Shown here piece by piece: positions 1 to 64,000 of a stretch of 64,000 bases of DNA; within the stretch, counting starts at the first letter, position 1; every line of letters starts with the position of its first letter. The notes beneath the pieces are model-generated. The model was not told the DNA's origin, searched no databases, and worked only from the letters and a program-made list of their open reading frames with translations. Origin of the DNA: Gemmatimonadota bacterium (GTDB taxonomy: Bacteria > Gemmatimonadota > Gemmatimonadetes > Longimicrobiales > Gaopeijiaceae); NCBI GenBank assembly GCA_022826005.1, contig JAJDVT010000141.1, positions 62,001 to 126,000 on the forward strand, written 5' to 3'. Both the position numbers and the translations under genes were made by a program.

Positions 1-250
1 GCGAGGGAATCCTGCCGGGAGTCCCGCCCGCCGACCAGGAGTCCGCGGATGAACCCGCTTGAGTACCGAGTGCGGAGCCACGAGAACGTTAAGTGTAAAG
101 AAAACGTGACAATACGTAAGGCAGACTTTACGGCTGGGCTATGTGGGCAGAACGGCTGGCGTCCGGTAGGGGTGACCCGGCCCGCTAACCCTCCGGAATC
201 AACCTCGCCCCGTGGGCCTCCAGTGTCTCCAGCACCTGCCGCCACTGGCG
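1..250. other. Non-coding or degraded region at the left edge
   Basis: No convincing gene is visible. An open frame from the ATG at 49 runs to 636, but its first two thirds have no recognisable protein character; it stays open because of the high GC. The only distinct structure is the AT-rich repeat element at 94-132. Confidence 0.4.
94..132. promoter_or_regulatory. TGTAA/TTACA tandem palindrome, copy 1
   Basis: The 39 bp read TGTAA-N8-TGACA-N3-CGTAA-N8-TTACG, matching the composite consensus TGTAA-N8-TTACA-N3-TGTAA-N8-TTACA at 17 of 20 arm positions with exact spacing. Four more copies lie at 11798, 19910, 41186 and 53118. Here the element lies in an AT-richer island ahead of a degraded gene region, so its target gene is unclear. 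Operator or bidirectional promoter are both possible. Confidence 0.55.
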
Positions 251-486
251 ATGCGGTGGCCCTGGTCGAGGCGGGAGACGCGCGCGAGCTACACCGACGC
301 GCTCACGCTCGCGCTTATCCGCGAGGCCGAGGGCGTGGATATGCCGAAGGCCCAGGCCGAGGCCGTGGCCGCCGTCGAGGCTTCGGCAGGCAGGTGGGGC
401 GGGCGTTCGCGTCCGCTGCCGTCGAGGGCGACCGGTTCGACGTACTCACGCCGTCGCTGCTCGCCTGCATCGGGCGCGAGTTGGTG
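251..486 (+). pseudogene. Broken N-terminal fragment of an HK97-type phage portal protein
   Basis: Starting at the ATG at 251, the frame reads MRWPWSRRETRASYTDAL and then an Ala-rich helix ending in AAVEASAG. This resembles the start of HK97-family portal proteins. The match then continues one frame over (frame of position 1) as GRAFASAAVEGD and LTPSLLACIGRELV, the next conserved portal block, so there is a frameshift near 380-392. After about 80 codons the portal similarity stops at GRELV and is replaced by an S9 peptidase tail. It is a dead relic, probably of a prophage or gene-transfer agent. The family call is from memory of portal N-termini and is an inference; the frame switch is visible directly. 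Confidence 0.45.
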
Positions 487-636
487 GACCGGCTCGTGGA
501 GCTCGGGAAGACCTTCGACTACATGACCTACCCCAACCGGAACCACGGCCTGTCGGAAGGGGAGGGGACGGCCCTCCACGTGCGCATGCTCATGGTGCGG
601 TATCTGCTGGAGCATCTGCCGGCGGGGCCGAAGTAG
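484..636 (+). pseudogene. C-terminal remnant of an S9 family peptidase
   Basis: The last 50 codons read VDRLVELGKTFDYM, then YPNRNHGLSEGEGT, then a helix ending LLEHLP before the TAG at 634. This is the C-terminal block of prolyl-oligopeptidase/DPP-IV-like S9 enzymes, where the HG pair carries the catalytic histidine. The rest of the roughly 700-residue enzyme, including the GxSxGG nucleophile region, is absent. It is fused in frame to a portal-protein fragment at about 472-486, where both ancestors probably had a similar 'ELV' stretch. It cannot be an active peptidase. An intact but different S9 peptidase lies at 36656-39037. Confidence 0.6.
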
Positions 637-803
637 GTCGGCGGCCGGGTGCCTGACCGGGGGACGCACGACCAGGACATCGCTATACGACGTCACGGCG
701 GAAGAACGAGGGGCGGCTTTGGGCTAATGACTGTTCGGTGACGTGCGGCTGACCGCCTGCATTACATTTCTCCCTGGACACAAGTCCCGCGGAGCGAAGC
801 GCA

Positions 804-1109
804 ATGGTGACCAGGGAAGCACTCGCCAGAATCAGAACCATCGTCGAGCGCGTGTACGCCGACTACTTCGGTGAGCACGAGACCGACCTCACTCTCAAGG
901 CACGCGTCGACCACTACGGATACGATGTGGTGGATGTCGTCTTTGTGTCCGAAGAGACGCCTCCGGGGCTGGGCGGACGGAAGTCCGTGGAGTTCAGGGG
1001 GCAGGTCTACGACGAGATGGTGGAGGACGAAATCTTCATCGACCTGATCTTCCGGTTCCACTTGCGGGAGGAACTTGAGGCGGTCCTCGCCGAGCAGGGC
1101 TTGGCATGA
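804..1109 (+). CDS. Small acidic hypothetical protein
   Basis: This is a 101-residue protein I do not recognise. It has an N-terminal amphipathic helix (about residues 1-25), a middle part with a predicted beta strand DVVDVVFVSEE, and an acidic C-terminal helix. There is no signal peptide or membrane segment. The ATG follows a weak GGAG about 10 bases upstream. Its stop overlaps the start of a 42-codon frame (ATGA at 1106-1109), suggesting a two-gene unit. The pairing of a small alpha/beta protein with a short helical partner is loosely reminiscent of toxin-antitoxin pairs, but no catalytic motif supports that. Confidence 0.5.
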   Translation: MVTREALARIRTIVERVYADYFGEHETDLTLKARVDHYGYDVVDVVFVSEETPPGLGGRKSVEFRGQVYDEMVEDEIFIDLIFRFHLREELEAVLAEQGLA

Positions 1110-1234
1110 CCCCCGGACACTGGCTGGATGCAGCTGAAGAGCTTCTCGGGGAAGCCCGCCGGGGAGCCCCGCGCCAAGTCAAACGAGCCCTCGCGATTCA
1201 CGTCCTCTTCAAGGAGCGACCCGGTACATCCTGA
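1106..1234 (+). CDS. Possible 42-residue helical protein coupled to the preceding gene
   Basis: The frame begins at the ATG that overlaps the stop of the previous gene (ATGA) and ends at TGA 1232-1234. The product starts MTPGHWLDAAEELLGEARRG and continues as a basic helix, KRALAIHVLFKERPG. The overlap and the helical, protein-like composition are the only support. It could be the shortened partner of a two-gene system, or a fortuitous frame. A small GC hairpin follows immediately. Confidence 0.35.
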   Translation: MTPGHWLDAAEELLGEARRGAPRQVKRALAIHVLFKERPGTS

Positions 1235-1251
1235 CCGGCGTCTCGTGCCGG
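1235..1251. terminator. Short hairpin between convergent transcripts
   Basis: CCGGC and GCCGG form a 5-bp stem around a 7-base loop, directly after the stop of the small plus-strand gene and just beyond the stop of purF on the minus strand. The position between convergent ends fits a bidirectional terminator, but there is no T-tract and the stem is short. Confidence 0.3.
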
Positions 1252-1257
1252 GGTTGC

Positions 1258-2681
1258 TCAGCCCCCCCCCACCCCCGCCTCCAGATCCACGAGCGGCGCC
1301 GAGTACTCGCCCGAGAAGCACGCCGCGCAGAACGGCCCCCGCTCCTCGACCGCGGCGACCATCCCATCCAGCGTCAGGTACCCCAGCGAGTCCATCCCCA
1401 GGTCGGCCGCGATCTCGTCGACGGTCATCCGGGACCCCAGGAGTTCCCCCTTCGACGGCATGTCGATCCCGTAGAAACACGGGTACCGGACGGGGGGGCT
1501 GGCCACGCGGAAGTGCACCTCCGCCGCTCCCGCGCCGCGGATGAACTTGACCAGGCTGCGCGACGTGGTCCCCCGCACGATCGAGTCGTCGACCACGACC
1601 ACGCGCTGCCCGGCGAGCACGTCGCGCACCGGGTTGTACTTGATGCGGGCGCCGAAATCGCGGTCGGCCTGGCTCGGGCGGATGAAGGTGCGGCCGACGT
1701 AGTGGTTGCGCAGCAGGCCCAGCTCGTAGGGGATGCCGCTCTGCTCGCTGTAGCCCAGCGCGGCAGAGTTGGCGCTGTCGGGCACCGCGATCACGCAGTC
1801 GCCGGCCACGGGGTGCTCCCGGGCGAGCTGGCGTCCGAAGGCGCGGCGCGCGCGGTCGACGCTGACGCCCCAGAGGTTCGAGTCGGGGCGGGCGAAGTAC
1901 ACGAGTTCGAAGATGCACGGCGCGGGGGTCTCGGGATGGAGGCCCGGGAGGCTCTCGACCTGGCCGCCGCGGAAGCGGAGCAGTTCGCCCGGCTCGATGT
2001 CGCGCACGAAGGTGGCCCCCATGATGTCCAGCGCGCAGGTCTCGCTGGTGACGACGTGGCCGCCGTCCAGCTCGCCCAGCACGAGGGGACGGAAGCCGCG
2101 CGGGTCGCGCACCGCGTACATGGTGTCGCCCACGGTTAGCACCAGCGCGTAGGCTCCCTCCAGGAAGCTCAGCGCGTCGCGGATCTGGGCCACGACCGAC
2201 CGGTGCCGCGAGCGCGCGATCAGGTGGACGATCGCCTCGGAATCCGACGAGCTCTGGAAGATCGCGCCCTCGTCGACGAGCTGGGACTTGATCGTGTTGG
2301 CGTTCGTGAGGTTGCCGTTGTGCACGATCGCCAGGTCGCCCTCGGAATAGCTGACCACGATCGGCTGCGCGTTGACTCGCTGGCCACCGCCGGCGGTCGA
2401 GTAGCGAACGTGGCCGAGCGCGGTGTTGCCCGGCAGCGACGCGATCCGCTCGGCGTCGAAAACATCCGAGACCAGCCCGATTTCCTTGTACAGCTTCGTG
2501 CGTCCACCGTTGGCCGCACAGATGCCCGCCGCCTCCTGGCCCCGGTGCTGCAGCGCGTAGAGCGCCAGGAAGGCAAGTTCCGAGGCGTTGTCGATGCCGT
2601 TGATCCCGACGATTCCGCACTCCTCGCGGGGGCGGTCGTCCAGGAGGGGGAGACGGATGTCCGTGGGGCCGCGGTCTCGCA

Positions 2682-2685
<4 letters not shown>
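1258..2685 (-). CDS. purF: Amidophosphoribosyltransferase (PurF)
   Basis: The 475-residue enzyme makes 5-phosphoribosylamine from PRPP and glutamine, the first step of purine synthesis in the cytoplasm. A short propeptide precedes Cys23 (EECGIVG), which becomes the N-terminal nucleophile of the glutaminase domain. The PRPP site is [14 protein letters not shown]. Cysteines in APCIFE, RYPCFYG and CAACFSG are those that bind the 4Fe-4S cluster in the Bacillus-type enzyme, so this is the oxygen-sensitive, processed class. The ATG at 2685 overlaps the purL stop (ATGA), and a second ATG follows directly. It is the last gene of the coupled minus-strand chain that begins with truA and the htrA-like gene. 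Confidence 0.97.
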
Positions 2686-5014
<2,329 letters not shown>

Positions 5015-5018
<4 letters not shown>

Positions 5019-5716
5019 GCCACCTCCTCGCGCGCGACGGCCCCGACGATTGATTCGAAGAAGGGCAGGCCGTCCACCGATCCGAGCACCGCCTCGATCG
5101 CGCGGTCCGGGTGCGGCATCATCCCGAGCACGTTGCCGCGGGCGTTGACGATGCCGGCGATGTTCTTGAGCGAGCCGTTGGGATTGGCCTCGGCGGAAGC
5201 GTTGCCCTGGGCGTCGCAATAGCGGAACAGGACGCGACGCTCCTCCTCCAGGACGGCCAGCGTGCCCGCGTCCGCGTAGTAGCTGCCGTCCGCGTGCGAC
5301 AGCGGCATGCCCAGCACCTGCCGCTTGCGGTAGCCGGATGTGAACACGGAGTCGGTGCGCTCGACCCGCAGCCGGCAGTGGTGGGATTGGAAGGACAGCG
5401 ATTCGTTGCGCAGCAGTGCCCCGGGGAGCATCCCGGCCTCGCAGAGGACCTGGAAGCCGTTGCAGATCCCGACGACCACGCCGCCTTCCTCTCCGAACGC
5501 GGTGACGGCGTCCATGATCGGGCTGAAGCGGGCGATGGCGCCGGGCCGGAGGTAGTCGCCGTGGGCGAAGCCGCCGGGCACGATCACGGCGTCCGCGCCG
5601 CGCAGCGAGGTTTCGCGGTGCCAGACGTAGCTGGGCGACCCGCCGGCCAGTTCGATGCTGCGGTGGCAGTCCTGGTCGCAGTTGGAACCGGGGAAGGTGA
5701 TGATCGCGATCTTCAT
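5015..5716 (-). CDS. purQ: Phosphoribosylformylglycinamidine synthase subunit I (PurQ)
   Basis: The 233-residue class I glutamine amidotransferase feeds ammonia to PurL. The nucleophile Cys is in [10 protein letters not shown] and the catalytic His is in [10 protein letters not shown] near the C-terminus. The N-terminus [16 protein letters not shown] is typical of the family. The ATG at 5716 overlaps the purS stop (ATGA), and its own stop overlaps the purL start. The complex PurS-PurQ-PurL therefore has all three subunits encoded contiguously. Confidence 0.97.
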
Positions 5717-5979
5717 GGGGCCGTTCCGTCCGCTTCGGCCGTGATGCGGAAGTCCTCGGTAACGGGATTGGCGAGGAGCTTGCGGCACATCTCTTCGGCG
5801 CGCTCCCTGGCGTCCTCGGGGGTGGCGGCGGCCACTTCGAGGTAGATCGCCTTGCCCACGCGCACGTCCTCGACGGCATCGTACCCCAACGACGAGAGGG
5901 CGTGGTGGATCGCCTTGCCCTGCGGATCGAGCAGGCCGGGCCGGGGGGTGACGAGGACCTCCACTGTGAATCGTGTCAA
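5713..5979 (-). CDS. purS: FGAM synthase subunit PurS
   Basis: The 88-residue small subunit bridges PurQ and PurL and helps channel ammonia. The pattern [19 protein letters not shown] followed by [18 protein letters not shown] is characteristic. The start codon is TTG at 5979: an AAGGAGA Shine-Dalgarno sequence lies about six bases upstream and no ATG is available, and the TTGA overlaps the pssA stop. Its presence confirms the three-subunit form of FGAM synthase. Confidence 0.95.
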
Positions 5980-7001
5980 GAACGGATCTCCTTGCGCTGA
6001 AAGCTATCGGATTCGTGTGCGCCGGGCTCGTGCCCGCCGGGTCTCGGGGTGCGTTCGTGCTGTCCGGACGACGCGCCGCCCTTCCGGCCGGGCCCTGCCG
6101 GATCCCGCTCGTGGGTCAGCTCATGATAGTCCACATCGCGGGGCTCCACGTCCGAATCCAGTTCGTCGGGCGTGTCCATGAGCGGATCGCGCTCGGGCAG
6201 GCGGTCGAGGAGGCCGAGGAAGACGGACCGCAGCAGGCCCCAGAGGGCGTAGGCGGCAAAGGCCGGAAAGAACCAGTAGGCGGGGAAGGCGACAGCCATC
6301 CCCAGGCCGCCCGCCAGGAGCGCCGTCCGCGCGACGCCGGCCCGGCTCTTCAAGTCGATGGCGGGCATCCTGGCGTAGGGGACGTGGCTCAGCATGAGGA
6401 TCGAGATCAGCACCATCACGATCACCATGATCTCGGGCCAGGGCAGCGAAGCCAGGTTCTGCTGGAAGAACGGCGTCCGTGAAAAGGGGTAATGGGTGAC
6501 CAGGATCAGCCCCGCGGCGGGGGTGGGCAGCCCGTGAAAGTGCCGCCGGGCCTCGCCGCCCTGCTCGACGTTGAAGCGGGCAAGGCGGATCACCACCGCG
6601 GCGAGGTAGGCGAAGGCGGCCAGCCAGCCCCAGTCGGACTCCTGGAAGTAGAGGAGAATCATCACCAGCGCGGGCGCGACGCCGAAGGAGACCGCGTCGG
6701 TAAGCGAGTCGAGTTCGGCGCCGAAGTCGGATCCGGTGCGGGTGAAGCGGGCCACCCGTCCATCCAGCAGATCGAGCGTCGCGGCGAAGACCAGGAACCA
6801 GGCGGACCAGGCGAAGTCGCCGCGGAGGGCAGCGACGATCGCGTAGGCCCCGAAAAAGAGGTTGCCGATGGTGAAGGCCGAGGGAAGGATGATTACCCCC
6901 CGCCGGAGACGCTGGCGTCGGATTTGCGCCCGGCCGGAATCCCGCCGTGACCCGTTGGAACGGAGGCGGCGCCAGCGGCGGCGGGCGTCGCGCGGGCTCA
7001 T
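5976..7001 (-). CDS. pssA: CDP-diacylglycerol-serine O-phosphatidyltransferase (PssA)
   Basis: The 341-residue integral membrane enzyme makes phosphatidylserine from CDP-diacylglycerol and serine. The CDP-alcohol phosphotransferase signature is complete: DLLDGRVAR, then eight residues, then G-x3-D-x3-D (about residues 77-102). About eight hydrophobic segments follow a basic N-terminus of 35 residues. The C-terminal 70 residues are hydrophilic, rich in His, Gly and charged residues, and look like a cytoplasmic tail. The ATG overlaps the psd stop. The product is the substrate of the enzyme encoded just upstream (psd), so the pair makes phosphatidylethanolamine; both lie inside the purine operon. 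Confidence 0.95.
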   Translation of the reverse strand: MSPRDARRRWRRLRSNGSRRDSGRAQIRRQRLRRGVIILPSAFTIGNLFFGAYAIVAALRGDFAWSAWFLVFAATLDLLDGRVARFTRTGSDFGAELDSLTDAVSFGVAPALVMILLYFQESDWGWLAAFAYLAAVVIRLARFNVEQGGEARRHFHGLPTPAAGLILVTHYPFSRTPFFQQNLASLPWPEIMVIVMVLISILMLSHVPYARMPAIDLKSRAGVARTALLAGGLGMAVAFPAYWFFPAFAAYALWGLLRSVFLGLLDRLPERDPLMDTPDELDSDVEPRDVDYHELTHERDPAGPGRKGGASSGQHERTPRPGGHEPGAHESDSFQRKEIRS

Positions 7002-7681
7002 CGTTGGGGGGCTCCCGCGGGCGCCTTGTCCGCCGCCCGCCCCACCACCGTCTCCCCGCCCCTCACCGCATCACCCGGCTGCACGGCCACCACCCAGTCC
7101 GGCGGCACGAACAGGTCCACGCGCGACCCGAAGCGGATCAGCCCGATCCGGTCGCCCGCGGCTACTCTGTCACCCTCGCGCGGGTAGGTCACGATGCGCC
7201 GCGCCACCAGCCCCGCGATCTGACGCACGACCACCGGTCCGGCCTCCGTCTCGATTCCCAGCGTCGCCCGTTCGTTGGCGCTGCTCGCGTCCGGCCTCCA
7301 CGCGGGGAGATACCGGCCCGCACGGTACGAGTAGCGGCGCACCCGCCCCATCATCGGCGCGCGCTGCACATGCACGTCGAAGATGCTCAGAAAGATCGTC
7401 ACCCGGGTCGCCGGCCCGGTCATGAAGGCCTCGCCGTCCACCGCCTCCACGCTCATCACCTTCCCGTCCGCGGGCGAAACCACCAGACCGGCGCCGTGCG
7501 GCACCCGCCGCGCGGGGTCGCGGAAGAACCATGTCACGAAGAGGGCGAGCACGGCGAAACCGGCCGGTGCGGCCGAGCGCGCCCCCCACCCCCCGTCCCG
7601 CGCCCACAGCAGCGCGGCGGCCAACAGCACCGCGCAGACGGCCACGATCGGCAGCCCCTCCCGCGCGATCGGCAGCCTCAC
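6998..7681 (-). CDS. psd: Phosphatidylserine decarboxylase (Psd, short form)
   Basis: The 227-residue membrane-associated enzyme converts phosphatidylserine to phosphatidylethanolamine. The frame shows one or two N-terminal hydrophobic segments (about residues 8-50), then FFRDPARRVP, VVSPADGKV and a C-terminal FGSRVD. Self-cleavage between Gly and Ser in that motif generates the pyruvoyl prosthetic group, as in the short PSD-II-like class. The GTG start at 7681 overlaps the purC stop (GTGA). The basic, Arg-rich run just upstream in the same frame belongs to non-coding readthrough, not to this protein. Confidence 0.93.
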   Translation of the reverse strand: MRLPIAREGLPIVAVCAVLLAAALLWARDGGWGARSAAPAGFAVLALFVTWFFRDPARRVPHGAGLVVSPADGKVMSVEAVDGEAFMTGPATRVTIFLSIFDVHVQRAPMMGRVRRYSYRAGRYLPAWRPDASSANERATLGIETEAGPVVVRQIAGLVARRIVTYPREGDRVAAGDRIGLIRFGSRVDLFVPPDWVVAVQPGDAVRGGETVVGRAADKAPAGAPQR

Positions 7682-8877
7682 CGGCCGCGGCCCCGCCCGG
7701 AGACGCCGGCTGCCAGCCCGCCGCCCGCCTCCACGCCGCTCGCCCCTGCCTCGCCGGCCTTCGCGCCGCTCGCCCTTACCCTGTCCGCTCGCGCTTCCCC
7801 CCCGAACCGCGGGGCCTCGTACTGCTCCAACCCCGTCCCCGTCAGCCGCCGGAACACCTCCCGGTACCGGTCGGCGGTGGCCGCGATCACCCGCTCGGGC
7901 AGCCGGGGCGGCGGGTGCCGTTTGTCCCAGTCCGCCAGCCCGTCCAGGTGGTCGCGCAGCGGCTGCTTGTCGAGCGACGGCTGGGGCCGGCCCCGCCGGT
8001 AGCGCTCCCGCGGCCAGAAGCGCGACGAGTCGGGGGTCAGCACCTCGTCGATCAGCAGGAGTTCCCCGTCCGGGGCCATCCCGAACTCGAACTTGGTGTC
8101 GGCCAGGATGATCCCGCACTGAGCGGCCGCCGCGCGCCCGCGCTCGTAGATGTCGAGCGACCGCCGGCGCAACTCGGCTGCGAGGTCCGCGCCCGGGGTC
8201 GCCGCGCCGTCGTTCCGCGCGCCGGGGATCACGGCACCCTCGACCCCCACGCTGCCGGCCCCCTTGCCCAGGATCTCCGCCATCCGCCCCAAGGTGATGT
8301 TCTCGTCGTGCCCCTCGGTCGCCTTTGTTGCCGGCGAGAAGATGGCGGGGACGAGCGGGTCGCTCTCGGCCAGCCCGGGGGGCAGCGGTTCCCCGGCGAG
8401 CGTCCCCGACTCCCGGTACTCCTTCCACGCCGAACCCGACAGGTAGCCTCGCACGACGCACTCCACGGGGAGCGGTGCGGTGCGCCGCACCAGGGTCGCG
8501 CGCCCCGCCCACTGGGCTTCGCAGCCAGCCAGCGCCGGCACCGCGTCCGCGATCTCACCGGTCCGCACCGAGACGACGTGGTGCGGGATCCCCGGGAGGT
8601 GGGTGCTCAGCCACCAGGCGGTGATCTGCGTGAGGACGCGGCCCTTGTCCGGCACGGGTTCCGCCATGACTACGTCGAACGCGCTGACGCGGTCGCTGGC
8701 CACGAGGAGGAGGAGGCTGCCGGGCTGCCGGGCACCGCCGGAGGACGCCGCAGCTCTGCCGTGCCTGCCGGAGCCTGCCGCGCCGACTCGGCCGCCCGGC
8801 CCGGCCGCCGCACCCCCGCCCGGCACCTCGTACACGTCGCGAACCTTGCCGCGGAAGAGGAGCGGGAGAGGGATCAC
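7678..8877 (-). CDS. purC: SAICAR synthase (PurC)
   Basis: The enzyme ligates aspartate to CAIR in the eighth step of purine synthesis. Family blocks are FRGKVRDVYEV at the start, LLVASDRVSAFDVVM, PVECVVRGYLSGSAW, and DTKFEFG with LLIDEVLTPDSSRFWP. The 399 residues include two low-complexity Gly/Ala/Arg-rich stretches. One is an insert of about 35 residues between YEV and LLLVASDRV, where homologues have only a few. The other is a C-terminal tail of about 40 residues. The GTG start overlaps the purB stop (GTGA). The inserts look like in-frame expansions of GC-rich DNA and may be disordered. Confidence 0.95.
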   Translation of the reverse strand: MIPLPLLFRGKVRDVYEVPGGGAAAGPGGRVGAAGSGRHGRAAASSGGARQPGSLLLLVASDRVSAFDVVMAEPVPDKGRVLTQITAWWLSTHLPGIPHHVVSVRTGEIADAVPALAGCEAQWAGRATLVRRTAPLPVECVVRGYLSGSAWKEYRESGTLAGEPLPPGLAESDPLVPAIFSPATKATEGHDENITLGRMAEILGKGAGSVGVEGAVIPGARNDGAATPGADLAAELRRRSLDIYERGRAAAAQCGIILADTKFEFGMAPDGELLLIDEVLTPDSSRFWPRERYRRGRPQPSLDKQPLRDHLDGLADWDKRHPPPRLPERVIAATADRYREVFRRLTGTGLEQYEAPRFGGEARADRVRASGAKAGEAGASGVEAGGGLAAGVSGRGRGR

Positions 8878-10313
8878 ACCCGCACCTCGGCGGCCTGCGG
8901 CGCGGCGTCCCGGTGGCGCGCGAGGACCGGCGCCACATGTCTCGCCAGGAAGTCGTCCACCTGCTCCGGAGCCCTCCCCACCAGCTTCCCGGGGCGCGCC
9001 ATCTCCTCCAGCTCACCGGCGCTCACCCCGAGGGTGTCGTCGGCGGCGATGCGGGCAAACAGGTCGCCTTCGGCCCCCTCCGTCATTCGCCGCGCAGCCT
9101 CCAGGGTGTGCCGGCGGATCCGCTCATGCGCCTCCTGGCGGTCGGTGCCCGAGGCGGCGGCGTCCATCATCACCGACTCCATGACCATGAAGGGGAGGTG
9201 TACGGCCAGGTTGGCCCGGACCACTCCCGCGTTCACCCTCAGACCGGAAGCCACGTTCTCCGCAAGCACGAGCAGCGCGTCGGTGGCCATGTACGCGTCG
9301 GGGATGGCGAGCCGCTTGTTGGCGGAGTCGTCCAGCGTGCGCTCCAGCCACTGCGTCGCCGCCGTTTGGGCGGGGTCGGCCGCAAGCGCGATCACGTGGC
9401 GCGCCACCGCGCAGATCCGCTCCGAGCGCATGGGGTTGCGCTTGTACGGCATCGCCGACGAGCCGACCTGCTCCTTCTCGAAGGGCTCCTCGACCTCGCG
9501 GAGGTGGGAGAGGAGGCGGACATCGTGCGCCATCTTCGACGCCGAGGCGGCCACCCCGGCCAGGGTGGCGAGGAGCGCCTGGTCCACCTTGCGCGGATAG
9601 GTCTGGCCGGTGACGGGGTACGCGCCGGCAAAGCCGAGGCGGCGACAGACGGCGTCCTCAAGCGCGGTGACCTTGCGGTGGTCGCCGCCGAAGAGCTGCA
9701 GGAACGAGGCCTGCGTGCCGGTCGTGCCGCGCACGCCCCGCAGCCGGAGCGCCGCCAACCGTTGCTCGATCTCCTCCAGGTCGAGGAGGAGGTCCTGGAT
9801 CCAGAGCGTCGCCCGCTTCCCGACGGTGGTGGGCTGGGCCGGCTGGAAGTGCGTGTACGCGAGGGTGGGGCGGGCGCGGTGTTCCCGGGCGAAGCGGGCG
9901 AGGGCATGGACGGTGGCCACGACCCGGCCCCGCACCAGCGTCATCGCTTCGCGGTGCTGGACAAGGTCGGTGTTGTCGCCGACGAAGGCGCTGGTGGCGC
10001 CGAGGTGCAGGATGCCGCGCGCCGCCGGCGCCACGTCCCCGAAGAGGTGGATGTGCGCCATGACGTCGTGCCGGAAGCGCCGCTCGTAGCGCGCGGCCGC
10101 CTCGAGGTCGATGTCGTCGAGGTGGTCGCGCATCTGCCGGATCGCGTCGGCCGGGATGTCGAGCCCGAGGTCGCGCTGCGCCTCGGCGAGTGCGAGCCAC
10201 AGCCGCCGCCAGGTGCCGAAGCGGAAGGCCGGTGCGAAGATGCGCTCCATCTCGCGGGAGGCGTACCGCGCCGAGAGCGGGTGCGCGTAGCGGTCGGGCT
10301 GCGCTAGCTCCAT
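8874..10313 (-). CDS. purB: Adenylosuccinate lyase (PurB)
   Basis: The 479-residue fumarase/aspartase-superfamily enzyme cleaves SAICAR and adenylosuccinate with release of fumarate. The superfamily signature SSAMPYKRNPMRSE contains the catalytic serine loop; the other conserved blocks are THFQPAQPTTVGKR and GATSAFVGDN. The length fits the longer, eukaryote-like PurB subtype. The ATG at 10313 overlaps the end of the htrA-like gene by about 10 bases in another frame, so translation is probably coupled to it. It is the first purine gene of the chain. Confidence 0.96.
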   Translation of the reverse strand: MELAQPDRYAHPLSARYASREMERIFAPAFRFGTWRRLWLALAEAQRDLGLDIPADAIRQMRDHLDDIDLEAAARYERRFRHDVMAHIHLFGDVAPAARGILHLGATSAFVGDNTDLVQHREAMTLVRGRVVATVHALARFAREHRARPTLAYTHFQPAQPTTVGKRATLWIQDLLLDLEEIEQRLAALRLRGVRGTTGTQASFLQLFGGDHRKVTALEDAVCRRLGFAGAYPVTGQTYPRKVDQALLATLAGVAASASKMAHDVRLLSHLREVEEPFEKEQVGSSAMPYKRNPMRSERICAVARHVIALAADPAQTAATQWLERTLDDSANKRLAIPDAYMATDALLVLAENVASGLRVNAGVVRANLAVHLPFMVMESVMMDAAASGTDRQEAHERIRRHTLEAARRMTEGAEGDLFARIAADDTLGVSAGELEEMARPGKLVGRAPEQVDDFLARHVAPVLARHRDAAPQAAEVRV

Positions 10314-11809
10314 TGAAGGAATCCGGTCCGCACCATCTGGCCGTTGCGCTCGAAAACGAGTGTGAAGTCACTTCGGCTCCGCTGGCTTCTCCGCAGTGCG
10401 TCGGCGACCTCCTGCGCGGTCCGGAGCCTCGTGTTGTTGAGGCCCAGGATGACATCCCCTTCGACAAGCCCTATGAGCTGCGACAGGGCCGGGGAGATCC
10501 CGACCACCAGTGCGCCCTCGGACGACCTGAGCCTGCGTTCGGACTGGATCGCCGGCGTCAAGGTGACGACCTCCAGGTCGCGCAGCAGCTCGATGGGCTC
10601 GGCGGCGACCGAGGGCAGGGGCTCGGTCTCGAGGATCACCGGAGCCCTTCCCTCCACCTCGAGCTCGATCGGGTCCCCCGCACGCAGCCCCAGCTTGACC
10701 GCCTCGAAGTCAAGCGGCGTGGCCATGCGGGTATCCCCGGCGCGGACCAGGCGCGCCCCCGCCCGGATCCCTGCGGCCGCGGCCGGCGACCCCGGCCAGA
10801 CCCGCACAACCCGCACGCCCCGCGAGCGCCCGAAGTCGTCCGCTTCCACGGCATTCACCTCCAGCCCCAGCCATGCGCGCCGGACCTCTCCGTGTTGCAG
10901 CAGATCGGCCGCGATCCTGAGTGCGCGGTCGATCGGGATGGCGAAGCCGAGCCCCTCGCTGCCGCCCGAGCGCGACAGGATCGAGGAGTTGATCCCGATC
11001 ACCTCTCCGAGCGCGTTGACCAGAGGACCGCCCGAGTTGCCCGGGTTGATCGCGGCGTCGGTCTGGATCATCCCGAGGTGGAATTCCTCGTCGTACCCCC
11101 TGGGGACGATGTGCCGGTCCAGCGCGCTGACCACACCGGCCGTGACCGAGGGCTCGGGGTTCGACAGGAGGCCGCCGAAGGGGTTGCCGATCGCGACCGT
11201 CCACTCTCCGATCATCAGGTCCGCTGACGTGCCGAGGGGCGCGACGGGCAGGCTGGAGGCGTTCTCCAGGGCGAGTACCGCGATGTCGTTGCGGGGATCG
11301 GAGCCGACCAGGCGCGCGCTGAAGTCGCGGGTGTCCGGGAGCGTCACGAGGATCTCCGTGGCGTCTTCGACCACGTGGTGGTTGGTGAGCACGGACCCCT
11401 GCTGGTCGATAATGAAGCCGGATCCGAGACCCTGTGTCTCACGCGGAACGAGATACTCGCCCCAGACGGTTCTCTCCCTGACCTGCGCTTGCCCCCGCAC
11501 CGCGATCGTGACCACCGCCGGGGCGACGTTGCGGGCCGCCCGCACGATGGCGGTAGTGCGGCTGGCCGAAACCGCCTGCTGGAGTGTGCCCGGTGGAGCG
11601 GAGTTGTCGGAGAGGCGAGGCTCGTCGCCCTGTCCGGGCTGCCCGCCGCCCGCATCGCCCGCGGGTCCGTTCCCGCCAGCCTGCCGGGCAACGGCGAAGG
11701 TTGCCGCTTCGTCGCCGCTTGCCCCCCGGCCCTCGGTTCCCTGCGCCTGCCCGCAGGCGGCGACGGCCAACCAAAGTCCGAGAGATGCGATTTGCAGTGT
11801 AATGTTCAT
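10304..11809 (-). CDS. HtrA/DegP-like S1C serine protease, lipoprotein
   Basis: The 501-residue envelope protease/chaperone has a signal peptide ending LAVAAC, with Cys19 as a probable lipidation site, so it is likely a periplasm-facing lipoprotein. After a 60-residue Gly-rich linker comes a trypsin-like domain with the triad His145 (TNHHVVED), Asp175 (DPRNDIAVL) and Ser259 (NPGNSGGPL). Two PDZ domains follow (about residues 310-400 and 420-495). An upstream in-frame TTG at 11818 is possible, but the ATG at 11809 gives a normal signal peptide. The start codon lies inside a TGTAA/TTACA tandem palindrome (11798-11836). The gene heads the purine chain, 29 bases after truA. Confidence 0.93.
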   Translation of the reverse strand: MNITLQIASLGLWLAVAACGQAQGTEGRGASGDEAATFAVARQAGGNGPAGDAGGGQPGQGDEPRLSDNSAPPGTLQQAVSASRTTAIVRAARNVAPAVVTIAVRGQAQVRERTVWGEYLVPRETQGLGSGFIIDQQGSVLTNHHVVEDATEILVTLPDTRDFSARLVGSDPRNDIAVLALENASSLPVAPLGTSADLMIGEWTVAIGNPFGGLLSNPEPSVTAGVVSALDRHIVPRGYDEEFHLGMIQTDAAINPGNSGGPLVNALGEVIGINSSILSRSGGSEGLGFAIPIDRALRIAADLLQHGEVRRAWLGLEVNAVEADDFGRSRGVRVVRVWPGSPAAAAGIRAGARLVRAGDTRMATPLDFEAVKLGLRAGDPIELEVEGRAPVILETEPLPSVAAEPIELLRDLEVVTLTPAIQSERRLRSSEGALVVGISPALSQLIGLVEGDVILGLNNTRLRTAQEVADALRRSQRSRSDFTLVFERNGQMVRTGFLQWS

Positions 11810-11836
11810 TTTACACAATGTAAGGTTTGGTTTACA
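11798..11836. promoter_or_regulatory. TGTAA/TTACA tandem palindrome, copy 2 (perfect)
   Basis: This is the best copy: TGTAA-N8-TTACA-N3-TGTAA-N8-TTACA with all 20 arm bases matching. It fills the gap between the truA stop and the start of the htrA-like gene and covers that gene's ATG. Read on the plus strand it also gives TTTACA-N17-TACATT, and on the minus strand CTTACA-N17-TACACT, both promoter-like. Confidence 0.7.
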
Positions 11837-11838
11837 TT

Positions 11839-12615
11839 CTAACTGCTGCTTGCGGTGGCGGGATACTCCACACCGGTCAGGAAGAGACCTTCAGGCGGTG
11901 CGGGTGGTGATGTGATCAGCCCGCCGTCGGCCCTGCCAAGCAACACGACCATTTCCTCCTCCTTGCGGCGGCCCAGTGCGATGTCGACCATCGTTCCCAC
12001 CAAATATCGCACCATCCGGTGGAGAAAGCGGTTGGCCGTGATCTCGAAGACCGCTCCGAGCTCGTCCAAGGGGCGCCAGCGGACGCTGGTCACGCGGCAG
12101 ACGTGCCCCCTTTCGGGCTGCCCGGACTTCGCGAAGGCGTGGAACCCGTGCTCGCCGTGGATCATTGCGGCGGCGCGGACGGCGGCGTCCAGATCCAGAG
12201 GGCGGCAGAGCGGCCAGCACCACCGCCGGTGGAAGGGAGACGCGGCCTCGGGGGCCGTTCCCACCCGGTAGGAATAACTGCGCGCGACCGCGTCGAAGCG
12301 CGGGTGGAAGCCGGGGTCGGCAGGGGTTGCGTCCTTCACCCACACGCCTGGAGGAAGCAGGCCATTGAGGGCGCGGACAAGCTCGCGGGCGGTCCACTTG
12401 GCGGGGACGGTTACGGTCGCCACCTGCCCGGTCGCGTGCACGCCCGTGTCGGTTCGGCCGGCCCCCGTAACGGTGCGGTGCTCGCCGATGATGCGGGAGA
12501 TCACCGCCTCCAGCGCGCCCTGCACCGTGGGCTGGCCGGGCTGCGCCTGCCACCCGTGGAAGGCGGAGCCGTCGTAGTGGAGCGTCAGCTTGAAGCGGGT
12601 CTCTCTTTCGCTCAT
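11839..12615 (-). CDS. truA: tRNA pseudouridine(38-40) synthase (TruA)
   Basis: The 258-residue enzyme isomerises uridines 38-40 in the tRNA anticodon arm. The catalytic Asp is in GAGRTDTGVHATGQV; the N-terminus FKLTLHYDGSAFHGWQ and the C-terminal NRFLHRMVRYLVGTM block complete the TruA fold. The ATG at 12615 is preceded by a divergent 72-base spacer shared with trpD. The gene is at the head of the long minus-strand chain, separated from the htrA-like gene by a repeat element. Confidence 0.96.
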   Translation of the reverse strand: MSERETRFKLTLHYDGSAFHGWQAQPGQPTVQGALEAVISRIIGEHRTVTGAGRTDTGVHATGQVATVTVPAKWTARELVRALNGLLPPGVWVKDATPADPGFHPRFDAVARSYSYRVGTAPEAASPFHRRWCWPLCRPLDLDAAVRAAAMIHGEHGFHAFAKSGQPERGHVCRVTSVRWRPLDELGAVFEITANRFLHRMVRYLVGTMVDIALGRRKEEEMVVLLGRADGGLITSPPAPPEGLFLTGVEYPATASSS

Positions 12616-12687
12616 TGTTCTCGCCAAGCTACACGCGTGAAGCCCGGCCCGATACCCCCAACGGAGGACCCCTTCAGAGGAACTACG

Positions 12688-13737
12688 GTGAACACGAAGC
12701 CCATCACTCCAGACTTCAACCTTGTCCCGCTCCTCGCGAAGGTCGTCGGCGGTGAGGACCTCTCGTTCGGCGAGGCGGCGGGCGCCTTCGGCCACATCGT
12801 CTCGGGAGACGCATCCCCCATCAGGACGGGAGCGCTTCTGGCCGCGCTGCAGACGAAGGGACTGGCGCCCTCCGAGGTCGCGGGCGGCGTCGAGGCGCTC
12901 AAGCGCGCAATGATCCCGGTGGAGGCGCCGGACCGCGGTGCGCTGGTCGACACCTGCGGCACGGGCGGCGGGCAGGTCTCCACCTTCAACATCTCGACGG
13001 CGGCGGCGCTGGTGGCGGCCGCCGGCGGCGTGCGGGTGGCGAAGCACGGCAACCGCTCCTTCACCTCGAAGTGCGGCAGCGCGGACGTTCTGGAAGCGCT
13101 GGGGGTCGCCGTGCAGCTGACGCCCGAAGGGATGGCCGGGGTGCTCGCCGAGGCGGGGATCGTCTTCATGTTCGCTCCGCTCCTGCACCCTGCGATGCGC
13201 CACGTGGCGCCGGTTCGGCGGGACCTGGGGATCACCACGATCATGAACCTGCTGGGGCCGATCACAAACCCCGCGGGGGCGCGCCGCCAGGTGGTGGGGG
13301 TGGCCGATCGCGCCTACCTGGAGCTGGTGGTGCATGCGCTCGCAGAGCTGGGCCACGAGCGGGCCCTGGTGGTGCACGGCGAGCCGGGGCTGGACGAGAT
13401 AAGTCCGTGCGGCCCGACCCACGTCGCCGAATTGCGGAACGGGACGGTATCGGCCTGGCAGGTGACGCCCGGGGAGCTGGGACTGGACGAGGGGCGCCCG
13501 GAGGAGCTGGCCGGTGGGGAGCCGGAGGAGAACGCGGCGGTTGTCCGCGCGGTTCTGGCGGGCGAGTGCGGCGCGGCGCGCACGGCGGTTCTGATCAACG
13601 CGGCGGCGGCGTACTATGTGGCCGGCAGGGCGGGGTCGCTGAGCGAAGGCGTTGCCGCCGCGGCGAAGGCGATCGACTCGGGAGCGGCAACCGCGGTTCT
13701 GGAAGGGCTGGTGCGAGTGAGCCGGGCGGCGGCATAG
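12688..13737 (+). CDS. trpD: Anthranilate phosphoribosyltransferase (TrpD)
   Basis: The 349-residue enzyme transfers phosphoribose from PRPP to anthranilate in tryptophan synthesis. The PRPP loop is DTCGTGGGQVSTFNIST; KHGNRSFTSKCGSADVLEALG and NLLGPITNPAGA are also diagnostic. The start is GTG at 12688, preceded by AGAGGA about seven bases upstream; no ATG fits. It is separated from trpCFBA by lexA, which runs in the opposite direction, so it is probably transcribed alone from the spacer divergent to truA. Confidence 0.96.
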   Translation: MNTKPITPDFNLVPLLAKVVGGEDLSFGEAAGAFGHIVSGDASPIRTGALLAALQTKGLAPSEVAGGVEALKRAMIPVEAPDRGALVDTCGTGGGQVSTFNISTAAALVAAAGGVRVAKHGNRSFTSKCGSADVLEALGVAVQLTPEGMAGVLAEAGIVFMFAPLLHPAMRHVAPVRRDLGITTIMNLLGPITNPAGARRQVVGVADRAYLELVVHALAELGHERALVVHGEPGLDEISPCGPTHVAELRNGTVSAWQVTPGELGLDEGRPEELAGGEPEENAAVVRAVLAGECGAARTAVLINAAAAYYVAGRAGSLSEGVAAAAKAIDSGAATAVLEGLVRVSRAAA

Positions 13738-13738
13738 C

Positions 13739-13774
13739 GCGGGCGGGGGCGCGCGGTGACCCCCGGAGGCCCGC
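13739..13774. terminator. GC-rich hairpin between trpD and lexA
   Basis: GCGGGC-GGGGG pairs with CCCCC and, after a 4-base bulge, GCCCGC, enclosing a 10-base loop. It starts two bases after the trpD stop and lies just beyond the stop of the convergent lexA gene, so it could terminate both. There is no T-tract on either side, as expected in such GC-rich DNA. Confidence 0.4.
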
Positions 13775-13798
13775 CGCGGCACGCGTCTCGCCGTTCCC

Positions 13799-14401
13799 TC
13801 AATACGTTCGCACCAGCCCCACCACCACACCCTGGATTCGCACGTCGCGGGCATCCTCGATGATCGGCTCCATGTCCCGGTTGGCGGGCTGCAGGCGGAG
13901 CCGGTTGCCCGGCTCGCGGTACAGCTTCTTTACCGTCGCGGCCTCGTCCCGGACCAAGGCGACCACCATCTCCCCGTCGTGGGCCGTATCGCGCGCGTTC
14001 ACGACGATGTGGTCCCCGTCACGGATCTGTTCGTCGATCATGGACTCGCCGGAAACGCGCAACACGTAGTGCTCCGACCCCTTGCGGACCATCTCGCCCG
14101 GGATCGCGAGCGTCTCGTCGTCCCGGACGGCCTCGATGGGTTGGCCGGCGGCCACCGTGCCCAGCAGCGGCAGCGGCACGGACGGCTCCGTCTCGGGTGG
14201 AAACTCGATTGACCGGCTCTCGCGGGGTGCCTTCCGGATGTACCCCTTCGTGGCCAGATTGGTGAGATGTTCGTGCACCGTGGCCAGCGACGTGTAGCCG
14301 AAGGCCGCGCCGATCTCCTCGAAGCTCGGCGCGTAGCCGTTTTCGTCGATGAAGGTCTTGAGGAAGTCGAGGATCTCCTTCTGACGCTTGGTGAGGGCCA
14401 T
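13799..14401 (-). CDS. lexA: LexA repressor
   Basis: The 200-residue SOS repressor has an N-terminal winged helix (ALTKRQKEILDFL to about residue 65) and a C-terminal S24 self-cleavage domain. The scissile bond is Ala85-Gly86 (GTVAAGQP); the catalytic pair is Ser120 (SGESMID) and Lys158 (TVKKLYR). All elements for RecA-stimulated self-cleavage are present. The recognition-helix region (TSLATVHEHL) looks more like the Bacillus/E. coli type than the alphaproteobacterial one. Two GAAY-N7-GAAC direct-repeat sites lie 44-82 bases upstream of the ATG, in the spacer with divergent trpC. Confidence 0.96.
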   Translation of the reverse strand: MALTKRQKEILDFLKTFIDENGYAPSFEEIGAAFGYTSLATVHEHLTNLATKGYIRKAPRESRSIEFPPETEPSVPLPLLGTVAAGQPIEAVRDDETLAIPGEMVRKGSEHYVLRVSGESMIDEQIRDGDHIVVNARDTAHDGEMVVALVRDEAATVKKLYREPGNRLRLQPANRDMEPIIEDARDVRIQGVVVGLVRTY

Positions 14402-14444
14402 GTTTCTTCTCCGAGGCGGGCCGGGATCCGTGCCGGGTGAAACC

Positions 14445-14483
14445 GAATACTCTCCGAACAAGGTAGCCGAATCTTGACCGAAC
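14445..14483. promoter_or_regulatory. Tandem GAAY-N7-GAAC sites, candidate LexA operator
   Basis: CCGAAT-N5-CCGAAC occurs twice, 24 bases apart (GAAT at 14445 and 14469, GAAC at 14456 and 14480). Read on the other strand each is GTTC-N7-ATTC, close to the GTTC-N7-GTTC direct-repeat LexA box known from Alphaproteobacteria. The second site overlaps the TTG start of trpC. Autoregulation of lexA is inferred from position only. Confidence 0.5.
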
Positions 14484-15295
14484 AGCAAGGGGTCGCCGAC
14501 GGCATCCTGGACCGCATCGTCGCGACGAAGGCGGGCGAGATCGGGGCGCTCCGCAGGCGGCGGGTGGAACTGCGCCGCGCCGCGGAGGACGCATCCCCGC
14601 CGCGCCCGGTGCTGGAGCCGTTGGGGGGGCGCCTCCGGGTGGGGGTGATCGCCGAGGTGAAGCGGCGCTCGCCCGGGGCGGGGGAGATCGATTCGGGGCT
14701 GGATCCCGCCGCCCTCTCGGCCGAATACGAGGACGCGGGGGCGATGGCCGTGAGCGTGCTGACCGACGGTCCCTGGTTCGGCGGCTCGCTCGACGACCTG
14801 CGCGCAGTGCGAGGCGCCCGCACCGTCCCGGTCCTCCGCAAGGACTTCGTCATCGATCCGCTGCAGGTGTACGAGGGACGCGCCGCCGGCGCCGACATGG
14901 TGCTTCTCATCGCACGCATCCTGGATCCGGTGCTCCTCGCGGACCTGCGGGCGATGATCCACGACCTCGGGATGACGGCGCTGGTCGAGGTCCACGACGA
15001 GTGGGAGGTGGAGACGGCGTTGGGGAGCGGGGCGGCGCTGGTCGGGGTCAACAACCGGGACCTGACCGTATTCCGCACCGACCTGGCCGTGACCGAGCGG
15101 CTGGCGCGCTACCTGCCGGGCGATGTGCTCCTCGTGTCGGAGAGCGGGATTCGCAGCCGGGCCGATGTCGAACGGGTGGCCGCGGCCGGTGCCGACGCCG
15201 TCCTCGTGGGGGAGGCGCTGGTGCGAAGCGGGGCGCCGGGCCGGATGGTCGAGGAGCTGGGGTCCGTGCCGCGCGGGGAGGGGCCGAGGCGGTGA
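14474..15295 (+). CDS. trpC: Indole-3-glycerol phosphate synthase (TrpC)
   Basis: The 273-residue TIM-barrel enzyme ring-closes CdRP to indole-3-glycerol phosphate. Conserved blocks are VIAEVKRRSPGAG, VLRKDFVIDP, LVEVHDEWE, VGVNNRDLTVF and LVSESGIRSRADV. The start is taken as TTG at 14474 (an AAGGTA sequence lies about ten bases upstream), because the family N-terminus ILDRIVATKAGE is only 11 residues in and no ATG or GTG exists before it. The stop overlaps trpF (GTGA). The gene is divergent from lexA and its start lies inside the candidate LexA site, so SOS-linked effects on trp expression are conceivable. Confidence 0.95.
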   Translation: MTEQQGVADGILDRIVATKAGEIGALRRRRVELRRAAEDASPPRPVLEPLGGRLRVGVIAEVKRRSPGAGEIDSGLDPAALSAEYEDAGAMAVSVLTDGPWFGGSLDDLRAVRGARTVPVLRKDFVIDPLQVYEGRAAGADMVLLIARILDPVLLADLRAMIHDLGMTALVEVHDEWEVETALGSGAALVGVNNRDLTVFRTDLAVTERLARYLPGDVLLVSESGIRSRADVERVAAAGADAVLVGEALVRSGAPGRMVEELGSVPRGEGPRR

Positions 15296-15947
15296 GCGTG
15301 CTGGCCAAGGTGTGCGGGGTGATGACGCCCCGGGACGCGCAAATCGTGGACGGGGCGGGGGCCGACTTCATGGGTGTGATCCTGTCCGCCGGGTTCGGGC
15401 GCAGCGTGGATCCCGGCCGCGCGGGGGAGGTCTACGCCGCGTCGGGCGCGCGCCGTGTCGGGGTCTTCGTGGACGCCGCGCCCGGCGTGGTGGCGGAGCT
15501 GGCTCGTGAACTCGCTCTCGAAGTCGTCCAGCTGTCGGGTGGCGAGCCGCCGTGGGCCGTCGCCGAGATTGCGGCGGCGGGTCCGTGGCGGGTCTGGAAG
15601 GTGATTCACGCGCGTTCGGGGCTGTCGATGGCGGGAGCGGCCGCGCGGTACGCGGAGGTCGCCGATGGCATACTCGTGGACGCATGGGACTCGGCCAGTC
15701 CGGGTGGCACCGGCCGCACCTTCGCGTGGGCGGGCACGGGCGCCGAAGTGCGCGGCGCGATCGGTTCGGCCACCTTCGTCGCGGCCGGCGGGATGACGCC
15801 GGAGAACGCGGGTGCCGCCATCGCCGCGCTGTCGCCGGACGTGCTGGACGTGAGCTCAGGGGTGGAGTCGTCTCCTGGAGTGAAGGATCCGGCACGGACG
15901 GACGCCTACGTGGCGGCGGTGCGGGCAGCGGGGGCGGGGGTCCCGTC

Positions 15948-15951
<4 letters not shown>
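15292..15951 (+). CDS. trpF: Phosphoribosylanthranilate isomerase (TrpF)
   Basis: The 219-residue TIM barrel performs the Amadori rearrangement of PRA to CdRP. The start [16 protein letters not shown] carries the catalytic Cys of KxCG; the general acid is in [26 protein letters not shown] and [14 protein letters not shown] close the phosphate site. KVCGVM replaces the commoner KICGI. The GTG start overlaps the trpC stop, and its stop overlaps the ATG of trpB (ATGA). Confidence 0.95.
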
Positions 15952-17177
<1,226 letters not shown>

Positions 17178-17217
17178 CCGGCCGGTTGAAGGGACGTGCC
17201 CGGGCGGGGGCCGCATC

Positions 17218-18030
17218 TTGAACACAGGCGCGACGGGGGGCCGGATCACCGCACGCTTCAAGCGGCTGGCCGCGGAGGGCCGGGCGGGGTTCATCCCGTA
17301 CGTGACCGCGGGCTATCCCACCCTCGCGGACACCCGCGAGTTGTTGGCGGGGCTGGCGGATACGGGAGCCGACGTGATCGAACTGGGGATCCCCTTCAGC
17401 GATCCGATGGCCGACGGGCCGACCATCCAGCGTTCCAGCCAGGGGGCGCTCGACCAGGGAACCACCGTCGCCGATGTCTTTGCGGTCCTCGCGGAGCTGC
17501 GCGAGTCGAGCGAGGTCCCGGTCGTCATCTTCTCCTATCTGAATCCGATCCACGCGCGGGGTCCGGATGCCTTCATCGGCCGGGCCGTCGAGGCCGGCGC
17601 CGACGGAATCCTCCCCACCGACCTGCCTCTGGGTGCGGATCCGGCGCTGGAAGCGGCACTGGAGGCGAGTCCGCTCGATCTGGTGCGCCTCGTCGCGCCC
17701 ACTACCCGTCCCGCACGTGTCCGGGCGATCGCCAGGGCCAGCCAGGGGTTCGTCTACTACATCGCTCGCACCGGAGTGACGGGAGCGCGGCGGGAGCTGC
17801 GCGGGGAGCTGGCGCGCGAGGCCGGCGCTGTGCGGGCCGTCTCAACCTGTCCGGTTGCGGTGGGATTCGGGGTCTCGACCGCCGGACACGCCCGCCTGGT
17901 CGGCGCGGCGGCGGACGCGGCGGTGGTGGGGAGCGCCCTGGTGGACCGGCTCGACGATGGCGGCGTGGCTGGCGCGCTGGAGCTGGCCCGGGAGCTGCGG
18001 GCGGCCCTGGACGAGGTGCGGCCCGGATAG
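17218..18030 (+). CDS. trpA: Tryptophan synthase alpha chain (TrpA)
   Basis: The 270-residue TIM barrel cleaves indole-3-glycerol phosphate and passes indole to TrpB. The catalytic Glu and Asp are in DVIELGIPFSDPMADGPTIQ; YYIARTGVTG and VGFGVSTAGHAR bind phosphate. The TTG at 17218 puts the start where homologues begin (12 residues before RFKRLAAEGRAGF). GTG at 17158 is an alternative but would add 20 unconserved residues. The gene ends only three bases before the stop of convergent rqcH, so the two transcripts must overlap. Confidence 0.93.
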   Translation: MNTGATGGRITARFKRLAAEGRAGFIPYVTAGYPTLADTRELLAGLADTGADVIELGIPFSDPMADGPTIQRSSQGALDQGTTVADVFAVLAELRESSEVPVVIFSYLNPIHARGPDAFIGRAVEAGADGILPTDLPLGADPALEAALEASPLDLVRLVAPTTRPARVRAIARASQGFVYYIARTGVTGARRELRGELAREAGAVRAVSTCPVAVGFGVSTAGHARLVGAAADAAVVGSALVDRLDDGGVAGALELARELRAALDEVRPG

Positions 18031-18033
18031 CCC

Positions 18034-19755
18034 TCACCCCCCCAGCCGCTCCGCAAGGGTCGCATCCGGCGTGACGAAAAGCGTCTGCACGCGCTCGGGG
18101 ATCACCACGCCGGGCGGGGCGCCCCTGGGCTTGCGGACCCACTTGCGCCGGGTCCAGTCGACCGGGACGTGGGCGGAGCCGCGGGCCCTGGAGTAGGTGG
18201 CGGCGAGGACGGCGGCCTCTTCCAGATCCGCGGCCGGGGGACGCTCATCACTCGTCCAGCGCAGGATCACGTGGGCTCCGGCCGCGTGCCGGGCGTGCAG
18301 CCAGATGTCGGCCGGACGGGAATGGTGGAAGGTGAGCTCGTGGTTCCGCCGCGCACCGCGGCCGACCCGGATCTGGAGTCCTCCCGAGCTGGTGAAGACG
18401 TGGTAGGGCGGGGAGGCGGGCGCACCCCCTGGCCGGGACGGATCGGACCCCCTGGTCCGGGCCGGGGGCAGGATCGACTCGGCCTCCTGCGCGGTGACTT
18501 CGCCGCGGGCGTGGCGTGCCCGCAGCGCGTCGAGTCCGGCCAGGGTCTGCTCCGCGGCTCTGATGCGGTCCGGCAGTTCGGCCCGGGCCCGGTCCAGCCG
18601 GGAGGCCCGGCGGAAGAGGCCTTCGGCGTGCTCCTGCGGCCGGCGGCCGGGATCGAGCTGAAGGGTGCGTTCCACCCCGTCGAATCCGGTGAGCGTCACC
18701 TCGGCGGCCCCGGTATCGATGAAGTGCAGGGATGACAGGATCAGAGCGCCCTCCTCGCGCAGCAGATCCGCCAGTCCGGTCGTCTCCAATTGGCGGCGCA
18801 GGTGCTTCAGCTTGCGCGTGAGACGCCGGACTTCCGAAGCCAGCCGGCTTGCCAGCCGGTCTTCGGCCACGGCGGAACCGGGAACCGCTGCTTCCCGAAC
18901 CCGGCGCATCCCTTCGAGCAAGCTGTCCACGGGCTCCTCGTCCACGGTCCCCAGCGGCCACGGATAGGGCTGAAGACCCGAAGGGAGACGGAGGAGATGG
19001 GGCTCGACGCCCGCCATGTCGACCATCCGGCGCCAGCGGCGGAAGCTGGCCTCCCCGTCCGTGGCGGCGCCCGGCTGCGAAGGAGACGCCGAATCCGGAA
19101 CGGCCCGCGCCCGCGCGGCATCGCCCGACTCCCGGGTGCCGCCCGACTCCGCTGCCCCCTCTGGCCGTGACGCGCCGAGCACGTGTCCGACATTCACTCC
19201 CGAGAGACAGGCGACGCGACGCAACAGGACGGCGCGCCGGCCCGCTCCCGAATCACCCAACAGCTTCTCCCACCCCTCGAGGTCCACGCTCTCCCGCTTC
19301 CGCCCCGCTCGGCCGTCCCCCGGGGCGGTCCACGGCTGTCCCACCGGCAGGGGCCTCGAGCGGACGAAGCGCAACCGCTTGCGCACGCGCAGTTCGGGCC
19401 CCTCGGCGAGGATTGCGTTCCAGCGGTTCGTGGCCAGTTCCAGGATCAGCCCCGGATTCGGCTTCCTTCCCCGCACGCGCCGGAAGCGCATCACGATCAC
19501 GCGCTCGTCCCACACGGCTTCCACCCCCGCCAGCACGGCCGGCAGCGGCTCGGCACCCTCGTCCGGCTCCGTTGCCGGCCCCACCACGACCGTCCCTCCG
19601 CGGGGCGACAGGTCCGCCTCCAGCGTCGCGTCCCGGAAATGGACCCGCGCCACCCGGGCGTCCCTGTGAAAGCACACGGCCGTGGCCCTGCCGCCCAGCA
19701 GCCGCCCCCTCAGCTCGGCCGCCACCGCCTGCGCCAGGCACGGATCCCAGATCAC
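18034..19755 (-). CDS. rqcH: NFACT family protein, RqcH-like (ribosome quality control)
   Basis: This protein of about 573 residues belongs to the Rqc2/RqcH/FbpA family. In bacteria that carry it, RqcH binds stalled 50S subunits with peptidyl-tRNA and adds C-terminal alanine tails that target nascent chains for degradation. Visible parts are an N-terminal NFACT-N region, a helix-hairpin and coiled-coil part rich in Arg/Leu/Glu (about 310-450), and a C-terminal NFACT-R domain (TSSGGLQIRVGRGARRN, then ADIWLHARHAAGAHVIL). The linker around residues 180-260 is Pro/Ala/Gly-rich. I chose GTG 19755 because VIWDPCLAQAV matches a plausible family start; GTG 19842 is also possible. Confidence 0.85.
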   Translation of the reverse strand: MIWDPCLAQAVAAELRGRLLGGRATAVCFHRDARVARVHFRDATLEADLSPRGGTVVVGPATEPDEGAEPLPAVLAGVEAVWDERVIVMRFRRVRGRKPNPGLILELATNRWNAILAEGPELRVRKRLRFVRSRPLPVGQPWTAPGDGRAGRKRESVDLEGWEKLLGDSGAGRRAVLLRRVACLSGVNVGHVLGASRPEGAAESGGTRESGDAARARAVPDSASPSQPGAATDGEASFRRWRRMVDMAGVEPHLLRLPSGLQPYPWPLGTVDEEPVDSLLEGMRRVREAAVPGSAVAEDRLASRLASEVRRLTRKLKHLRRQLETTGLADLLREEGALILSSLHFIDTGAAEVTLTGFDGVERTLQLDPGRRPQEHAEGLFRRASRLDRARAELPDRIRAAEQTLAGLDALRARHARGEVTAQEAESILPPARTRGSDPSRPGGAPASPPYHVFTSSGGLQIRVGRGARRNHELTFHHSRPADIWLHARHAAGAHVILRWTSDERPPAADLEEAAVLAATYSRARGSAHVPVDWTRRKWVRKPRGAPPGVVIPERVQTLFVTPDATLAERLGG

Positions 19756-19909
19756 GCGGTCCCGTCCCCGTCCTCCAGCGGCCACAACCCCGCGCCAACC
19801 CCGCCACCGGCACGGGGTTCCTGGAACCTCCCCGCCACGCACGTTACCGTTACCATCGCATCCCAGTTCATCGCATCCCCTGCGGGACGTTGCCCTCCCC
19901 GGTCCGAAA

Positions 19910-19948
19910 TGTAAAGACTACATTACAAAATGTAATGTCGACCATACT
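19910..19948. promoter_or_regulatory. TGTAA/TTACA tandem palindrome, copy 3
   Basis: TGTAA-N8-TTACA-N3-TGTAA-N8-ATACT, 18 of 20 arm bases matching. It lies in the divergent spacer between rqcH (minus) and yqeK (plus). Read towards rqcH it also gives ATTACA-N17-TACATT, and towards yqeK ATTACA-N17-TACTTG. Confidence 0.65.
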
Positions 19949-19988
19949 TGTCACAGCAATTGTGCGCGGCTGGAAGCGTCCGCGATGA
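19934..19988 (+). CDS. Possible 17-residue leader peptide before yqeK
   Basis: An ATG at 19934, inside the right half of the repeat element, opens MSTILVTAIVRGWKRPR and stops at a TGA that overlaps the yqeK start (ATGA at 19985-19988). The overlap could couple yqeK translation to the leader. There is no Shine-Dalgarno sequence, and the ATG lies inside the proposed promoter or operator, so it may never be transcribed. Confidence 0.2.
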
Positions 19989-20584
19989 GCGAGCGCCCGC
20001 GTCCGCAGGGCCTGCACCCCCTCGTGTCGGCCGCCGCCAACGGTGACATCCCCGGCTGGGCCGTGGCCGGAGAGAACCGCCGCGCGCACATGTCGCGCGT
20101 TGCCCGCCTCCTCGAACGTTGGGGCCGGGAGCTGGGGCTGGGGAAGGACCACATTGCCAGGTGGCGGGCCGCCGGGCACCTCCACGACGCGCTTCGCGAC
20201 GCCGATCCGGCGAGGCTGGCGAACATTCTTCCGGGTCGGCTCAGGCGTCTCCCGCCGAGGGCGTACCATGGACCGGCCGCCGCCGCACTGCTGCTGCGCG
20301 ACGGCGTGCGCGACCGCGACCTGCTCCATGCGATCCGGTGGCATACGCTGGGCTCTCGCAAGTTCGGGACGCTGGGCAAGGCCCTGTGCGCCGCGGACGC
20401 GATCGAGCCCGGCCGCCGTGGGCGCCGCGGTTGGCGAAAGGAGCTGCGCGCCCGCTTCCCGCTGGAGGTCGACGAGGTCGTAACCGAAATCGTGCGCTAC
20501 CGGATTGATTACCTTTTACGGGCACGCCAGTTCGTGCATCCGCGAACCTTCAGGTTCTGGAATTCCCTCGTCAACGGGTCGTGA
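19985..20584 (+). CDS. YqeK-like HD-domain phosphohydrolase
   Basis: The 199-residue protein resembles YqeK, which in other bacteria hydrolyses Ap4A symmetrically. The HD-superfamily metal residues appear in order: AHMSRV, GHLHDAL, YHGPAAA and IRWHTLG; CAADAIEPGRRG is the YqeK-specific end block. The ATG at 19985 is in frame with NRRAHMSRVARLL, the first metal-binding helix, after a 35-residue lead-in. It is followed without a gap by a LytR_C protein gene; yqeK next to a LytR_C gene is a neighbourhood I associate with several phyla. Confidence 0.8.
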   Translation: MSERPRPQGLHPLVSAAANGDIPGWAVAGENRRAHMSRVARLLERWGRELGLGKDHIARWRAAGHLHDALRDADPARLANILPGRLRRLPPRAYHGPAAAALLLRDGVRDRDLLHAIRWHTLGSRKFGTLGKALCAADAIEPGRRGRRGWRKELRARFPLEVDEVVTEIVRYRIDYLLRARQFVHPRTFRFWNSLVNGS

Positions 20585-21073
20585 ATGCAGCGCATTCTCA
20601 AGACAGCGCTCCTGGTAGTCGTGGGCGGCGGGGCGTTGATCCTGGCGGTTTCGGCGATCGGCCAATGGGTTCCCGATGACACCGCTCCGGCCGGCCAGCC
20701 CCTGCTGGCGAGAGGCGCGGAGAGGATCACGGTGGAGGTGCTGAACGCGGGGGGAGTCGACGGGATGGCCCGCGTCGCCACCGGCCACCTCCGCAACGTC
20801 GGCTTCGATGTGGTGAACGTGGGCAACGCTTCCACCTTCGACCAGGATTCGACCGTGGTGATCGACCGCGCGGGGAGCCTGCAGCGGGCTGCCGCGGTTG
20901 CCGATGCACTGGGCGTCCGGTCGGTGACCAACGAGCCGGACCCGAATCTGTTCGTGGATGTGACCGTACGGTTGGGTTCGGACTGGGTGGCGCCAGCGGC
21001 CCAGGCCGAGGACGGACAGGAAGAGGGCGGCCTGCTGGACTGGCTCAGGCGGGTGGTGGGGCGGGGGCGCTAG
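20585..21073 (+). CDS. LytR C-terminal-domain membrane protein
   Basis: The 162-residue protein has one N-terminal membrane anchor (about residues 5-27, LLVVVGGGALILAVSAIG) followed by a LytR_C-like domain: ITVEVLNAGGVDGMARVATGHLR, then FDVVNVGNA and VIDRAG. This domain occurs C-terminally in LytR-CpsA-Psr proteins and in small stand-alone anchored proteins of unknown function in the cell envelope. The C-terminal 30 residues are acidic and then basic. The ATG directly follows the yqeK stop, so the two genes are one unit. Confidence 0.75.
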   Translation: MQRILKTALLVVVGGGALILAVSAIGQWVPDDTAPAGQPLLARGAERITVEVLNAGGVDGMARVATGHLRNVGFDVVNVGNASTFDQDSTVVIDRAGSLQRAAAVADALGVRSVTNEPDPNLFVDVTVRLGSDWVAPAAQAEDGQEEGGLLDWLRRVVGRGR

Positions 21074-21100
21074 CAGCTCAGGGGAAAGACGCAATAGACG

Positions 21101-21889
21101 ATGGCGAGAAAGCGTACGAGGAAGGCACGTTCCGGGCCGGCGGGCTCCGGCAGGGGCAAGTCGGCCCCGGAGGGCAAGGGGGGGAAGGAAGAGGCGGCGA
21201 AGAAGGGCGAACGCAGAAAGGGCGGTTGGCGTGAAACACTGAAGATGCTTGTGCAGGTCGCAGTGATCTTCGTCATTGTGCGTTTCTTTCTGATCCAGAC
21301 CTTCGTCATCGACTCGGGCTCGATGGAGCGGACCCTGCTGGTCGGCGACTTCCTGCTGGTAAACCGTGCCGCCATGGGCTCGGAGATTCCCTTCACCGGC
21401 GTTCGCATCCCCGGCTACTCGGAACCGCGGCGAGGCGACGTACTGGTCTTCGATCCACCCCACGACGACACGCTCATCCTCGTCAAGCGGCTTGTCGGCC
21501 TGCCCGGCGACACCCTCCAGATGCGCGACAAGATCCTCCTGCTGAACGGCGAAGCGCAGGACGAGCCCTACGTCGTGCTGACCCCCGACCGGGACCGCTC
21601 GGACCCCGGCATGATGTGGCAGCAGCAGATCCTGCTGGGCGGGCCCAGGGACGACTACTGGCCAACCCGCGACAACTGGGGTCCCCTGGTGATTCCGCCC
21701 GGCCGCTACTTCATGCTGGGCGACAATCGCGACACCAGTCTGGACGCGCGCGTCTGGGGGCTGATCGAGCGATGGCGCTTCGAAGGGCGGGTGATGGCGA
21801 TTTATTTCTCGTACAACCGCAACTCACTGGGGCCGTTCCCCTGGCTCCGGGAGATCCGCTGGGGCCGCATCTTCGACCGGGTGCGCTGA
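21101..21889 (+). CDS. lepB: Signal peptidase I (LepB)
   Basis: The 262-residue membrane protease removes Sec and Tat signal peptides on the outer face of the inner membrane. A highly basic N-terminal tail of about 40 residues precedes a single transmembrane segment (LVQVAVIFVIVRFFLI). The catalytic Ser is in DSGSMERTL and the general-base Lys is in LVKRLVGLPGD; GRYFMLGDNRDTSLDAR is box E. The 3' end overlaps the end of rlmN, on the other strand, by 66 bases. Confidence 0.95.
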   Translation: MARKRTRKARSGPAGSGRGKSAPEGKGGKEEAAKKGERRKGGWRETLKMLVQVAVIFVIVRFFLIQTFVIDSGSMERTLLVGDFLLVNRAAMGSEIPFTGVRIPGYSEPRRGDVLVFDPPHDDTLILVKRLVGLPGDTLQMRDKILLLNGEAQDEPYVVLTPDRDRSDPGMMWQQQILLGGPRDDYWPTRDNWGPLVIPPGRYFMLGDNRDTSLDARVWGLIERWRFEGRVMAIYFSYNRNSLGPFPWLREIRWGRIFDRVR

Positions 21890-23167
21890 GTCTTCGCGGG
21901 CGGCACTTGTCGTTCGAGTCGCCGCCGGCGCCCGCTTTCCGGCCGGCCGCCCGCCCCGCCCGGGCCGTCGCAGCCCCGGATACCGGGTCGCGCGCAGCTG
22001 CCCGCACGCCGCGTCGATGTCGCGTCCCCTTGGTTCCCGCACCGCCGCGGCGACGCCCGCCTCCTCCAGCCCCTCCCGGAAGGCCTGGATCCGCTTCCTG
22101 TGGCTGGGCCGCCAGTCCACGTAGGGAATCGGGTTGAAGGGGATGAGGTTCACGAAGGCCTGCACCCGCCTGGCCAGCCCGGCGAGCCGGGGGAGCTGGG
22201 CGAGGTCGTCGTTGACGCCGTGGATCATCGTGTACTCGAAGGTGATGCGGCGGCCGCCGCGGCGGTTGAAGGCCTCGAGCGCCGTCATCAGCCGGTCGAG
22301 CGGGTAACGCTTCTCCAGCGGGATGAGTTCGCGCCGCAGCTCCGGTTGGGGCGCGTGCAGGGAGAGCGCCAGGCGGAACTGCTCGCGGCGTGCGGCGAGG
22401 GCCTCGATCCCGGGGATGACGCCCACCGTCGACACGGTGATGCGACGCGCGCCCAGGCCATAGCCGCGGTTGAGGATCGTAAGCGCGGGGAAGACCGCCT
22501 TGCGGTTCGCCAGCGGCTCGCCCATCCCCATGAAGACGACGTTTGACACGCTGCCCATGCCGCGCTCGCCGGCCCAGCGCGCGGAAGCCCGGTACTGGCC
22601 GGCGATCTCTGCCGCCGAGAGTTGGCGCCCGAACCCGGACCACCCGGTGGCGCAGAACCGGCACGCCAGCGCGCAGCCGGCCTGGGACGAGATGCACAGG
22701 GTGAGGCGGCCCGCTGCCGGGATGAGCACGCTCTCGACGACCTCGCCGCCGCGCAGCTTCCAGAGGTGCTTGGCGGTTCCGTCGGCCGAGACCGAGACGG
22801 TGGCGAGCGCGGGCTCCTCGAGGCGGAAGGACCGTTGGAGGGCGTCACGCTCGGGCAGCGGCAGGTTGGTCATTGCGGCGACGGAGCGGGCGTCGCCGGC
22901 GTGTACCCAGCGTATGACCTGGCGGGCGCGGTAGGCGGGCTGGCCGCGCGCGCGAAAGTGGGTCTCGAGGGCTTCGCCGAGCTCCTCCGGGGTCAGACCG
23001 AGAAGGTTGGGCCGACGCGAAACAGCGTCGGAGCGGGCGGATTCGGCGTCGGGGCGAGCGGAAGTCACGGTGTCGGCGGTTTGCTCGGGTGCGGGTCGGA
23101 GTGCGTGTGTACAGCCCCGTGGACGGTGCTCGGCGGCATCCGCGGGTGCTGGCGCGGATTCTGCCAT
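21824..23167 (-). CDS. rlmN: Dual-specificity 23S rRNA/tRNA adenine C2-methyltransferase (RlmN)
   Basis: The 447-residue radical-SAM enzyme methylates C2 of A2503 in 23S rRNA and A37 in some tRNAs. The cluster motif is CALACRFC; SNVVFMGMGEPLAN and FEYTMIHGVND are family blocks. The second catalytic Cys lies in DIDAACGQLR. About 50 N-terminal residues before NLLGLTPEELGEAL and 50 C-terminal residues (Arg/Pro/Ala-rich) are unconserved. The ATG at 23167 lacks a Shine-Dalgarno sequence, and a GTG at 23068 would remove most of the extension. The tail overlaps the lepB 3' end. Confidence 0.94.
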   Translation of the reverse strand: MAESAPAPADAAEHRPRGCTHALRPAPEQTADTVTSARPDAESARSDAVSRRPNLLGLTPEELGEALETHFRARGQPAYRARQVIRWVHAGDARSVAAMTNLPLPERDALQRSFRLEEPALATVSVSADGTAKHLWKLRGGEVVESVLIPAAGRLTLCISSQAGCALACRFCATGWSGFGRQLSAAEIAGQYRASARWAGERGMGSVSNVVFMGMGEPLANRKAVFPALTILNRGYGLGARRITVSTVGVIPGIEALAARREQFRLALSLHAPQPELRRELIPLEKRYPLDRLMTALEAFNRRGGRRITFEYTMIHGVNDDLAQLPRLAGLARRVQAFVNLIPFNPIPYVDWRPSHRKRIQAFREGLEEAGVAAAVREPRGRDIDAACGQLRATRYPGLRRPGRGGRPAGKRAPAATRTTSAAREDSAHPVEDAAPADLPEPGERPQ

Positions 23168-23280
23168 GGACTGTTAAGTTTACCGCGAGAATTCGTCCGG
23201 CGCCGCCGCCAGCAAGCCGTGGCCGAGATCACCGCGCGGCACCGTCGGCCGGGAACCGTTGGATCACCGGAGGCGGAATT

Positions 23281-25065
23281 GTGGCGAGAGCCCGGAAAAG
23301 CGCGACGACGATGCGCAGTGCGGGAGCGGGCATGGTCGACCTGGAGATGGCCGGCAGCGAGGTGCGGATTGCGGGGTGGGTGCACCGCCGCCGGGACCTG
23401 GGCGGTCTGGTGTTTCTCGACGTGCGCGACCGTTCGGGGGTGCTGCAGGCGTCGGCGGGGCCGGACTGGTCGTCTGGGAGTGCGCTGGAGGCCGTGCGGG
23501 GGCTGGGGGTGGAGGACGTGATCGCGATCCGCGGGGTGGTGACGCCTCGCCCGGAAGAAGCCCGCAATCCGGACATGGCCACCGGCGATGTCGAGGTGCA
23601 GATCGCCGAACTGGAGGTCCTCAACAGGGCACGCACCCCGGCGATCCCGGTCTACCGCCCGCCGGAGGAGGAGCTGCCATCGGAGAAGCTGAGGCTGCGG
23701 CACCGCGTGCTGGACCTGCGCCGCCGGGAGCTGCAGGCGCGGCTGGAGCTTCGCCACCGGCTGATGCTGGCGGTGCGCAACTACTTCCATGAGGAGGGCT
23801 TCGTCGAGATCGAGACGCCGATCCTGACCAAGCCCACACCGGAGGGCGCGCGCGACTTCCTGGTGCCGAGCCGCGTCCACCCGGGCGAGTTCTTCGCGCT
23901 GCCGCAGAGCCCGCAGATCTACAAGCAGCTGCTGATGATCGCGGGTTTCGACCGCTACGTGCAGATCGCGCGCTGCTTCCGCGACGAGGACCTGCGCGCC
24001 GACCGCCAGCCGGAATTCACCCAGATCGACGTGGAGGCGTCGTTCGTCCAGCCCGACGACATCTACGGCTGGTGCGAGGGGCTGATGGCCAGGCTGGCGA
24101 AGGTGGCCGGGATCGAAGCGGGCCCTCCCTTCACGCGGATCACCTACCACGACGCCATGGAGCGCTTCGGCTCTGACCGGCCCGACCTCCGCTACGGCCT
24201 CGAAATCGCCGACTACAGCGAGGTACTCGGCGCCCTCGACTTCCGGATCCTGCAGGGTGCCGTGGCCCGGGGCGGCCGCATCCGCGGCCTCCGCCTGGAG
24301 GGCGGCGCCCGCCTTACCAGGAAGCAGATCGACGCGATCGAGCAGGCGGCCAGGACGGCGGGCGCCCCGGGCCTCCTCTGGGCGAAGATCCAGGAAGATC
24401 GCGCCACCGGCCCCCTCGGCCGGTTCTTCCGGGACGACACCCGCGCCCGCCTCGGCCTCGCCCCCGCCGACCTCCTCCTCGCGGCGGCCGGCCCCGACCG
24501 CATGACCTCCCCCGCGCTGGACGCCGCCCGCACGGCCTCGATCGCCGCCCTCGGCCTCCCGCGCGCCACCGGGCACGCCTGGCTCTGGGTGACCGGCTTC
24601 CCGCTCTTCGAGGACGCGGGCGACGGCACGCTCGCTGCCAACCACCACCCCTTCGTGCAGCCGCACCCCGACGACATCCACCTCCTCGATTCCGACCCCC
24701 TGGCGGTGCGCGGCCTCGCCTACGACCTGGTCTACAACGGCACCGAGCTGGGCTCGGGCAGCATCCGCCCGCACGACGCCGCGCTCCAGACCCGCATCCT
24801 GGCCCTGCTGGGGCTCGAGCCCGGCGAAATCGAGACCAAGTTCGGCTTTCTCCTCGAGGCGCTGCGTTCCGGCGCGCCTCCGCACGGAGGGATCGCCCTC
24901 GGCGTCGACCGCCTCGCGGCCCGGTTCTCCGGCGCCGCAAGCCTGCGCGACGTGATCGCGTTTCCGAAGACGACGGCGGCCCGCGCGCTCTTCGAGGGGG
25001 CGCCGGTGCCGGTCGCGGCGGCGGATCTCGCCGCACTCGGGATCTCGGTTGGAGCAGCGGAATGA
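23281..25065 (+). CDS. aspS: Aspartate-tRNA ligase (AspS)
   Basis: The 594-residue class IIb synthetase has an OB-fold anticodon domain (VRIAGWVHRRRDLGGLVFLDVRDRSG), motif 1 around FVEIETPILTKPTPEGARDF, motif 2 FRDEDLRADRQPEFTQID, a bacterial-type GAD insertion (about 290-410) and motif 3 GIALGVDRLAARFSG. The GTG at 23281 is chosen because GGAGG lies about eight bases upstream; the first homologous Met is ten codons later. It could be discriminating or non-discriminating: that cannot be told here, and no gatCAB is in the window. The stop overlaps phoH (ATGA). Confidence 0.96.
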   Translation: MARARKSATTMRSAGAGMVDLEMAGSEVRIAGWVHRRRDLGGLVFLDVRDRSGVLQASAGPDWSSGSALEAVRGLGVEDVIAIRGVVTPRPEEARNPDMATGDVEVQIAELEVLNRARTPAIPVYRPPEEELPSEKLRLRHRVLDLRRRELQARLELRHRLMLAVRNYFHEEGFVEIETPILTKPTPEGARDFLVPSRVHPGEFFALPQSPQIYKQLLMIAGFDRYVQIARCFRDEDLRADRQPEFTQIDVEASFVQPDDIYGWCEGLMARLAKVAGIEAGPPFTRITYHDAMERFGSDRPDLRYGLEIADYSEVLGALDFRILQGAVARGGRIRGLRLEGGARLTRKQIDAIEQAARTAGAPGLLWAKIQEDRATGPLGRFFRDDTRARLGLAPADLLLAAAGPDRMTSPALDAARTASIAALGLPRATGHAWLWVTGFPLFEDAGDGTLAANHHPFVQPHPDDIHLLDSDPLAVRGLAYDLVYNGTELGSGSIRPHDAALQTRILALLGLEPGEIETKFGFLLEALRSGAPPHGGIALGVDRLAARFSGAASLRDVIAFPKTTAARALFEGAPVPVAAADLAALGISVGAAE

Positions 25066-26075
25066 CGAACAGCGGGACCATGGTCGAACACCACCTCAGC
25101 GCCGAGGGTGCGGACCAGTTCATCCTCGCCGGGGTCGGCGACGCCAACTTCCGCGAGCTGGCGTCGCTCTTCGGCGTTCAGGTCGTGCTGCGCGGTGACT
25201 TCGTGCGGCTGGCGGGCGAAATCGGGTCGGTGACCAACTCGGCCCGTGTCGTCGAGCACATGATCGAGCTGGCCCGCCTCGGCAAGTCCTTCCCGGCGTC
25301 GGACGTGGCCCGCTTCGCCGCCAGCCTCGAGTCGCGCGACGGTCCGGACATCCGCAGCGACGACGAACGCCTGCGGATCGCGGTCCCCGGGGCGCGCCGG
25401 TCGATCTCGCCCCGCTCGGAGGGTCAGCGCGCGTACCTCCAGGCCATGGAGGACTCCGACATCGTGATCAGCATCGGACCCGCGGGGACCGGGAAGACCT
25501 ATCTGGCGGTGGCCCGCGCGGTCGACGAACTGTTCCGGAAGCGGGTGCGCCGAATCATCCTGGCGCGGCCCGCCGTGGAGGCCGGCGAGAACCTCGGATT
25601 CCTCCCCGGCGACCTCCAGGAAAAGGTGGACCCATACCTCCGGCCTCTCTACGACGCTCTTGAGGACATGATGCCCCCGGCACGCATGCAGAGGGGCATC
25701 GCCGACCGCACCATAGAGGTCGTTCCCCTCGCATACATGCGCGGGCGGACGCTTTCGGACGCCTTCGTGATCCTGGACGAAGCACAAAACGCGACCGCGG
25801 CCCAGATGAAGATGTTCCTGACCCGGATCGGGGTGAACTCGCGCGTCGTGATCACCGGCGACAAGACCCAGATCGACCTTCCTCCATCCCAGAAGTCGGG
25901 GCTGATTCAGGTCGAGGAGATCCTGAAGGACGTCAAGGGCATCGAGTTCGTGTACCTGGACGAACGGGACGTGACCCGCCACCGGCTGGTCAAGCAGATC
26001 GTCCTGGCCTACGCGGCCGCGGACAGGCGTCAGGCGGATGACGATGGCGATGAGCCGCAAGGGCCCGCGCGCTAG
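25062..26075 (+). CDS. PhoH-family ATPase (YbeZ-like)
   Basis: The 337-residue protein has a KH-like N-terminal part and a P-loop ATPase domain: GPAGTGKTYLAVA (Walker A), FVILDEAQNATAAQMKMFLTRIG (Walker B) and VITGDKTQIDLP. Homologues lie next to ybeY and act with it in RNA/ribosome maintenance; ybeY is two genes downstream here. It starts inside the aspS stop (ATGA), and its 3' end overlaps pgpH by 38 bases. The order phoH-pgpH-ybeY is the one known from Firmicutes. Confidence 0.93.
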   Translation: MTNSGTMVEHHLSAEGADQFILAGVGDANFRELASLFGVQVVLRGDFVRLAGEIGSVTNSARVVEHMIELARLGKSFPASDVARFAASLESRDGPDIRSDDERLRIAVPGARRSISPRSEGQRAYLQAMEDSDIVISIGPAGTGKTYLAVARAVDELFRKRVRRIILARPAVEAGENLGFLPGDLQEKVDPYLRPLYDALEDMMPPARMQRGIADRTIEVVPLAYMRGRTLSDAFVILDEAQNATAAQMKMFLTRIGVNSRVVITGDKTQIDLPPSQKSGLIQVEEILKDVKGIEFVYLDERDVTRHRLVKQIVLAYAAADRRQADDDGDEPQGPAR

Positions 26076-28251
26076 CTGGATCTCCGGAGTCCCGGGCCCG
26101 GCCTGGCCGGACGCGGTCGTCCACCACGCCGTCCGCCTTGCCGTCCTGCTGATCCTGGCTATCGGGCTGACGGTACTCTTCCCATCCGATCCCGGTGTCT
26201 CGATCGGCCGATTCCAGGCCGGGACGGTCGCCCACCAGGACGTCATCGCCGTGATCGACTTCGAGGTGCCGAAGAATCCCGGCGTGCTGCGGCGCGAGCG
26301 CGAGGAGGCTGCAGCGGCGGTGGTTCCCACCTTCATATACCGGGAGGCGGCGAAGGACTCGGCGGTCAGCGCGCTCGCCGCCTTCTTCGCGAGGGTCGAC
26401 TCGGCCGCGGCGGACGGCGGCGTCGCCGGTGTCGGAGTCGTGCTTTCGACTGCGCGAATCGACGCGGAACCCGAGCACATCCAGCTCCTCGCCGACAGTG
26501 ATGTCGCCCGCCGATTGCAGACGGACGCCTCGACGGCGATCACGACGCTGGCCACGCAGGGCGTCATGGCTCCCGAGGCGGCTTCCCGGCTTACCAACGA
26601 CTCCATTCGGGTGGTAAGGGGCGGTGTGGAAGCGGTGGTTGGCCGAAACACCGTGCTGTCGGGACGCCAGTTCTACGAAATCGCCCTGGAGAACCGCGAA
26701 CAGGGTCCCGAGACCCGCCTGCTGAGGCTGATCCTGGCCCGGTATCTGGCTCCGACCCTTCTGCCGGACACCCGCCGCACCGACCGGGAGACAGCTGCCG
26801 CCCGCGACACCGTGCCGGTCACCATTCGCCGCGTCCTGGAGGGCGAAGCGATCATCAGGGCGAACTCCCAGGTCGGGCCGGTCGAACTCCAGACCCTCGA
26901 CGCCTACCGGGCCAGTCTGCGGGCACGGGGGTATAACGTGGAGGGAACGAGTCTCGGCTCGGCCTTCGGGGGATTCCTCCTCAACTCGCTGATCCTCTCG
27001 ATCTTCGGGCTGCTGATGTTCTTCTTCCGCCCCGACATCTACCGCCAGTTCCGGTATATCGTAACCATTGCCGGGATCGGGGCGCTGTACATCGTCGGCG
27101 CCTACTTCGTGGCCCGTACCGAACTGCCCGCGGCATCGCTGCCGATCGTCTTCGTGACCGTGGCGCTGTCAATCATGTGGGATGGCCGGCTGGCGCTGAT
27201 CACGGCCTTCGTTCTCTGCACGCTGACCATCGCTCAGACGCCCTTCGCCTCGGCGGAGGTCTTCCTGGTGACGCTCACGGGCGGGGGGACCGCCGCGCTC
27301 ACGGTGCGAAGGTTCCGGCGCCTGGCGCAGCTCTGGATCTTTATCGCGATCACCGTGGCTGCGTACGCACTGGTCCTCTCCGCGCTCGAACTCAGGGGTG
27401 CCGAGATCCGCTATCTCGATGCCCTGGTGTGGGCGGTGCTCAGCACCATCGGTGGAGCGACCCTGGCGATCGGCTTTATCCCGGTCTTCGAATGGGTCAC
27501 CGGCATCACGACCGACCAGACCCTGATCGGCCTGTCGGATCCCAACCGGCCCCTGCTGCGGCGCCTCGCCGCGGAGGCGCCGGGCACCTTCGCACACTCC
27601 GTCCAGGTGGCGAACCTCGCAGAGGCTGGCGCGGACGACATCGGCGCGAACGCTCTGCTCTGCCGCGCTGGGGCGTACTACCACGATGTCGGAAAGCTGA
27701 TCAGCCCCGGATCCTTCATCGAGAACCAGGAAGGCGAGAACCCCCACGACAACATGGATCCCGCCACGTCGGCCGCGATCGTGCGCGACCACGTAGTGGA
27801 GGGCGCGAGGATGGCGCGCAGGCAGAAGGTGCCGCGGGTTGTGATCGACCATATCCTGGAGCACCACGGGGACCAGACCATCAGCTTCTTCTACGAGAAG
27901 GCCCGCGCCCGCGCCGAGGCCGAGAGACTGGAGGCGCCGGATCCCGAGGTGTTCCGGTACCCTGGGCCGCGCCCCCGCAGCCGGGAGACGGCGGTGCTGA
28001 TGCTCGCCGATTCGGTCGAGTCCGCGGCCCGCGCCATGAAGAATCCCACGCGGGAGCGGATTCGTCGCCTCATCGACGACATCTTCGCCGTGAAGCTCGA
28101 CCGGGGCCAGCTGGCCGACTGCCCGCTCACCCTGGAGGATCTGAGCCACCTCAAGCGGCGCTTCGCCCGCGTGCTGGGCGGGATCTACCATCGCCGAATC
28201 GACTATCCCGGGACCCGGCATCTCACTTCGGAAGGGGAGGCGGGCGGGTGA
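26038..28251 (+). CDS. Cyclic di-AMP phosphodiesterase PgpH-like (7TMR-HD)
   Basis: The 737-residue membrane protein has one N-terminal transmembrane helix, an extracytoplasmic 7TMR-HDED domain (about 60-300), a seven-helix membrane region (about 310-490) and a cytoplasmic HD domain. The HD motif residues are in FAHSVQVANLAE, AGAYYHDVGKL, IVRDHVVEG and ILEHHGDQ. In Listeria and Bacillus, PgpH degrades c-di-AMP, so this implies c-di-AMP signalling in the organism (inference). Three in-frame ATGs (26038, 26044, 26050) compete as start; the first overlaps phoH most. The stop overlaps the ybeY GTG. Confidence 0.9.
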   Translation: MTMAMSRKGPRASWISGVPGPAWPDAVVHHAVRLAVLLILAIGLTVLFPSDPGVSIGRFQAGTVAHQDVIAVIDFEVPKNPGVLRREREEAAAAVVPTFIYREAAKDSAVSALAAFFARVDSAAADGGVAGVGVVLSTARIDAEPEHIQLLADSDVARRLQTDASTAITTLATQGVMAPEAASRLTNDSIRVVRGGVEAVVGRNTVLSGRQFYEIALENREQGPETRLLRLILARYLAPTLLPDTRRTDRETAAARDTVPVTIRRVLEGEAIIRANSQVGPVELQTLDAYRASLRARGYNVEGTSLGSAFGGFLLNSLILSIFGLLMFFFRPDIYRQFRYIVTIAGIGALYIVGAYFVARTELPAASLPIVFVTVALSIMWDGRLALITAFVLCTLTIAQTPFASAEVFLVTLTGGGTAALTVRRFRRLAQLWIFIAITVAAYALVLSALELRGAEIRYLDALVWAVLSTIGGATLAIGFIPVFEWVTGITTDQTLIGLSDPNRPLLRRLAAEAPGTFAHSVQVANLAEAGADDIGANALLCRAGAYYHDVGKLISPGSFIENQEGENPHDNMDPATSAAIVRDHVVEGARMARRQKVPRVVIDHILEHHGDQTISFFYEKARARAEAERLEAPDPEVFRYPGPRPRSRETAVLMLADSVESAARAMKNPTRERIRRLIDDIFAVKLDRGQLADCPLTLEDLSHLKRRFARVLGGIYHRRIDYPGTRHLTSEGEAGG

Positions 28252-28676
28252 TCACCGTGCATGTCAACGCGACCGGGGCGAGCGACATTCCCCGCGCTCT
28301 GGTCCGCCGGGCGGTCACCGGGGTGCTGCGACGTGAGGGTGTCCGGAGCGCCGAGATGTCGGTCACCTTCACGAGCGATGCCGAAATCACCGAGCTCCAC
28401 AGCCGCTATCTGAAGCGTTCCGGCGCGACCGATGTCCTGTCTTTCGCGCTGCACGCCAGGGGCGAGGACCCGCTCGGCGACATCTACATCGGACACGGGC
28501 AGGCGCTAAGGCAGGCTGCGGCTGCCGGAGCCCCGCCGGAGGAGGAGATGGCGAGGCTGGCCGTGCACGGGACGCTCCACGTACTCGGGTACGATCATCC
28601 GGAAGGGCCCGAACGAGCGGGCTGCGAGATGTTTCGCTTGCAGGAAGAGGTGCTCAGGCAGGCGGTGGGAACGTGA
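28248..28676 (+). CDS. ybeY: Endoribonuclease YbeY
   Basis: The 142-residue zinc RNase is involved in 16S rRNA 3' maturation and ribosome quality control. The metal site HGTLHVLGYDH (H-x3-H-x5-H) is intact; the strand-loop LHSRYLKRSGATDVLSFAL is also typical. The GTG start overlaps the pgpH stop (GTGA), and the stop overlaps mgtE (GTGA). Confidence 0.95.
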   Translation: MITVHVNATGASDIPRALVRRAVTGVLRREGVRSAEMSVTFTSDAEITELHSRYLKRSGATDVLSFALHARGEDPLGDIYIGHGQALRQAAAAGAPPEEEMARLAVHGTLHVLGYDHPEGPERAGCEMFRLQEEVLRQAVGT

Positions 28677-29998
28677 GCACCGGCGGCAGACCGCAGGCCC
28701 CCCGCGGCCTTCCCGACTGGATGGACTCCGCCGAGGAGATGCACCCCTCGGACATCGCGGACCTGGTCGCCGCGATCGAATCGGAGGAGCAGCAACTGGA
28801 GGTTCTCAGGACCCTTCCAACCGAACTCGCCTCCGATACTCTCGCGGAGATGGAGGAGTACGAGGATCGGGCGGAACTCCTGTCGTCTCTGGACGCGAAG
28901 CGGGGCACCGCGCTCCTCCAGGACCTCCCCGACGACGACGCGGCGGACCTCCTGGGCGAGATGGAGCCCGACGACCGGGACCGGATGCTGGCGGCGCTCC
29001 CGACGGAGGAGGCGGTCGAGATCCGCGACCTGCTGCGCTACGGGGAGGAGACCGCCGGTGGCCTGATGACCACGGCACTCGTCTCGGTGACGGCCGAATC
29101 CTGCGCTGCCGACGCGATCGCCGAGATCCGGCGGCAGGGGCGCGAAGTCGAGGACTTCTACACGGTGTTCGTGGTGGACGAACGCAGCCGGCTCGAGGGC
29201 ACCGTGCCCATCTCGGATCTCATCCTGGCCGATCCGGGCGCCCCGGTGGCGGCGCTGGTCCAGCCGGCCGCCGCGGTCGTGCACCCCGACACCGACCAGG
29301 AGGAGGTAGGGCGCGTGATGGGGCGCTACAACCTCGTCAGCGTGCCGGTGGTGGGGGCGGGCGGGGTGCTGCTCGGCCGCATCACCTTCGACGACGTGAT
29401 CGACGTGATCGAGGCCGAGACGACGGAGGACATCCTGAAGCTCGCCGGGGTGTCGGAGGAGGAGGAACTGAAGGCCGGCTGGCTCGAATCGGTGCGTTCG
29501 CGGCTTCCGTGGCTGACACTGAACCTGGTGACGGCGGCGCTCGCGGCCGCGGTGATCCTCAGCCAGGAGGAACTGATCAGCGCCGCCCCGTTCCTGGCCT
29601 TCCTGATGCCGGTCATCGCGGCACTGGGGGGGAACACCGGAACGCAGGCGCTGGCCGTCACGATCCGCCGCATCGCGATCGGCGACCGGGTGCGCCCGGG
29701 CCATTTCCACGCAGTGAGGAAGGAGGTGGCGGTGGGCCTCCTGAACGGCTTCGTGCTCGGTGCCCTCTTCGCCCTGGGGGCGTTCCTGTGGGAGGGCGAG
29801 ATGATGCTCGGGGTGGTCGTGCTGCTGGCGATGTGGTCCAACATCATCGTCGCCGGCTTCGCGGGGGCGATGATCCCCACGGTGCTGAACCGCCTGGGCG
29901 TCGACCCCGCGGTGGCGTCCTCGGTCTTCGTGCACACCCTTACCGACCTCGTGGGCTTCGTCATGGTGCTCACGCTGGCAAGGGCGCTTCTCCTGTAG
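28673..29998 (+). CDS. mgtE: Magnesium transporter MgtE
   Basis: The 441-residue protein has an N-domain of acidic helical repeats (about 20-130: HPSDIADLVAAIE, LPDDDAADLLGEM, LPTEEAVEIRDLL), a pair of CBS domains (about 135-255), a plug helix and five transmembrane helices with the selectivity motif GGNTGTQAL. The acidic N-domain and CBS pair sense cytoplasmic Mg2+ in characterised MgtE. The GTG start overlaps ybeY. No Mg2+ riboswitch is visible, which fits its position inside an operon. Confidence 0.95.
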   Translation: MSTGGRPQAPRGLPDWMDSAEEMHPSDIADLVAAIESEEQQLEVLRTLPTELASDTLAEMEEYEDRAELLSSLDAKRGTALLQDLPDDDAADLLGEMEPDDRDRMLAALPTEEAVEIRDLLRYGEETAGGLMTTALVSVTAESCAADAIAEIRRQGREVEDFYTVFVVDERSRLEGTVPISDLILADPGAPVAALVQPAAAVVHPDTDQEEVGRVMGRYNLVSVPVVGAGGVLLGRITFDDVIDVIEAETTEDILKLAGVSEEEELKAGWLESVRSRLPWLTLNLVTAALAAAVILSQEELISAAPFLAFLMPVIAALGGNTGTQALAVTIRRIAIGDRVRPGHFHAVRKEVAVGLLNGFVLGALFALGAFLWEGEMMLGVVVLLAMWSNIIVAGFAGAMIPTVLNRLGVDPAVASSVFVHTLTDLVGFVMVLTLARALLL

Positions 29999-30014
29999 CG
30001 GCGGCCGGCGGACG

Positions 30015-31158
30015 ATGACACCGGAGCACGCTGCACGGAAGGAACGGAATCGCCGCCTGGCAGCCGACTTCCGGCGCGGGAGGCGTCCGGCACTGGCGCG
30101 GACCATCTCGATGGTCGAAGGGGGACGCCCGGGAGTGGCGGACCTGTTGCGGGAACTGCTACTCGTCCGCCCGCGGGCCCGCCGCATCGGGATCACGGGA
30201 CCGCCCGGCGCGGGCAAGTCGAGCCTCGTGGCCCACCTGGCCACCCGCCTGCGTGCCCGCGGTGAAGAGGTGGCGATCGTGGCGGTGGACCCGACTTCGC
30301 CCTTCACCGGGGGCGCGCTCCTCGGGGACCGGATCCGCATGAACGACCTCGCGACCGACCCGGGGATCTTCATCCGCTCGATGGCCACGCGGGGGTCGCT
30401 GGGCGGGCTGGCCGCGACGACCCGCGAGGTGATCGACCTGCTGGACGCCTTCGGGTTCCCCAACATCATGATCGAGACCGTGGGAGTCGGGCAGACCCAG
30501 CTGGAGATCCAGGCGGCCGCCGACACGACCGCCGTCGTGCTGGTGCCGGAGTCGGGGGACGGAATCCAGGCGATGAAGGCCGGGTTGATGGAGATCGCCG
30601 ATGTCTTCGTCGTGAACAAGTCGGACCGCGTCGGTGCCGACCGCCTGGTGCGCGAGATCCGGCAGGCGCTTCTGCTGAAGGCCGGCATGGCGTCGCACGA
30701 CGTTCCGGCGCACCACGGGGTGGATCTGTCGCGGGCGGCGAGCGGTGGCGGTGACGGCGTCGCGAACCCGCCGCCCGAGCCTCCCATCCCCCCCTGGCAA
30801 ATCCCCGTCCTCAAGACCTCGGCGGGCCGGGGCGAGGGGATCGACGAGTTCCTGGAGCAACTCGTCGCGCATCACCGCCACCTGACGGACTCCGGGCTGC
30901 TGGAGGCGCGACGCGAGCAGCGCGCGCGCGGGCGCATCCGCGATGTCGTCGAGCGCAGTTTGAGGCGCCGGGCCCTCCACGCCATGGAAACCGACCCGCG
31001 CTTCTCCCGGTGGGCGAGCGAGGTGGGGGCCGGGAGGGAGACGGCCTACGGTGTGGCGGACCGGATCATTCGCGCCATATTTGGTAGGGTGCCGGAGGGT
31101 GAACCAGAGACTCAACCTGAAGATGACGCGGGACACCGGTCAGGAGGAACCCGGTCCA

Positions 31159-31172
<14 letters not shown>
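30015..31172 (+). CDS. meaB: Methylmalonyl-CoA mutase-associated GTPase (MeaB)
   Basis: The 385-residue G3E-family GTPase protects and reloads adenosylcobalamin-dependent mutases. The P-loop is GPPGAGKSSLV; VDPTSPFTGGALLGDRIRM, IETVGVGQTQLEI and VVNKSDRVGADRL are G-domain blocks. A Gly/Pro-rich insert occurs before IPVLKTSAGRGEGIDE. The C-terminal 25 residues extend beyond the usual family end and overlap the start of the mutase gene. The partner gene follows immediately, which strongly supports the assignment. Confidence 0.95.
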
Positions 31173-32877
<1,705 letters not shown>

Positions 32878-32887
32878 CAAAGCAGGG

Positions 32888-32918
32888 CGGTTCGGCTCGA
32901 CCGCAACGAGGCGAACCG
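32888..32918 (+). terminator. Strong hairpin after the mutase gene
   Basis: CGGTTCG and CGAACCG pair over 7 bp, followed after one G-G mismatch by CTCG/CGAG (4 bp) around a 7-base loop. It begins 11 bases after the mutase stop, at the end of the aspS-to-mutase gene run. No T-tract follows, so it may act with Rho or as a 3' stabiliser. Confidence 0.5.
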
Positions 32919-33047
32919 GACGCATGAAACGGAATCCGGGGCTGGTGGCGACAATAGGACGAAGGGTCATCCGAATCGTCGATGGCCCCGAGCGGTGGCG
33001 TCAAGCGGACCCCGCTCACATTATCACCACACCATAGGTGCGTTCCA

Positions 33048-33683
33048 ATGAACAGATTCCTCCGCCGCCGTTCCCGACCCCGGCTGCTTCGCGCGACTTG
33101 GCTCGCCCTGCTCGCGGCATGTGCGAGTGCAGTGTTGGTTGTCAGCGAGTCGGCGCTGGCCCAGGCTGTCCCCATGGACGCGGCCGCGTCTCCCGCCGGC
33201 TCCCTTCTTCAGGGTGACCCGGTGTCGTCTCCAGCGCAGTTGGAGGCATCGCCGACTGACGTGAGCGAAGTCGCCCTGCCGGCCACCTGGGCGGGCACCG
33301 CTCCACCCCTCCTCCCCACCACCGTTGCAGACCTCCTCGGCCATGTGGCGCGGTGTGTCGTGGAACCGCCGCCCGCTCGTGGCGAGTCCCGCGCTGGCCC
33401 GGCTGAAGTCATCCCGCGAGACTGTCCGCTCCACGTATCGATGGAAGCCCTCAATCCGGACATGTACCAGGATCTGGTTGATGAAACCTGTGGCGAAAGC
33501 GATACGGACTTTTGCATCGTCGTCGGGGTGTGCAAACTGACCAGGCAGGTGGTCCGTACGACCGATATCTTCAACAACGGAAGTAGCACTTCCGAGACTT
33601 TCTGTAAGTATGGTGGCTGCATGCATTGGTGGGAGGAGATCTCGGCAGTTGAGGCAGCCTTCATGTCAGCGGACGATCGATGA
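33048..33683 (+). CDS. Secreted hypothetical protein with a Cys-containing C-terminus
   Basis: The 211-residue protein has an Arg-rich N-terminus and a Sec signal peptide with hydrophobic core WLALLAACASAVLVV, probably cleaved after SALAQ. The mature part is Ala/Pro-rich up to about residue 100 and then has six cysteines, including DETCGESDTDFCIVVGVC and FCKYGGCMHWW, which suggests disulfides. I recognise no family. Its stop overlaps the start of a secreted beta-propeller gene (ATGA), so the two may be exported together. Confidence 0.65.
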   Translation: MNRFLRRRSRPRLLRATWLALLAACASAVLVVSESALAQAVPMDAAASPAGSLLQGDPVSSPAQLEASPTDVSEVALPATWAGTAPPLLPTTVADLLGHVARCVVEPPPARGESRAGPAEVIPRDCPLHVSMEALNPDMYQDLVDETCGESDTDFCIVVGVCKLTRQVVRTTDIFNNGSSTSETFCKYGGCMHWWEEISAVEAAFMSADDR

Positions 33684-34744
33684 GGCCAATCCTCGCCGCA
33701 GTCATCGCGGTGTCGGCGCCCTCGGCGGTCCCTGTGGTCGCCCAGCAGATCCTCGAGGCTGATCCCGAAGCCGGCCGACTATTGATTGACGGGCCGTACC
33801 GAGCCATCAGCCCTACGCCCTGGATGGTCGGTATCAGCGAGGATACGAGGACTCTCTATCTGCATGACTGGGAGGAGCCGGAAGGGGTGATGGCGTTCTC
33901 TTTCGACACCGGTGAGTGGGTGCGCACGGTACCCATACGGCGGGGCGACGGGCCATCGGAACTGCGCTGGATCACAAGTATCACGCCAGCTTCGGACGGG
34001 GGCATGTACGTCTCCGGTGGCGAGAGAGTGCTGGAATTCGATTCCTTGGGCGGGCTCGAGCGCGACTGGTCAATCCACGACCTCACGGGACGCAACGTCT
34101 GTGAGATGGATGGCCGGCCGGCGGTGATCAGTGAAGCGGGGCATCTGGTAAGGCGCGGAGCCAGCGGAGAGGATGAGGTGATTGGCGAATGGTCCCTCGG
34201 GACCACGCTCAGGGCGGCCTACCTCCGAACCTTGTTGGCCTGCAGCGATGGCACCGCTTACGTCATGACAGTTCCCGAGAGTGGTCCGATCGGTTCGTTT
34301 TCGGTGCTGCGGCAAGGGCGACCGGTGGGCGAACTCGAAACCGGGCTCTTTCTGGAGAAACCGGAGGACTGGCGGCGATCGGGGTTCCTCACGTACGGCG
34401 ACAGCCGGGGGAACATAGTGGTCGTTACGCCCGACAACCAGGCCTGGGGAGGGGTGATCGATCCGCGCACGGGGTGCTACGCCGTGTTGAGGAATACGGG
34501 ACGCAGCGGATTCGGCAGTCTTGCCGGCATCTACGCGGACAGCGCAGTTGTCTTGCACCGTGACTACGAGGAATTCCGCGACGGCCGCAGAACGGTGGTC
34601 AGAGTATATGACGTGGCGGCGCGAGTCTCTCTCGTGCCGTTCCGCCGCACGAGCGGCGATCCGTGCCCCGGCATGTTTCCGTCATTGGATGCGGGGACCG
34701 GACCGGATCGGGGCGCCCCGCTCACCGCCACCGGGACGAGATGA
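33680..34744 (+). CDS. Secreted six-bladed beta-propeller-like protein
   Basis: The 354-residue protein has a signal peptide (ILAAVIAVSAPSAVPVVAQ) and repeated blade-like segments: FDTGEWVRTVPIRRGDGPSE, VLEFDSLGGLERDW and YGDSRGNIVVVTPDNQ. The R-x-G-x-GPxE loop is typical of the NHL-like '6-bladed beta-propeller' proteins common in Gemmatimonadota, Acidobacteriota and Bacteroidota. No catalytic residue can be assigned. It overlaps the upstream gene (ATGA) and is distantly similar in design to the protein at 39822. Confidence 0.7.
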   Translation: MRPILAAVIAVSAPSAVPVVAQQILEADPEAGRLLIDGPYRAISPTPWMVGISEDTRTLYLHDWEEPEGVMAFSFDTGEWVRTVPIRRGDGPSELRWITSITPASDGGMYVSGGERVLEFDSLGGLERDWSIHDLTGRNVCEMDGRPAVISEAGHLVRRGASGEDEVIGEWSLGTTLRAAYLRTLLACSDGTAYVMTVPESGPIGSFSVLRQGRPVGELETGLFLEKPEDWRRSGFLTYGDSRGNIVVVTPDNQAWGGVIDPRTGCYAVLRNTGRSGFGSLAGIYADSAVVLHRDYEEFRDGRRTVVRVYDVAARVSLVPFRRTSGDPCPGMFPSLDAGTGPDRGAPLTATGTR

Positions 34745-35037
34745 GGAATCATGTCCGGGGACGCTTCGCTGGTGCGCTCACCGCCCATTCGTGGCAGGCG
34801 CGCCGGCTTCGGAGCAGCGTGCGTGGCGCCGCGCGTGAGACACTACGAACGGCGGCCTCGGGTTTCGCGTCGCCCGGTAACTCCGGTAGTGTCGGGAAGC
34901 GACCGGCCGGACCCTCGGATCGAGCAGTTGAACGATTGATTGCGAAGTTCCGGCTTCCACGGTGCGCGTGCGGAGGCATCGAGCGATACGGACTGTCCGG
35001 CAGATTGTTTCTGAGCGGGGAGGGTGGGGGTACATAA
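34741..35037 (+). CDS. Doubtful 98-residue frame coupled to the propeller gene
   Basis: An ATG overlapping the propeller stop (ATGA) opens a 98-codon basic frame, MRNHVRGRFAGALTAHSW up to a Gly-rich end. Composition is Arg/Ser/Gly-heavy with no recognisable domain or hydrophobic core. The overlap is the only argument for it; in DNA this GC-rich such frames arise by chance. Confidence 0.2.
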   Translation: MRNHVRGRFAGALTAHSWQARRLRSSVRGAARETLRTAASGFASPGNSGSVGKRPAGPSDRAVERLIAKFRLPRCACGGIERYGLSGRLFLSGEGGGT

Positions 35038-35169
35038 CATCGTCCATAGATTTATGCAACCCTCTAAGGACGATCTTGGGGCCGATCTTGCTCGCCTTGC
35101 GACGCCTCCATTCCTCCTTCAGGGGTCATGGCCGCTCCCGGTGTGCATGGGCCGCGCCGCCGGGCCGTT
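34745..35169. other. 425-base stretch without a confident gene
   Basis: Between the propeller gene and the VOC gene I see only the doubtful 98-codon frame. From 35030 to 35080 the DNA is AT-richer (ACATAACATCG, TAGATTTATGCAACC) but shows no inverted repeat or clear promoter. Both flanking genes end here or near here (convergent), so it may simply be a transcription end zone. Confidence 0.35.
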
Positions 35170-35646
35170 TCAGCCTCTCGCACCCGCCTTCTCCAGCCCC
35201 TCGATGTCGATCTTCCCCATCTTGAGCAGCGCCCTCATCACCCGCTTCGGGTCGCGGCTCATCAGTTCGCCCATGTTCGCAGGCGTGACCTGCCACGACA
35301 CTCCGAAGCGGTCATTCAGCCACCCGCAGTATCCCTCCTCCCCACCGTCGCTCAGCGCGCTCCAGTAGCGGTCGATCTCCTCCTGGGACTCGCAGTTCAC
35401 CACGAACGAGATGGCGGGCGTGAACTTGAACATGGGTCCCCCGTCGATCCCCTGGAACGGCCGCCCGGCAAGTTCGAAGACGACGAAGGCGTTGCCCTCG
35501 GCCGGTCCCCCGGCGACCGTCGAAACATGCACGATCCTCGAATCGGGGAAGAGCGAGACGTAGAACTCGGCCGCCTCGACGGCGCGGTCCTCGAACCAGA
35601 GGCAGGTGCCGATACGGTCAGGATTGGGCATTGTCGGATTCTCCAT
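35170..35646 (-). CDS. VOC-superfamily protein (PhnB-like)
   Basis: The 158-residue protein has the PhnB/'3-demethylubiquinone methyltransferase-like' glyoxalase fold: IGTCLWFEDRAVEAAEFYVSLFP, FELAGRPFQGIDGGP, ISFVVNCESQEEIDRYW and YCGWLNDRFGVSWQVTP. The C-terminal DPKRVMRALLKMGKIDIE is typical of this group. Homologues have unknown substrates. It is followed, 15 bases upstream on the same strand, by an SDR gene, and the two may form a unit. Confidence 0.85.
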   Translation of the reverse strand: MENPTMPNPDRIGTCLWFEDRAVEAAEFYVSLFPDSRIVHVSTVAGGPAEGNAFVVFELAGRPFQGIDGGPMFKFTPAISFVVNCESQEEIDRYWSALSDGGEEGYCGWLNDRFGVSWQVTPANMGELMSRDPKRVMRALLKMGKIDIEGLEKAGARG

Positions 35647-35661
35647 GGTTGCGCGCGAAAC

Positions 35662-36609
35662 TCAGCCCCTCGTCCATTCGAGGCTCCGTTCCCACAGCTC
35701 GTGCGCGAGAATCCGGTCGCTGGCCTGGGCACTCGGTTTCTCCTCTCGCTGCACGTTGAAGTAGGATCCCGAGACGCCGTTGCCGCCGGGACCCGCGACC
35801 AGGTTCATGACCGCCGCACCGCCGACCTCCGGCCGGTCCATGAACCAGGTGAATGGGCGGATCAGCAGCCGGGCGATCCGCGGGGTCTTGTTCCAGATGT
35901 CGGTGGCGAGCACCCCGGGGTGGACGGCGTTGGCGGTAATGCCGAGGCCGCCCCAGCGCCGCACCGATTCGAAGGTGAAGAGGATATTGGCCAGCTTCGA
36001 GTCCGCGTACGCCTGCAGGGGGCCCTTCCAGGCTCTTCCCCGGGCGATGTCGTCGAGGCTTGCCCGCCGAAGGTCGCCGCCCCGGTGACCCCGTGAGCTG
36101 ACATTGACGATGCGGCCGCGTCCGGCTTCGAGGCGTTCGAGGAGGAGATGGGTGAGCAGGAAGTGGCCGATGTGGTTGGTGGCGAAGGTCAGTTCGAAAG
36201 CGTCGGCGGAAAGGGTGCGACGGGCGCTTGAGATCCCCGCGTTGTTGACCAGGATGTCGATGGCGGGCAGGCGTGCGCCGATGCTTTCGGCGGCCGCACG
36301 GACGTCGGCCTGGCGGGACATGTCGGCGATTTCGAGGGTGACTTCCGGCTGGGGTGCTGTGTCGGATGTTCTCCCCGGCTTGCCGCCGCCGGCTCCGGTC
36401 GCTTCGGCCCCCGCACCGCCGCTCGCAATCCCCGCATCCCGCATCTCCGCATCCCGAATCTCCGCCAGCGCCCGTTCGCCTCGTTCGCGGCTCCGGCAGA
36501 TCATCGTCACGTCCGCGCCCGCGCGCAGGAGCATCTCGGTGGCTGAACGCCCGACGCCGGAATTGCCGCCGGTGACGACGGCGGCCTGGCCGCTGAGAGG
36601 GTACTGCAT
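35662..36609 (-). CDS. Short-chain dehydrogenase/reductase
   Basis: The 315-residue classical SDR has the NAD(P)-binding motif VTGGNSGVGR, then CRSRERGE, ILVNNAGISS, VNVSSRGH and the active-site YADSK; NAVHPGVLATDIW is typical of retinol dehydrogenase-like members. Between about residues 55 and 90 there is a Gly/Ala-rich insertion that homologues lack. I chose the ATG at 36609 because GGAGG lies about eight bases upstream. A GTG/ATG further up (36678) would overlap the neighbouring peptidase gene. The substrate is unknown. Confidence 0.85.
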   Translation of the reverse strand: MQYPLSGQAAVVTGGNSGVGRSATEMLLRAGADVTMICRSRERGERALAEIRDAEMRDAGIASGGAGAEATGAGGGKPGRTSDTAPQPEVTLEIADMSRQADVRAAAESIGARLPAIDILVNNAGISSARRTLSADAFELTFATNHIGHFLLTHLLLERLEAGRGRIVNVSSRGHRGGDLRRASLDDIARGRAWKGPLQAYADSKLANILFTFESVRRWGGLGITANAVHPGVLATDIWNKTPRIARLLIRPFTWFMDRPEVGGAAVMNLVAGPGGNGVSGSYFNVQREEKPSAQASDRILAHELWERSLEWTRG

Positions 36610-36655
36610 CGCGTCCGCCTCCGGCGCGCCCCGGTGCGGCACGTCGTCACTCACC

Positions 36656-39037
36656 TCAGCGTGATCCCCCGTCCCCATCCGACACCGGCTTCCCGTCCTC
36701 CTCCCCGAAGTGCTCCGCGAACCAGTCGAACATCCGCTGCCAGTGGTCCACGAAGTCGGTCGCGGTGCTCGCCCGCCCGGCCCCGTGGCCGCCCGCGGTG
36801 TAGTGCACCCACACGACCTCCTTCTCCAGCCGCCTCAGCGCGTAGTACATCTCGCGCTGGTTCGTAGCCGGCACGTTCCAGTCGCCCTCGCCGGAGAGCA
36901 TCAGCAGCGGCGTCTCGATCCGGTCCGCGAACATCACCGCCGAGTGCTCGATGTACTTGTGCGGCTGCTCCCAGAGCGTCGCCCCGATCCGGTCCTGCCC
37001 GACCTCGGCCGCCGCGTAGTTGCGCGTGGTGATCTTCGGCGAGTCGCCCAGGAAGGAGATGATGTTCACCTTGCCGGACACGTTGGCCGCCGCCGCGAAA
37101 CGGTCCGTCTGCGTGATCAGCAGGTTGGTCGCGTAGCCGCCGTAGCTCTGCCCGTAGACGCCCACCTTCTCCGGGTCGACGAGCCCCCGCTCGATGATCC
37201 TGTTGATCGCGTTCGGCACGGCCTTCAGCCAGGCCTCGCCGGGGAAGCCCTCCTCGAAGCGCACCGACGGGCGGAACCCGAACCACCCCCGCGCGGTGAT
37301 CAGGTTCATGTTCTCGTTGAAGCCGTTGTCGAAGTACTGCTCGTAGATCTCGGCCACCAGGGGGTAGGTGCGCCCCGGCTCGTAGTTGGCGGGGTAATAC
37401 AGGATGCCGTAAAGCGTATTACCGTCGACGTCCAGGTACTCGACGAGCTCGCTGCGGGTGAGCGCGACGTCTTCGAGCTCGGGGTTGGAGGTGGTGAGCT
37501 GCCGGGGCGCGAGACGGTCGGTGGCGGTGGTCCAGATCTCGTCGGGGTGGTCGCCGTCGGACATGGTGTAGACGAGGGTGGCGCCGTCGTCGGAGATGTT
37601 CCAGGAGCGGTAGAGGTTGTCGTCGAGCATGAGGGTCTCGATGGCGCCCGACGCCGTGTCGAGGCGCGTGAGGCCGCGCTGCCAGCGGTCCCGGGCGGAG
37701 TAGCTGAAGTAGAGGTGGCGGCCGTCGTCGCTCCACGCCTGGACCTGGCGGCGGGGGCGGGTGTCGTCGTCTTCCTCGAACTCCAGGAGGGTGCTGAGGT
37801 CGTCGGTGTCGAGGTCCAGCAGGTGCCAGGCGTCCTGGGAGGTGAGGAGGAGCTGGTCCCCGGAAGGGCTCCAGCGCTGGACGGAGAAACGGATGCGGGT
37901 GGAGTCGGCGTCGTCCGAGTCGCCCGAGCGGCCGGATTCGGCGGTGCGATTTGCAGCGCCGCCGGCGCGATTTGCGGCATCGCCGGCCCCGGCCTCGTTA
38001 CGGCCGTCACCCCCACGGTGTCCTTCGGTCACGTCCACCGCCTCGTCCTCTCCCAGCCGCCGCACGAAGACGGAGCCGCGCTCGCCATACGCAAAGGCGT
38101 CGCGCGCGTCGTTCCAGGTCACGCTCATCCGGTCCTCGCCGGTGTCGCGCAGCGATTCGGGTTCGCTGCCGTCCGCCAGCGCCAGCCGGAAGAGCTCGTA
38201 CTCGGTGCCGTCGCGCCGCGTGTAGGACGTCTTTGTGCGCGTGGCCGTCGAGTAGGTGATGTAGGAGCCGTCCGCGGAGAAGCCCGGTCCGGATGGCGTC
38301 ACGTCGGCAAGGATCTCCCGCACGCTGCCGTTTTCGGGGGCAACAAGCGCGGTGATCTGCCGCGCGGCGATGTTCCTCACGCGGTCCCAGGCGAGGAAAT
38401 CGTTACGGGAATCCTGCACGATGACCGGCGCCTCGGTCAGGGCGACGAAGGCCGCGCGCGCCTCGGCCGCCCACCCGCCGGGACGCAGCCCGATCAGCAG
38501 CATCGCCCCGTCCGGCGACCAGACCAGCGGCGACGATGACGCGATCTCCCTGTCGGTGCGCAGCGCCACGGTGCGGGCGCGGCCGGTCGCCGCGTCGAAG
38601 ATCCGCAGCCGGTACGCGCCGTCCCCTCCGGACCCGCCACCCTCGACCGCGAAGTACGCCAGCCGCTCTCCGTCGGGCGACCACTCGAAGCCGCGCAGCT
38701 GGGCGGGCTCCTCATGCACCCACGTGCGCTCCCCGCTCCGCGTGTCGATCACCATCAGCCGCACGCGCGTGGGCGAGATGTAGGTGGGGTCGCCGTAGCG
38801 CTGGTGGTCGACGCCGGTGCGGTCGCGGCGGGTCCTCACCGTCGCGGCCACGCGGGCGCCATCGCCCGTCACTGCCGCGATGCCCACGCCGCGGACATCG
38901 AGCGCGATCTCGGGCGTGAAGGCGCGCTGCTGGGGGTGGGCGGGGAGGGGGGTGGCGGGGACGGCTGCGGCCGTGACCAGGACGGCCGCAGCGAGGCGGA
39001 ACCCGGCAATCTGTCTGTCTGTGCGCATGGTAGCCAT
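36656..39037 (-). CDS. Secreted S9 (prolyl oligopeptidase) family peptidase
   Basis: The 793-residue protein has an N-terminal signal peptide (AAAVLVTAAAVPATPLPAHP), a WD40-like beta-propeller domain (about 60-540, with blades such as LRGFEWSPDGERLAYFA) and a C-terminal alpha/beta-hydrolase. The triad is Ser in YGQSYGGYAT, Asp in SGEGDWNVP and His in AGGHGAG. It likely hydrolyses short peptides outside the cytoplasm. An acidic, Gly/Ala-rich loop (about 355-400) looks like an expansion. ATGs at 39037 and 39028 are the likely starts. The 126 bases upstream to higB hold no obvious promoter. Confidence 0.92.
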   Translation of the reverse strand: MATMRTDRQIAGFRLAAAVLVTAAAVPATPLPAHPQQRAFTPEIALDVRGVGIAAVTGDGARVAATVRTRRDRTGVDHQRYGDPTYISPTRVRLMVIDTRSGERTWVHEEPAQLRGFEWSPDGERLAYFAVEGGGSGGDGAYRLRIFDAATGRARTVALRTDREIASSSPLVWSPDGAMLLIGLRPGGWAAEARAAFVALTEAPVIVQDSRNDFLAWDRVRNIAARQITALVAPENGSVREILADVTPSGPGFSADGSYITYSTATRTKTSYTRRDGTEYELFRLALADGSEPESLRDTGEDRMSVTWNDARDAFAYGERGSVFVRRLGEDEAVDVTEGHRGGDGRNEAGAGDAANRAGGAANRTAESGRSGDSDDADSTRIRFSVQRWSPSGDQLLLTSQDAWHLLDLDTDDLSTLLEFEEDDDTRPRRQVQAWSDDGRHLYFSYSARDRWQRGLTRLDTASGAIETLMLDDNLYRSWNISDDGATLVYTMSDGDHPDEIWTTATDRLAPRQLTTSNPELEDVALTRSELVEYLDVDGNTLYGILYYPANYEPGRTYPLVAEIYEQYFDNGFNENMNLITARGWFGFRPSVRFEEGFPGEAWLKAVPNAINRIIERGLVDPEKVGVYGQSYGGYATNLLITQTDRFAAAANVSGKVNIISFLGDSPKITTRNYAAAEVGQDRIGATLWEQPHKYIEHSAVMFADRIETPLLMLSGEGDWNVPATNQREMYYALRRLEKEVVWVHYTAGGHGAGRASTATDFVDHWQRMFDWFAEHFGEEDGKPVSDGDGGSR

Positions 39038-39123
39038 CGCTTTCGAGGTGTGGGCGAACGGTCTGATCGGCAACCTAGGGGGGAAAGCGGGTAGGGGCAC
39101 CATTGTCAAGTGGCGCTAGACAC

Positions 39124-39137
39124 CCTACGATCGTAGG
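39124..39137. promoter_or_regulatory. Perfect 14-bp palindrome, candidate HigA operator
   Basis: CCTACGATCGTAGG is a perfect inverted repeat located 27 bases before the higB TTG codon. HigA antitoxins autoregulate by binding palindromes at this place, so it is the natural candidate. Its last G is the first base of the GTC codon where higB homology begins. Confidence 0.6.
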
Positions 39138-39163
39138 TCATACGCAGCTTTCGGCATCGTGGA

Positions 39164-39415
39164 TTGAAGCGCCTCTTCCTTCGCGGCGACCGGAGTGCGA
39201 TCCGGCCGGATCTCGTTGAGCGAGTCGAGGCGGTGCTCTCGCTCCTTGATGTCGCGAGGTCGCCGTTGGCGATGCGGCTCCCTGGGTATCGGCTGCACGC
39301 TCTAAAGGGAGACCGGAAGGGCTACTGGTCGGTCCGGGTGTCCGGTAACTGGCGGATCATCTTCCGCTTCGAAAACGAAGATGCACACGATATCGAGTTG
39401 ATCGACTACCACTAG
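39164..39415 (+). CDS. higB: HigB-type toxin (RelE superfamily)
   Basis: The mRNA-interferase toxin cleaves mRNA at the ribosome in characterised members. LHALKGDRKGYWSVRVSGNWRIIFRFE and the C-terminal DYH are diagnostic. From TTG 39164 the product has 83 residues, but homology starts nine codons earlier: the in-frame codons from 39137 read VIRSFRHRG, equivalent to the family start MIKSFKHKG, with GTC where the initiator should be and a TAG just before it. So either a TTG start gives a shortened toxin, or a non-standard codon (GTC, ATA) is used, or the start has been lost. The antitoxin follows. Confidence 0.8.
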   Translation: MKRLFLRGDRSAIRPDLVERVEAVLSLLDVARSPLAMRLPGYRLHALKGDRKGYWSVRVSGNWRIIFRFENEDAHDIELIDYH

Positions 39416-39443
39416 CGGCCACGAACCGGAAAAGGAACTAGCC

Positions 39444-39746
39444 ATGCCCATGAAGAACCCGCCACATCCCGGAAAGGTCGTCCGGCTTTCTTGCCTTGAG
39501 CCACTCGGACTCAGTGTGACGGACGGGGCGAGCGTGCTCGGAGTAAGTCGCCAGGCGCTCTCGAATCTGGTGAATGGACGCGCCCGCATCTCTACGGACA
39601 TGGCGATACGCCTGGCGAAGGCCTTCGGCTCCACCACCGAGACCTGGATTCGGCTTCAGGCCGCGTATGACGTTGCACAGGCGGCCAAGCGTGAGGGTCA
39701 GATCCGGGTAGATCGCTATCGGCCTGCCGCTGCCGCACAGGGATAG
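39444..39746 (+). CDS. higA: HigA-type antitoxin (XRE family)
   Basis: The 100-residue DNA-binding antitoxin has the N-terminal HigA block NPPHPGKVVRLSCLEPLGLSV and a helix-turn-helix with VLGVSRQALSNLVNGRARIS. It neutralises HigB and normally represses the operon. The ATG at 39444 is 28 bases after the higB stop and has GGAAAAGGAA upstream. The family's LRPEMALRLAK... block is present as TDMAIRLAKAFG. Confidence 0.92.
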   Translation: MPMKNPPHPGKVVRLSCLEPLGLSVTDGASVLGVSRQALSNLVNGRARISTDMAIRLAKAFGSTTETWIRLQAAYDVAQAAKREGQIRVDRYRPAAAAQG

Positions 39747-39821
39747 TCCTGCGAAGCATCACCGGGCGACCGGGCTTGCGAGCGTCTTCGCACATCGGAC
39801 GACCGGAAAAGGAAGAGAGAC

Positions 39822-41069
39822 ATGAACAGCGCAAGAGCAACTGTGATGATTGCAACCTACGGGGTCACGGTCCTATGTACCATGTCGGTAGATCCCGCGA
39901 ACGCCCAGGAAGTGATCGAGTTGCCGGGCGAGGACCGCCGGCTGGAGGCCAGCTTCGAGGAGGTGTACCGGGTGGGCACCGCCATGACGGGCGAAGCCTG
40001 GCAGCAGTTCGGGCGGGTCAGAAGCCTGGCCTTCGATGGTGCGGGCAACCTGCACATCTTCGACGAACTGCCCCAACTGGTCTATGTCGTGGGCACCGAT
40101 GGCAGCCTGATCCGGCAACTGGGTGGGCCAGGTGACGGTCCGGGCGAGTTCTCCACCTCTGGCGCCATGGCGGTGTTTGCCGACGGACGGGTGGTGGTCG
40201 TTGACATCCTCAGGGGTTACCACGTCTTCGCCGCAGACGGAACACCCGAGCGCCTGATACGCACGGCCAACCCGACTGGCCCCACCGCGGTGGGACGTGT
40301 GGTGGCCCAGTCCGGAGCGGATGCGATCATCGGAGTGCCCACGCTGGCGACCCGGTGGGCGATCACGGGGGCATCGTACAGGGAACCCCTCAGGTTTCCC
40401 ACGTCGCACGCGTTCGAGCGCACGACCCTTTCCGGCGAGGAGTCCGACACGGATACGATCGCGGAAGCATGGCTGCCCCCGAAGGACCTCGAGGGTCTGG
40501 ACCAAACGGAACTGGTAAACGCTGCGCCAATACCCACCCACCGCCTCCCCGAATTCACGCCCGAACTCCATTGGGGAGTCCTTCCGGACGACCGTGTTGC
40601 GTTCTCGGACTCATCGACGTACACGGTGAAGGTCGCCGAGGCGGGGGCGGGGGTGGTGCGGATCCTGACACACCCGTTTCCGCCTGCGCCGGTGACAGGC
40701 CGAGTCATTCGCGCGGAGCGGGACCGGCGGCTGCGCCAACTTGAGGAAACGGCCGGGCCCGGCGAGAACCTTGACCGCCGCCGGCGAAGGATCGAAGAGC
40801 TGGAGTTCCACGCCGAACTGTCCGTCATTCGTGGCCTGGGAACGACCTGGGACGGGCAGATCTGGGTGCAGCGGCGCGGCGACGAGCCCTCCGATGACGG
40901 GCCTGTCGATGTTCTCACCGCGGACGGCGCCTACATGGGCAGCTACCCGCCGGGCGCGACCAGGATCCCGGACGCATTCGGCCCGGACGGCCTGGTGGGG
41001 TTCATCGAGTCGAACGAGTTGGGTGTGCAGACCGTGGTGGTCGGACGACTCTCGATGGGAGCACGCTGA
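39822..41069 (+). CDS. Secreted six-bladed beta-propeller protein
   Basis: The 415-residue protein has a signal peptide ending SVDPANAQ and NHL-like blades: [43 protein letters not shown] and [17 protein letters not shown]. The [10 protein letters not shown] loop is the hallmark of the 6-bladed propeller family seen in Gemmatimonadota. A charged helical segment (about 285-320, [13 protein letters not shown]) interrupts the propeller. Its role is unknown, perhaps binding at the cell surface. GGAAAAGGAAGAGAGAC precedes the ATG. Confidence 0.78.
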
Positions 41070-41191
41070 TACTCGATGCGCCCGTGTAGGCTCTTCGCCG
41101 ACAACCCGGATTCAGGCTGGCTGGCGGGCACCGCTTTCCGGCTGGCCTCGAACGCCGCTTGAAGCGCCGCCAGGTCAACCTGAAATGTCAT
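40943..41191 (-). CDS. Doubtful 82-residue frame antisense to the propeller 3' end
   Basis: The ATG at 41191 lies in the repeat element (copy 4) and opens [17 protein letters not shown], a plausible helix, but then runs antisense through 127 bases of the propeller gene and loses protein character. The only reason to list it is that a TGTAA/TTACA element sits exactly at its start, as for the htrA-like gene. Confidence 0.18.
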
Positions 41192-41224
41192 GTTTACCTT
41201 ACGAATTGTAAAGAAGAGTATACA
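41186..41224. promoter_or_regulatory. TGTAA/TTACA tandem palindrome, copy 4
   Basis: TGTCA-N8-TTACG-N3-TGTAA-N8-ATACA, 17 of 20 arm bases matching with exact spacing. Unlike the other copies it lies between convergent genes (propeller end at 41069, membrane protein end at 41242). Read on the plus strand it contains CTTACG-N17-TACAAT, a good -10-like hexamer. Confidence 0.55.
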
Positions 41225-41241
41225 ATTCCGCGCGAGAAAGG

Positions 41242-41946
41242 CTACTGAGCCCCGAACGGCTCCGGTCTGACCGGTTTCAACTCCATGACGCGCGTCCACA
41301 GGGCCGTGGCAACACAGAAGAACGATGCAACCCACGCCCAATAGCCGATGCCCATGCCCAGCGGAGGCCAAAGTTCCGCCCACCAAACGACCCATTCGAG
41401 GTTGAGCACCGCGCCTCCGCTGACCAGCCCGGCCAGCCAGCGAGTGCGCCGTCGCCGGGCGGCGCCCAGCGCCAACAGCGTGGCAAGCATCAGGAGATTG
41501 GTGAGTGAACTCAGGATTCCGGGGAGGGCCGAAACAACCGCTGCCAGTGATCCCGGGGGATCGCCTAAGGGAGGAGCGAAAATGATGTTGAACGGCATGA
41601 TCGCCGCTTCCCAGCCGAGGAACCATCCCTCCCTGAACCAACCCACCCCCACTTTCACCGGCAACACGAACGAAGCAGCGAACATCGCCCACCCAGCCAC
41701 CAGCCACCGTCGCCAGCGCGGCTTCCCCGCTCTCGCGAACTCCTTCGCCAACGCCGCCGGCTTCCCCAGCTCCCGTCGCGCGATCGCAAACGCGCGCTCC
41801 GGCGCGAGCACACGGTTGATTTCCATCTCCAGGTCAACGCGCGCGCGCAGGTGATCCTCCAGCTCATCCAGCTCACGTGGCGACAGCGACGACTGGCGCT
41901 CCCGCCGTTCCCGCCAGCGTCGGACTTCGGCCTCCAAGTCGAACAT
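41242..41946 (-). CDS. Permease-prefix membrane protein 1 (last of the array)
   Basis: This 234-residue protein is one of eight paralogues. The first 95 residues form the shared soluble 'permease prefix' domain: RRWRERRERQSSLSPRELDELEDHLRARVD-type helices, then an ERAFAIARRELGKP helix and the stretch KPRWRRWLVAGWAMFAASF entering the membrane. Four or five hydrophobic segments follow, with no ABC permease or MacB motif. In related bacteria the same prefix precedes MacB-like permeases; here it caps small membrane proteins. The ATG at 41946 has GGAGG five bases upstream. It is the distal gene of the minus-strand array; function unknown. Confidence 0.75.
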   Translation of the reverse strand: MFDLEAEVRRWRERRERQSSLSPRELDELEDHLRARVDLEMEINRVLAPERAFAIARRELGKPAALAKEFARAGKPRWRRWLVAGWAMFAASFVLPVKVGVGWFREGWFLGWEAAIMPFNIIFAPPLGDPPGSLAAVVSALPGILSSLTNLLMLATLLALGAARRRRTRWLAGLVSGGAVLNLEWVVWWAELWPPLGMGIGYWAWVASFFCVATALWTRVMELKPVRPEPFGAQ

Positions 41947-41962
41947 GTCTACCTCCGGCGGG

Positions 41963-42625
41963 CTATGCGGACACTCTCTTCGGGGTCGCAGACTCCCACT
42001 CCCGCGCGCGCAATCGCAGCCCGACTGCCGCGCACACCATGGAGCCGCCCCAGGACCAGAACGCCGATGTGAAGATGAGTTTGGGCAGCACCGTCCAGCC
42101 TTCGCTGAAAACGCCGTACCCTGCGAGTGCGCCGATCCACCCGAGGAGCAGGCCGCCCGCGCACCCGAGGAGCCAGCGCAGCCAGCGCGCGCGGGAGCAA
42201 CGCCCACCCCAGAGCGCTGACACGGTCATCAGCATCGCAAGGTGGACCGGAAGGAGAACGATAATGGCCTCCGGATCGAGGAACAGCTGATGCCCGTACA
42301 TCGTAGCTCCCCCACCGAACAGTTCTATCCGCAACATCGGCAGGAACCACGCCGCCGCGTACGCGGCCCACCCGGCCACCAGCCACCGCCGCCACTTCGG
42401 CTTGCCCACCTTCGCGAACTCCTTCGACAGTGCCGCCGCCTCGCCCAGCTCGTGCCGGGCGATCGCGAACGCCTTTTCCGGCGCCAACACTGCGTTCAGC
42501 TCCATCTCCAGATCGACCCTCGCCCTGAGATGGTCCTCCAGCTCGTCCAGCTCCCTGGGCGACAGCGACGAGGTGCACTCCTGCCGCTCCCGCCACTGCC
42601 GAACCCGTCCATCCAGATCAAACAT
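41963..42625 (-). CDS. Permease-prefix membrane protein 2
   Basis: The 220-residue paralogue has the prefix domain (WRERQECTSSLSPRELDELED up to about residue 95) and then about five hydrophobic segments, ending with an Arg-rich tail. Its ATG at 42625 overlaps the end of padR1 by eight bases, with GGGGAGG inside the repressor gene as ribosome-binding site. The same eight-base overlap occurs between padR2 and protein 6, so this junction has been copied. No function is known. Confidence 0.75.
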   Translation of the reverse strand: MFDLDGRVRQWRERQECTSSLSPRELDELEDHLRARVDLEMELNAVLAPEKAFAIARHELGEAAALSKEFAKVGKPKWRRWLVAGWAAYAAAWFLPMLRIELFGGGATMYGHQLFLDPEAIIVLLPVHLAMLMTVSALWGGRCSRARWLRWLLGCAGGLLLGWIGALAGYGVFSEGWTVLPKLIFTSAFWSWGGSMVCAAVGLRLRAREWESATPKRVSA

Positions 42626-42959
42626 GGCTTCCTCCCCATGATGCCTCGAGGGCCCCGTGAACCGTGCGCCGGTTTTCGCGATCGGCCGCCAGCTGGCGCT
42701 TTCCGCGACTCGTCAACCTGTAGTACTTCCGACGACGCCCCTCTTCGGTGAGTTGCCAGCGGCCCGAGATCACCCCGTCGCGCTCCAGCCGGTGCAGGAC
42801 CGGGTAGAGCATTCCGTCCGACCACTCCAGCTTGCCGCCCGACAGCAGCTTGACCTGCTTGAGGATCTCGTAGCCGTAGCTCTCTCCCCCCGCCAGGATG
42901 GAAAGCACCATGGGGCGCGACGATTCGGCCACGAGCTCCCTGGATACCTGTTTCCTCAT
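42618..42959 (-). CDS. PadR-family repressor 1
   Basis: The 113-residue winged-helix regulator has SRPMVLSILAGGESYGYEIL, the DNA-recognition part GMLYPVLHRLERDGVI and the wing EGRRRKYYRLT. It is about 85% identical to the PadR at 45834 (17 differences in 113 positions by direct count). PadR proteins repress transport genes and often their own operon. The ATG at 42959 (GGAG eight bases upstream) overlaps the stop of membrane protein 3 by four bases, and the 3' end overlaps protein 2 by eight. The likely target is the TACCTTG-N5-CAAGGTA palindrome at 47606 and 51345. Confidence 0.9.
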   Translation of the reverse strand: MRKQVSRELVAESSRPMVLSILAGGESYGYEILKQVKLLSGGKLEWSDGMLYPVLHRLERDGVISGRWQLTEEGRRRKYYRLTSRGKRQLAADRENRRTVHGALEASWGGSHV

Positions 42960-43720
42960 TGCAGCGCTCCTATGTCCGGTGCGATCGCCGGAGACCTCCG
43001 GTTGCATCGGGCACGGCGCCCCGGGCGCGAGCCGCTGGCGAATCCGTGCGTAGCTCTCACCGGTGTCGGTGCTCCGTCCTTCGCACGCATCCGTAGCGCG
43101 GCCGCCACGCAGATATACGAGGCGGTCCAGGTCCAGAAGCCCACCGTGAGCAGTGGAGGGAGCAACAAACTCGTTTCCCCGTTCAGTATCGAGCTAAAGA
43201 CCAGGCCTCCGACCATCGAAGCGATCCAGAACGCGCCCACGGCTCCCACCGATCCCCAAAACCAGCGTTTGGCGGAGAGGCGGGCGCGCCAGAGGACCGG
43301 TACAGTCACAAGCATGGCCAGGTTGGAGAAGAAGAGTAGTGTACCGGTCACGCCGCCGGTGGCGCCTCGCAGCACGCCGACTCGGGTCAGGACCTCGTAC
43401 CCCTGGATGGTACCGGTACCGTAAAGCGGTGATTCGATAACCGGCAGAAACCAGGACGCACCGTACATCGCCCGGCCAGTAAGGAGCCACCGCCGCCAGC
43501 GCGGCCTCCCGGCCTTCGCGAACTCCTTCGACAGCGCCACGGGCTCGCCCAGATTGCGCCGCGCGATCGTGAACGCCTGCTCCGGCGCCCGCACCGCGTT
43601 CAGTCCCATCTCCAGGTCGACCCGCGCCCGAAGGTGGTCCTCCAGCTCGTGGGGCGACAGCGACGTCTCCCGCCCCTGCTGCTCCCGCCACCGCCGGACT
43701 TGCGCATCCAGATCGAACAT
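42956..43720 (-). CDS. Permease-prefix membrane protein 3
   Basis: This 254-residue paralogue has a prefix domain slightly shortened at SLSPHELEDHLRARVD (the DELED repeat is trimmed by three residues), then about five hydrophobic segments. A basic C-terminal extension of about 30 residues (GFASGSRPGRRARCN) is absent from the other paralogues. It ends in an ATGA overlap with padR1. The extension may be former intergenic sequence recruited to reach the overlap. Confidence 0.72.
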   Translation of the reverse strand: MFDLDAQVRRWREQQGRETSLSPHELEDHLRARVDLEMGLNAVRAPEQAFTIARRNLGEPVALSKEFAKAGRPRWRRWLLTGRAMYGASWFLPVIESPLYGTGTIQGYEVLTRVGVLRGATGGVTGTLLFFSNLAMLVTVPVLWRARLSAKRWFWGSVGAVGAFWIASMVGGLVFSSILNGETSLLLPPLLTVGFWTWTASYICVAAALRMRAKDGAPTPVRATHGFASGSRPGRRARCNRRSPAIAPDIGALQ

Positions 43721-43735
43721 TCCTCGCTCCCTCTG

Positions 43736-44416
43736 TCAGGCGCCCGTGGGTACATGGCCGACTCCCTCTTCGGCCTTCGCCGGTGCGTATTCCTGCGCGC
43801 GGAGCCGAAGCGCGTTCGCCACGCATAAGTACGAGGCGCTCCAGGTCCAACAACCTGCGAAGAACCGTTGCTGCCACAGGTCGGTGAGCCCGAAGCTGAC
43901 CAGTCGATAGGCTATCGCCGACAGAAGGACGCCAAGGGAACATGTGCCCACGATTCCCAGCACTCGTCGCAGCCATCGATTACACGAAAGACGCGCGCCC
44001 CAGAGGGCCGCGACCGTGATGACCATGGGGACGTTGAACATTGTCAGCGACCACTCTTCCCCGATGTCCAGAATCATGTCACGGAAGACCTCGTACCCGT
44101 AGACGGTGCCACCGAAAGCAGTCGCAATCGGCAGAAACACGGTCCCCACATACATTGCCCACCCCGCGACCAGCCACCGCCGCCAGCGTGGCTTGCCCGC
44201 CTTCGCGAACTCCTGGGACAGCACGACCGGCTTACCCAACTCGCGCCGCGCAGTCGCGAACGCCTGGGCAGGCGCCAGCGTCCCATTGAACTCCAGCTCG
44301 AGATCGACCCTCGCCCTGAGATGGTCCTCCAACTCGTCCAGCTCGCGCGGCGACAGCGAGGACCTGCGTTCCTGGCGCTTCCGCCAGTACCTCACTTCCG
44401 CATCCAGGTCAAACAC
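43736..44416 (-). CDS. Permease-prefix membrane protein 4
   Basis: The 226-residue paralogue starts at GTG 44416 (GGAGGAATC just upstream), giving the same FDLDAEVRYWRKRQERRSS start as its relatives. The prefix domain ends near residue 95 in KPRWRRWLVAGWAMYVGTV; about five hydrophobic segments follow, with WTWSASYLCVANALRLRAQE as the shared last helix. The spacing to neighbours (15 and 32 bases) supports cotranscription. Function unknown. Confidence 0.75.
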   Translation of the reverse strand: MFDLDAEVRYWRKRQERRSSLSPRELDELEDHLRARVDLELEFNGTLAPAQAFATARRELGKPVVLSQEFAKAGKPRWRRWLVAGWAMYVGTVFLPIATAFGGTVYGYEVFRDMILDIGEEWSLTMFNVPMVITVAALWGARLSCNRWLRRVLGIVGTCSLGVLLSAIAYRLVSFGLTDLWQQRFFAGCWTWSASYLCVANALRLRAQEYAPAKAEEGVGHVPTGA

Positions 44417-44448
44417 GATTCCTCCTCCAGTGCACGCTCTCCACCATG

Positions 44449-45111
44449 CTACGCGGGCGCCTTGTTTGCCCTTGCCGACGCCCACGCCTTCGCCCGCAAC
44501 CGCAGACCCCTCGCCACGCACAGGAACGAGGCGGTCCAGGCCCAGAATCCCATGCGGAACGGGGGAGGGAGCAGCCAGGCGATGCTGCCGTTCTCGATCG
44601 AGCCGTAGATCATGACTCCGACCACCGTACCGATCGCGGACACACCCGCGACTCCGACCAACCGCCGAAACCAGCGATTGCAGGAGATACGGGCACCCCA
44701 TAGCACAGGCACCGTCATCAGCATTGGCAGGTTCACGACGAGCACGAGTGCCGAACCGGGGTCGGCGATGTCCCTGAGCAGATCGTAGCCGAACAACATC
44801 CCGAGCCACCCCATATCGAGGATCGGCAGAAACCACGAAGCCGCGTACGTTGCCCACCCCGCCACCAGCCACCTCCGCCACCGAGGCCTGCCCGCCTTCG
44901 CGAACTCCTTCGACAGCGCCGTCGCCTCTCCCAGCTCGTGCCGCGCAATCGCGAAAGCCCGCTCCGGCGCCAGCACCGCACTCAGCTCCAACTCAAGGTC
45001 GACCCTCGCCCGCAGGTGGTCTTCGAGCTCATCCAGTTCGCGCGGCGACAGCGAAGAATTGCGTTCCTGTCGCTCCCGCCACTGCACGACCGCTTCCCCC
45101 AACTTGAACAT
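44449..45111 (-). CDS. Permease-prefix membrane protein 5
   Basis: The 220-residue paralogue has a divergent first ten residues (MFKLGEAVVQWRERQERNSS) but an otherwise typical prefix domain and membrane part, ending WTASFLCVARGLRLRAKAW. The ATG at 45111 is chosen over an adjacent upstream GTG because of GGAGG five bases before it. The gap of ten bases to the preceding gene's stop indicates a common transcript. Confidence 0.75.
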   Translation of the reverse strand: MFKLGEAVVQWRERQERNSSLSPRELDELEDHLRARVDLELELSAVLAPERAFAIARHELGEATALSKEFAKAGRPRWRRWLVAGWATYAASWFLPILDMGWLGMLFGYDLLRDIADPGSALVLVVNLPMLMTVPVLWGARISCNRWFRRLVGVAGVSAIGTVVGVMIYGSIENGSIAWLLPPPFRMGFWAWTASFLCVARGLRLRAKAWASARANKAPA

Positions 45112-45121
45112 CACGACCTCC

Positions 45122-45841
45122 TTACTCGGGTGAAACGGATTGCTTCGCCCTCACCGACGCCCCGTCGTGGTCACGGAGCCAGAGCGCTGCTGCGGCACAC
45201 ACGAACGACAGCGACCATGCCCAGTAGCCGATTCCGAGGTGTTGGGCGAACCCAGGCTCGCCGTTCACCGCAACGTGGACCGGCGGCGCAACGAAGCCGA
45301 GCCACAACGTGCCCAGGCCGGCGACCGAGAGGGCGTACCGCATCACCGTCCATGCCCACCTCTCGACGTTCCGCAAAGCGGGAATCGACGTCACGAGCAT
45401 TGCAAGACAAGGAGTGAGCGCTGCCAACACGCCGAGTTTCACGAAAAGCTTGCCGTCGCCGACCAGCGACTCCCCGAACACCTCGAATCCGTAATAAGGC
45501 TGGATTCCGAGGGGCCGAGAGAGGCTCAGTCCGGCCTCCGGGACATGAAAGACTGGCAACAGGAACGACACCCCGAACATCGCCCACCCCGCAATCAGCA
45601 GCTTCCGCCACCGGGGCGTGCCCGCCCTCGCGAATTCCCTGGACAGCGCGGCCGACTCCCCGAGCCCCTTACACGCGAGCGCGAAGGCCCGGCGGCGGCT
45701 TGGCACCGCCATCAGCTCCATCTCCAGATTCACGCGTGCGCGCAGATGATCTTCCAGCTCGTCCAGCTCGGCCGCCGCAAGCGACGATGTGCGCTCCTGG
45801 CGCTCCCGCCAGCGCCCTACTTCGCGATCCAGATCAAACAT
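45122..45841 (-). CDS. Permease-prefix membrane protein 6
   Basis: The 239-residue paralogue has a more diverged prefix (SSLAAAELDELEDHLRARVN, then RRRAFALACKGLGES). The membrane part has about five hydrophobic segments and ends YWAWSLSFVCAAAALWLRD. Its ATG overlaps the 3' end of padR2 by eight bases, exactly as protein 2 overlaps padR1. Confidence 0.75.
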   Translation of the reverse strand: MFDLDREVGRWRERQERTSSLAAAELDELEDHLRARVNLEMELMAVPSRRRAFALACKGLGESAALSREFARAGTPRWRKLLIAGWAMFGVSFLLPVFHVPEAGLSLSRPLGIQPYYGFEVFGESLVGDGKLFVKLGVLAALTPCLAMLVTSIPALRNVERWAWTVMRYALSVAGLGTLWLGFVAPPVHVAVNGEPGFAQHLGIGYWAWSLSFVCAAAALWLRDHDGASVRAKQSVSPE

Positions 45842-46175
45842 TGCTCCCTCCCCATGACAGCTCGAGGGCTCCGTGGACCGTCCGCCAGGCCTCGCGGTCG
45901 GTAGCCAGCTGGCGCTTGCCGCGCCTGGTCAGACTGTAGTACTTGCGACGCCGTCCCTCATCGGTCAGCTCCCAGCGGCCGGCGATCATCCCGTCCCGCT
46001 CCAGACGGTGCAGGACGGGATACAGCATGCCGTCGGACCACTCCAGCTCGCCGCCGGAGAGCAGCTTGACCTGCTTCAGGATCTCGTAGCCGTAGCTCTC
46101 GCCGCCTGCGAGGATGGATAGGACCATCGGGCGCGACGACGCGGCGACGAGTTCCTTGGAAAACCGTTTCTTCAT
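45834..46175 (-). CDS. PadR-family repressor 2
   Basis: This 113-residue winged-helix regulator is nearly the twin of PadR 1: the block RPMVLSILAGGESYGYEILK and the following helix to YPVLHRLERDG are identical apart from one Lys-to-Glu change. Differences cluster at the N-terminus and near the C-terminus. The start overlaps the stop of membrane protein 7 (ATGA), and the end overlaps protein 6 by eight bases. The two repressors probably share operators. Keeping two near-identical copies in one operon suggests a recent segmental duplication or dosage need. Confidence 0.9.
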   Translation of the reverse strand: MKKRFSKELVAASSRPMVLSILAGGESYGYEILKQVKLLSGGELEWSDGMLYPVLHRLERDGMIAGRWELTDEGRRRKYYSLTRRGKRQLATDREAWRTVHGALELSWGGSNV

Positions 46176-46858
46176 TCGAAGACTCCCTGGCCCGATGTGT
46201 GGGCCGGTGTTGGCGGCCTGGCCGGGGCCCGCTCACGTGCGCGCATCCACAGAGCGGAGCCGATGCAGGCAAATGACGCTATCCAGACCCAGTAGCCGAT
46301 GCCGGGACCGATCTGTTGCGCGGCCCAATGGAGGTTGAGCAGCGTTGCTCCCATGAGGCTTGGCGCGAGCCAGGTGGATTCCGGAGGCCGGGAGCCCTTC
46401 AGCTTCAGGAATGTTGCCAGGACCAGGGCATTGGACAGCCCGCTGAGTACCCGCAGCAGCGATAGCCAGAAGGCACCATCCCCTGCCGCAAGCAGCGCTC
46501 CGATGGGGGCCTGCCATCCCCAAAGGAAATCCTGTCCGGAACCCGTGCCCCAACGGAAGTTGTGGGCGGCCGGAAGAAAGAACGAAACCGCGTACATCGC
46601 CCAGCCGGCCACCAGCAGCTTGCGCCAGCGCGGGCTCCCCGACTTCGCGAACTCGCTGGATAGCGCCGCCGACTGGCCGAGTTCCTTCCGCGCGGTCTTG
46701 AACGCCTGCTGTGGGGCCAGCGTCGCATCCGTCTCCAGCAGGAGGTCGACCCGGGCACGCAGATGGTCCTCCAGCTCGTCGAGCTCGCGCGGCGAGAGGG
46801 AGGAGGTGTGCTCCTGGCGCTCCCGCCACCGACGGAGTTCGGCATCGAGATCAAACAC
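46172..46858 (-). CDS. Permease-prefix membrane protein 7
   Basis: This 228-residue paralogue starts at GTG 46858, which overlaps the stop of the previous gene by eight bases and gives the usual FDLDAELRRWRERQEHTSS start. The prefix domain has RVDLLLETDATLAPQQAFKTARKELGQS; about five hydrophobic segments follow, including IGYWVWIASFACIGSALWMRA. The stop overlaps padR2 (ATGA). Confidence 0.75.
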   Translation of the reverse strand: MFDLDAELRRWRERQEHTSSLSPRELDELEDHLRARVDLLLETDATLAPQQAFKTARKELGQSAALSSEFAKSGSPRWRKLLVAGWAMYAVSFFLPAAHNFRWGTGSGQDFLWGWQAPIGALLAAGDGAFWLSLLRVLSGLSNALVLATFLKLKGSRPPESTWLAPSLMGATLLNLHWAAQQIGPGIGYWVWIASFACIGSALWMRARERAPARPPTPAHTSGQGVFE

Positions 46859-47576
46859 GGCTGTTCTCCAGTGCTCCGGTTCGAGCCGCGCCCTTGAGTA
46901 CCGCGGAAGCCCATCCGCGGGCGCGGAGGTGAAGGGCGGCGGCCACGCCGATGAACGAGGCGGCCCATGTCCAGTAGCCGGGGCCGAAGAGCGCGCGGAT
47001 GTAGGGACTCACCATCTGGGCCGAGTGGTCGAGGCTGAGGATGATGCCGACGCCGAGTGCGCCAGCCCCCGCGAGTCCGAGGAATCGTCGCAACCAGCGT
47101 CCGCCCGCCGGCTTTCGACGGCTGAGCACCGGAATCGTCATCAGCATGGCAAGGTTGGGAAGGGCGGCCAGCACCAGCGAGGGCGTCCCGAGACATCTCA
47201 GGAACACCTCGAAACCGTCGGCCCGTCCATAGGCCCGGTACTCGGGGAGCAACTCGAGCCCGGTCACGGGAAGGACGAACGAGGCCGCAAACATCGCCCA
47301 GCCGGCCACGAACAGCCCCTTCCACCGTGGCTTGCCCGCCCTGGTGAACTCCTGCGACAGCGCGGAGCCCGTCCCCATATCATGGCTGGCCATGTGGAAA
47401 GCCCGTGCGGGTGTGATCGCCGCATTCAGCTCCATCTCGAGATTGACCCGAGCCCTCATGTGGTCCTCCAGCTCGTCCAGCTCGCGCGGAGACAGCGAGG
47501 ATGTGCGCTGCTGGCGTGCCCGCCACCGGCCGACCTGGGCGTCGAGATCGAAGTCGCTGCTCGCTGATTCCCTCAT
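46851..47576 (-). CDS. Permease-prefix membrane protein 8 (first of the array)
   Basis: The 241-residue paralogue is promoter-proximal. The ATG at 47576 has AAGGGGG about six bases upstream; an ATG further up would read through the operator. The prefix domain (RWRARQQRTSSLSPRELDELED, then TPARAFHMASHDMG) is followed by about five hydrophobic segments ending GYWTWAASFIGVAAALHLRA. A TACCTTG-N5-CAAGGTA palindrome lies 30-48 bases upstream, so repression by the PadR proteins of the same operon is likely. Confidence 0.76.
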   Translation of the reverse strand: MRESASSDFDLDAQVGRWRARQQRTSSLSPRELDELEDHMRARVNLEMELNAAITPARAFHMASHDMGTGSALSQEFTRAGKPRWKGLFVAGWAMFAASFVLPVTGLELLPEYRAYGRADGFEVFLRCLGTPSLVLAALPNLAMLMTIPVLSRRKPAGGRWLRRFLGLAGAGALGVGIILSLDHSAQMVSPYIRALFGPGYWTWAASFIGVAAALHLRARGWASAVLKGAARTGALENSRV

Positions 47577-47605
47577 GACGGCCCCCTTTACCATGAACTG
47601 CAATG

Positions 47606-47624
47606 TACCTTGCACTTCAAGGTA
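47606..47624. promoter_or_regulatory. PadR-type operator upstream of the membrane-protein array
   Basis: TACCTTG-CACTT-CAAGGTA is a perfect inverted repeat with 7-bp arms and a 5-base spacer, 30 bases before the first gene of the array, in a locally AT-rich stretch suited to a promoter. The same palindrome with one arm mismatch lies before the ABC/M1 fusion gene. Confidence 0.65.
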
Positions 47625-47687
47625 TATGATACGAGACCCGGCCGCAACCGGTTTCAGCGGGGCAGGTTTCCGCGGGGCAGGGGGAGG

Positions 47688-50600
47688 CTACCGGGAGTCG
47701 AACTCGAACACCGCATCCCACCGCCTGAGCTGCAACACCATCACATCCGGGTCGATCACCACGCGCTCGGGCTCGAAGTCCGTCCGGATCACGAACCCGG
47801 CCGCCTCCCCCGCCCCCACCACCACCCCCGTGCGCGCGTCCAGGTACCCCTCCGCCACCACCGTCCCACCCCCGTCGCGGCTCACCTCCGACCACCGCTG
47901 CCCGGCAACTGCCCCCACCTCCACCCCCATCCGCCCCGTTCCCGCGTTCTCGACCGTCCCCCGCACCACCCAACCATCCCCCTCCCGCGTCTTCGTCACG
48001 CCCGACAGCCGGTACTCGGGCAACACCGCATCGAAGAACCACTGCGCGGCGAAGTCGTCAAACCCGGCCGTGTCGGGCGCGAAATCCCGCAGCACGGCCA
48101 GCATGTCCTGAATCACCGGATGGTCCGGGTCCTCGCGGTACCTCACGATGAACGCCCGCAGTCCGGCCAGGATGTTCTCCCGCCCCATCTCCTGCTGGAG
48201 CATCCACATGACCCAGGCGCCCTTGGAACGGGCGGGCCATCCGGTGGTCTGGACCATGGTGGACTCCAGGCCCCCGCGATGGCGGGGAGCGTACTCGGCC
48301 TCGAGCCGCCTTGTGAGCCGCATCCGTTCGAAGTCGCCGTACACCTGCTCGTGCAGCAGGATGGTCGCGTAGTTGGCCATCCCCTCCGACAGCACAACGC
48401 CTCCCGGGGCTTCGCCCGGATTAAGCAGGTTGCCCCACCACTGGTGCGCGGCCTCGTGCGCGACGATATCGAACGGCGCCCGCGAACCGGGCTCGCTCCT
48501 GGCCAGGAACCCCGCTCCTTCGCTGACGACGATGTTGGTCGCGAATCCCTGCCCGCCACCCACCGAACCCTGGTACTCCGACATCTTTAGGGCGCTCCAC
48601 GGGAACGGGTGGAACCACTCGGCGTAGTACCGCAGCGCGGCGTCGAGCGCGACGGCCATCTCATCGAGGTTGTAGTCGTGCCCCGGGTGATAGTAGATCA
48701 CCGTTCCTTCGCCCTCCCGCACGGCGTATTTCCCCGCAATCACGTTGAACATGACGACGGGGTGGTCCGTCTCCCACACCACCGTGCGTCTGCCGCCGGC
48801 CACCTCCTCGCTCACCAGCCGCCCGACGCCGTTCGCGGTGTACTCCTCCGGGATCGTGATGCGCGTCCGCACCATGAAGGGAGGGCCGGTCCACCCGTAC
48901 GGCGCGGCCAGTGCCTCGGTCAGGCCTTCGTGGAAGTCGTCCGGGTACTCCGGAGGATCGCGGGGCTCCGAACCGATATCGGACCGGTATCCCGGCACGG
49001 GCGCGAAGATCGGATTGAAGCCGTCCAGATTGACGCCCGATTCAAGCACGTACTTGACGAGGGGCCGGGCTGCCTTGCTGATGCCGCCGAAGACCTCCGC
49101 GCGGTAGCGGAAGCCGACGGTGACCGTGTCGCCGGGCTCCAGCGGATCGGCAGGCCTGAAGATGTAGAGACCGTCGCGGTTCTCCGGTTCGTACCTCCCT
49201 CCGCCCAGCGTCCACTCGATCGGCTCCCAGGGCCCCGCCGTCACGGGGAAGCGGTCGTAGGCGTAGTCGCGGTGGTTCAGAAACGTGTAGGCGCCGTCGA
49301 CCTGGACGGTTCGCGCGGCGGGCTCAATGTCGAGATCCAGGTCCACGCGCGACACCGACGGCATCCTGAAGCCGTTCCAGGTCGCGATGTTGCTGCTCCA
49401 GTACCGCTTTTTCCACTCCTCCGCGCGCGGTCCCTCGTAGCCGGACCGGCCGCCGAAGACCAGCATCGAGGCCAGCACGGCCGCCGGGGCCGCGAGCGCG
49501 GTCAGCTGCAGCCCGTTGCGCAGCAGCGGCCCGGGACGCAGGCGGCCCCGAATCCCCACGGCGTCGAGGTGCCGCCGACCGTGCCAGCGCACCGCGAGGA
49601 CGATCAGCAGCGGAACCAGGCTGAGATAGAGGAGGCGGTTCAGCAGCAGCGGGTAGCCGTGCTCCGCGAAGGCGCCCAGGTCGGTCCAGGTGAGAACCCG
49701 CACGCCGATCCAGTTGACCGGCCAATCGAGATACTGGCCGGCGGAGCCGTAGATCGTGAGGATGAACACCGCCATCCCGGCCCCGTACACGACATAGCGA
49801 TTGCGGAACAGGGCGAAGAGGGCCGTGATCAGCGCGGTCCAGAAGATGAACGTGGGGAGAAGCACTCCGGCCCCGACCGCGACGAAGGGCCAGAACTCGA
49901 AGCCCACCGGAGCTGTCCCGGCGCTCCGTTGGGTCACGATCATCGCCGCGTTGACCAGAAGCGCGGCAACGAGGACGAATCCTGCCATGACGCAGTTTCC
50001 CAGCGCCTTGCCACAGAGAATGGCGCCGGTGCCGACAGGGGCGGAGGTGAATATCCCGTGCATGCGGCGGCTGCGTTCCTTGTGCAGCGACTCCACCGTG
50101 TAGAAGAGCAGCAGCAGGCAGAGAAACAGGCTCAGGTCGCTGTATTGAATCGTTGCCGCGACCCCCGAGGTCAGCAGCGAATCGATGCGGTCCGCCCTGG
50201 CGGTGGTCATCCAGAGGAGCAGGGGCACGCACAGGTACATTCCGGGCCGCACGAGCAGGTCGCGGATCTCGCTGCGGGCGATCGCGGTGGCCGCCTTCCG
50301 GAAGCCGAGCGGCCGGTTGGTCATCTTCAGATCGGCGAGCGTCGGTTCGGCCTGTGACGGCACCTCCGCTGCCGGAGCGCGCGGCCCCCGCAGAAACCCG
50401 ACAATCCCCGGCGCGGACACGCCGGTCTGGATGCGGCGCGCATAGCTCACCGCGGCCCCGGCGACCCCGGCCAGCCCCACGCCCGCGATCACCAGCCGGC
50501 TGAGCAGAAAGCCCATGTCCGGGACCAGCGGCGCCGTGTCCAGGAAATCGGTGGGCTGGCCTGCAACGAAGTTCTCTTCGATCCAGAGGCCGCCCGAGGG

Positions 50601-51263
50601 CTCAAGCAGCAACAGCGCTTCGCGGATGACCCCGGGCAGCAACTGGGGCAGCCCGCTCGACAGGTAGAGGAACAGCACCAGCGGGAAGAGGAAGACGAGG
50701 ATCGGGCGCCGCGTCCAGGCTCCAATGAAGAATGCCACGCCCCCGTAGAGGAGGATCTGGGGCAGCCCGACCAGCAGCGTCGGGACGAGGTAGTTGCCGA
50801 GCGCGAAGGGGCCGATGAGGTAGTGTCCTGCGCTGCCTTGCAGGATATGGTCGAATCCCATTGCGAGCCCCAGGTACAGCACCCAGACCAGCAGAAAGAA
50901 GGCCACTCCACCGGAGAACTTCCCCCACACGTACTCCCGTGCGGTGAGACGGGTCGAATTGAAGACCTCCACGATCCGCAGCTCGATGTCGCGGATGACC
51001 GTCAGCCCCACTGTGATCGCCAGGAACCAGGGGGCGACCAGCACCAGCCTGAGCCCCTGGCGCAGACCCTGGCTGACGGCCGAAGTGTTCGTGGGCCAGA
51101 TCCCGGTCTGCGCGATCTCGTCGGTCATGAGATGAACCGGCTTCCACGAATCGTTCCAGGCGATCACCCCGAGCAACAGGAGGAGGATCCAGAAGGCAGG
51201 CTGGCGCAGACCGGCCTTGAACTCGGTCCGGGCGACCTCCCACCACCTTGTGAACGGATTCAC
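47688..51263 (-). CDS. ABC transporter permease fused to an M1 family aminopeptidase
   Basis: The 1191-residue membrane protein has about twelve transmembrane helices in two ABC-2-like blocks (about 20-280 and 330-590) and then an extracytoplasmic M1 metallopeptidase domain (about 620-1190). The zinc site is HEAAHQWWGN with the third ligand 18 residues on in LSEGMANY. Such fusions are known in Bacteroidota and Gemmatimonadota but their substrates are not. No ABC ATPase gene is in the window, so the partner is elsewhere. The GTG at 51263 has GAGGAG about eight bases upstream. A PadR-type palindrome lies about 80 bases upstream. Confidence 0.9.
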   Translation of the reverse strand: MNPFTRWWEVARTEFKAGLRQPAFWILLLLLGVIAWNDSWKPVHLMTDEIAQTGIWPTNTSAVSQGLRQGLRLVLVAPWFLAITVGLTVIRDIELRIVEVFNSTRLTAREYVWGKFSGGVAFFLLVWVLYLGLAMGFDHILQGSAGHYLIGPFALGNYLVPTLLVGLPQILLYGGVAFFIGAWTRRPILVFLFPLVLFLYLSSGLPQLLPGVIREALLLLEPSGGLWIEENFVAGQPTDFLDTAPLVPDMGFLLSRLVIAGVGLAGVAGAAVSYARRIQTGVSAPGIVGFLRGPRAPAAEVPSQAEPTLADLKMTNRPLGFRKAATAIARSEIRDLLVRPGMYLCVPLLLWMTTARADRIDSLLTSGVAATIQYSDLSLFLCLLLLFYTVESLHKERSRRMHGIFTSAPVGTGAILCGKALGNCVMAGFVLVAALLVNAAMIVTQRSAGTAPVGFEFWPFVAVGAGVLLPTFIFWTALITALFALFRNRYVVYGAGMAVFILTIYGSAGQYLDWPVNWIGVRVLTWTDLGAFAEHGYPLLLNRLLYLSLVPLLIVLAVRWHGRRHLDAVGIRGRLRPGPLLRNGLQLTALAAPAAVLASMLVFGGRSGYEGPRAEEWKKRYWSSNIATWNGFRMPSVSRVDLDLDIEPAARTVQVDGAYTFLNHRDYAYDRFPVTAGPWEPIEWTLGGGRYEPENRDGLYIFRPADPLEPGDTVTVGFRYRAEVFGGISKAARPLVKYVLESGVNLDGFNPIFAPVPGYRSDIGSEPRDPPEYPDDFHEGLTEALAAPYGWTGPPFMVRTRITIPEEYTANGVGRLVSEEVAGGRRTVVWETDHPVVMFNVIAGKYAVREGEGTVIYYHPGHDYNLDEMAVALDAALRYYAEWFHPFPWSALKMSEYQGSVGGGQGFATNIVVSEGAGFLARSEPGSRAPFDIVAHEAAHQWWGNLLNPGEAPGGVVLSEGMANYATILLHEQVYGDFERMRLTRRLEAEYAPRHRGGLESTMVQTTGWPARSKGAWVMWMLQQEMGRENILAGLRAFIVRYREDPDHPVIQDMLAVLRDFAPDTAGFDDFAAQWFFDAVLPEYRLSGVTKTREGDGWVVRGTVENAGTGRMGVEVGAVAGQRWSEVSRDGGGTVVAEGYLDARTGVVVGAGEAAGFVIRTDFEPERVVIDPDVMVLQLRRWDAVFEFDSR

Positions 51264-51344
51264 GAGCTGGACTCCTCGCCTTTGGGACCCCTGCCTGATC
51301 CGGTGTTCGCCGGTAGATTTCGGCGGCCACCACTATGTCCGGAA

Positions 51345-51363
51345 TACCTTGCCGTACAAGGTG
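51345..51363. promoter_or_regulatory. PadR-type operator upstream of the ABC/M1 fusion
   Basis: TACCTTG-CCGTA-CAAGGTG matches the array operator (47606) in architecture and 13 of 14 arm bases. It lies 82 bases before the GTG of the fusion gene. On the minus strand TTGTAC inside it could serve as a -35 with CATAGT as -10, so binding would block RNA polymerase. Confidence 0.6.
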
Positions 51364-51395
51364 TGAGGTACGGAGAACGGAGTAAACGGGTTTCG

Positions 51396-51436
51396 GTTTT
51401 CGTGTTCTCTTTAAAGGTCACGTCCTCATGGCTCCG
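51396..51436 (-). repeat. Stretch similar to the left-edge element region
   Basis: Read on the minus strand, about 40 bases starting CGGAGCCATGAGGACGT match the sequence at about 74-113 (CGGAGCCACGAGAACGT) at 29 of 40 positions, including TAAAG. The TGTAA/TTACA arms themselves are not conserved here, so this may be a decayed copy of the same dispersed element or a shared flank. Confidence 0.3.
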
Positions 51437-51464
51437 CTCTTCGTTGCCGTTCGGACGCGTCGAT

Positions 51465-51740
51465 CTACAGCACCACGTCCCCCCCCGGATCGCGCCGCCT
51501 GAGCCGCTGGAGAATCCGCCCGCCCTCGTCGAGCCGGGCCTGCCGCAGCTCCTCGTCGAGCACGGCGGATGGCCAGTCCGGCCGGCCTTCAGCGTCCGCA
51601 ACCCGCAGGACCGAACCCTCCCGCGTGCGTGCCGGCAGGCCGGAGAGGGGGACTTCGGTCACCTGCTCGCCGGTGTCCCGTATGAGCACGGCAACGCCCG
51701 CTTCGACGCGGTCGACGGTCCAGGTGTCCCGGCCGCTCAA
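51465..51740 (-). CDS. DUF3006 domain protein
   Basis: The 91-residue protein fits DUF3006: WTVDRVEAGVAVLIRDTGEQ, then VPLSGLPARTREGSVLRV and a C-terminal helix LRQARLDEGGRILQRLRR. DUF3006 proteins are small beta-rich proteins commonly encoded next to secreted ComEC-like metallo-beta-lactamases, as here. The start is TTG at 51740, which overlaps the stop of the upstream gene (TTGA); no ATG or GTG is better placed. Function unknown. Confidence 0.75.
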   Translation of the reverse strand: MSGRDTWTVDRVEAGVAVLIRDTGEQVTEVPLSGLPARTREGSVLRVADAEGRPDWPSAVLDEELRQARLDEGGRILQRLRRRDPGGDVVL

Positions 51741-53050
51741 TAGCGCATCACGACCACCGCCGCCCCCGCCCGGTCGTACAGCGTCGCCGTGTCGCCGTTG
51801 TTGTTCCATACCGCCCTTCGGTACCCCATGTAGTAGCGCTCTCCGTCCGCCTGTCCGGAACCGGTGTAGATGACGATCCGCCGACCGGCCGCCAGTACGG
51901 CCCCCGGCGGGAACCGGAAGCAGTGGCCTGCGGCGTCGCAGAGCCGCCAGCCGCCGAGCGCGACATCTTCTTCCCCGCTGCTCTCGAGCACCGCGTACTC
52001 CCCGTTGAGGTTGTCGTGATCGTTCCCCGGCGCGTCCGCGTGCACCCGCAGGCGCAGTTGGGCCGCGGACCGCCCTGCGCTCGCGGGCGCCGCCGCGGCC
52101 TCGATCTGCTGTGCCGGCACGACATCGTAGCGCCCGTCGCCGTATCCCCGGATTTCGACGTGGCCGTGCAGGTCGGTCCGCAGCACCGCCGCTCCCGCCG
52201 ACGCATAAGCCGCCAGCGCCTCCGGCCGCGGGTGCCCGTGGCTGTTGCGTCCCACGGAAATCACGACCACCTCGGGCGCGGCGGCGCGCAGGAACTCCCG
52301 TGTGAACCCGTTGTCACTCCCGTGGTGCGCGGCCTTGAGGAGTGCCACATCGGGAACGGCCCTCTGTCCCACAAGATGCGACAGCTGGCGCACTTCCGAG
52401 TCCCCGCCGAGAAACGCCTTGAAGTCGCCGAAACGGACAACCAGCGCGACCGAGCGGTCGTTGAGGCCGGTCGTTCCGCGCGGCAGGAGCGGCAGCACCT
52501 CGATCGATGCGCTCCCCAGCGAGATCGTCCGCGGCGTTGCTTCCAGGTAGGTGATCCCGGGCCGGGCGTCGAGCGCCGCGAGCAGCCGCCCGTAGGTCTG
52601 CGTGGTATGCGGATCGCCGTTGTCCATGTAGAAGCGCACCGGCAGCGATTCGATCACTCCCGCCATGCCCCCGATGTGGTCCGCGTGCGGGTGCGTGGCG
52701 ACCAGCAGGTCGATCCGTTCCACCCCGAGGCCGCGCAGGAGCGGCACCACGTTCCCGGGCCCGGCGTCGACGAGCGCCGTCTGCCCTTCCGGCGCCTGGA
52801 GGAGCACGGCGTCGCCCTGGCCCACATCCAGAAAGGTGATGCGCAGGACGGTGTCGGAAGCGTGGGCGAAGGTAGTGCCGGGCGGCGGGCTGCGCGCGCG
52901 ATCCGCATGCGGAAGCGAAAGGGGGACTGCAGCCAGGGCAAGCAGCGCGGCGCCCGCCCAAATGACGCCGGTGCGGCGTCGGCGTCCGTGTCGCCCGGGA
53001 CGCGAACGGCCGCGCGACTCCCCGGGCGATTGCATGCTCCATTGGGTCAT
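51737..53050 (-). CDS. Secreted ComEC/Rec2-like metallo-beta-lactamase with lamin-tail domain
   Basis: The 437-residue protein has an Arg-rich N-terminus, a signal or anchor helix (VIWAGAALLALAAVPLSL), a metallo-beta-lactamase domain with HPHADHIGG and AHHGSDNG, and a C-terminal lamin-tail (LTD) domain with LNGEYAVLESSGEEDV and FPPGAVLAAGRRIVIY. It resembles the hydrolase domain of ComEC without its channel; extracellular nuclease or phosphodiesterase activity is plausible. The ATG at 53050 has no clear Shine-Dalgarno sequence; ATG 53035 is an alternative. A TGTAA/TTACA element lies 68 bases upstream. Confidence 0.85.
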   Translation of the reverse strand: MTQWSMQSPGESRGRSRPGRHGRRRRTGVIWAGAALLALAAVPLSLPHADRARSPPPGTTFAHASDTVLRITFLDVGQGDAVLLQAPEGQTALVDAGPGNVVPLLRGLGVERIDLLVATHPHADHIGGMAGVIESLPVRFYMDNGDPHTTQTYGRLLAALDARPGITYLEATPRTISLGSASIEVLPLLPRGTTGLNDRSVALVVRFGDFKAFLGGDSEVRQLSHLVGQRAVPDVALLKAAHHGSDNGFTREFLRAAAPEVVVISVGRNSHGHPRPEALAAYASAGAAVLRTDLHGHVEIRGYGDGRYDVVPAQQIEAAAAPASAGRSAAQLRLRVHADAPGNDHDNLNGEYAVLESSGEEDVALGGWRLCDAAGHCFRFPPGAVLAAGRRIVIYTGSGQADGERYYMGYRRAVWNNNGDTATLYDRAGAAVVVMRY

Positions 53051-53117
53051 GCAGATAGGGTAGAACGGTGGCGCGGGCCCCACAAGGTCCGGAATACCGC
53101 CCCATTCTCGCGCGGCG

Positions 53118-53156
53118 TGTAAGGTTGAGACGACAGAATGTAAACCAAAGGTTACG
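53118..53156. promoter_or_regulatory. TGTAA/TTACA tandem palindrome, copy 5
   Basis: TGTAA-N8-CGACA-N3-TGTAA-N8-TTACG, 17 of 20 arm bases matching. It lies in the divergent spacer between the metallo-beta-lactamase gene (minus) and secD (plus). Its minus-strand sequence shares TTTGGTTTACATTCT with the plus strand of copy 2, so conservation goes beyond the arms for this pair. Confidence 0.62.
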
Positions 53157-53228
53157 TAGACGAACTCCGGTCCCCGGCATGGCTACCGAATCCCCGGCAC
53201 CGTCCGCTACGTAGTGCGGGATTCGCGA

Positions 53229-53257
53229 TTGACAGCACCCGCGGCCCGGGCGAAGTT
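53229..53257 (+). promoter_or_regulatory. Candidate secD promoter
   Basis: TTGACA at 53229 is followed after 17 bases by GAAGTT. The groESL promoter candidate has the same form (TTGACA-N17-GAAACT), and both share GCGAARYTCC around the -10 region. It lies about 75 bases before the secD start. Confidence 0.35.
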
Positions 53258-53332
53258 CCGATGCTGGCCGCGGTGCGACCGGCGGCCGAGGCTGGCCGGT
53301 GACCAGGAACCAGGGTTTTCCAAGGAAGTCTG

Positions 53333-55015
53333 ATGCTGAAGTCATTTCGAGTCCGGCTGATCGTCATTCTGGCGGCGCTCGGTCTCTCCATCGGGTACTA
53401 TTTCGGGCCAGGGCTCAACCTCGGTCTCGATCTCCAGGGGGGGATGCACCTGGTCCTGGAGATCGACGACCCCGACGGCAACATGCTCACCGAGCAGCGC
53501 GAGGACGCGATCGACCGGGCACTGCTGGTCCTGCGCACCCGAATCGACGAGTACGGAGTGCAGGAGCCGCTGATCCAGAAGAGCGGATCCGAGCGCATCA
53601 TCGTGGAGTTGGCGGGTCTGGACGACGAGGAGCGGGCGAAGGACATCATCAACCAGCAGGCGTTCCTGGAATGGAAGCTGGTGCTCCCCACGATGGAATT
53701 CACCCCGTCCCTCGAGAGACTGGACCGGGCCATCGTGGCCGCCTACGGCGTGGACAGCCTGAAGGCGCTGGGGCGCGACACGGAAGCCGAGCCGGACCCC
53801 ATGTCGATCGAGGAACTGCTCTTCGACTCACCTGGCGATTCGGCCGCCGCGGACAGCCTGGCCGCCGCCGGCACCGCCGATGACCCCGGTGCCGCGGAAG
53901 CCGCCGATTCCGCGGACTCCGCTGCCGCCGAGCCGGAAGCCGACTTCCGCCCCTTCACGGGACTGCTCCAGATCAACCGCCTTGCTACGGGCGCAGATCC
54001 GGGGAGTTTTCTGGTCGACGCCGGAGATGTCCAGGCCGCGACGGATTTCATGGCGCGCCCCGAGTTCCAGCGCGCGATGCCGCGGGGGGTGGGCCTCCAA
54101 TGGGGGTGGGACTCCATCCCCGAGGCCGGGCGTTTCTACCGCGAGCTCTATGTCCTGGAGGAGGATCCCTTCCTGACCGGCGAGCAGCTCGTGGACGCCA
54201 CCGCCACGCGCGACCAGCAGGAGTTCAACCAGCCGATGGTCCTCTTCGAGCTGAACCGCCGCGGCGGCCGGGTGTTCGAGGACGTGACGGCAGCGAACAT
54301 CGACGAGCGCATCGCGATCATCCTCGACGACGAGGTAGTCAGTGCCCCCACGGTGGAGGGCGTGATCGGCGCGCGCGGCCGGATCACGATGGGGGCGCGA
54401 ACCCCCTTCGCCGAAGCCGCCGACCTCGCCCTGGTGCTGCGCGCGGGGGCTTTGCCGGCGCAGCTTCGCGTCATGGAGGAGCGGCGGGTCGGACCGTCAC
54501 TGGGGCAGGACTCGATCGACCAGGGCCGGATCGCCGGGCTGGTCGGTGTCATCCTCGTCCTCGCGATCATGATTGCATACTACCGGGTGGCCGGGGTGCT
54601 GGCGGTCGTGGCGCTGGCGATCTACCTCACGCTGGTCATCGGCGGACTGTCGATGCTCACCGCCACCCTGACGCTGCCGGGCATCGCCGGGCTGATCCTC
54701 TCGATCGGGATGGCCGTGGACGCGAACGTCCTCATCTTCGAACGAATACGGGAGGAGCTGGAACGGCGTCGCGCGCCCCGAACCGCGGTCGACGAGGGCT
54801 TCAGCAACGCGATGTCGGCGATTGTCGACGCCAACATCACGACCCTGATCACCGGCCTCATCCTCTTCCAGTTCGGAACGCAGTCGGTCAAGGGATTCGC
54901 GGTCACGCTCTGCATCGGGATCGTGGCCAGCTTCTTCACCGCCCTCTACGTGACGCGCACGCTCTTCCTGCTGTACCTCTCGTTCAAGCGCGGCTCGGAT
55001 CCCATCAGCATCTAG
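53333..55015 (+). CDS. secD: Protein translocase subunit SecD
   Basis: The 560-residue membrane protein works with SecF and SecYEG to complete export using the proton gradient. It has one N-terminal transmembrane helix, a large periplasmic P1 domain and five C-terminal transmembrane helices. Motifs are GLNLGLDLQGGMHLVLE, GGRVFEDVTAANIDERIAI and VDANVLIFERIREEL. Between about 150 and 205 the periplasmic domain has an Ala/Asp/Ser-rich low-complexity insert. It begins a nine-gene plus-strand run ending in coaX. Confidence 0.96.
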   Translation: MLKSFRVRLIVILAALGLSIGYYFGPGLNLGLDLQGGMHLVLEIDDPDGNMLTEQREDAIDRALLVLRTRIDEYGVQEPLIQKSGSERIIVELAGLDDEERAKDIINQQAFLEWKLVLPTMEFTPSLERLDRAIVAAYGVDSLKALGRDTEAEPDPMSIEELLFDSPGDSAAADSLAAAGTADDPGAAEAADSADSAAAEPEADFRPFTGLLQINRLATGADPGSFLVDAGDVQAATDFMARPEFQRAMPRGVGLQWGWDSIPEAGRFYRELYVLEEDPFLTGEQLVDATATRDQQEFNQPMVLFELNRRGGRVFEDVTAANIDERIAIILDDEVVSAPTVEGVIGARGRITMGARTPFAEAADLALVLRAGALPAQLRVMEERRVGPSLGQDSIDQGRIAGLVGVILVLAIMIAYYRVAGVLAVVALAIYLTLVIGGLSMLTATLTLPGIAGLILSIGMAVDANVLIFERIREELERRRAPRTAVDEGFSNAMSAIVDANITTLITGLILFQFGTQSVKGFAVTLCIGIVASFFTALYVTRTLFLLYLSFKRGSDPISI

Positions 55016-55027
55016 GCAAGTTCAGCC

Positions 55028-55987
55028 ATGCGGCTTTTTCACGACGCCAAATACCAGTTCATCTCGTTGCGCCGCAAGGCGTACGTCGTTTCCGCCGCCG
55101 TCCTGGTGATCGGCATCGGGGCGATGATCGTGAATACTTTCACAATCGGCGGATGGCAGCGCTACGGAGTCGACTTCGACGGCGGGGTGCTGGTACAGGT
55201 CAGCTTCGCCGAGGCGATCGACGACAACGATCTGCGCACGGCGCTGGGTGGTGCGTCGGCCCCCCCGATCACGCGCTTCGGCGGCGACAACGAGTTCGTG
55301 ATCCGGGCTCCGCTCGAAGAGGACCGGGACATCGACCAGGTCGCGGGGGAACTGGATGTCCAACTGTCCGCGAGCTTCGGCGCATCCGCCTTCGAAATCG
55401 TCCGGCAGGAGTCGGTGGGGCCCAAGATCGGACTCGAGCTGCAGCAGAGGGCCGCGCTCGCGATTCTCTTCTCGCTGGCCCTGACCCTCATCTATATCGC
55501 CATCCGCTTCGAGATCCGCTTCGGAGTGGCCGCGGTGATCGCGACCGCGCACGACATGCTGATCGTGCTCGGGCTGCTCGCGGTCTTCCGCGTGGAGATC
55601 GCGCTCCCCACGGTGGCGGCGATCCTGACGATTCTGGGGTACTCGCTTAACGACACGATCGTCGTCTTCGACCGGATCCGCGAAAACCTCAATGCCAAGG
55701 GTGGGCGACGGGAGGATCCCTACCGGCTGGTCAACCGCTCGATCAACGAGACGCTGCCCCGGACCGTGCTCACGTCGGGAACCACCCTGGCGGTGCTGTG
55801 TTCGCTCCTCGTGCTCGGCGGCGCGGTGATCCGGGACTTCACGATGGTGCTGATCCTCGGCGTGCTCATCGGCACCTACTCGTCGATCTTCATCGCCTCC
55901 CCGGCGCTGCTGGAGATCCAGAAGCGCTTCGGCACGGGCGACGCCCGCAGCAAGAAGCAACGGGGCCGGGCTGCCGCCGCAATGTGA
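55028..55987 (+). CDS. secF: Protein translocase subunit SecF
   Basis: The 319-residue membrane partner of SecD has six predicted transmembrane helices. RYGVDFDGGVLVQVSF and the block YSLNDTIVVFDRIRENL are characteristic. The ATG is 12 bases after the secD stop, and its stop overlaps the GTG of tatD. A weak ribosome-binding site suggests coupling to secD translation. Confidence 0.96.
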   Translation: MRLFHDAKYQFISLRRKAYVVSAAVLVIGIGAMIVNTFTIGGWQRYGVDFDGGVLVQVSFAEAIDDNDLRTALGGASAPPITRFGGDNEFVIRAPLEEDRDIDQVAGELDVQLSASFGASAFEIVRQESVGPKIGLELQQRAALAILFSLALTLIYIAIRFEIRFGVAAVIATAHDMLIVLGLLAVFRVEIALPTVAAILTILGYSLNDTIVVFDRIRENLNAKGGRREDPYRLVNRSINETLPRTVLTSGTTLAVLCSLLVLGGAVIRDFTMVLILGVLIGTYSSIFIASPALLEIQKRFGTGDARSKKQRGRAAAAM

Positions 55988-56769
55988 GATTCTTCGATTC
56001 CCACTGCCACCTGACCGACGCGGCCTATCAGGACGACCTGGAGGAGACGCTTGAGCGGGCGCGGGCGGCCTCCGTCGCGGGCGTCGTCGCGGTCGCGTCG
56101 ACCCACACCGACAGCCGGGACGCCCTGGGGCTGGCCTGCCGCCATGAGGCCATGATGTGGTCCACGGCCGGCCTGCACCCCCACCACGTGGACGCGGACC
56201 CCGGTGGGAACGAGATGTCGGCGGTGCGCGAGGCTGCGGCGCACCAGCGCTGCGTGGCGATCGGCGAGACCGGGCTCGACTACCACTACGACTTCGCGCC
56301 GCGGGCCGCGCAGCGGGCGTCGTTCGAACGGCACGCCGAGCTGGCCGCCGAGGTGGATCTGCCGCTCGTGGTGCATTCGCGCGAGGCCGCGGAGGACACG
56401 GCGGCGATGGTGCGCGAGTGCGCGGGACGGGTGAGAGGGGTGCTGCACTGCTTCCCCGGTCCCGGGGAGCTGCTGGAGGAGGCGCTCGCGGCGGGATGGT
56501 GCGTCTCGTTCACGGGGATCGTCACCTTCCGGGGCTACGACGCGGAGCTCGTGCAAATGGTGCCGCCGGACCGCTACATGATCGAGACCGACGGGCCGTA
56601 TCTGGCGCCGGTGCCGAAGCGGGGGCGGCGCAATGAGCCGGCTTTCGTCGCGCATGTGGCCGGGGCGGTGGCCCGCATCCGCGGCGAACCGCTCGAGAAG
56701 GTAGCGGCCGACACGTGGGCGAACACCGTGCGTTTCTTTGGGCTGCCCCACGCGAACGGGGAAGGATGA
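55984..56769 (+). CDS. TatD family metal-dependent hydrolase
   Basis: The 261-residue TIM-barrel nuclease/hydrolase has the metal ligands in FFDSHCHLTD, AIGETGLDYHYD, LVVHSREA, LHCFPG and ETDGPYL. Characterised TatD proteins have 3'-5' DNase or D-aminoacyl-tRNA deacylase activity. It starts at GTG 55984 overlapping secF (GTGA) and overlaps mutL at its end (ATGA), a link to DNA repair that may be only operon convenience. Confidence 0.92.
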   Translation: MRFFDSHCHLTDAAYQDDLEETLERARAASVAGVVAVASTHTDSRDALGLACRHEAMMWSTAGLHPHHVDADPGGNEMSAVREAAAHQRCVAIGETGLDYHYDFAPRAAQRASFERHAELAAEVDLPLVVHSREAAEDTAAMVRECAGRVRGVLHCFPGPGELLEEALAAGWCVSFTGIVTFRGYDAELVQMVPPDRYMIETDGPYLAPVPKRGRRNEPAFVAHVAGAVARIRGEPLEKVAADTWANTVRFFGLPHANGEG

Positions 56770-58619
56770 ACGCTCCCCACCGGCCGGCGACGCCGCGGAT
56801 CCGGGTGCTGCCCGACCATGTGGCCAACCAGATCGCGGCGGGGGAGGTGGTGGAGCGTCCGGCGTCGGTCGTGAAGGAGCTGGTGGAGAACGCGCTGGAC
56901 GCCGGTGCCCGCGCGGTGACGGTGTCGGTCGAGCGCGGGGGGAAGGGGCGAATCCGCGTGGCCGACGACGGGGCCGGGATGGTGCGCGAGGATGTCCTCG
57001 TCTGCCTGGACCGGCACGCCACCAGCAAGGTCCGCCACGCGGAGGACCTGTCGGACATCCGGACGCTGGGATTCCGCGGGGAAGCGCTCCCGTCGATTGC
57101 CGCCGTGTCGCACCTGGTGATCGAGACCGCCGCGGAGGGGGAGGAGACGGGCAACCGCCTGCGGGCGCACGCCGGGCGGATCCAGATGATCGAGTCGATG
57201 GCGCGCCGCCGCGGCACCACGGTGGACGTGCGGAACCTCTTCATCAACGTGCCGGTCCGGGCACGCTTCCTGAGCAGCGTAGCGGTGGAGGCTCGCGCCA
57301 TCTCCGAGGTCATCCACGGCCTTGCGCTGGCCAACCTCGGCGTCCGCTTCGTCTTCGAGGCCGACGGGCGCACGGTGCTCGACCTCCCCGCGGGCTGCAG
57401 CGCGCTGGAGCGGATCGCCGGCATCTGGCAGGACGCGGGCGAGAAGGGGCTCCTGGCGGTGTCCGGGCGCCGCGACGGACTGGGAATGGAGGGGGTGATC
57501 CAGCGCCCGGATCTCGCGCGCGCCAAGGGCTTCCGGCGCGTCCATCTGATGGTCAACGGCCGGCCGATCGTCGACCCGGAAGTGATTGCCGCGGCCGACC
57601 GGGGGTACCGGACCACCGTGCCGGAGGGGACGCGCCCCTGGCTCTTCCTGTTCCTGTCGGTTCCGGCCGCCGAAGTGGACGTGAACGTGCACCCCGGCAA
57701 GGCGGAGGTGCGCTTCCGCCACCGTCTGCGGGTGGAGAACTTCGTGGAGGCGTCGGTGCGGCAGGGGCTGGAGGGGATCGAGTCGGCGGCGACCTGGGAC
57801 TCGCCGCGGGACCGCGGGATGGTGCGCGAAGGGCCCGGGATCCCCGCAGGCAATGGCGGCGCGCGCGGAGCGGCCGGCGAGGGCGGCGCGCCCGGATCCG
57901 CCGCTGGCGAGGACGGCCCCCCCGCTCCGGCCGGCGGGGACGCTGCTCCCCCAACGGGCGCGCAAGACGATGTTCCCCAGATGCTCCTCTTCCGCCCGCC
58001 CGGCGAGATGGGAAACGGCGAGCCGGAGCCCGGCTCCCCGCTGCCCAGGCCGACGCTCCTGCAGTTGCACAACAGCTTCATCGTGGCCGAGACCCGGGAC
58101 GGGTTCGTAATCGTCGACCAGCACGCGGCGCACGAGCGCGTCCTCTTCGAGCGGATCATGGAGAGCCTGGAGAGGGGCGCCGATCTGGGGCAGCGGCTCC
58201 TCTTTCCCTTCACGGTGCGGCTGACCCGCACCGAGGTCGAGGCGCTCGAAGCCGTCAGGGAGTCGCTGGCGCAAGTGGGCTTCGCGATCGATAGCTTCGG
58301 CGCGGACACGCTCCTGGTGCAGTCCGTCCCCAGCCCGCACCCCCACTTCGACGCGCAGCGCTGCATCCGCGAGATGATCGCGGACATCGTCGGCGGCTCG
58401 GACCTGTTGCGCTCCGCCCGCAACCAGCGGGAAGGGATCGCGATGACCTTCGCCTGCAAGGCGGCGATCAAGGCCGGGCAGAAACTCTCGCCGGAGGAGA
58501 TGCAGGAGCTCTTCGACCAGCTCTTCGCGACCAGTCTCCCGTACCACGACATCCACGGCCGCCCTACCGTCGTCTCCATGGGTCTGAATGAGCTGCGGCA
58601 CAAGTTCGGGCGCACCTGA
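56766..58619 (+). CDS. mutL: DNA mismatch repair protein MutL
   Basis: The 617-residue protein has an N-terminal GHKL ATPase (IAAGEVVERPASVVKELVENALDAGA, then DDGAGM and TLGFRGEALPSI) and a C-terminal dimerisation/endonuclease domain, joined by a Gly/Pro/Ala-rich linker (about 360-410). The endonuclease motif DQHAAHERVLFE and the following FACKAAIK are present, but the third metal motif reads DIHGRP where most nicking MutLs have CPHGRP. No mutS is in the window. The ATG overlaps tatD. Confidence 0.95.
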   Translation: MNAPHRPATPRIRVLPDHVANQIAAGEVVERPASVVKELVENALDAGARAVTVSVERGGKGRIRVADDGAGMVREDVLVCLDRHATSKVRHAEDLSDIRTLGFRGEALPSIAAVSHLVIETAAEGEETGNRLRAHAGRIQMIESMARRRGTTVDVRNLFINVPVRARFLSSVAVEARAISEVIHGLALANLGVRFVFEADGRTVLDLPAGCSALERIAGIWQDAGEKGLLAVSGRRDGLGMEGVIQRPDLARAKGFRRVHLMVNGRPIVDPEVIAAADRGYRTTVPEGTRPWLFLFLSVPAAEVDVNVHPGKAEVRFRHRLRVENFVEASVRQGLEGIESAATWDSPRDRGMVREGPGIPAGNGGARGAAGEGGAPGSAAGEDGPPAPAGGDAAPPTGAQDDVPQMLLFRPPGEMGNGEPEPGSPLPRPTLLQLHNSFIVAETRDGFVIVDQHAAHERVLFERIMESLERGADLGQRLLFPFTVRLTRTEVEALEAVRESLAQVGFAIDSFGADTLLVQSVPSPHPHFDAQRCIREMIADIVGGSDLLRSARNQREGIAMTFACKAAIKAGQKLSPEEMQELFDQLFATSLPYHDIHGRPTVVSMGLNELRHKFGRT

Positions 58620-59553
58620 ATTCCTCGCCATCACCGGTCCCACCGGGGCGGGGAAGACGGCCCTCTCTCTGCTCGTCGCGCGGGAGCTGGACGCCGAGAT
58701 CATCGCCATGGACTCGCGGCAGGTCTACCGCGGCATGGACATCGGCACCGCCAAGGCGACCGCGGGCGAGCGGGCGGCCGTCCCCCATCACGGCCTCGAC
58801 ATCCGCTCCCCCGGCGAGCGCTACAGCGCGGGGGCGTTCGGGCGGGACGCGCGCCGCTGGATCGCGGCCATCCGGGCGCGCGGGCGGGTGCCGCTGCTGG
58901 TGGGTGGCACCGGCTTCTTCCTCCGCGTGCTCACGGAGCCGCTCTTTCGCGAGCCGCCGCTGGAGGGGGGGCGGCGCGCGGAGATGGAGGCGGCGCTGGA
59001 CGGGCTTTCCGCCGCCGAGCTGGAACGCTGGGTGCGCGCGCTGGACCCGCGGCGCGCGGAGGTGGCGGCCGCGGGGGGGCGCCAGCGCATGACCCGCACC
59101 CTGCTGATAGCGCTGCTGACGGGCCGCCCGCTCTCGTGGTGGCACCGGCGCGGCGCGGAAGGGCAGCGTGCGCTGGCGGGGGTGGTGTGCCTGGTGGAGG
59201 TGCCGCGCGAGGTGATGGACGGGCGGATCGCGCGGCGCGTCCGGGAGATGGTGGAGGCCGGTTTCGTGGATGAGGTGGGCGCGCTGATGGAGGCCGGATG
59301 GACGCGGGGCGATCCAGGGATGGACGGGGTGGGGTACCGTGAGATGGCCGACCACCTGGAGGGGCGCATCACGCTGGAGGAGGCGGTCGAGCGCACCCGC
59401 GTCGCCACGCGGCAGTACGCGCGCCGCCAGGCGACGTGGTTTCGCCACCAGCTCGGACCCGGTACGGTGAAGGTCGACGGCACGGCGCCGCTGGAGGCGC
59501 AGTGCGCCCGTGTGGCCCGCGCCTGGCGGGAGGGAATAGCGACGGCACCATGA
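58588..59553 (+). CDS. miaA: tRNA dimethylallyltransferase (MiaA)
   Basis: The 321-residue enzyme prenylates A37 of tRNAs reading UNN codons. The P-loop is ITGPTGAGKTALS; DSRQVYRGMDIGTAK and DGVGYREMADHL are diagnostic, and YARRQATWFRH near the C-terminus binds tRNA. The ATG lies 32 bases inside the mutL 3' end, and its stop overlaps bshA (ATGA). mutL-miaA adjacency is widespread. Confidence 0.96.
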   Translation: MSCGTSSGAPEFLAITGPTGAGKTALSLLVARELDAEIIAMDSRQVYRGMDIGTAKATAGERAAVPHHGLDIRSPGERYSAGAFGRDARRWIAAIRARGRVPLLVGGTGFFLRVLTEPLFREPPLEGGRRAEMEAALDGLSAAELERWVRALDPRRAEVAAAGGRQRMTRTLLIALLTGRPLSWWHRRGAEGQRALAGVVCLVEVPREVMDGRIARRVREMVEAGFVDEVGALMEAGWTRGDPGMDGVGYREMADHLEGRITLEEAVERTRVATRQYARRQATWFRHQLGPGTVKVDGTAPLEAQCARVARAWREGIATAP

Positions 59554-60665
59554 GAATCGGGATCACCTGCTATCCCACCTACGGGGGTTCCGGCGCCGTG
59601 GCCACGGAGCTCGGGATCGGCCTGGCCGCGCGCGGGCACGAGGTCCACTTCATCTCCTACGCCCAGCCCTTCCGGCTCGCTGGCTTCCACGAGCGCGTCT
59701 ACTTCCACGAGGTCGAGCTGGAGCGCTATCCGCTCTTCGAGACCTCCCACTACACGCTCGCGCTGGCGGCGACGATCCACGACACGGCGGTGCGCCAGGG
59801 GCTCGACATCGTGCATGTGCACTACGCCATCCCGCACGCCACCTCGGCCTGGATCGCCCGCGAGATGCTCGACTCGGCCCCGCCGCTCGTCACCACGCTG
59901 CACGGCACCGACGTGACCCTGGTGGGACTGCACCCCTCCTTCCGGGCGATCACGCGCTTCTCGATCATGCGCTCGCAAGGGATCACAGCCGTGTCCCGAT
60001 TCCTCAAGGAGGTCACGGTGCGCGACTTCGAGGTGCCGGAGGAGCGGCTGTGCGTGATTCCCAACTTCGTCGACACCGAACTCTTCCGGCCGCGCGAGAA
60101 CGCGGCCCGCAGGCGGGTGTTCGCCCCGGGCGGCGAGAAGATCGTGATGCACGTGTCCAACTTCCGCCCGGTGAAGCGGATCCGCGACGTGATCGACGTG
60201 TTCGCCGGGATACGGCGGGAGATGCCCTGCCGCCTGGTGATGGTGGGCGATGGCCCGGACCGTCCCCGCGCCGCCCAGCGGGCGATGGAGCGGGGGGTGG
60301 AGCGCGATGTCGTCTTCCTGGGCAAGCACGCCTCGGTCGAGGAGCTGCTTCCCTGCGCCGACCTCTTCCTGATGACCAGCGAGAGCGAGTCGTTCGGGCT
60401 GGCTGCGCTGGAGGCGATTGCCTGCGGCGTCCCGGTGGTGGGCTATCGGGCCGGCGGATTGCCCGAGGTCATCACCCACGGCGAGAGCGGTCTCCTGGTG
60501 CCGGTCGGAGACGTGGAGGAAGCGGCCACCGCCGGGACCTGCCTCCTCGGCAGCGCGGAGCTGTGGCGCCGTTTCAGCGAAGCGGGGCGCCGCGACGCGG
60601 TCGAGCGTTTCGCGGTGGCCCGGGTGCTGCCCGACTACGAGGCGCTGTACCGGACGCTGGTGTGA
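59550..60665 (+). CDS. bshA: N-acetyl-alpha-D-glucosaminyl L-malate synthase (BshA)
   Basis: The 371-residue GT4 glycosyltransferase joins GlcNAc from UDP-GlcNAc to L-malate, the first step of bacillithiol synthesis. Family blocks are GITCYPTYGGSGAVATELG, HVHYAIPHATSAW, TTLHGTDVTLVG and the nucleotide-sugar motif ESESFGLAALEAIACGVPVV. Similarity over the whole length supports BshA rather than a generic glycosyltransferase. BshB and BshC are not in the window. It overlaps miaA by four bases. Confidence 0.92.
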   Translation: MRIGITCYPTYGGSGAVATELGIGLAARGHEVHFISYAQPFRLAGFHERVYFHEVELERYPLFETSHYTLALAATIHDTAVRQGLDIVHVHYAIPHATSAWIAREMLDSAPPLVTTLHGTDVTLVGLHPSFRAITRFSIMRSQGITAVSRFLKEVTVRDFEVPEERLCVIPNFVDTELFRPRENAARRRVFAPGGEKIVMHVSNFRPVKRIRDVIDVFAGIRREMPCRLVMVGDGPDRPRAAQRAMERGVERDVVFLGKHASVEELLPCADLFLMTSESESFGLAALEAIACGVPVVGYRAGGLPEVITHGESGLLVPVGDVEEAATAGTCLLGSAELWRRFSEAGRRDAVERFAVARVLPDYEALYRTLV

Positions 60666-60675
60666 CCTGCCCGCC

Positions 60676-61458
60676 ATGACCTGGTACGAGGCGGTATTGC
60701 TGGGCGTGCTGCAGGGGGCGACCGAGTTCCTGCCGGTCTCCAGTTCGGGGCACCTGGTCATGGGGCAGGCGCTGCTTGGAATCGAGGTGCCCGGGGCCGG
60801 CCTGGAAACGGTGTTGCACGCGGCGACCCTGCTCTCGGTCGTGATCGTCTACCGGGCGCGCATCGGTGCCCTCCTGGCCGGGATCGCGCGCGGCGACCGC
60901 GACCAGCTCGGCTACGGCGGGCTGCTCCTCCTGGCGTCGGTGCCCGCGGCGATTGCGGGCCTCGGCTTCGGCGGCTTCTTCGAGTCGCTCTTCGACCGTC
61001 CCTGGATCGCGGGCGCGGGTCTGCTGGGTAGCGGATGCGTGGTCTGGACGGCCCGGCGGGCTCTGGCGCGGGGGCCGGCCGGCGGCCCGGGGGTGGCGAC
61101 GGCGCTGGTGATGGGTCTCGCGCAGGCCGTCGCCATCGTGCCCGGGATCTCCCGCTCGGGGACGACCGTGGTGGCCGCGCTCTGGCGGGGAGTGAGTCCT
61201 TCCGAGGCGGCGGCCTTCTCCTTCCTGATGTCGGTCGTGGCGGTGGGCGGAGCCGCGCTCGTCAGCCTCCCCGGGGTGGTGGCGGCGGAGGGTCCGCTGA
61301 GCCCGATGGTGCTCGCCGGGGGGGGCGTGGCGGCCTGCGTGACCGGGGTGGCCGCGATCCGCATCTTCCGCGCCATGCTCGACAACCGGTCCTTCCACCG
61401 CTTCGCCCCGTACCTCTGGGTGGCCGGCGCCGCCTTCCTGCTGTACACGAGCCTGTGA
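60676..61458 (+). CDS. uppP: Undecaprenyl-diphosphatase (UppP/BacA)
   Basis: The 260-residue membrane phosphatase recycles the undecaprenyl carrier for cell-wall synthesis and can confer bacitracin resistance. The two motifs are GATEFLPVSSSGHL near the N-terminus and PGISRSGTT about residue 155. About seven hydrophobic segments are visible. It starts 11 bases after bshA, and the last base of its stop is the first base of the birA start (TGATG). Confidence 0.95.
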   Translation: MTWYEAVLLGVLQGATEFLPVSSSGHLVMGQALLGIEVPGAGLETVLHAATLLSVVIVYRARIGALLAGIARGDRDQLGYGGLLLLASVPAAIAGLGFGGFFESLFDRPWIAGAGLLGSGCVVWTARRALARGPAGGPGVATALVMGLAQAVAIVPGISRSGTTVVAALWRGVSPSEAAAFSFLMSVVAVGGAALVSLPGVVAAEGPLSPMVLAGGGVAACVTGVAAIRIFRAMLDNRSFHRFAPYLWVAGAAFLLYTSL

Positions 61459-62303
61459 TGGAGTCGGCTCCCGGGCCCGTCACAGTCCTGGCGTCGTGGG
61501 AAGGACGCACGGCGGCGGAGTGGGCCGTCCGCCTGGGCGTGGCGACGGCGGAGTTCCACTCGCGAATCGGCTCGACGAGCGACCGGGCGCGGCGGCTGGC
61601 CGGAGACGTGCGGGCGCTGCCGGCGATCGTGGTGGCCGACCGGCAGCTGCAGGGCAGGGGACGACAGGGGCGGCGCTGGGTATCCGATCGCTCCCGCGGC
61701 CTGTGGTTCACCGCGGTGCATGAAGCCGGCAGGATCGGCGTGGAAGTGCTGCCGCTCCGGGTCGGATTGGCGGTGGCGCGGGCGCTGGAGTCCGTCGTGC
61801 CGTCGGTACGGATCGGGGTCAAGTGGCCCAACGACCTCGTCGCCGCCGGCCGCAAGCTGGGTGGCATCCTCTGCGAGCGGGTGCCCGGAGCCGTCCTGAC
61901 CGGTGTCGGCCTCAACCTCAACCACCTGCCGGACGAGCTGCCCGCGGTCACGCCTGCAGCCACCTCCCTGCGCCTGGAGTGCGGTCATGAGGTCTCCCGG
62001 GCCGTGGTGCTGGCGAGCGCGGCGGAGAGGCTCGAGCCGTTGTGGGCTGATCCCGCCGCCGTCATCCCGGCCTCCGAACTGGAGGTCCTCAACGCGCGCT
62101 CGCCGCTGAACGGGCGCCCGTTGTCCGTAAGCGGAGTTGTGCGAGATTCCACACGAGGTCCGTACGCGACACGGAACCCGCGCGCGGTGGAGGAGTTCGC
62201 GGCCACGGCCGAGGGTCTGCTGCCTGACGGGTCGCTGGAGGTGCGCGACCGCGCCGGGAAAAGGTGGCGCTTGATCGCGGGAACCGTGCAATCCTGGAGC
62301 TGA
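61458..62303 (+). CDS. birA: Biotin-[acetyl-CoA-carboxylase] ligase (BirA-like, no HTH)
   Basis: The 281-residue enzyme attaches biotin to carrier proteins. RIGSTSDRARRLA, RGRQGRRWVSD and VGVKWPNDLVAAGRKLGGIL are the ligase motifs. The first 35 residues are too few for the DNA-binding domain of E. coli BirA, so it is a monofunctional class I ligase and probably not a repressor. The C-terminal domain is present (LEVLNARSPLNGRPLSVSG). It precedes coaX with a three-base gap. Confidence 0.93.
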   Translation: MESAPGPVTVLASWEGRTAAEWAVRLGVATAEFHSRIGSTSDRARRLAGDVRALPAIVVADRQLQGRGRQGRRWVSDRSRGLWFTAVHEAGRIGVEVLPLRVGLAVARALESVVPSVRIGVKWPNDLVAAGRKLGGILCERVPGAVLTGVGLNLNHLPDELPAVTPAATSLRLECGHEVSRAVVLASAAERLEPLWADPAAVIPASELEVLNARSPLNGRPLSVSGVVRDSTRGPYATRNPRAVEEFAATAEGLLPDGSLEVRDRAGKRWRLIAGTVQSWS

Positions 62304-62306
62304 CAC

Positions 62307-63128
62307 ATGCACTGCCAGCTGGTCGCCGACGTGGGAAACACCGAGACCGTCTTCGGTCTCCTGGACCTCTCGGGCGAAGAGGTCCTGGAGAGCTGGAGGG
62401 TCAGTACCCGCGTGCCGCGGACCACCGCCGAGTACCGGGTCCTCATCGAGGCGCTCCTCGGTGGCCGGCCGGAGGGCGCCGGCTCCATACGCCGCGGTGT
62501 GATCGGGTCGGTCGTGCCTTCGGTGACGCGCACTCTGCGCGAGGTGATGTCATCGGTTGCCGGCGGCCCCGTGTTCGAGGTGACGGCCGACTCCGGACTC
62601 CCCATCCGGCTCGACGTGGAGGAGCCGCGCACGGTCGGCGCCGACCGGATCGTGAATACCCTGGCGGCGAAGACCCGCTTCGCGCGGGACACCATCGCGG
62701 TGGACCTGGGGACCGCTACCACCTTCGACTGCATCACGGCCGAGGGGGTGTTCCGCGGCGGGGTGATTGCGCCCGGCCTCAGCGCGGGCCTCGACTGGCT
62801 GGCGAAGAGCACAGCCAAGCTCCCGATCGTGGAGCTGATTCCGCCCGATGTGGTCGTGGGACGCCGCACCGAGACCTGCATCCAGAGCGGCGTCTTCTAT
62901 TCGGCGGTCGACGCCGTGGACGGTATGGTGGCTCGCATCCGCGACAGCTGGTGTCGCGAAGAGGGCAGGGGAGCCGGCGAGGGACGCTCCCCCGCCGACA
63001 TCCTGGTGGTCGCGACCGGCGGGTTCGCGCCGGTGATCGCGCCCCACGCCGGTTCAGTGGACAGGATCGAGCCGTTCCTCACCCTCCAGGGGCTGGGGAT
63101 CGCCGGAGCGTATCTGGCGAGCCGCTGA
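62307..63128 (+). CDS. coaX: Type III pantothenate kinase (CoaX)
   Basis: The 273-residue acetate-kinase-superfamily enzyme phosphorylates pantothenate to start CoA synthesis. ADVGNTETVFGL, GADRIVNTLA, DLGTATTFDCI and GGVIAPGLSAGLDWLA are the phosphate and substrate motifs. Type III enzymes are not inhibited by CoA. birA-coaX adjacency is common. It is the last gene of the secD run; a spacer of 250 bases with regulatory sites for groESL follows. Confidence 0.95.
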   Translation: MHCQLVADVGNTETVFGLLDLSGEEVLESWRVSTRVPRTTAEYRVLIEALLGGRPEGAGSIRRGVIGSVVPSVTRTLREVMSSVAGGPVFEVTADSGLPIRLDVEEPRTVGADRIVNTLAAKTRFARDTIAVDLGTATTFDCITAEGVFRGGVIAPGLSAGLDWLAKSTAKLPIVELIPPDVVVGRRTETCIQSGVFYSAVDAVDGMVARIRDSWCREEGRGAGEGRSPADILVVATGGFAPVIAPHAGSVDRIEPFLTLQGLGIAGAYLASR

Positions 63129-63178
63129 GAGAAGGTCCGGTTCCCGGGAGACATGGCCCGGTCCCTGGTTGGGAGGGA

Positions 63179-63196
63179 TTGTGAAGCCTTTCACAA
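63179..63196. promoter_or_regulatory. Perfect TGTGA-N6-TCACA palindrome
   Basis: TTGTGAA-GCCT-TTCACAA has 7-bp perfect arms and contains TGTGA-N6-TCACA, the consensus for CRP/FNR-superfamily regulators. It lies about 40 bases upstream of the groESL -35 candidate and 51 bases after coaX. A weak terminator hairpin is the alternative, but the stem is AT-rich and no T-tract follows. Confidence 0.5.
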
Positions 63197-63235
63197 ACTC
63201 CTTGGAATGCACTCCCGACACCGACACCCCGGGGG

Positions 63236-63264
63236 TTGACACCGTCCAGCCGCATCGCGAAACT
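63236..63264 (+). promoter_or_regulatory. groESL promoter candidate
   Basis: TTGACA at 63236 is followed after 17 bases by GAAACT. The transcription start would fall just before the CIRCE element. The arrangement (vegetative-type -35 followed by CIRCE) is that of HrcA-controlled chaperonin operons. Confidence 0.5.
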
Positions 63265-63276
63265 CCAGTGCTGCTG

Positions 63277-63303
63277 TTAGCACTCTCCGAGCGCGAGTGC
63301 TAA
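63277..63303. promoter_or_regulatory. CIRCE element (HrcA operator)
   Basis: TTAGCACTC-N9-GAGTGCTAA is a perfect match to the CIRCE consensus, extended by CTG/CAG on the outside. HrcA binds it and represses groESL until heat shock. It lies 76 bases before the groES ATG. hrcA itself is not in the window. Confidence 0.97.
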
Positions 63304-63378
63304 CAGGGCGCGGATGGCCGCCCTCGCGCCGGCGGCCCGCCGCAACATCCAAACCCAACTTCATCCAAGGAGGAGCGC

Positions 63379-63678
63379 ATGTCTGCCGCAAAGAAGATCC
63401 AGCCCCTGGCGGATCGCGTTGTGGTGAGGGCCCTCGAAGAGGCCGAGCAGATGCGGGGAGGCCTGTACATCCCCGATACAGCCAAGGAAAAGCCCCAGGA
63501 GGGCGAAATCGTGGCTGTGGGACCGGGCAAGCCGAACGACGATGGCGGCCGGGTACCGATGGAGGTCGCCGAGGGCGATCGCGTGCTGTACGGGAAGTAC
63601 AGCGGCACCGAAGTGACCGTCGACGGCGACGAGTATCTGATTCTCCGCGAGTCGGACATCCTCGCCAAAGTCAACTAA
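63379..63678 (+). CDS. groES: Co-chaperonin GroES
   Basis: The 99-residue lid of the chaperonin has [20 protein letters not shown], the mobile-loop region [16 protein letters not shown] and the C-terminal [13 protein letters not shown]. The ATG follows a strong AAGGAGGAG. groEL starts 21 bases downstream. The operon is under CIRCE control. Confidence 0.97.
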
Positions 63679-63699
63679 TCCACCCAGGAGACAAGCGAA

Positions 63700-64000
63700 A
63701 TGGCAGCGAAGGAACTGGATTTCGATATCGAGGCACGCGGACGCCTCAAGTCCGGCGTCGAGCAGCTGACGCGGGCGGTCAAGGTGACCCTCGGGCCCAA
63801 GGGCCGGAACGTGGTGATCGACCGCAAGTTCGGCTCGCCGACGGTGACCAAGGACGGCGTTTCGGTCGCGAAGGAGATCGAGCTGGAGGACCCGGTCGAG
63901 AACATGGGCGCCCAGATGGTGAAGGAAGTCGCCACCAAGACGTCGGACGTGGCCGGTGACGGAACCACCACCGCGACCGTGCTCGCCCACGCGATCTTCG
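63700..64000 (+). CDS. groEL: Chaperonin GroEL (5' part, cut by window end)
   Basis: The first 100 residues are in the window: [36 protein letters not shown], and [16 protein letters not shown], the ATP-binding loop with the catalytic Asp (DGTTT). The ATG at 63700 has CAGGAG about nine bases upstream. The frame is open at the window end, where it is truncated. Confidence 0.97.

Follow-up and report, generated by a model that had tools for sequence, protein, structure and literature searches.

The described systems closest to the locus studied here combine a PadR-family regulator with a membrane protein. The HAAS-PadR system was defined in 2024 as a PadR protein, an N-terminal helical domain and a multi-TM region, the hallmarks of the HAAS domain being three helices, an invariant GxP motif and an adjoining stand-alone PadR (PMC11237479, Ravi et al. 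2024). These pairs have been proposed, mainly from domain and neighbourhood analysis, as membrane-signalling modules and as an alternative to two-component systems, and fusions to unnamed 4TM domains are mentioned in the same study (PMC11237479). In Listeria, the PadR protein LltR autorepresses the lltR-lmo0600(DUF1700)-lmo0601 operon about 100-150 fold, and the effector of this PadR-DUF1700 operon is its membrane protein, which impairs growth in the cold when it is overproduced (PMC6624303). NF038403 proteins, found in Actinomycetota, Planctomycetota, Gemmatimonadota and other groups, are mostly multi-TM proteins of about 449 amino acids encoded beside a PadR gene, and prefixed MacB/FtsX ABC permeases occur with padR_acidobact regulators. 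A literature search for PadR expansion in Acidobacteria with permeases found no paper.

In the window (the whole 64,000-nucleotide stretch of Gemmatimonadota DNA that was analysed), eight paralogous genes, all intact (P1-P8), form a single predicted operon with two PadR genes (R1 and R2) on the minus strand at 41242-47576, with the order P-P-PadR-P-P-P-P-PadR-P-P (Table 1). This is the arrangement described by the sequence-only reading, and it is confirmed by the open reading frames, the alignment and the PF03551 matches. All ten genes are uninterrupted ORFs, with overlaps of a few bases at P1/P2, P2/R1, R1/P3, P6/R2 and R2/P7. No ninth copy turns up when the whole genome is searched, Rfam and tRNA scans of the window give no matches, and scans for sigma-70 promoters and for terminators over 41000-51800 give nothing above the shuffled expectation. 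The full-length alignment of the eight P proteins has 38 invariant columns, and the mean paralog identity, far above chance, is 68% over the first 95 residues and 36% over the remainder.

Table 1. Features of the array and of its upstream region (window positions).
Feature	Position	Strand	Evidence and remarks
P8, paralog 8	41242..41946	-	ORF, alignment; orthologs L009_5090, L010_10681, L011_11603
P7, paralog 7, start overlaps R2 end	41963..42625	-	AlphaFold2 model m31d5bd6b60e0; orthologs L009_4414, L010_10001
R2, PadR-family repressor, 113 aa	42618..42959	-	PF03551, 85.7 bits; 85% identical to R1
P6, paralog 6, end overlaps R2 start	42956..43720	-	ORF, alignment; orthologs L009_3334, L010_8919
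P5, paralog 5, GTG start	43736..44416	-	ORF, alignment; ortholog search negative
P4, paralog 4	44449..45111	-	ORF, alignment; ortholog L011_10218 (prefix chimera)
P3, paralog 3, start overlaps R1 end	45122..45841	-	ORF, alignment; compared with L010_7191
R1, PadR-family repressor, 113 aa	45834..46175	-	PF03551, 84.6 bits; PDB PadR chains by sequence
P2, paralog 2, GTG start	46172..46858	-	ORF, alignment; orthologs L009_2200, L010_6494
P1, HAAS-like prefix and 4TM, paralog 1	46851..47576	-	ORF, alignment; ortholog L009_1494
Degenerate operator unit, 2 mismatches	47590..47606		Adjoins the next site, giving a tandem 17-bp pair
Predicted PadR operator ACCTTG-N5-CAAGGT	47607..47623		Exact palindrome, 30 bp upstream of P1 start codon
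ABC-2-type permease fused to M1 peptidase domain, 1191 aa	47688..51263	-	PF12698, PF01433; directly upstream of array
Second exact operator palindrome	51346..51362		Upstream of ABC-2 permease/M1-peptidase gene

The AlphaFold2 model of P7 (mean pLDDT 87.8), a prediction that the sequence-only reading had proposed as a check, has three soluble helices (residues 4-18, 23-43 and 49-73) followed by a complete bundle of four TM helices (77-94, 118-138, 146-175 and 187-211), where that reading had expected five. Its description of a shared prefix joined to membrane parts that differ in sequence is retained, but not its prefix length of about 95 residues: in the model the soluble prefix comprises three helices and about 76 residues, and the conserved 95-residue block includes TM1. 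The GxP motif is at residues 74-76 of the model, at the membrane boundary after the third helix, and its glycine and proline are invariant in all eight proteins. The prefix fits the HAAS domain, as there are three consecutive helices with GxP at the third, an N-terminal fusion to a multi-TM domain, and stand-alone PadR-like wHTH proteins (R1 and R2) encoded within the operon. Unlike HAAS-PadR proteins, the P proteins have no detectable Pfam DUF1700/DUF1048 similarity, none of 73 family members matching the HAAS/DUF1700/DUF1048 profiles at E 0.01. PDB profile searches with the full-length and prefix alignments give chance matches only, and Foldseek finds nothing at E <1 with either the full model or the prefix model; for a domain this short and helical, a relation to DUF1700, DUF1129 or DUF1048 and to the known HAAS structure (PDB entry 2O3L) is neither recovered nor excluded. 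A PHROGs scan of the eight P proteins gives no match at E 0.01. Kinship of the membrane part with the claudin/TARP type was rejected, the VIA-align Z values of 7-8.7 being in a range reached by any helical bundle. The hydropathy of P8 is compatible with a possible fifth membrane segment.

When compared with a single HAAS-PadR pair, the window differs in having eight tandem paralogs and two PadR genes, and its operon has no PspC, Toastrack or Lia partner. The relation to a permease prefix, claimed by the earlier reading, holds at a distance: judged by sequence, the prefix is distantly related to the NCBIfam "permease prefix domain 1", sharing with NF038403 proteins a homologous prefix (W-R, ELEDHLRA, G and EF motifs) and an adjoining PadR. 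The curated NF038403 cut-off of 30 bits is not reached (P5 best with 24.7, the others 12.6-21.1, P3 none), and the P proteins are therefore called related to NF038403 and not filed as members; the relatives L065, L066, L074, L083 and L113 exceed this cut-off. NF038403 proteins are unlike the P proteins in their longer and different membrane part and in their single copies at the loci seen, and the 449-aa relatives of this type are without GxP. The Listeria operon is comparable in its architecture, with a PadR repressor and a HAAS-type multi-TM protein, and with autoregulation there and proposed autoregulation here, but it belongs to a Firmicute and has one membrane protein and a DUF4097 partner. 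The prefixed MacB/FtsX permeases share the PadR neighbour and the concept of a prefix, whereas the P proteins have a four-helix bundle, no ATPase and no FtsX or MacB core, for which neither the eight P proteins nor 73 relatives have a Pfam or NCBIfam match.

The twin PadRs, 85% identical, are far above the PF03551 cut-off of 27 bits (E about 1e-24; Table 1), and R1 matches many solved PadR-family regulators in the PDB by sequence (best E 1.1e-19). With 92.9 and 88.2 bits they miss the padR_acidobact cut-off (TIGR03433, 101.8 bits). A survey of the genomic neighbours of the prefix, also suggested in the earlier reading, finds that PadR recurs: a same-strand PadR gene lies within 1.5 kb at 66 of the 74 assessable loci, which come from related species and so are not independent. 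Four of the eight exceptions are curtailed by contig ends; the other four (L046, L049, L053 and L067) are copies with an incomplete prefix match, and this suggests that prefix and PadR are functionally linked.

The exact palindrome ACCTTG-N5-CAAGGT has only two copies in the 4.85-Mb genome, before P1 and before the ABC-2/M1 gene. Across the loci, the 150 bp preceding the operon starts (9.5 kb in total) contain 17 exact sites, versus one in 841 kb elsewhere, which is that of the ABC-2/M1 gene of this window; reversed-pattern controls give 6 matches over 23 genomes. The palindrome is kept upstream of PadR/HAAS operons in relatives, the ACATTG after the first site recurs in many of them, and tandem pairs with the 17-bp spacing are also present in L036, L038, L039, L043 and L045. 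This conserved palindrome upstream of these operons is new here. No operator with up to two mismatches is found inside the array, which therefore looks like one transcription unit.

The two parts of the P proteins have evolved differently. The dN/dS is 0.09-0.38 for the prefix and 0.25-0.57 for the membrane part, the latter range leaving out the P4/L011 pair, which has too few changes; the prefix, the constant domain, is under tighter constraint than the variable membrane part. The nucleotide identity of P3 and L010_7191 is 91% in the prefix and 48% in the TM part. Such unequal divergence of prefix and membrane part within an ortholog pair (p=2.8e-10 for P3/L010, p=5e-9 for P4/L011) shows that the two parts are exchanged between paralogs, an observation that is new here, as are the arrays of one to eight copies across the genus.

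The array is probably, although by no means securely, an expanded, autorepressed, multi-sensor HAAS-PadR membrane signalling operon. The twin PadRs would bind the pair of palindromic units at 47590-47623, thereby repressing the operon that encodes them, and they would probably also repress the ABC-2/M1 gene via the site at 51346-51362. In each P protein a different four-helix bundle would hold the shared three-helix domain at the cytoplasmic face of the membrane; on perturbation of the bundle by an antimicrobial compound, a lipid or envelope stress, the HAAS-like domain would engage PadR and relieve the repression, generating more P proteins, which may also serve as membrane-protective output. 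With eight bundles and one constant domain, one regulator could read several signals. We infer the prefix-PadR contact, the sensing role of the bundle and the nature of the signal. More tentatively, and with considerable doubt, we suggest that the constant domain docks on the twin PadR and also serves as a homology stretch for swapping bundles between copies and species. A repertoire of one regulator and many sensors, built on a constant docking and homology domain, would let the lineage keep changing what its membrane alarm recognises.

The regulators LmrR and LadR are examples in which PadR itself senses a soluble compound, and LmrR-type members bind drugs directly. It is possible, although rather unlikely, that the PadRs of the array do the same, with the P proteins being output only, of a membrane-protective or immunity-like kind, and the prefix an oligomerisation or anchoring domain. 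The similarity of R1 to solved PadR regulators, the resemblance of so varied an assortment of small membrane proteins to a set of protective factors and the effector role of the Listeria membrane protein (PMC6624303) are in agreement with this, as are the prefix-less 4TM copies seen in the same operons at some loci, from which it follows that the membrane part can act without the prefix; the prefix being the most conserved part, and incomplete at the few PadR-less loci, argues against it. The ABC-2/M1 gene bears on export or membrane remodelling, with the P proteins as regulatory or structural subunits of this permease, which we consider improbable. This gene adjoins the array, is the sole transport-like gene tied to it, via the common operator motif, and carries the only other exact operator copy in the genome. 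The array operon has no ATPase, as the sequence-only reading had said, and a motif scan finds no ATPase-like ORF for the permease in the window; an ATPase could come from elsewhere, for example from contig C137, where both of two ABC-2/M1 paralogs, 59-60% identical, follow an ABC ATPase. However, no related ABC-2/M1 gene was found in the DNA searched at any of the 52 other related loci, so that the array does not need this neighbour, and no convincing transporter profile was found in the P proteins. The suggestion of an undescribed membrane stress or export system thus stands only in part: export has no direct support, and the role of the array is not wholly undescribed, given the HAAS-PadR proposal (PMC11237479). 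Nor are such proteins without any characterised role, as had been supposed, the Listeria operon having been studied genetically (PMC6624303).

It is very improbable that the array is a decaying remnant, now functionless, in which unequal crossing-over has multiplied truncated ABC permeases. The copy number ranges from 0 to 8 across the genus, and some relatives have lost or broken copies: in L011, P2 is without its prefix and P3 has an internal deletion, L030 has a stop, and L039 also has a broken or partly deleted copy. However, 96 matches are full-length and 27 partial in the window and the 52 related loci, all eight window copies are intact, the modelled membrane part is a complete bundle without an FtsX/MacB match, and the operator is conserved. 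Orthologs are found for seven of the eight copies (none for P5), and those in L009 and L010 keep largely the same order as the window. Recent amplification by unequal crossing-over was rejected, since none of the window copies cluster with each other in the tree, where seven of the eight are paired with an ortholog. The whole-gene dN/dS between window copies and orthologs is 0.21-0.48; the P genes diverged long ago, have orthologs at corresponding positions and are under purifying selection, a finding that is new here. The idea of truncated, inactivated permeases, raised in the earlier reading as what would overturn it, fails overall, most copies being intact and the dN/dS well below 1.

The array adds to the HAAS-PadR proposal a predicted, testable operator sequence. 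It offers eight naturally occurring membrane parts that vary while the domain attached to them stays constant, and natural chimeras separate the constant prefix from the variable membrane part. If the signalling model is true, this would be a simple case of bacteria widening their membrane sensing without multiplying regulators. Six-bladed beta-propeller genes were rejected as a third component of the system, as the genome has about 159 propeller matches and adjacency alone is weak. Beta-propeller genes recur beside the arrays, and at some loci they share the operator-bearing gap.

The eight paralogous genes P1 to P8 and the two PadR repressor genes R1 and R2 are arranged in one closely packed run, with few-base overlaps at several of the gene junctions, as expected for one transcription unit. 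The eight P proteins have 38 invariant alignment columns in common, and R1 and R2 (85% identity) are assigned to PadR by Pfam. The array described in the sequence-only reading, with eight paralogs and two PadR genes in one run, is real, and it is conserved. A search of the whole 4.85-Mb assembly finds exactly these eight P copies and no ninth one.

Coordinates of the array, of its predicted operator sites and of associated genes, in the window and in related loci (L)
Feature	Position	Strand	Remark
P1-P2-R1-P3-P4-P5-P6-R2-P7-P8	47576 to 41242	-	8 P and 2 PadR genes
Perfect palindrome ACCTTG-N5-CAAGGT	47607-47623		just upstream of P1
Degenerate second unit	47590-47606		directly adjoins the perfect palindrome
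Second exact palindrome	51346-51362		~80 bp upstream of the ABC-2/M1 gene that directly precedes the array
ABC-2 type permease fused to M1 peptidase domain	51263-47688	-	gene behind the second palindrome site
HigBA-type toxin-antitoxin pair	39164-39746	+	just downstream of the array; PF05015 HigB-like toxin (E 5e-16), HTH_3 antitoxin
Secreted six-bladed beta-propeller-like protein	39822-41069	+	convergent with the array
Prefix-less four-helix paralog	L036 10615-11070		conserved, end of PadR-HAAS-4TM operon
Prefix-less four-helix paralog	L040 10691-11077		as above
Prefix-less four-helix paralog	L043 10689-11075		as above
Prefix-less four-helix paralog	L045 3685-4062		as above
Prefix-less four-helix paralog	L039 11191-11646		as above
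Single open frame	L031 7546-9486		prefix-4TM copy, then lipoprotein-like beta-propeller sequence

The AlphaFold2 model of P7, calculated from an alignment of 73 relatives, is confident (mean pLDDT 87.8) and has three soluble helices within residues 4-73 and four membrane helices (77-94, 118-138, 146-175 and 187-211); a GxP motif is found at residues 74-76. The soluble prefix of about 95 residues and the five-helix membrane part proposed earlier are not in agreement with these helix boundaries, since such a prefix takes in the first of the four predicted membrane helices. In P8, one further hydrophobic segment is possible. Claudin/TARP-type bundles match the membrane bundle at Z 7-8.7; unrelated helical bundles reach such scores as well.

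No Pfam family matches the prefix. For seven of the eight P proteins, NF038403 (NCBIfam 'permease prefix domain 1') gives a weak match that does not reach its cut-off. Longer relatives (mostly ~449 residues, adjoining PadR) from Actinomycetota, Gammaproteobacteria, Planctomycetota and other Gemmatimonadota align with the window proteins over the prefix, including the W-R, ELEDHLRA, G and EF motifs, and of six that were scanned, five exceed the NF038403 cut-off, which indicates that the prefix is related, through these intermediates, to permease prefix domain 1. The prefix also fits the definition of the HAAS (HTH-associated alpha-helical signalling) domain, being three helices and a GxP motif, N-terminal to multi-TM domains, including unnamed 4TM domains, and always beside a stand-alone PadR (PMC11237479). 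Its membership of this family is considered likely and not certain, because profile and fold comparisons gave no direct match of the prefix to HAAS.

The exact palindrome occurs only twice in the whole genome. In the window and 52 related loci taken together, 17 exact copies are found no more than 150 bp upstream of the start of a PadR/HAAS operon; the only one elsewhere is the second exact site of the window. The exact motif is present in 7 of 23 genomes of the genus, in six of them at an array, and the reversed pattern, used as a control, has six scattered matches over the same 23 genomes. Tandem units at 17-bp spacing also occur in several relatives. Inside the array, no site is found even when up to two mismatches are allowed. 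This is strong sequence evidence for the palindrome as the predicted PadR operator.

The related loci are mainly from Gemmatimonadota, including Candidatus Palauibacter. Arrays comprise between one and eight copies together with one or two PadR genes, and that of the window is the largest single array seen. One to eight family members are found in 20 of the 22 other genomes of the genus; beyond it, the longer relatives predominate. In a tree of 96 sequences, the copies of the window never cluster with one another. Each of P1, P2, P3, P4, P6, P7 and P8 is paired with copies from the related loci L009, L010 or L011, and the gene order is largely kept; the paralogs thus predate these species. The genes are under purifying selection (whole-gene dN/dS between orthologs 0.21-0.48, with smaller values for the prefix than for the membrane part). 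Broken or deleted copies exist in some relatives; L011 is the clearest case, with P1 missing, P2 without its prefix and an internal deletion in P3. Family members on Gammaproteobacteria-labelled contigs of MAG sets (L020, L028, L046, L049 and L053) reflect either transfer or misassigned bins.

Prefix and membrane part are exchanged as modules. Between P4 and its homolog L011_10218, 2 of 137 third positions differ in the membrane part, compared with 22 of 80 in the prefix, where the nearest match is of the P7 type. The reverse pattern is seen for P3 and L010_7191: their prefixes are 91% identical and the remainder 48%, and the break lies at the border of prefix and TM1. In four control pairs, such discordance is absent or only weak. 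Some operons also have prefix-less four-helix copies.

The gene anatomy, the identity of the PadR proteins, the conservation of the operator motif, the purifying selection and the exchange of modules are shown by these data; the working mechanism is inferred by analogy with the HAAS systems (PMC11237479) and the Listeria LltR operon (PMC6624303). Most likely, PadR dimers bound at the palindrome would repress the operon, and perturbation of the membrane bundle would change its cytoplasmic domain, which would then engage PadR and lift the repression; the P proteins then produced would act both as sensors and as protective output. In the chief alternative explanation, a soluble compound is sensed by PadR itself, and the P proteins are output only. 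The role had been thought to be possibly undescribed; the parts of the array belong to a kind already proposed, whereas the array, the predicted operator and the domain swapping are new.

The ABC-2/M1 fusion gene is an orphan with a predicted operator of the PadR type. A motif scan finds no ABC-ATPase-like ORF in the window, and an ABC ATPase gene precedes each of two ABC-2/M1 paralogs on another contig (C137 of G000, locus L134). No such fusion gene was found next to arrays in other species, so the gene seems to have been recruited to the PadR regulon locally. Beta-propeller genes related to the convergent one adjoin many arrays, and in L036, L038, L039, L043 and L045 the propeller gene is divergent from padR, with predicted operator sites in the gap; the ~159 beta-propeller matches in the genome call for caution in reading this adjacency. 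The L031 frame could be a fusion or a lost stop.
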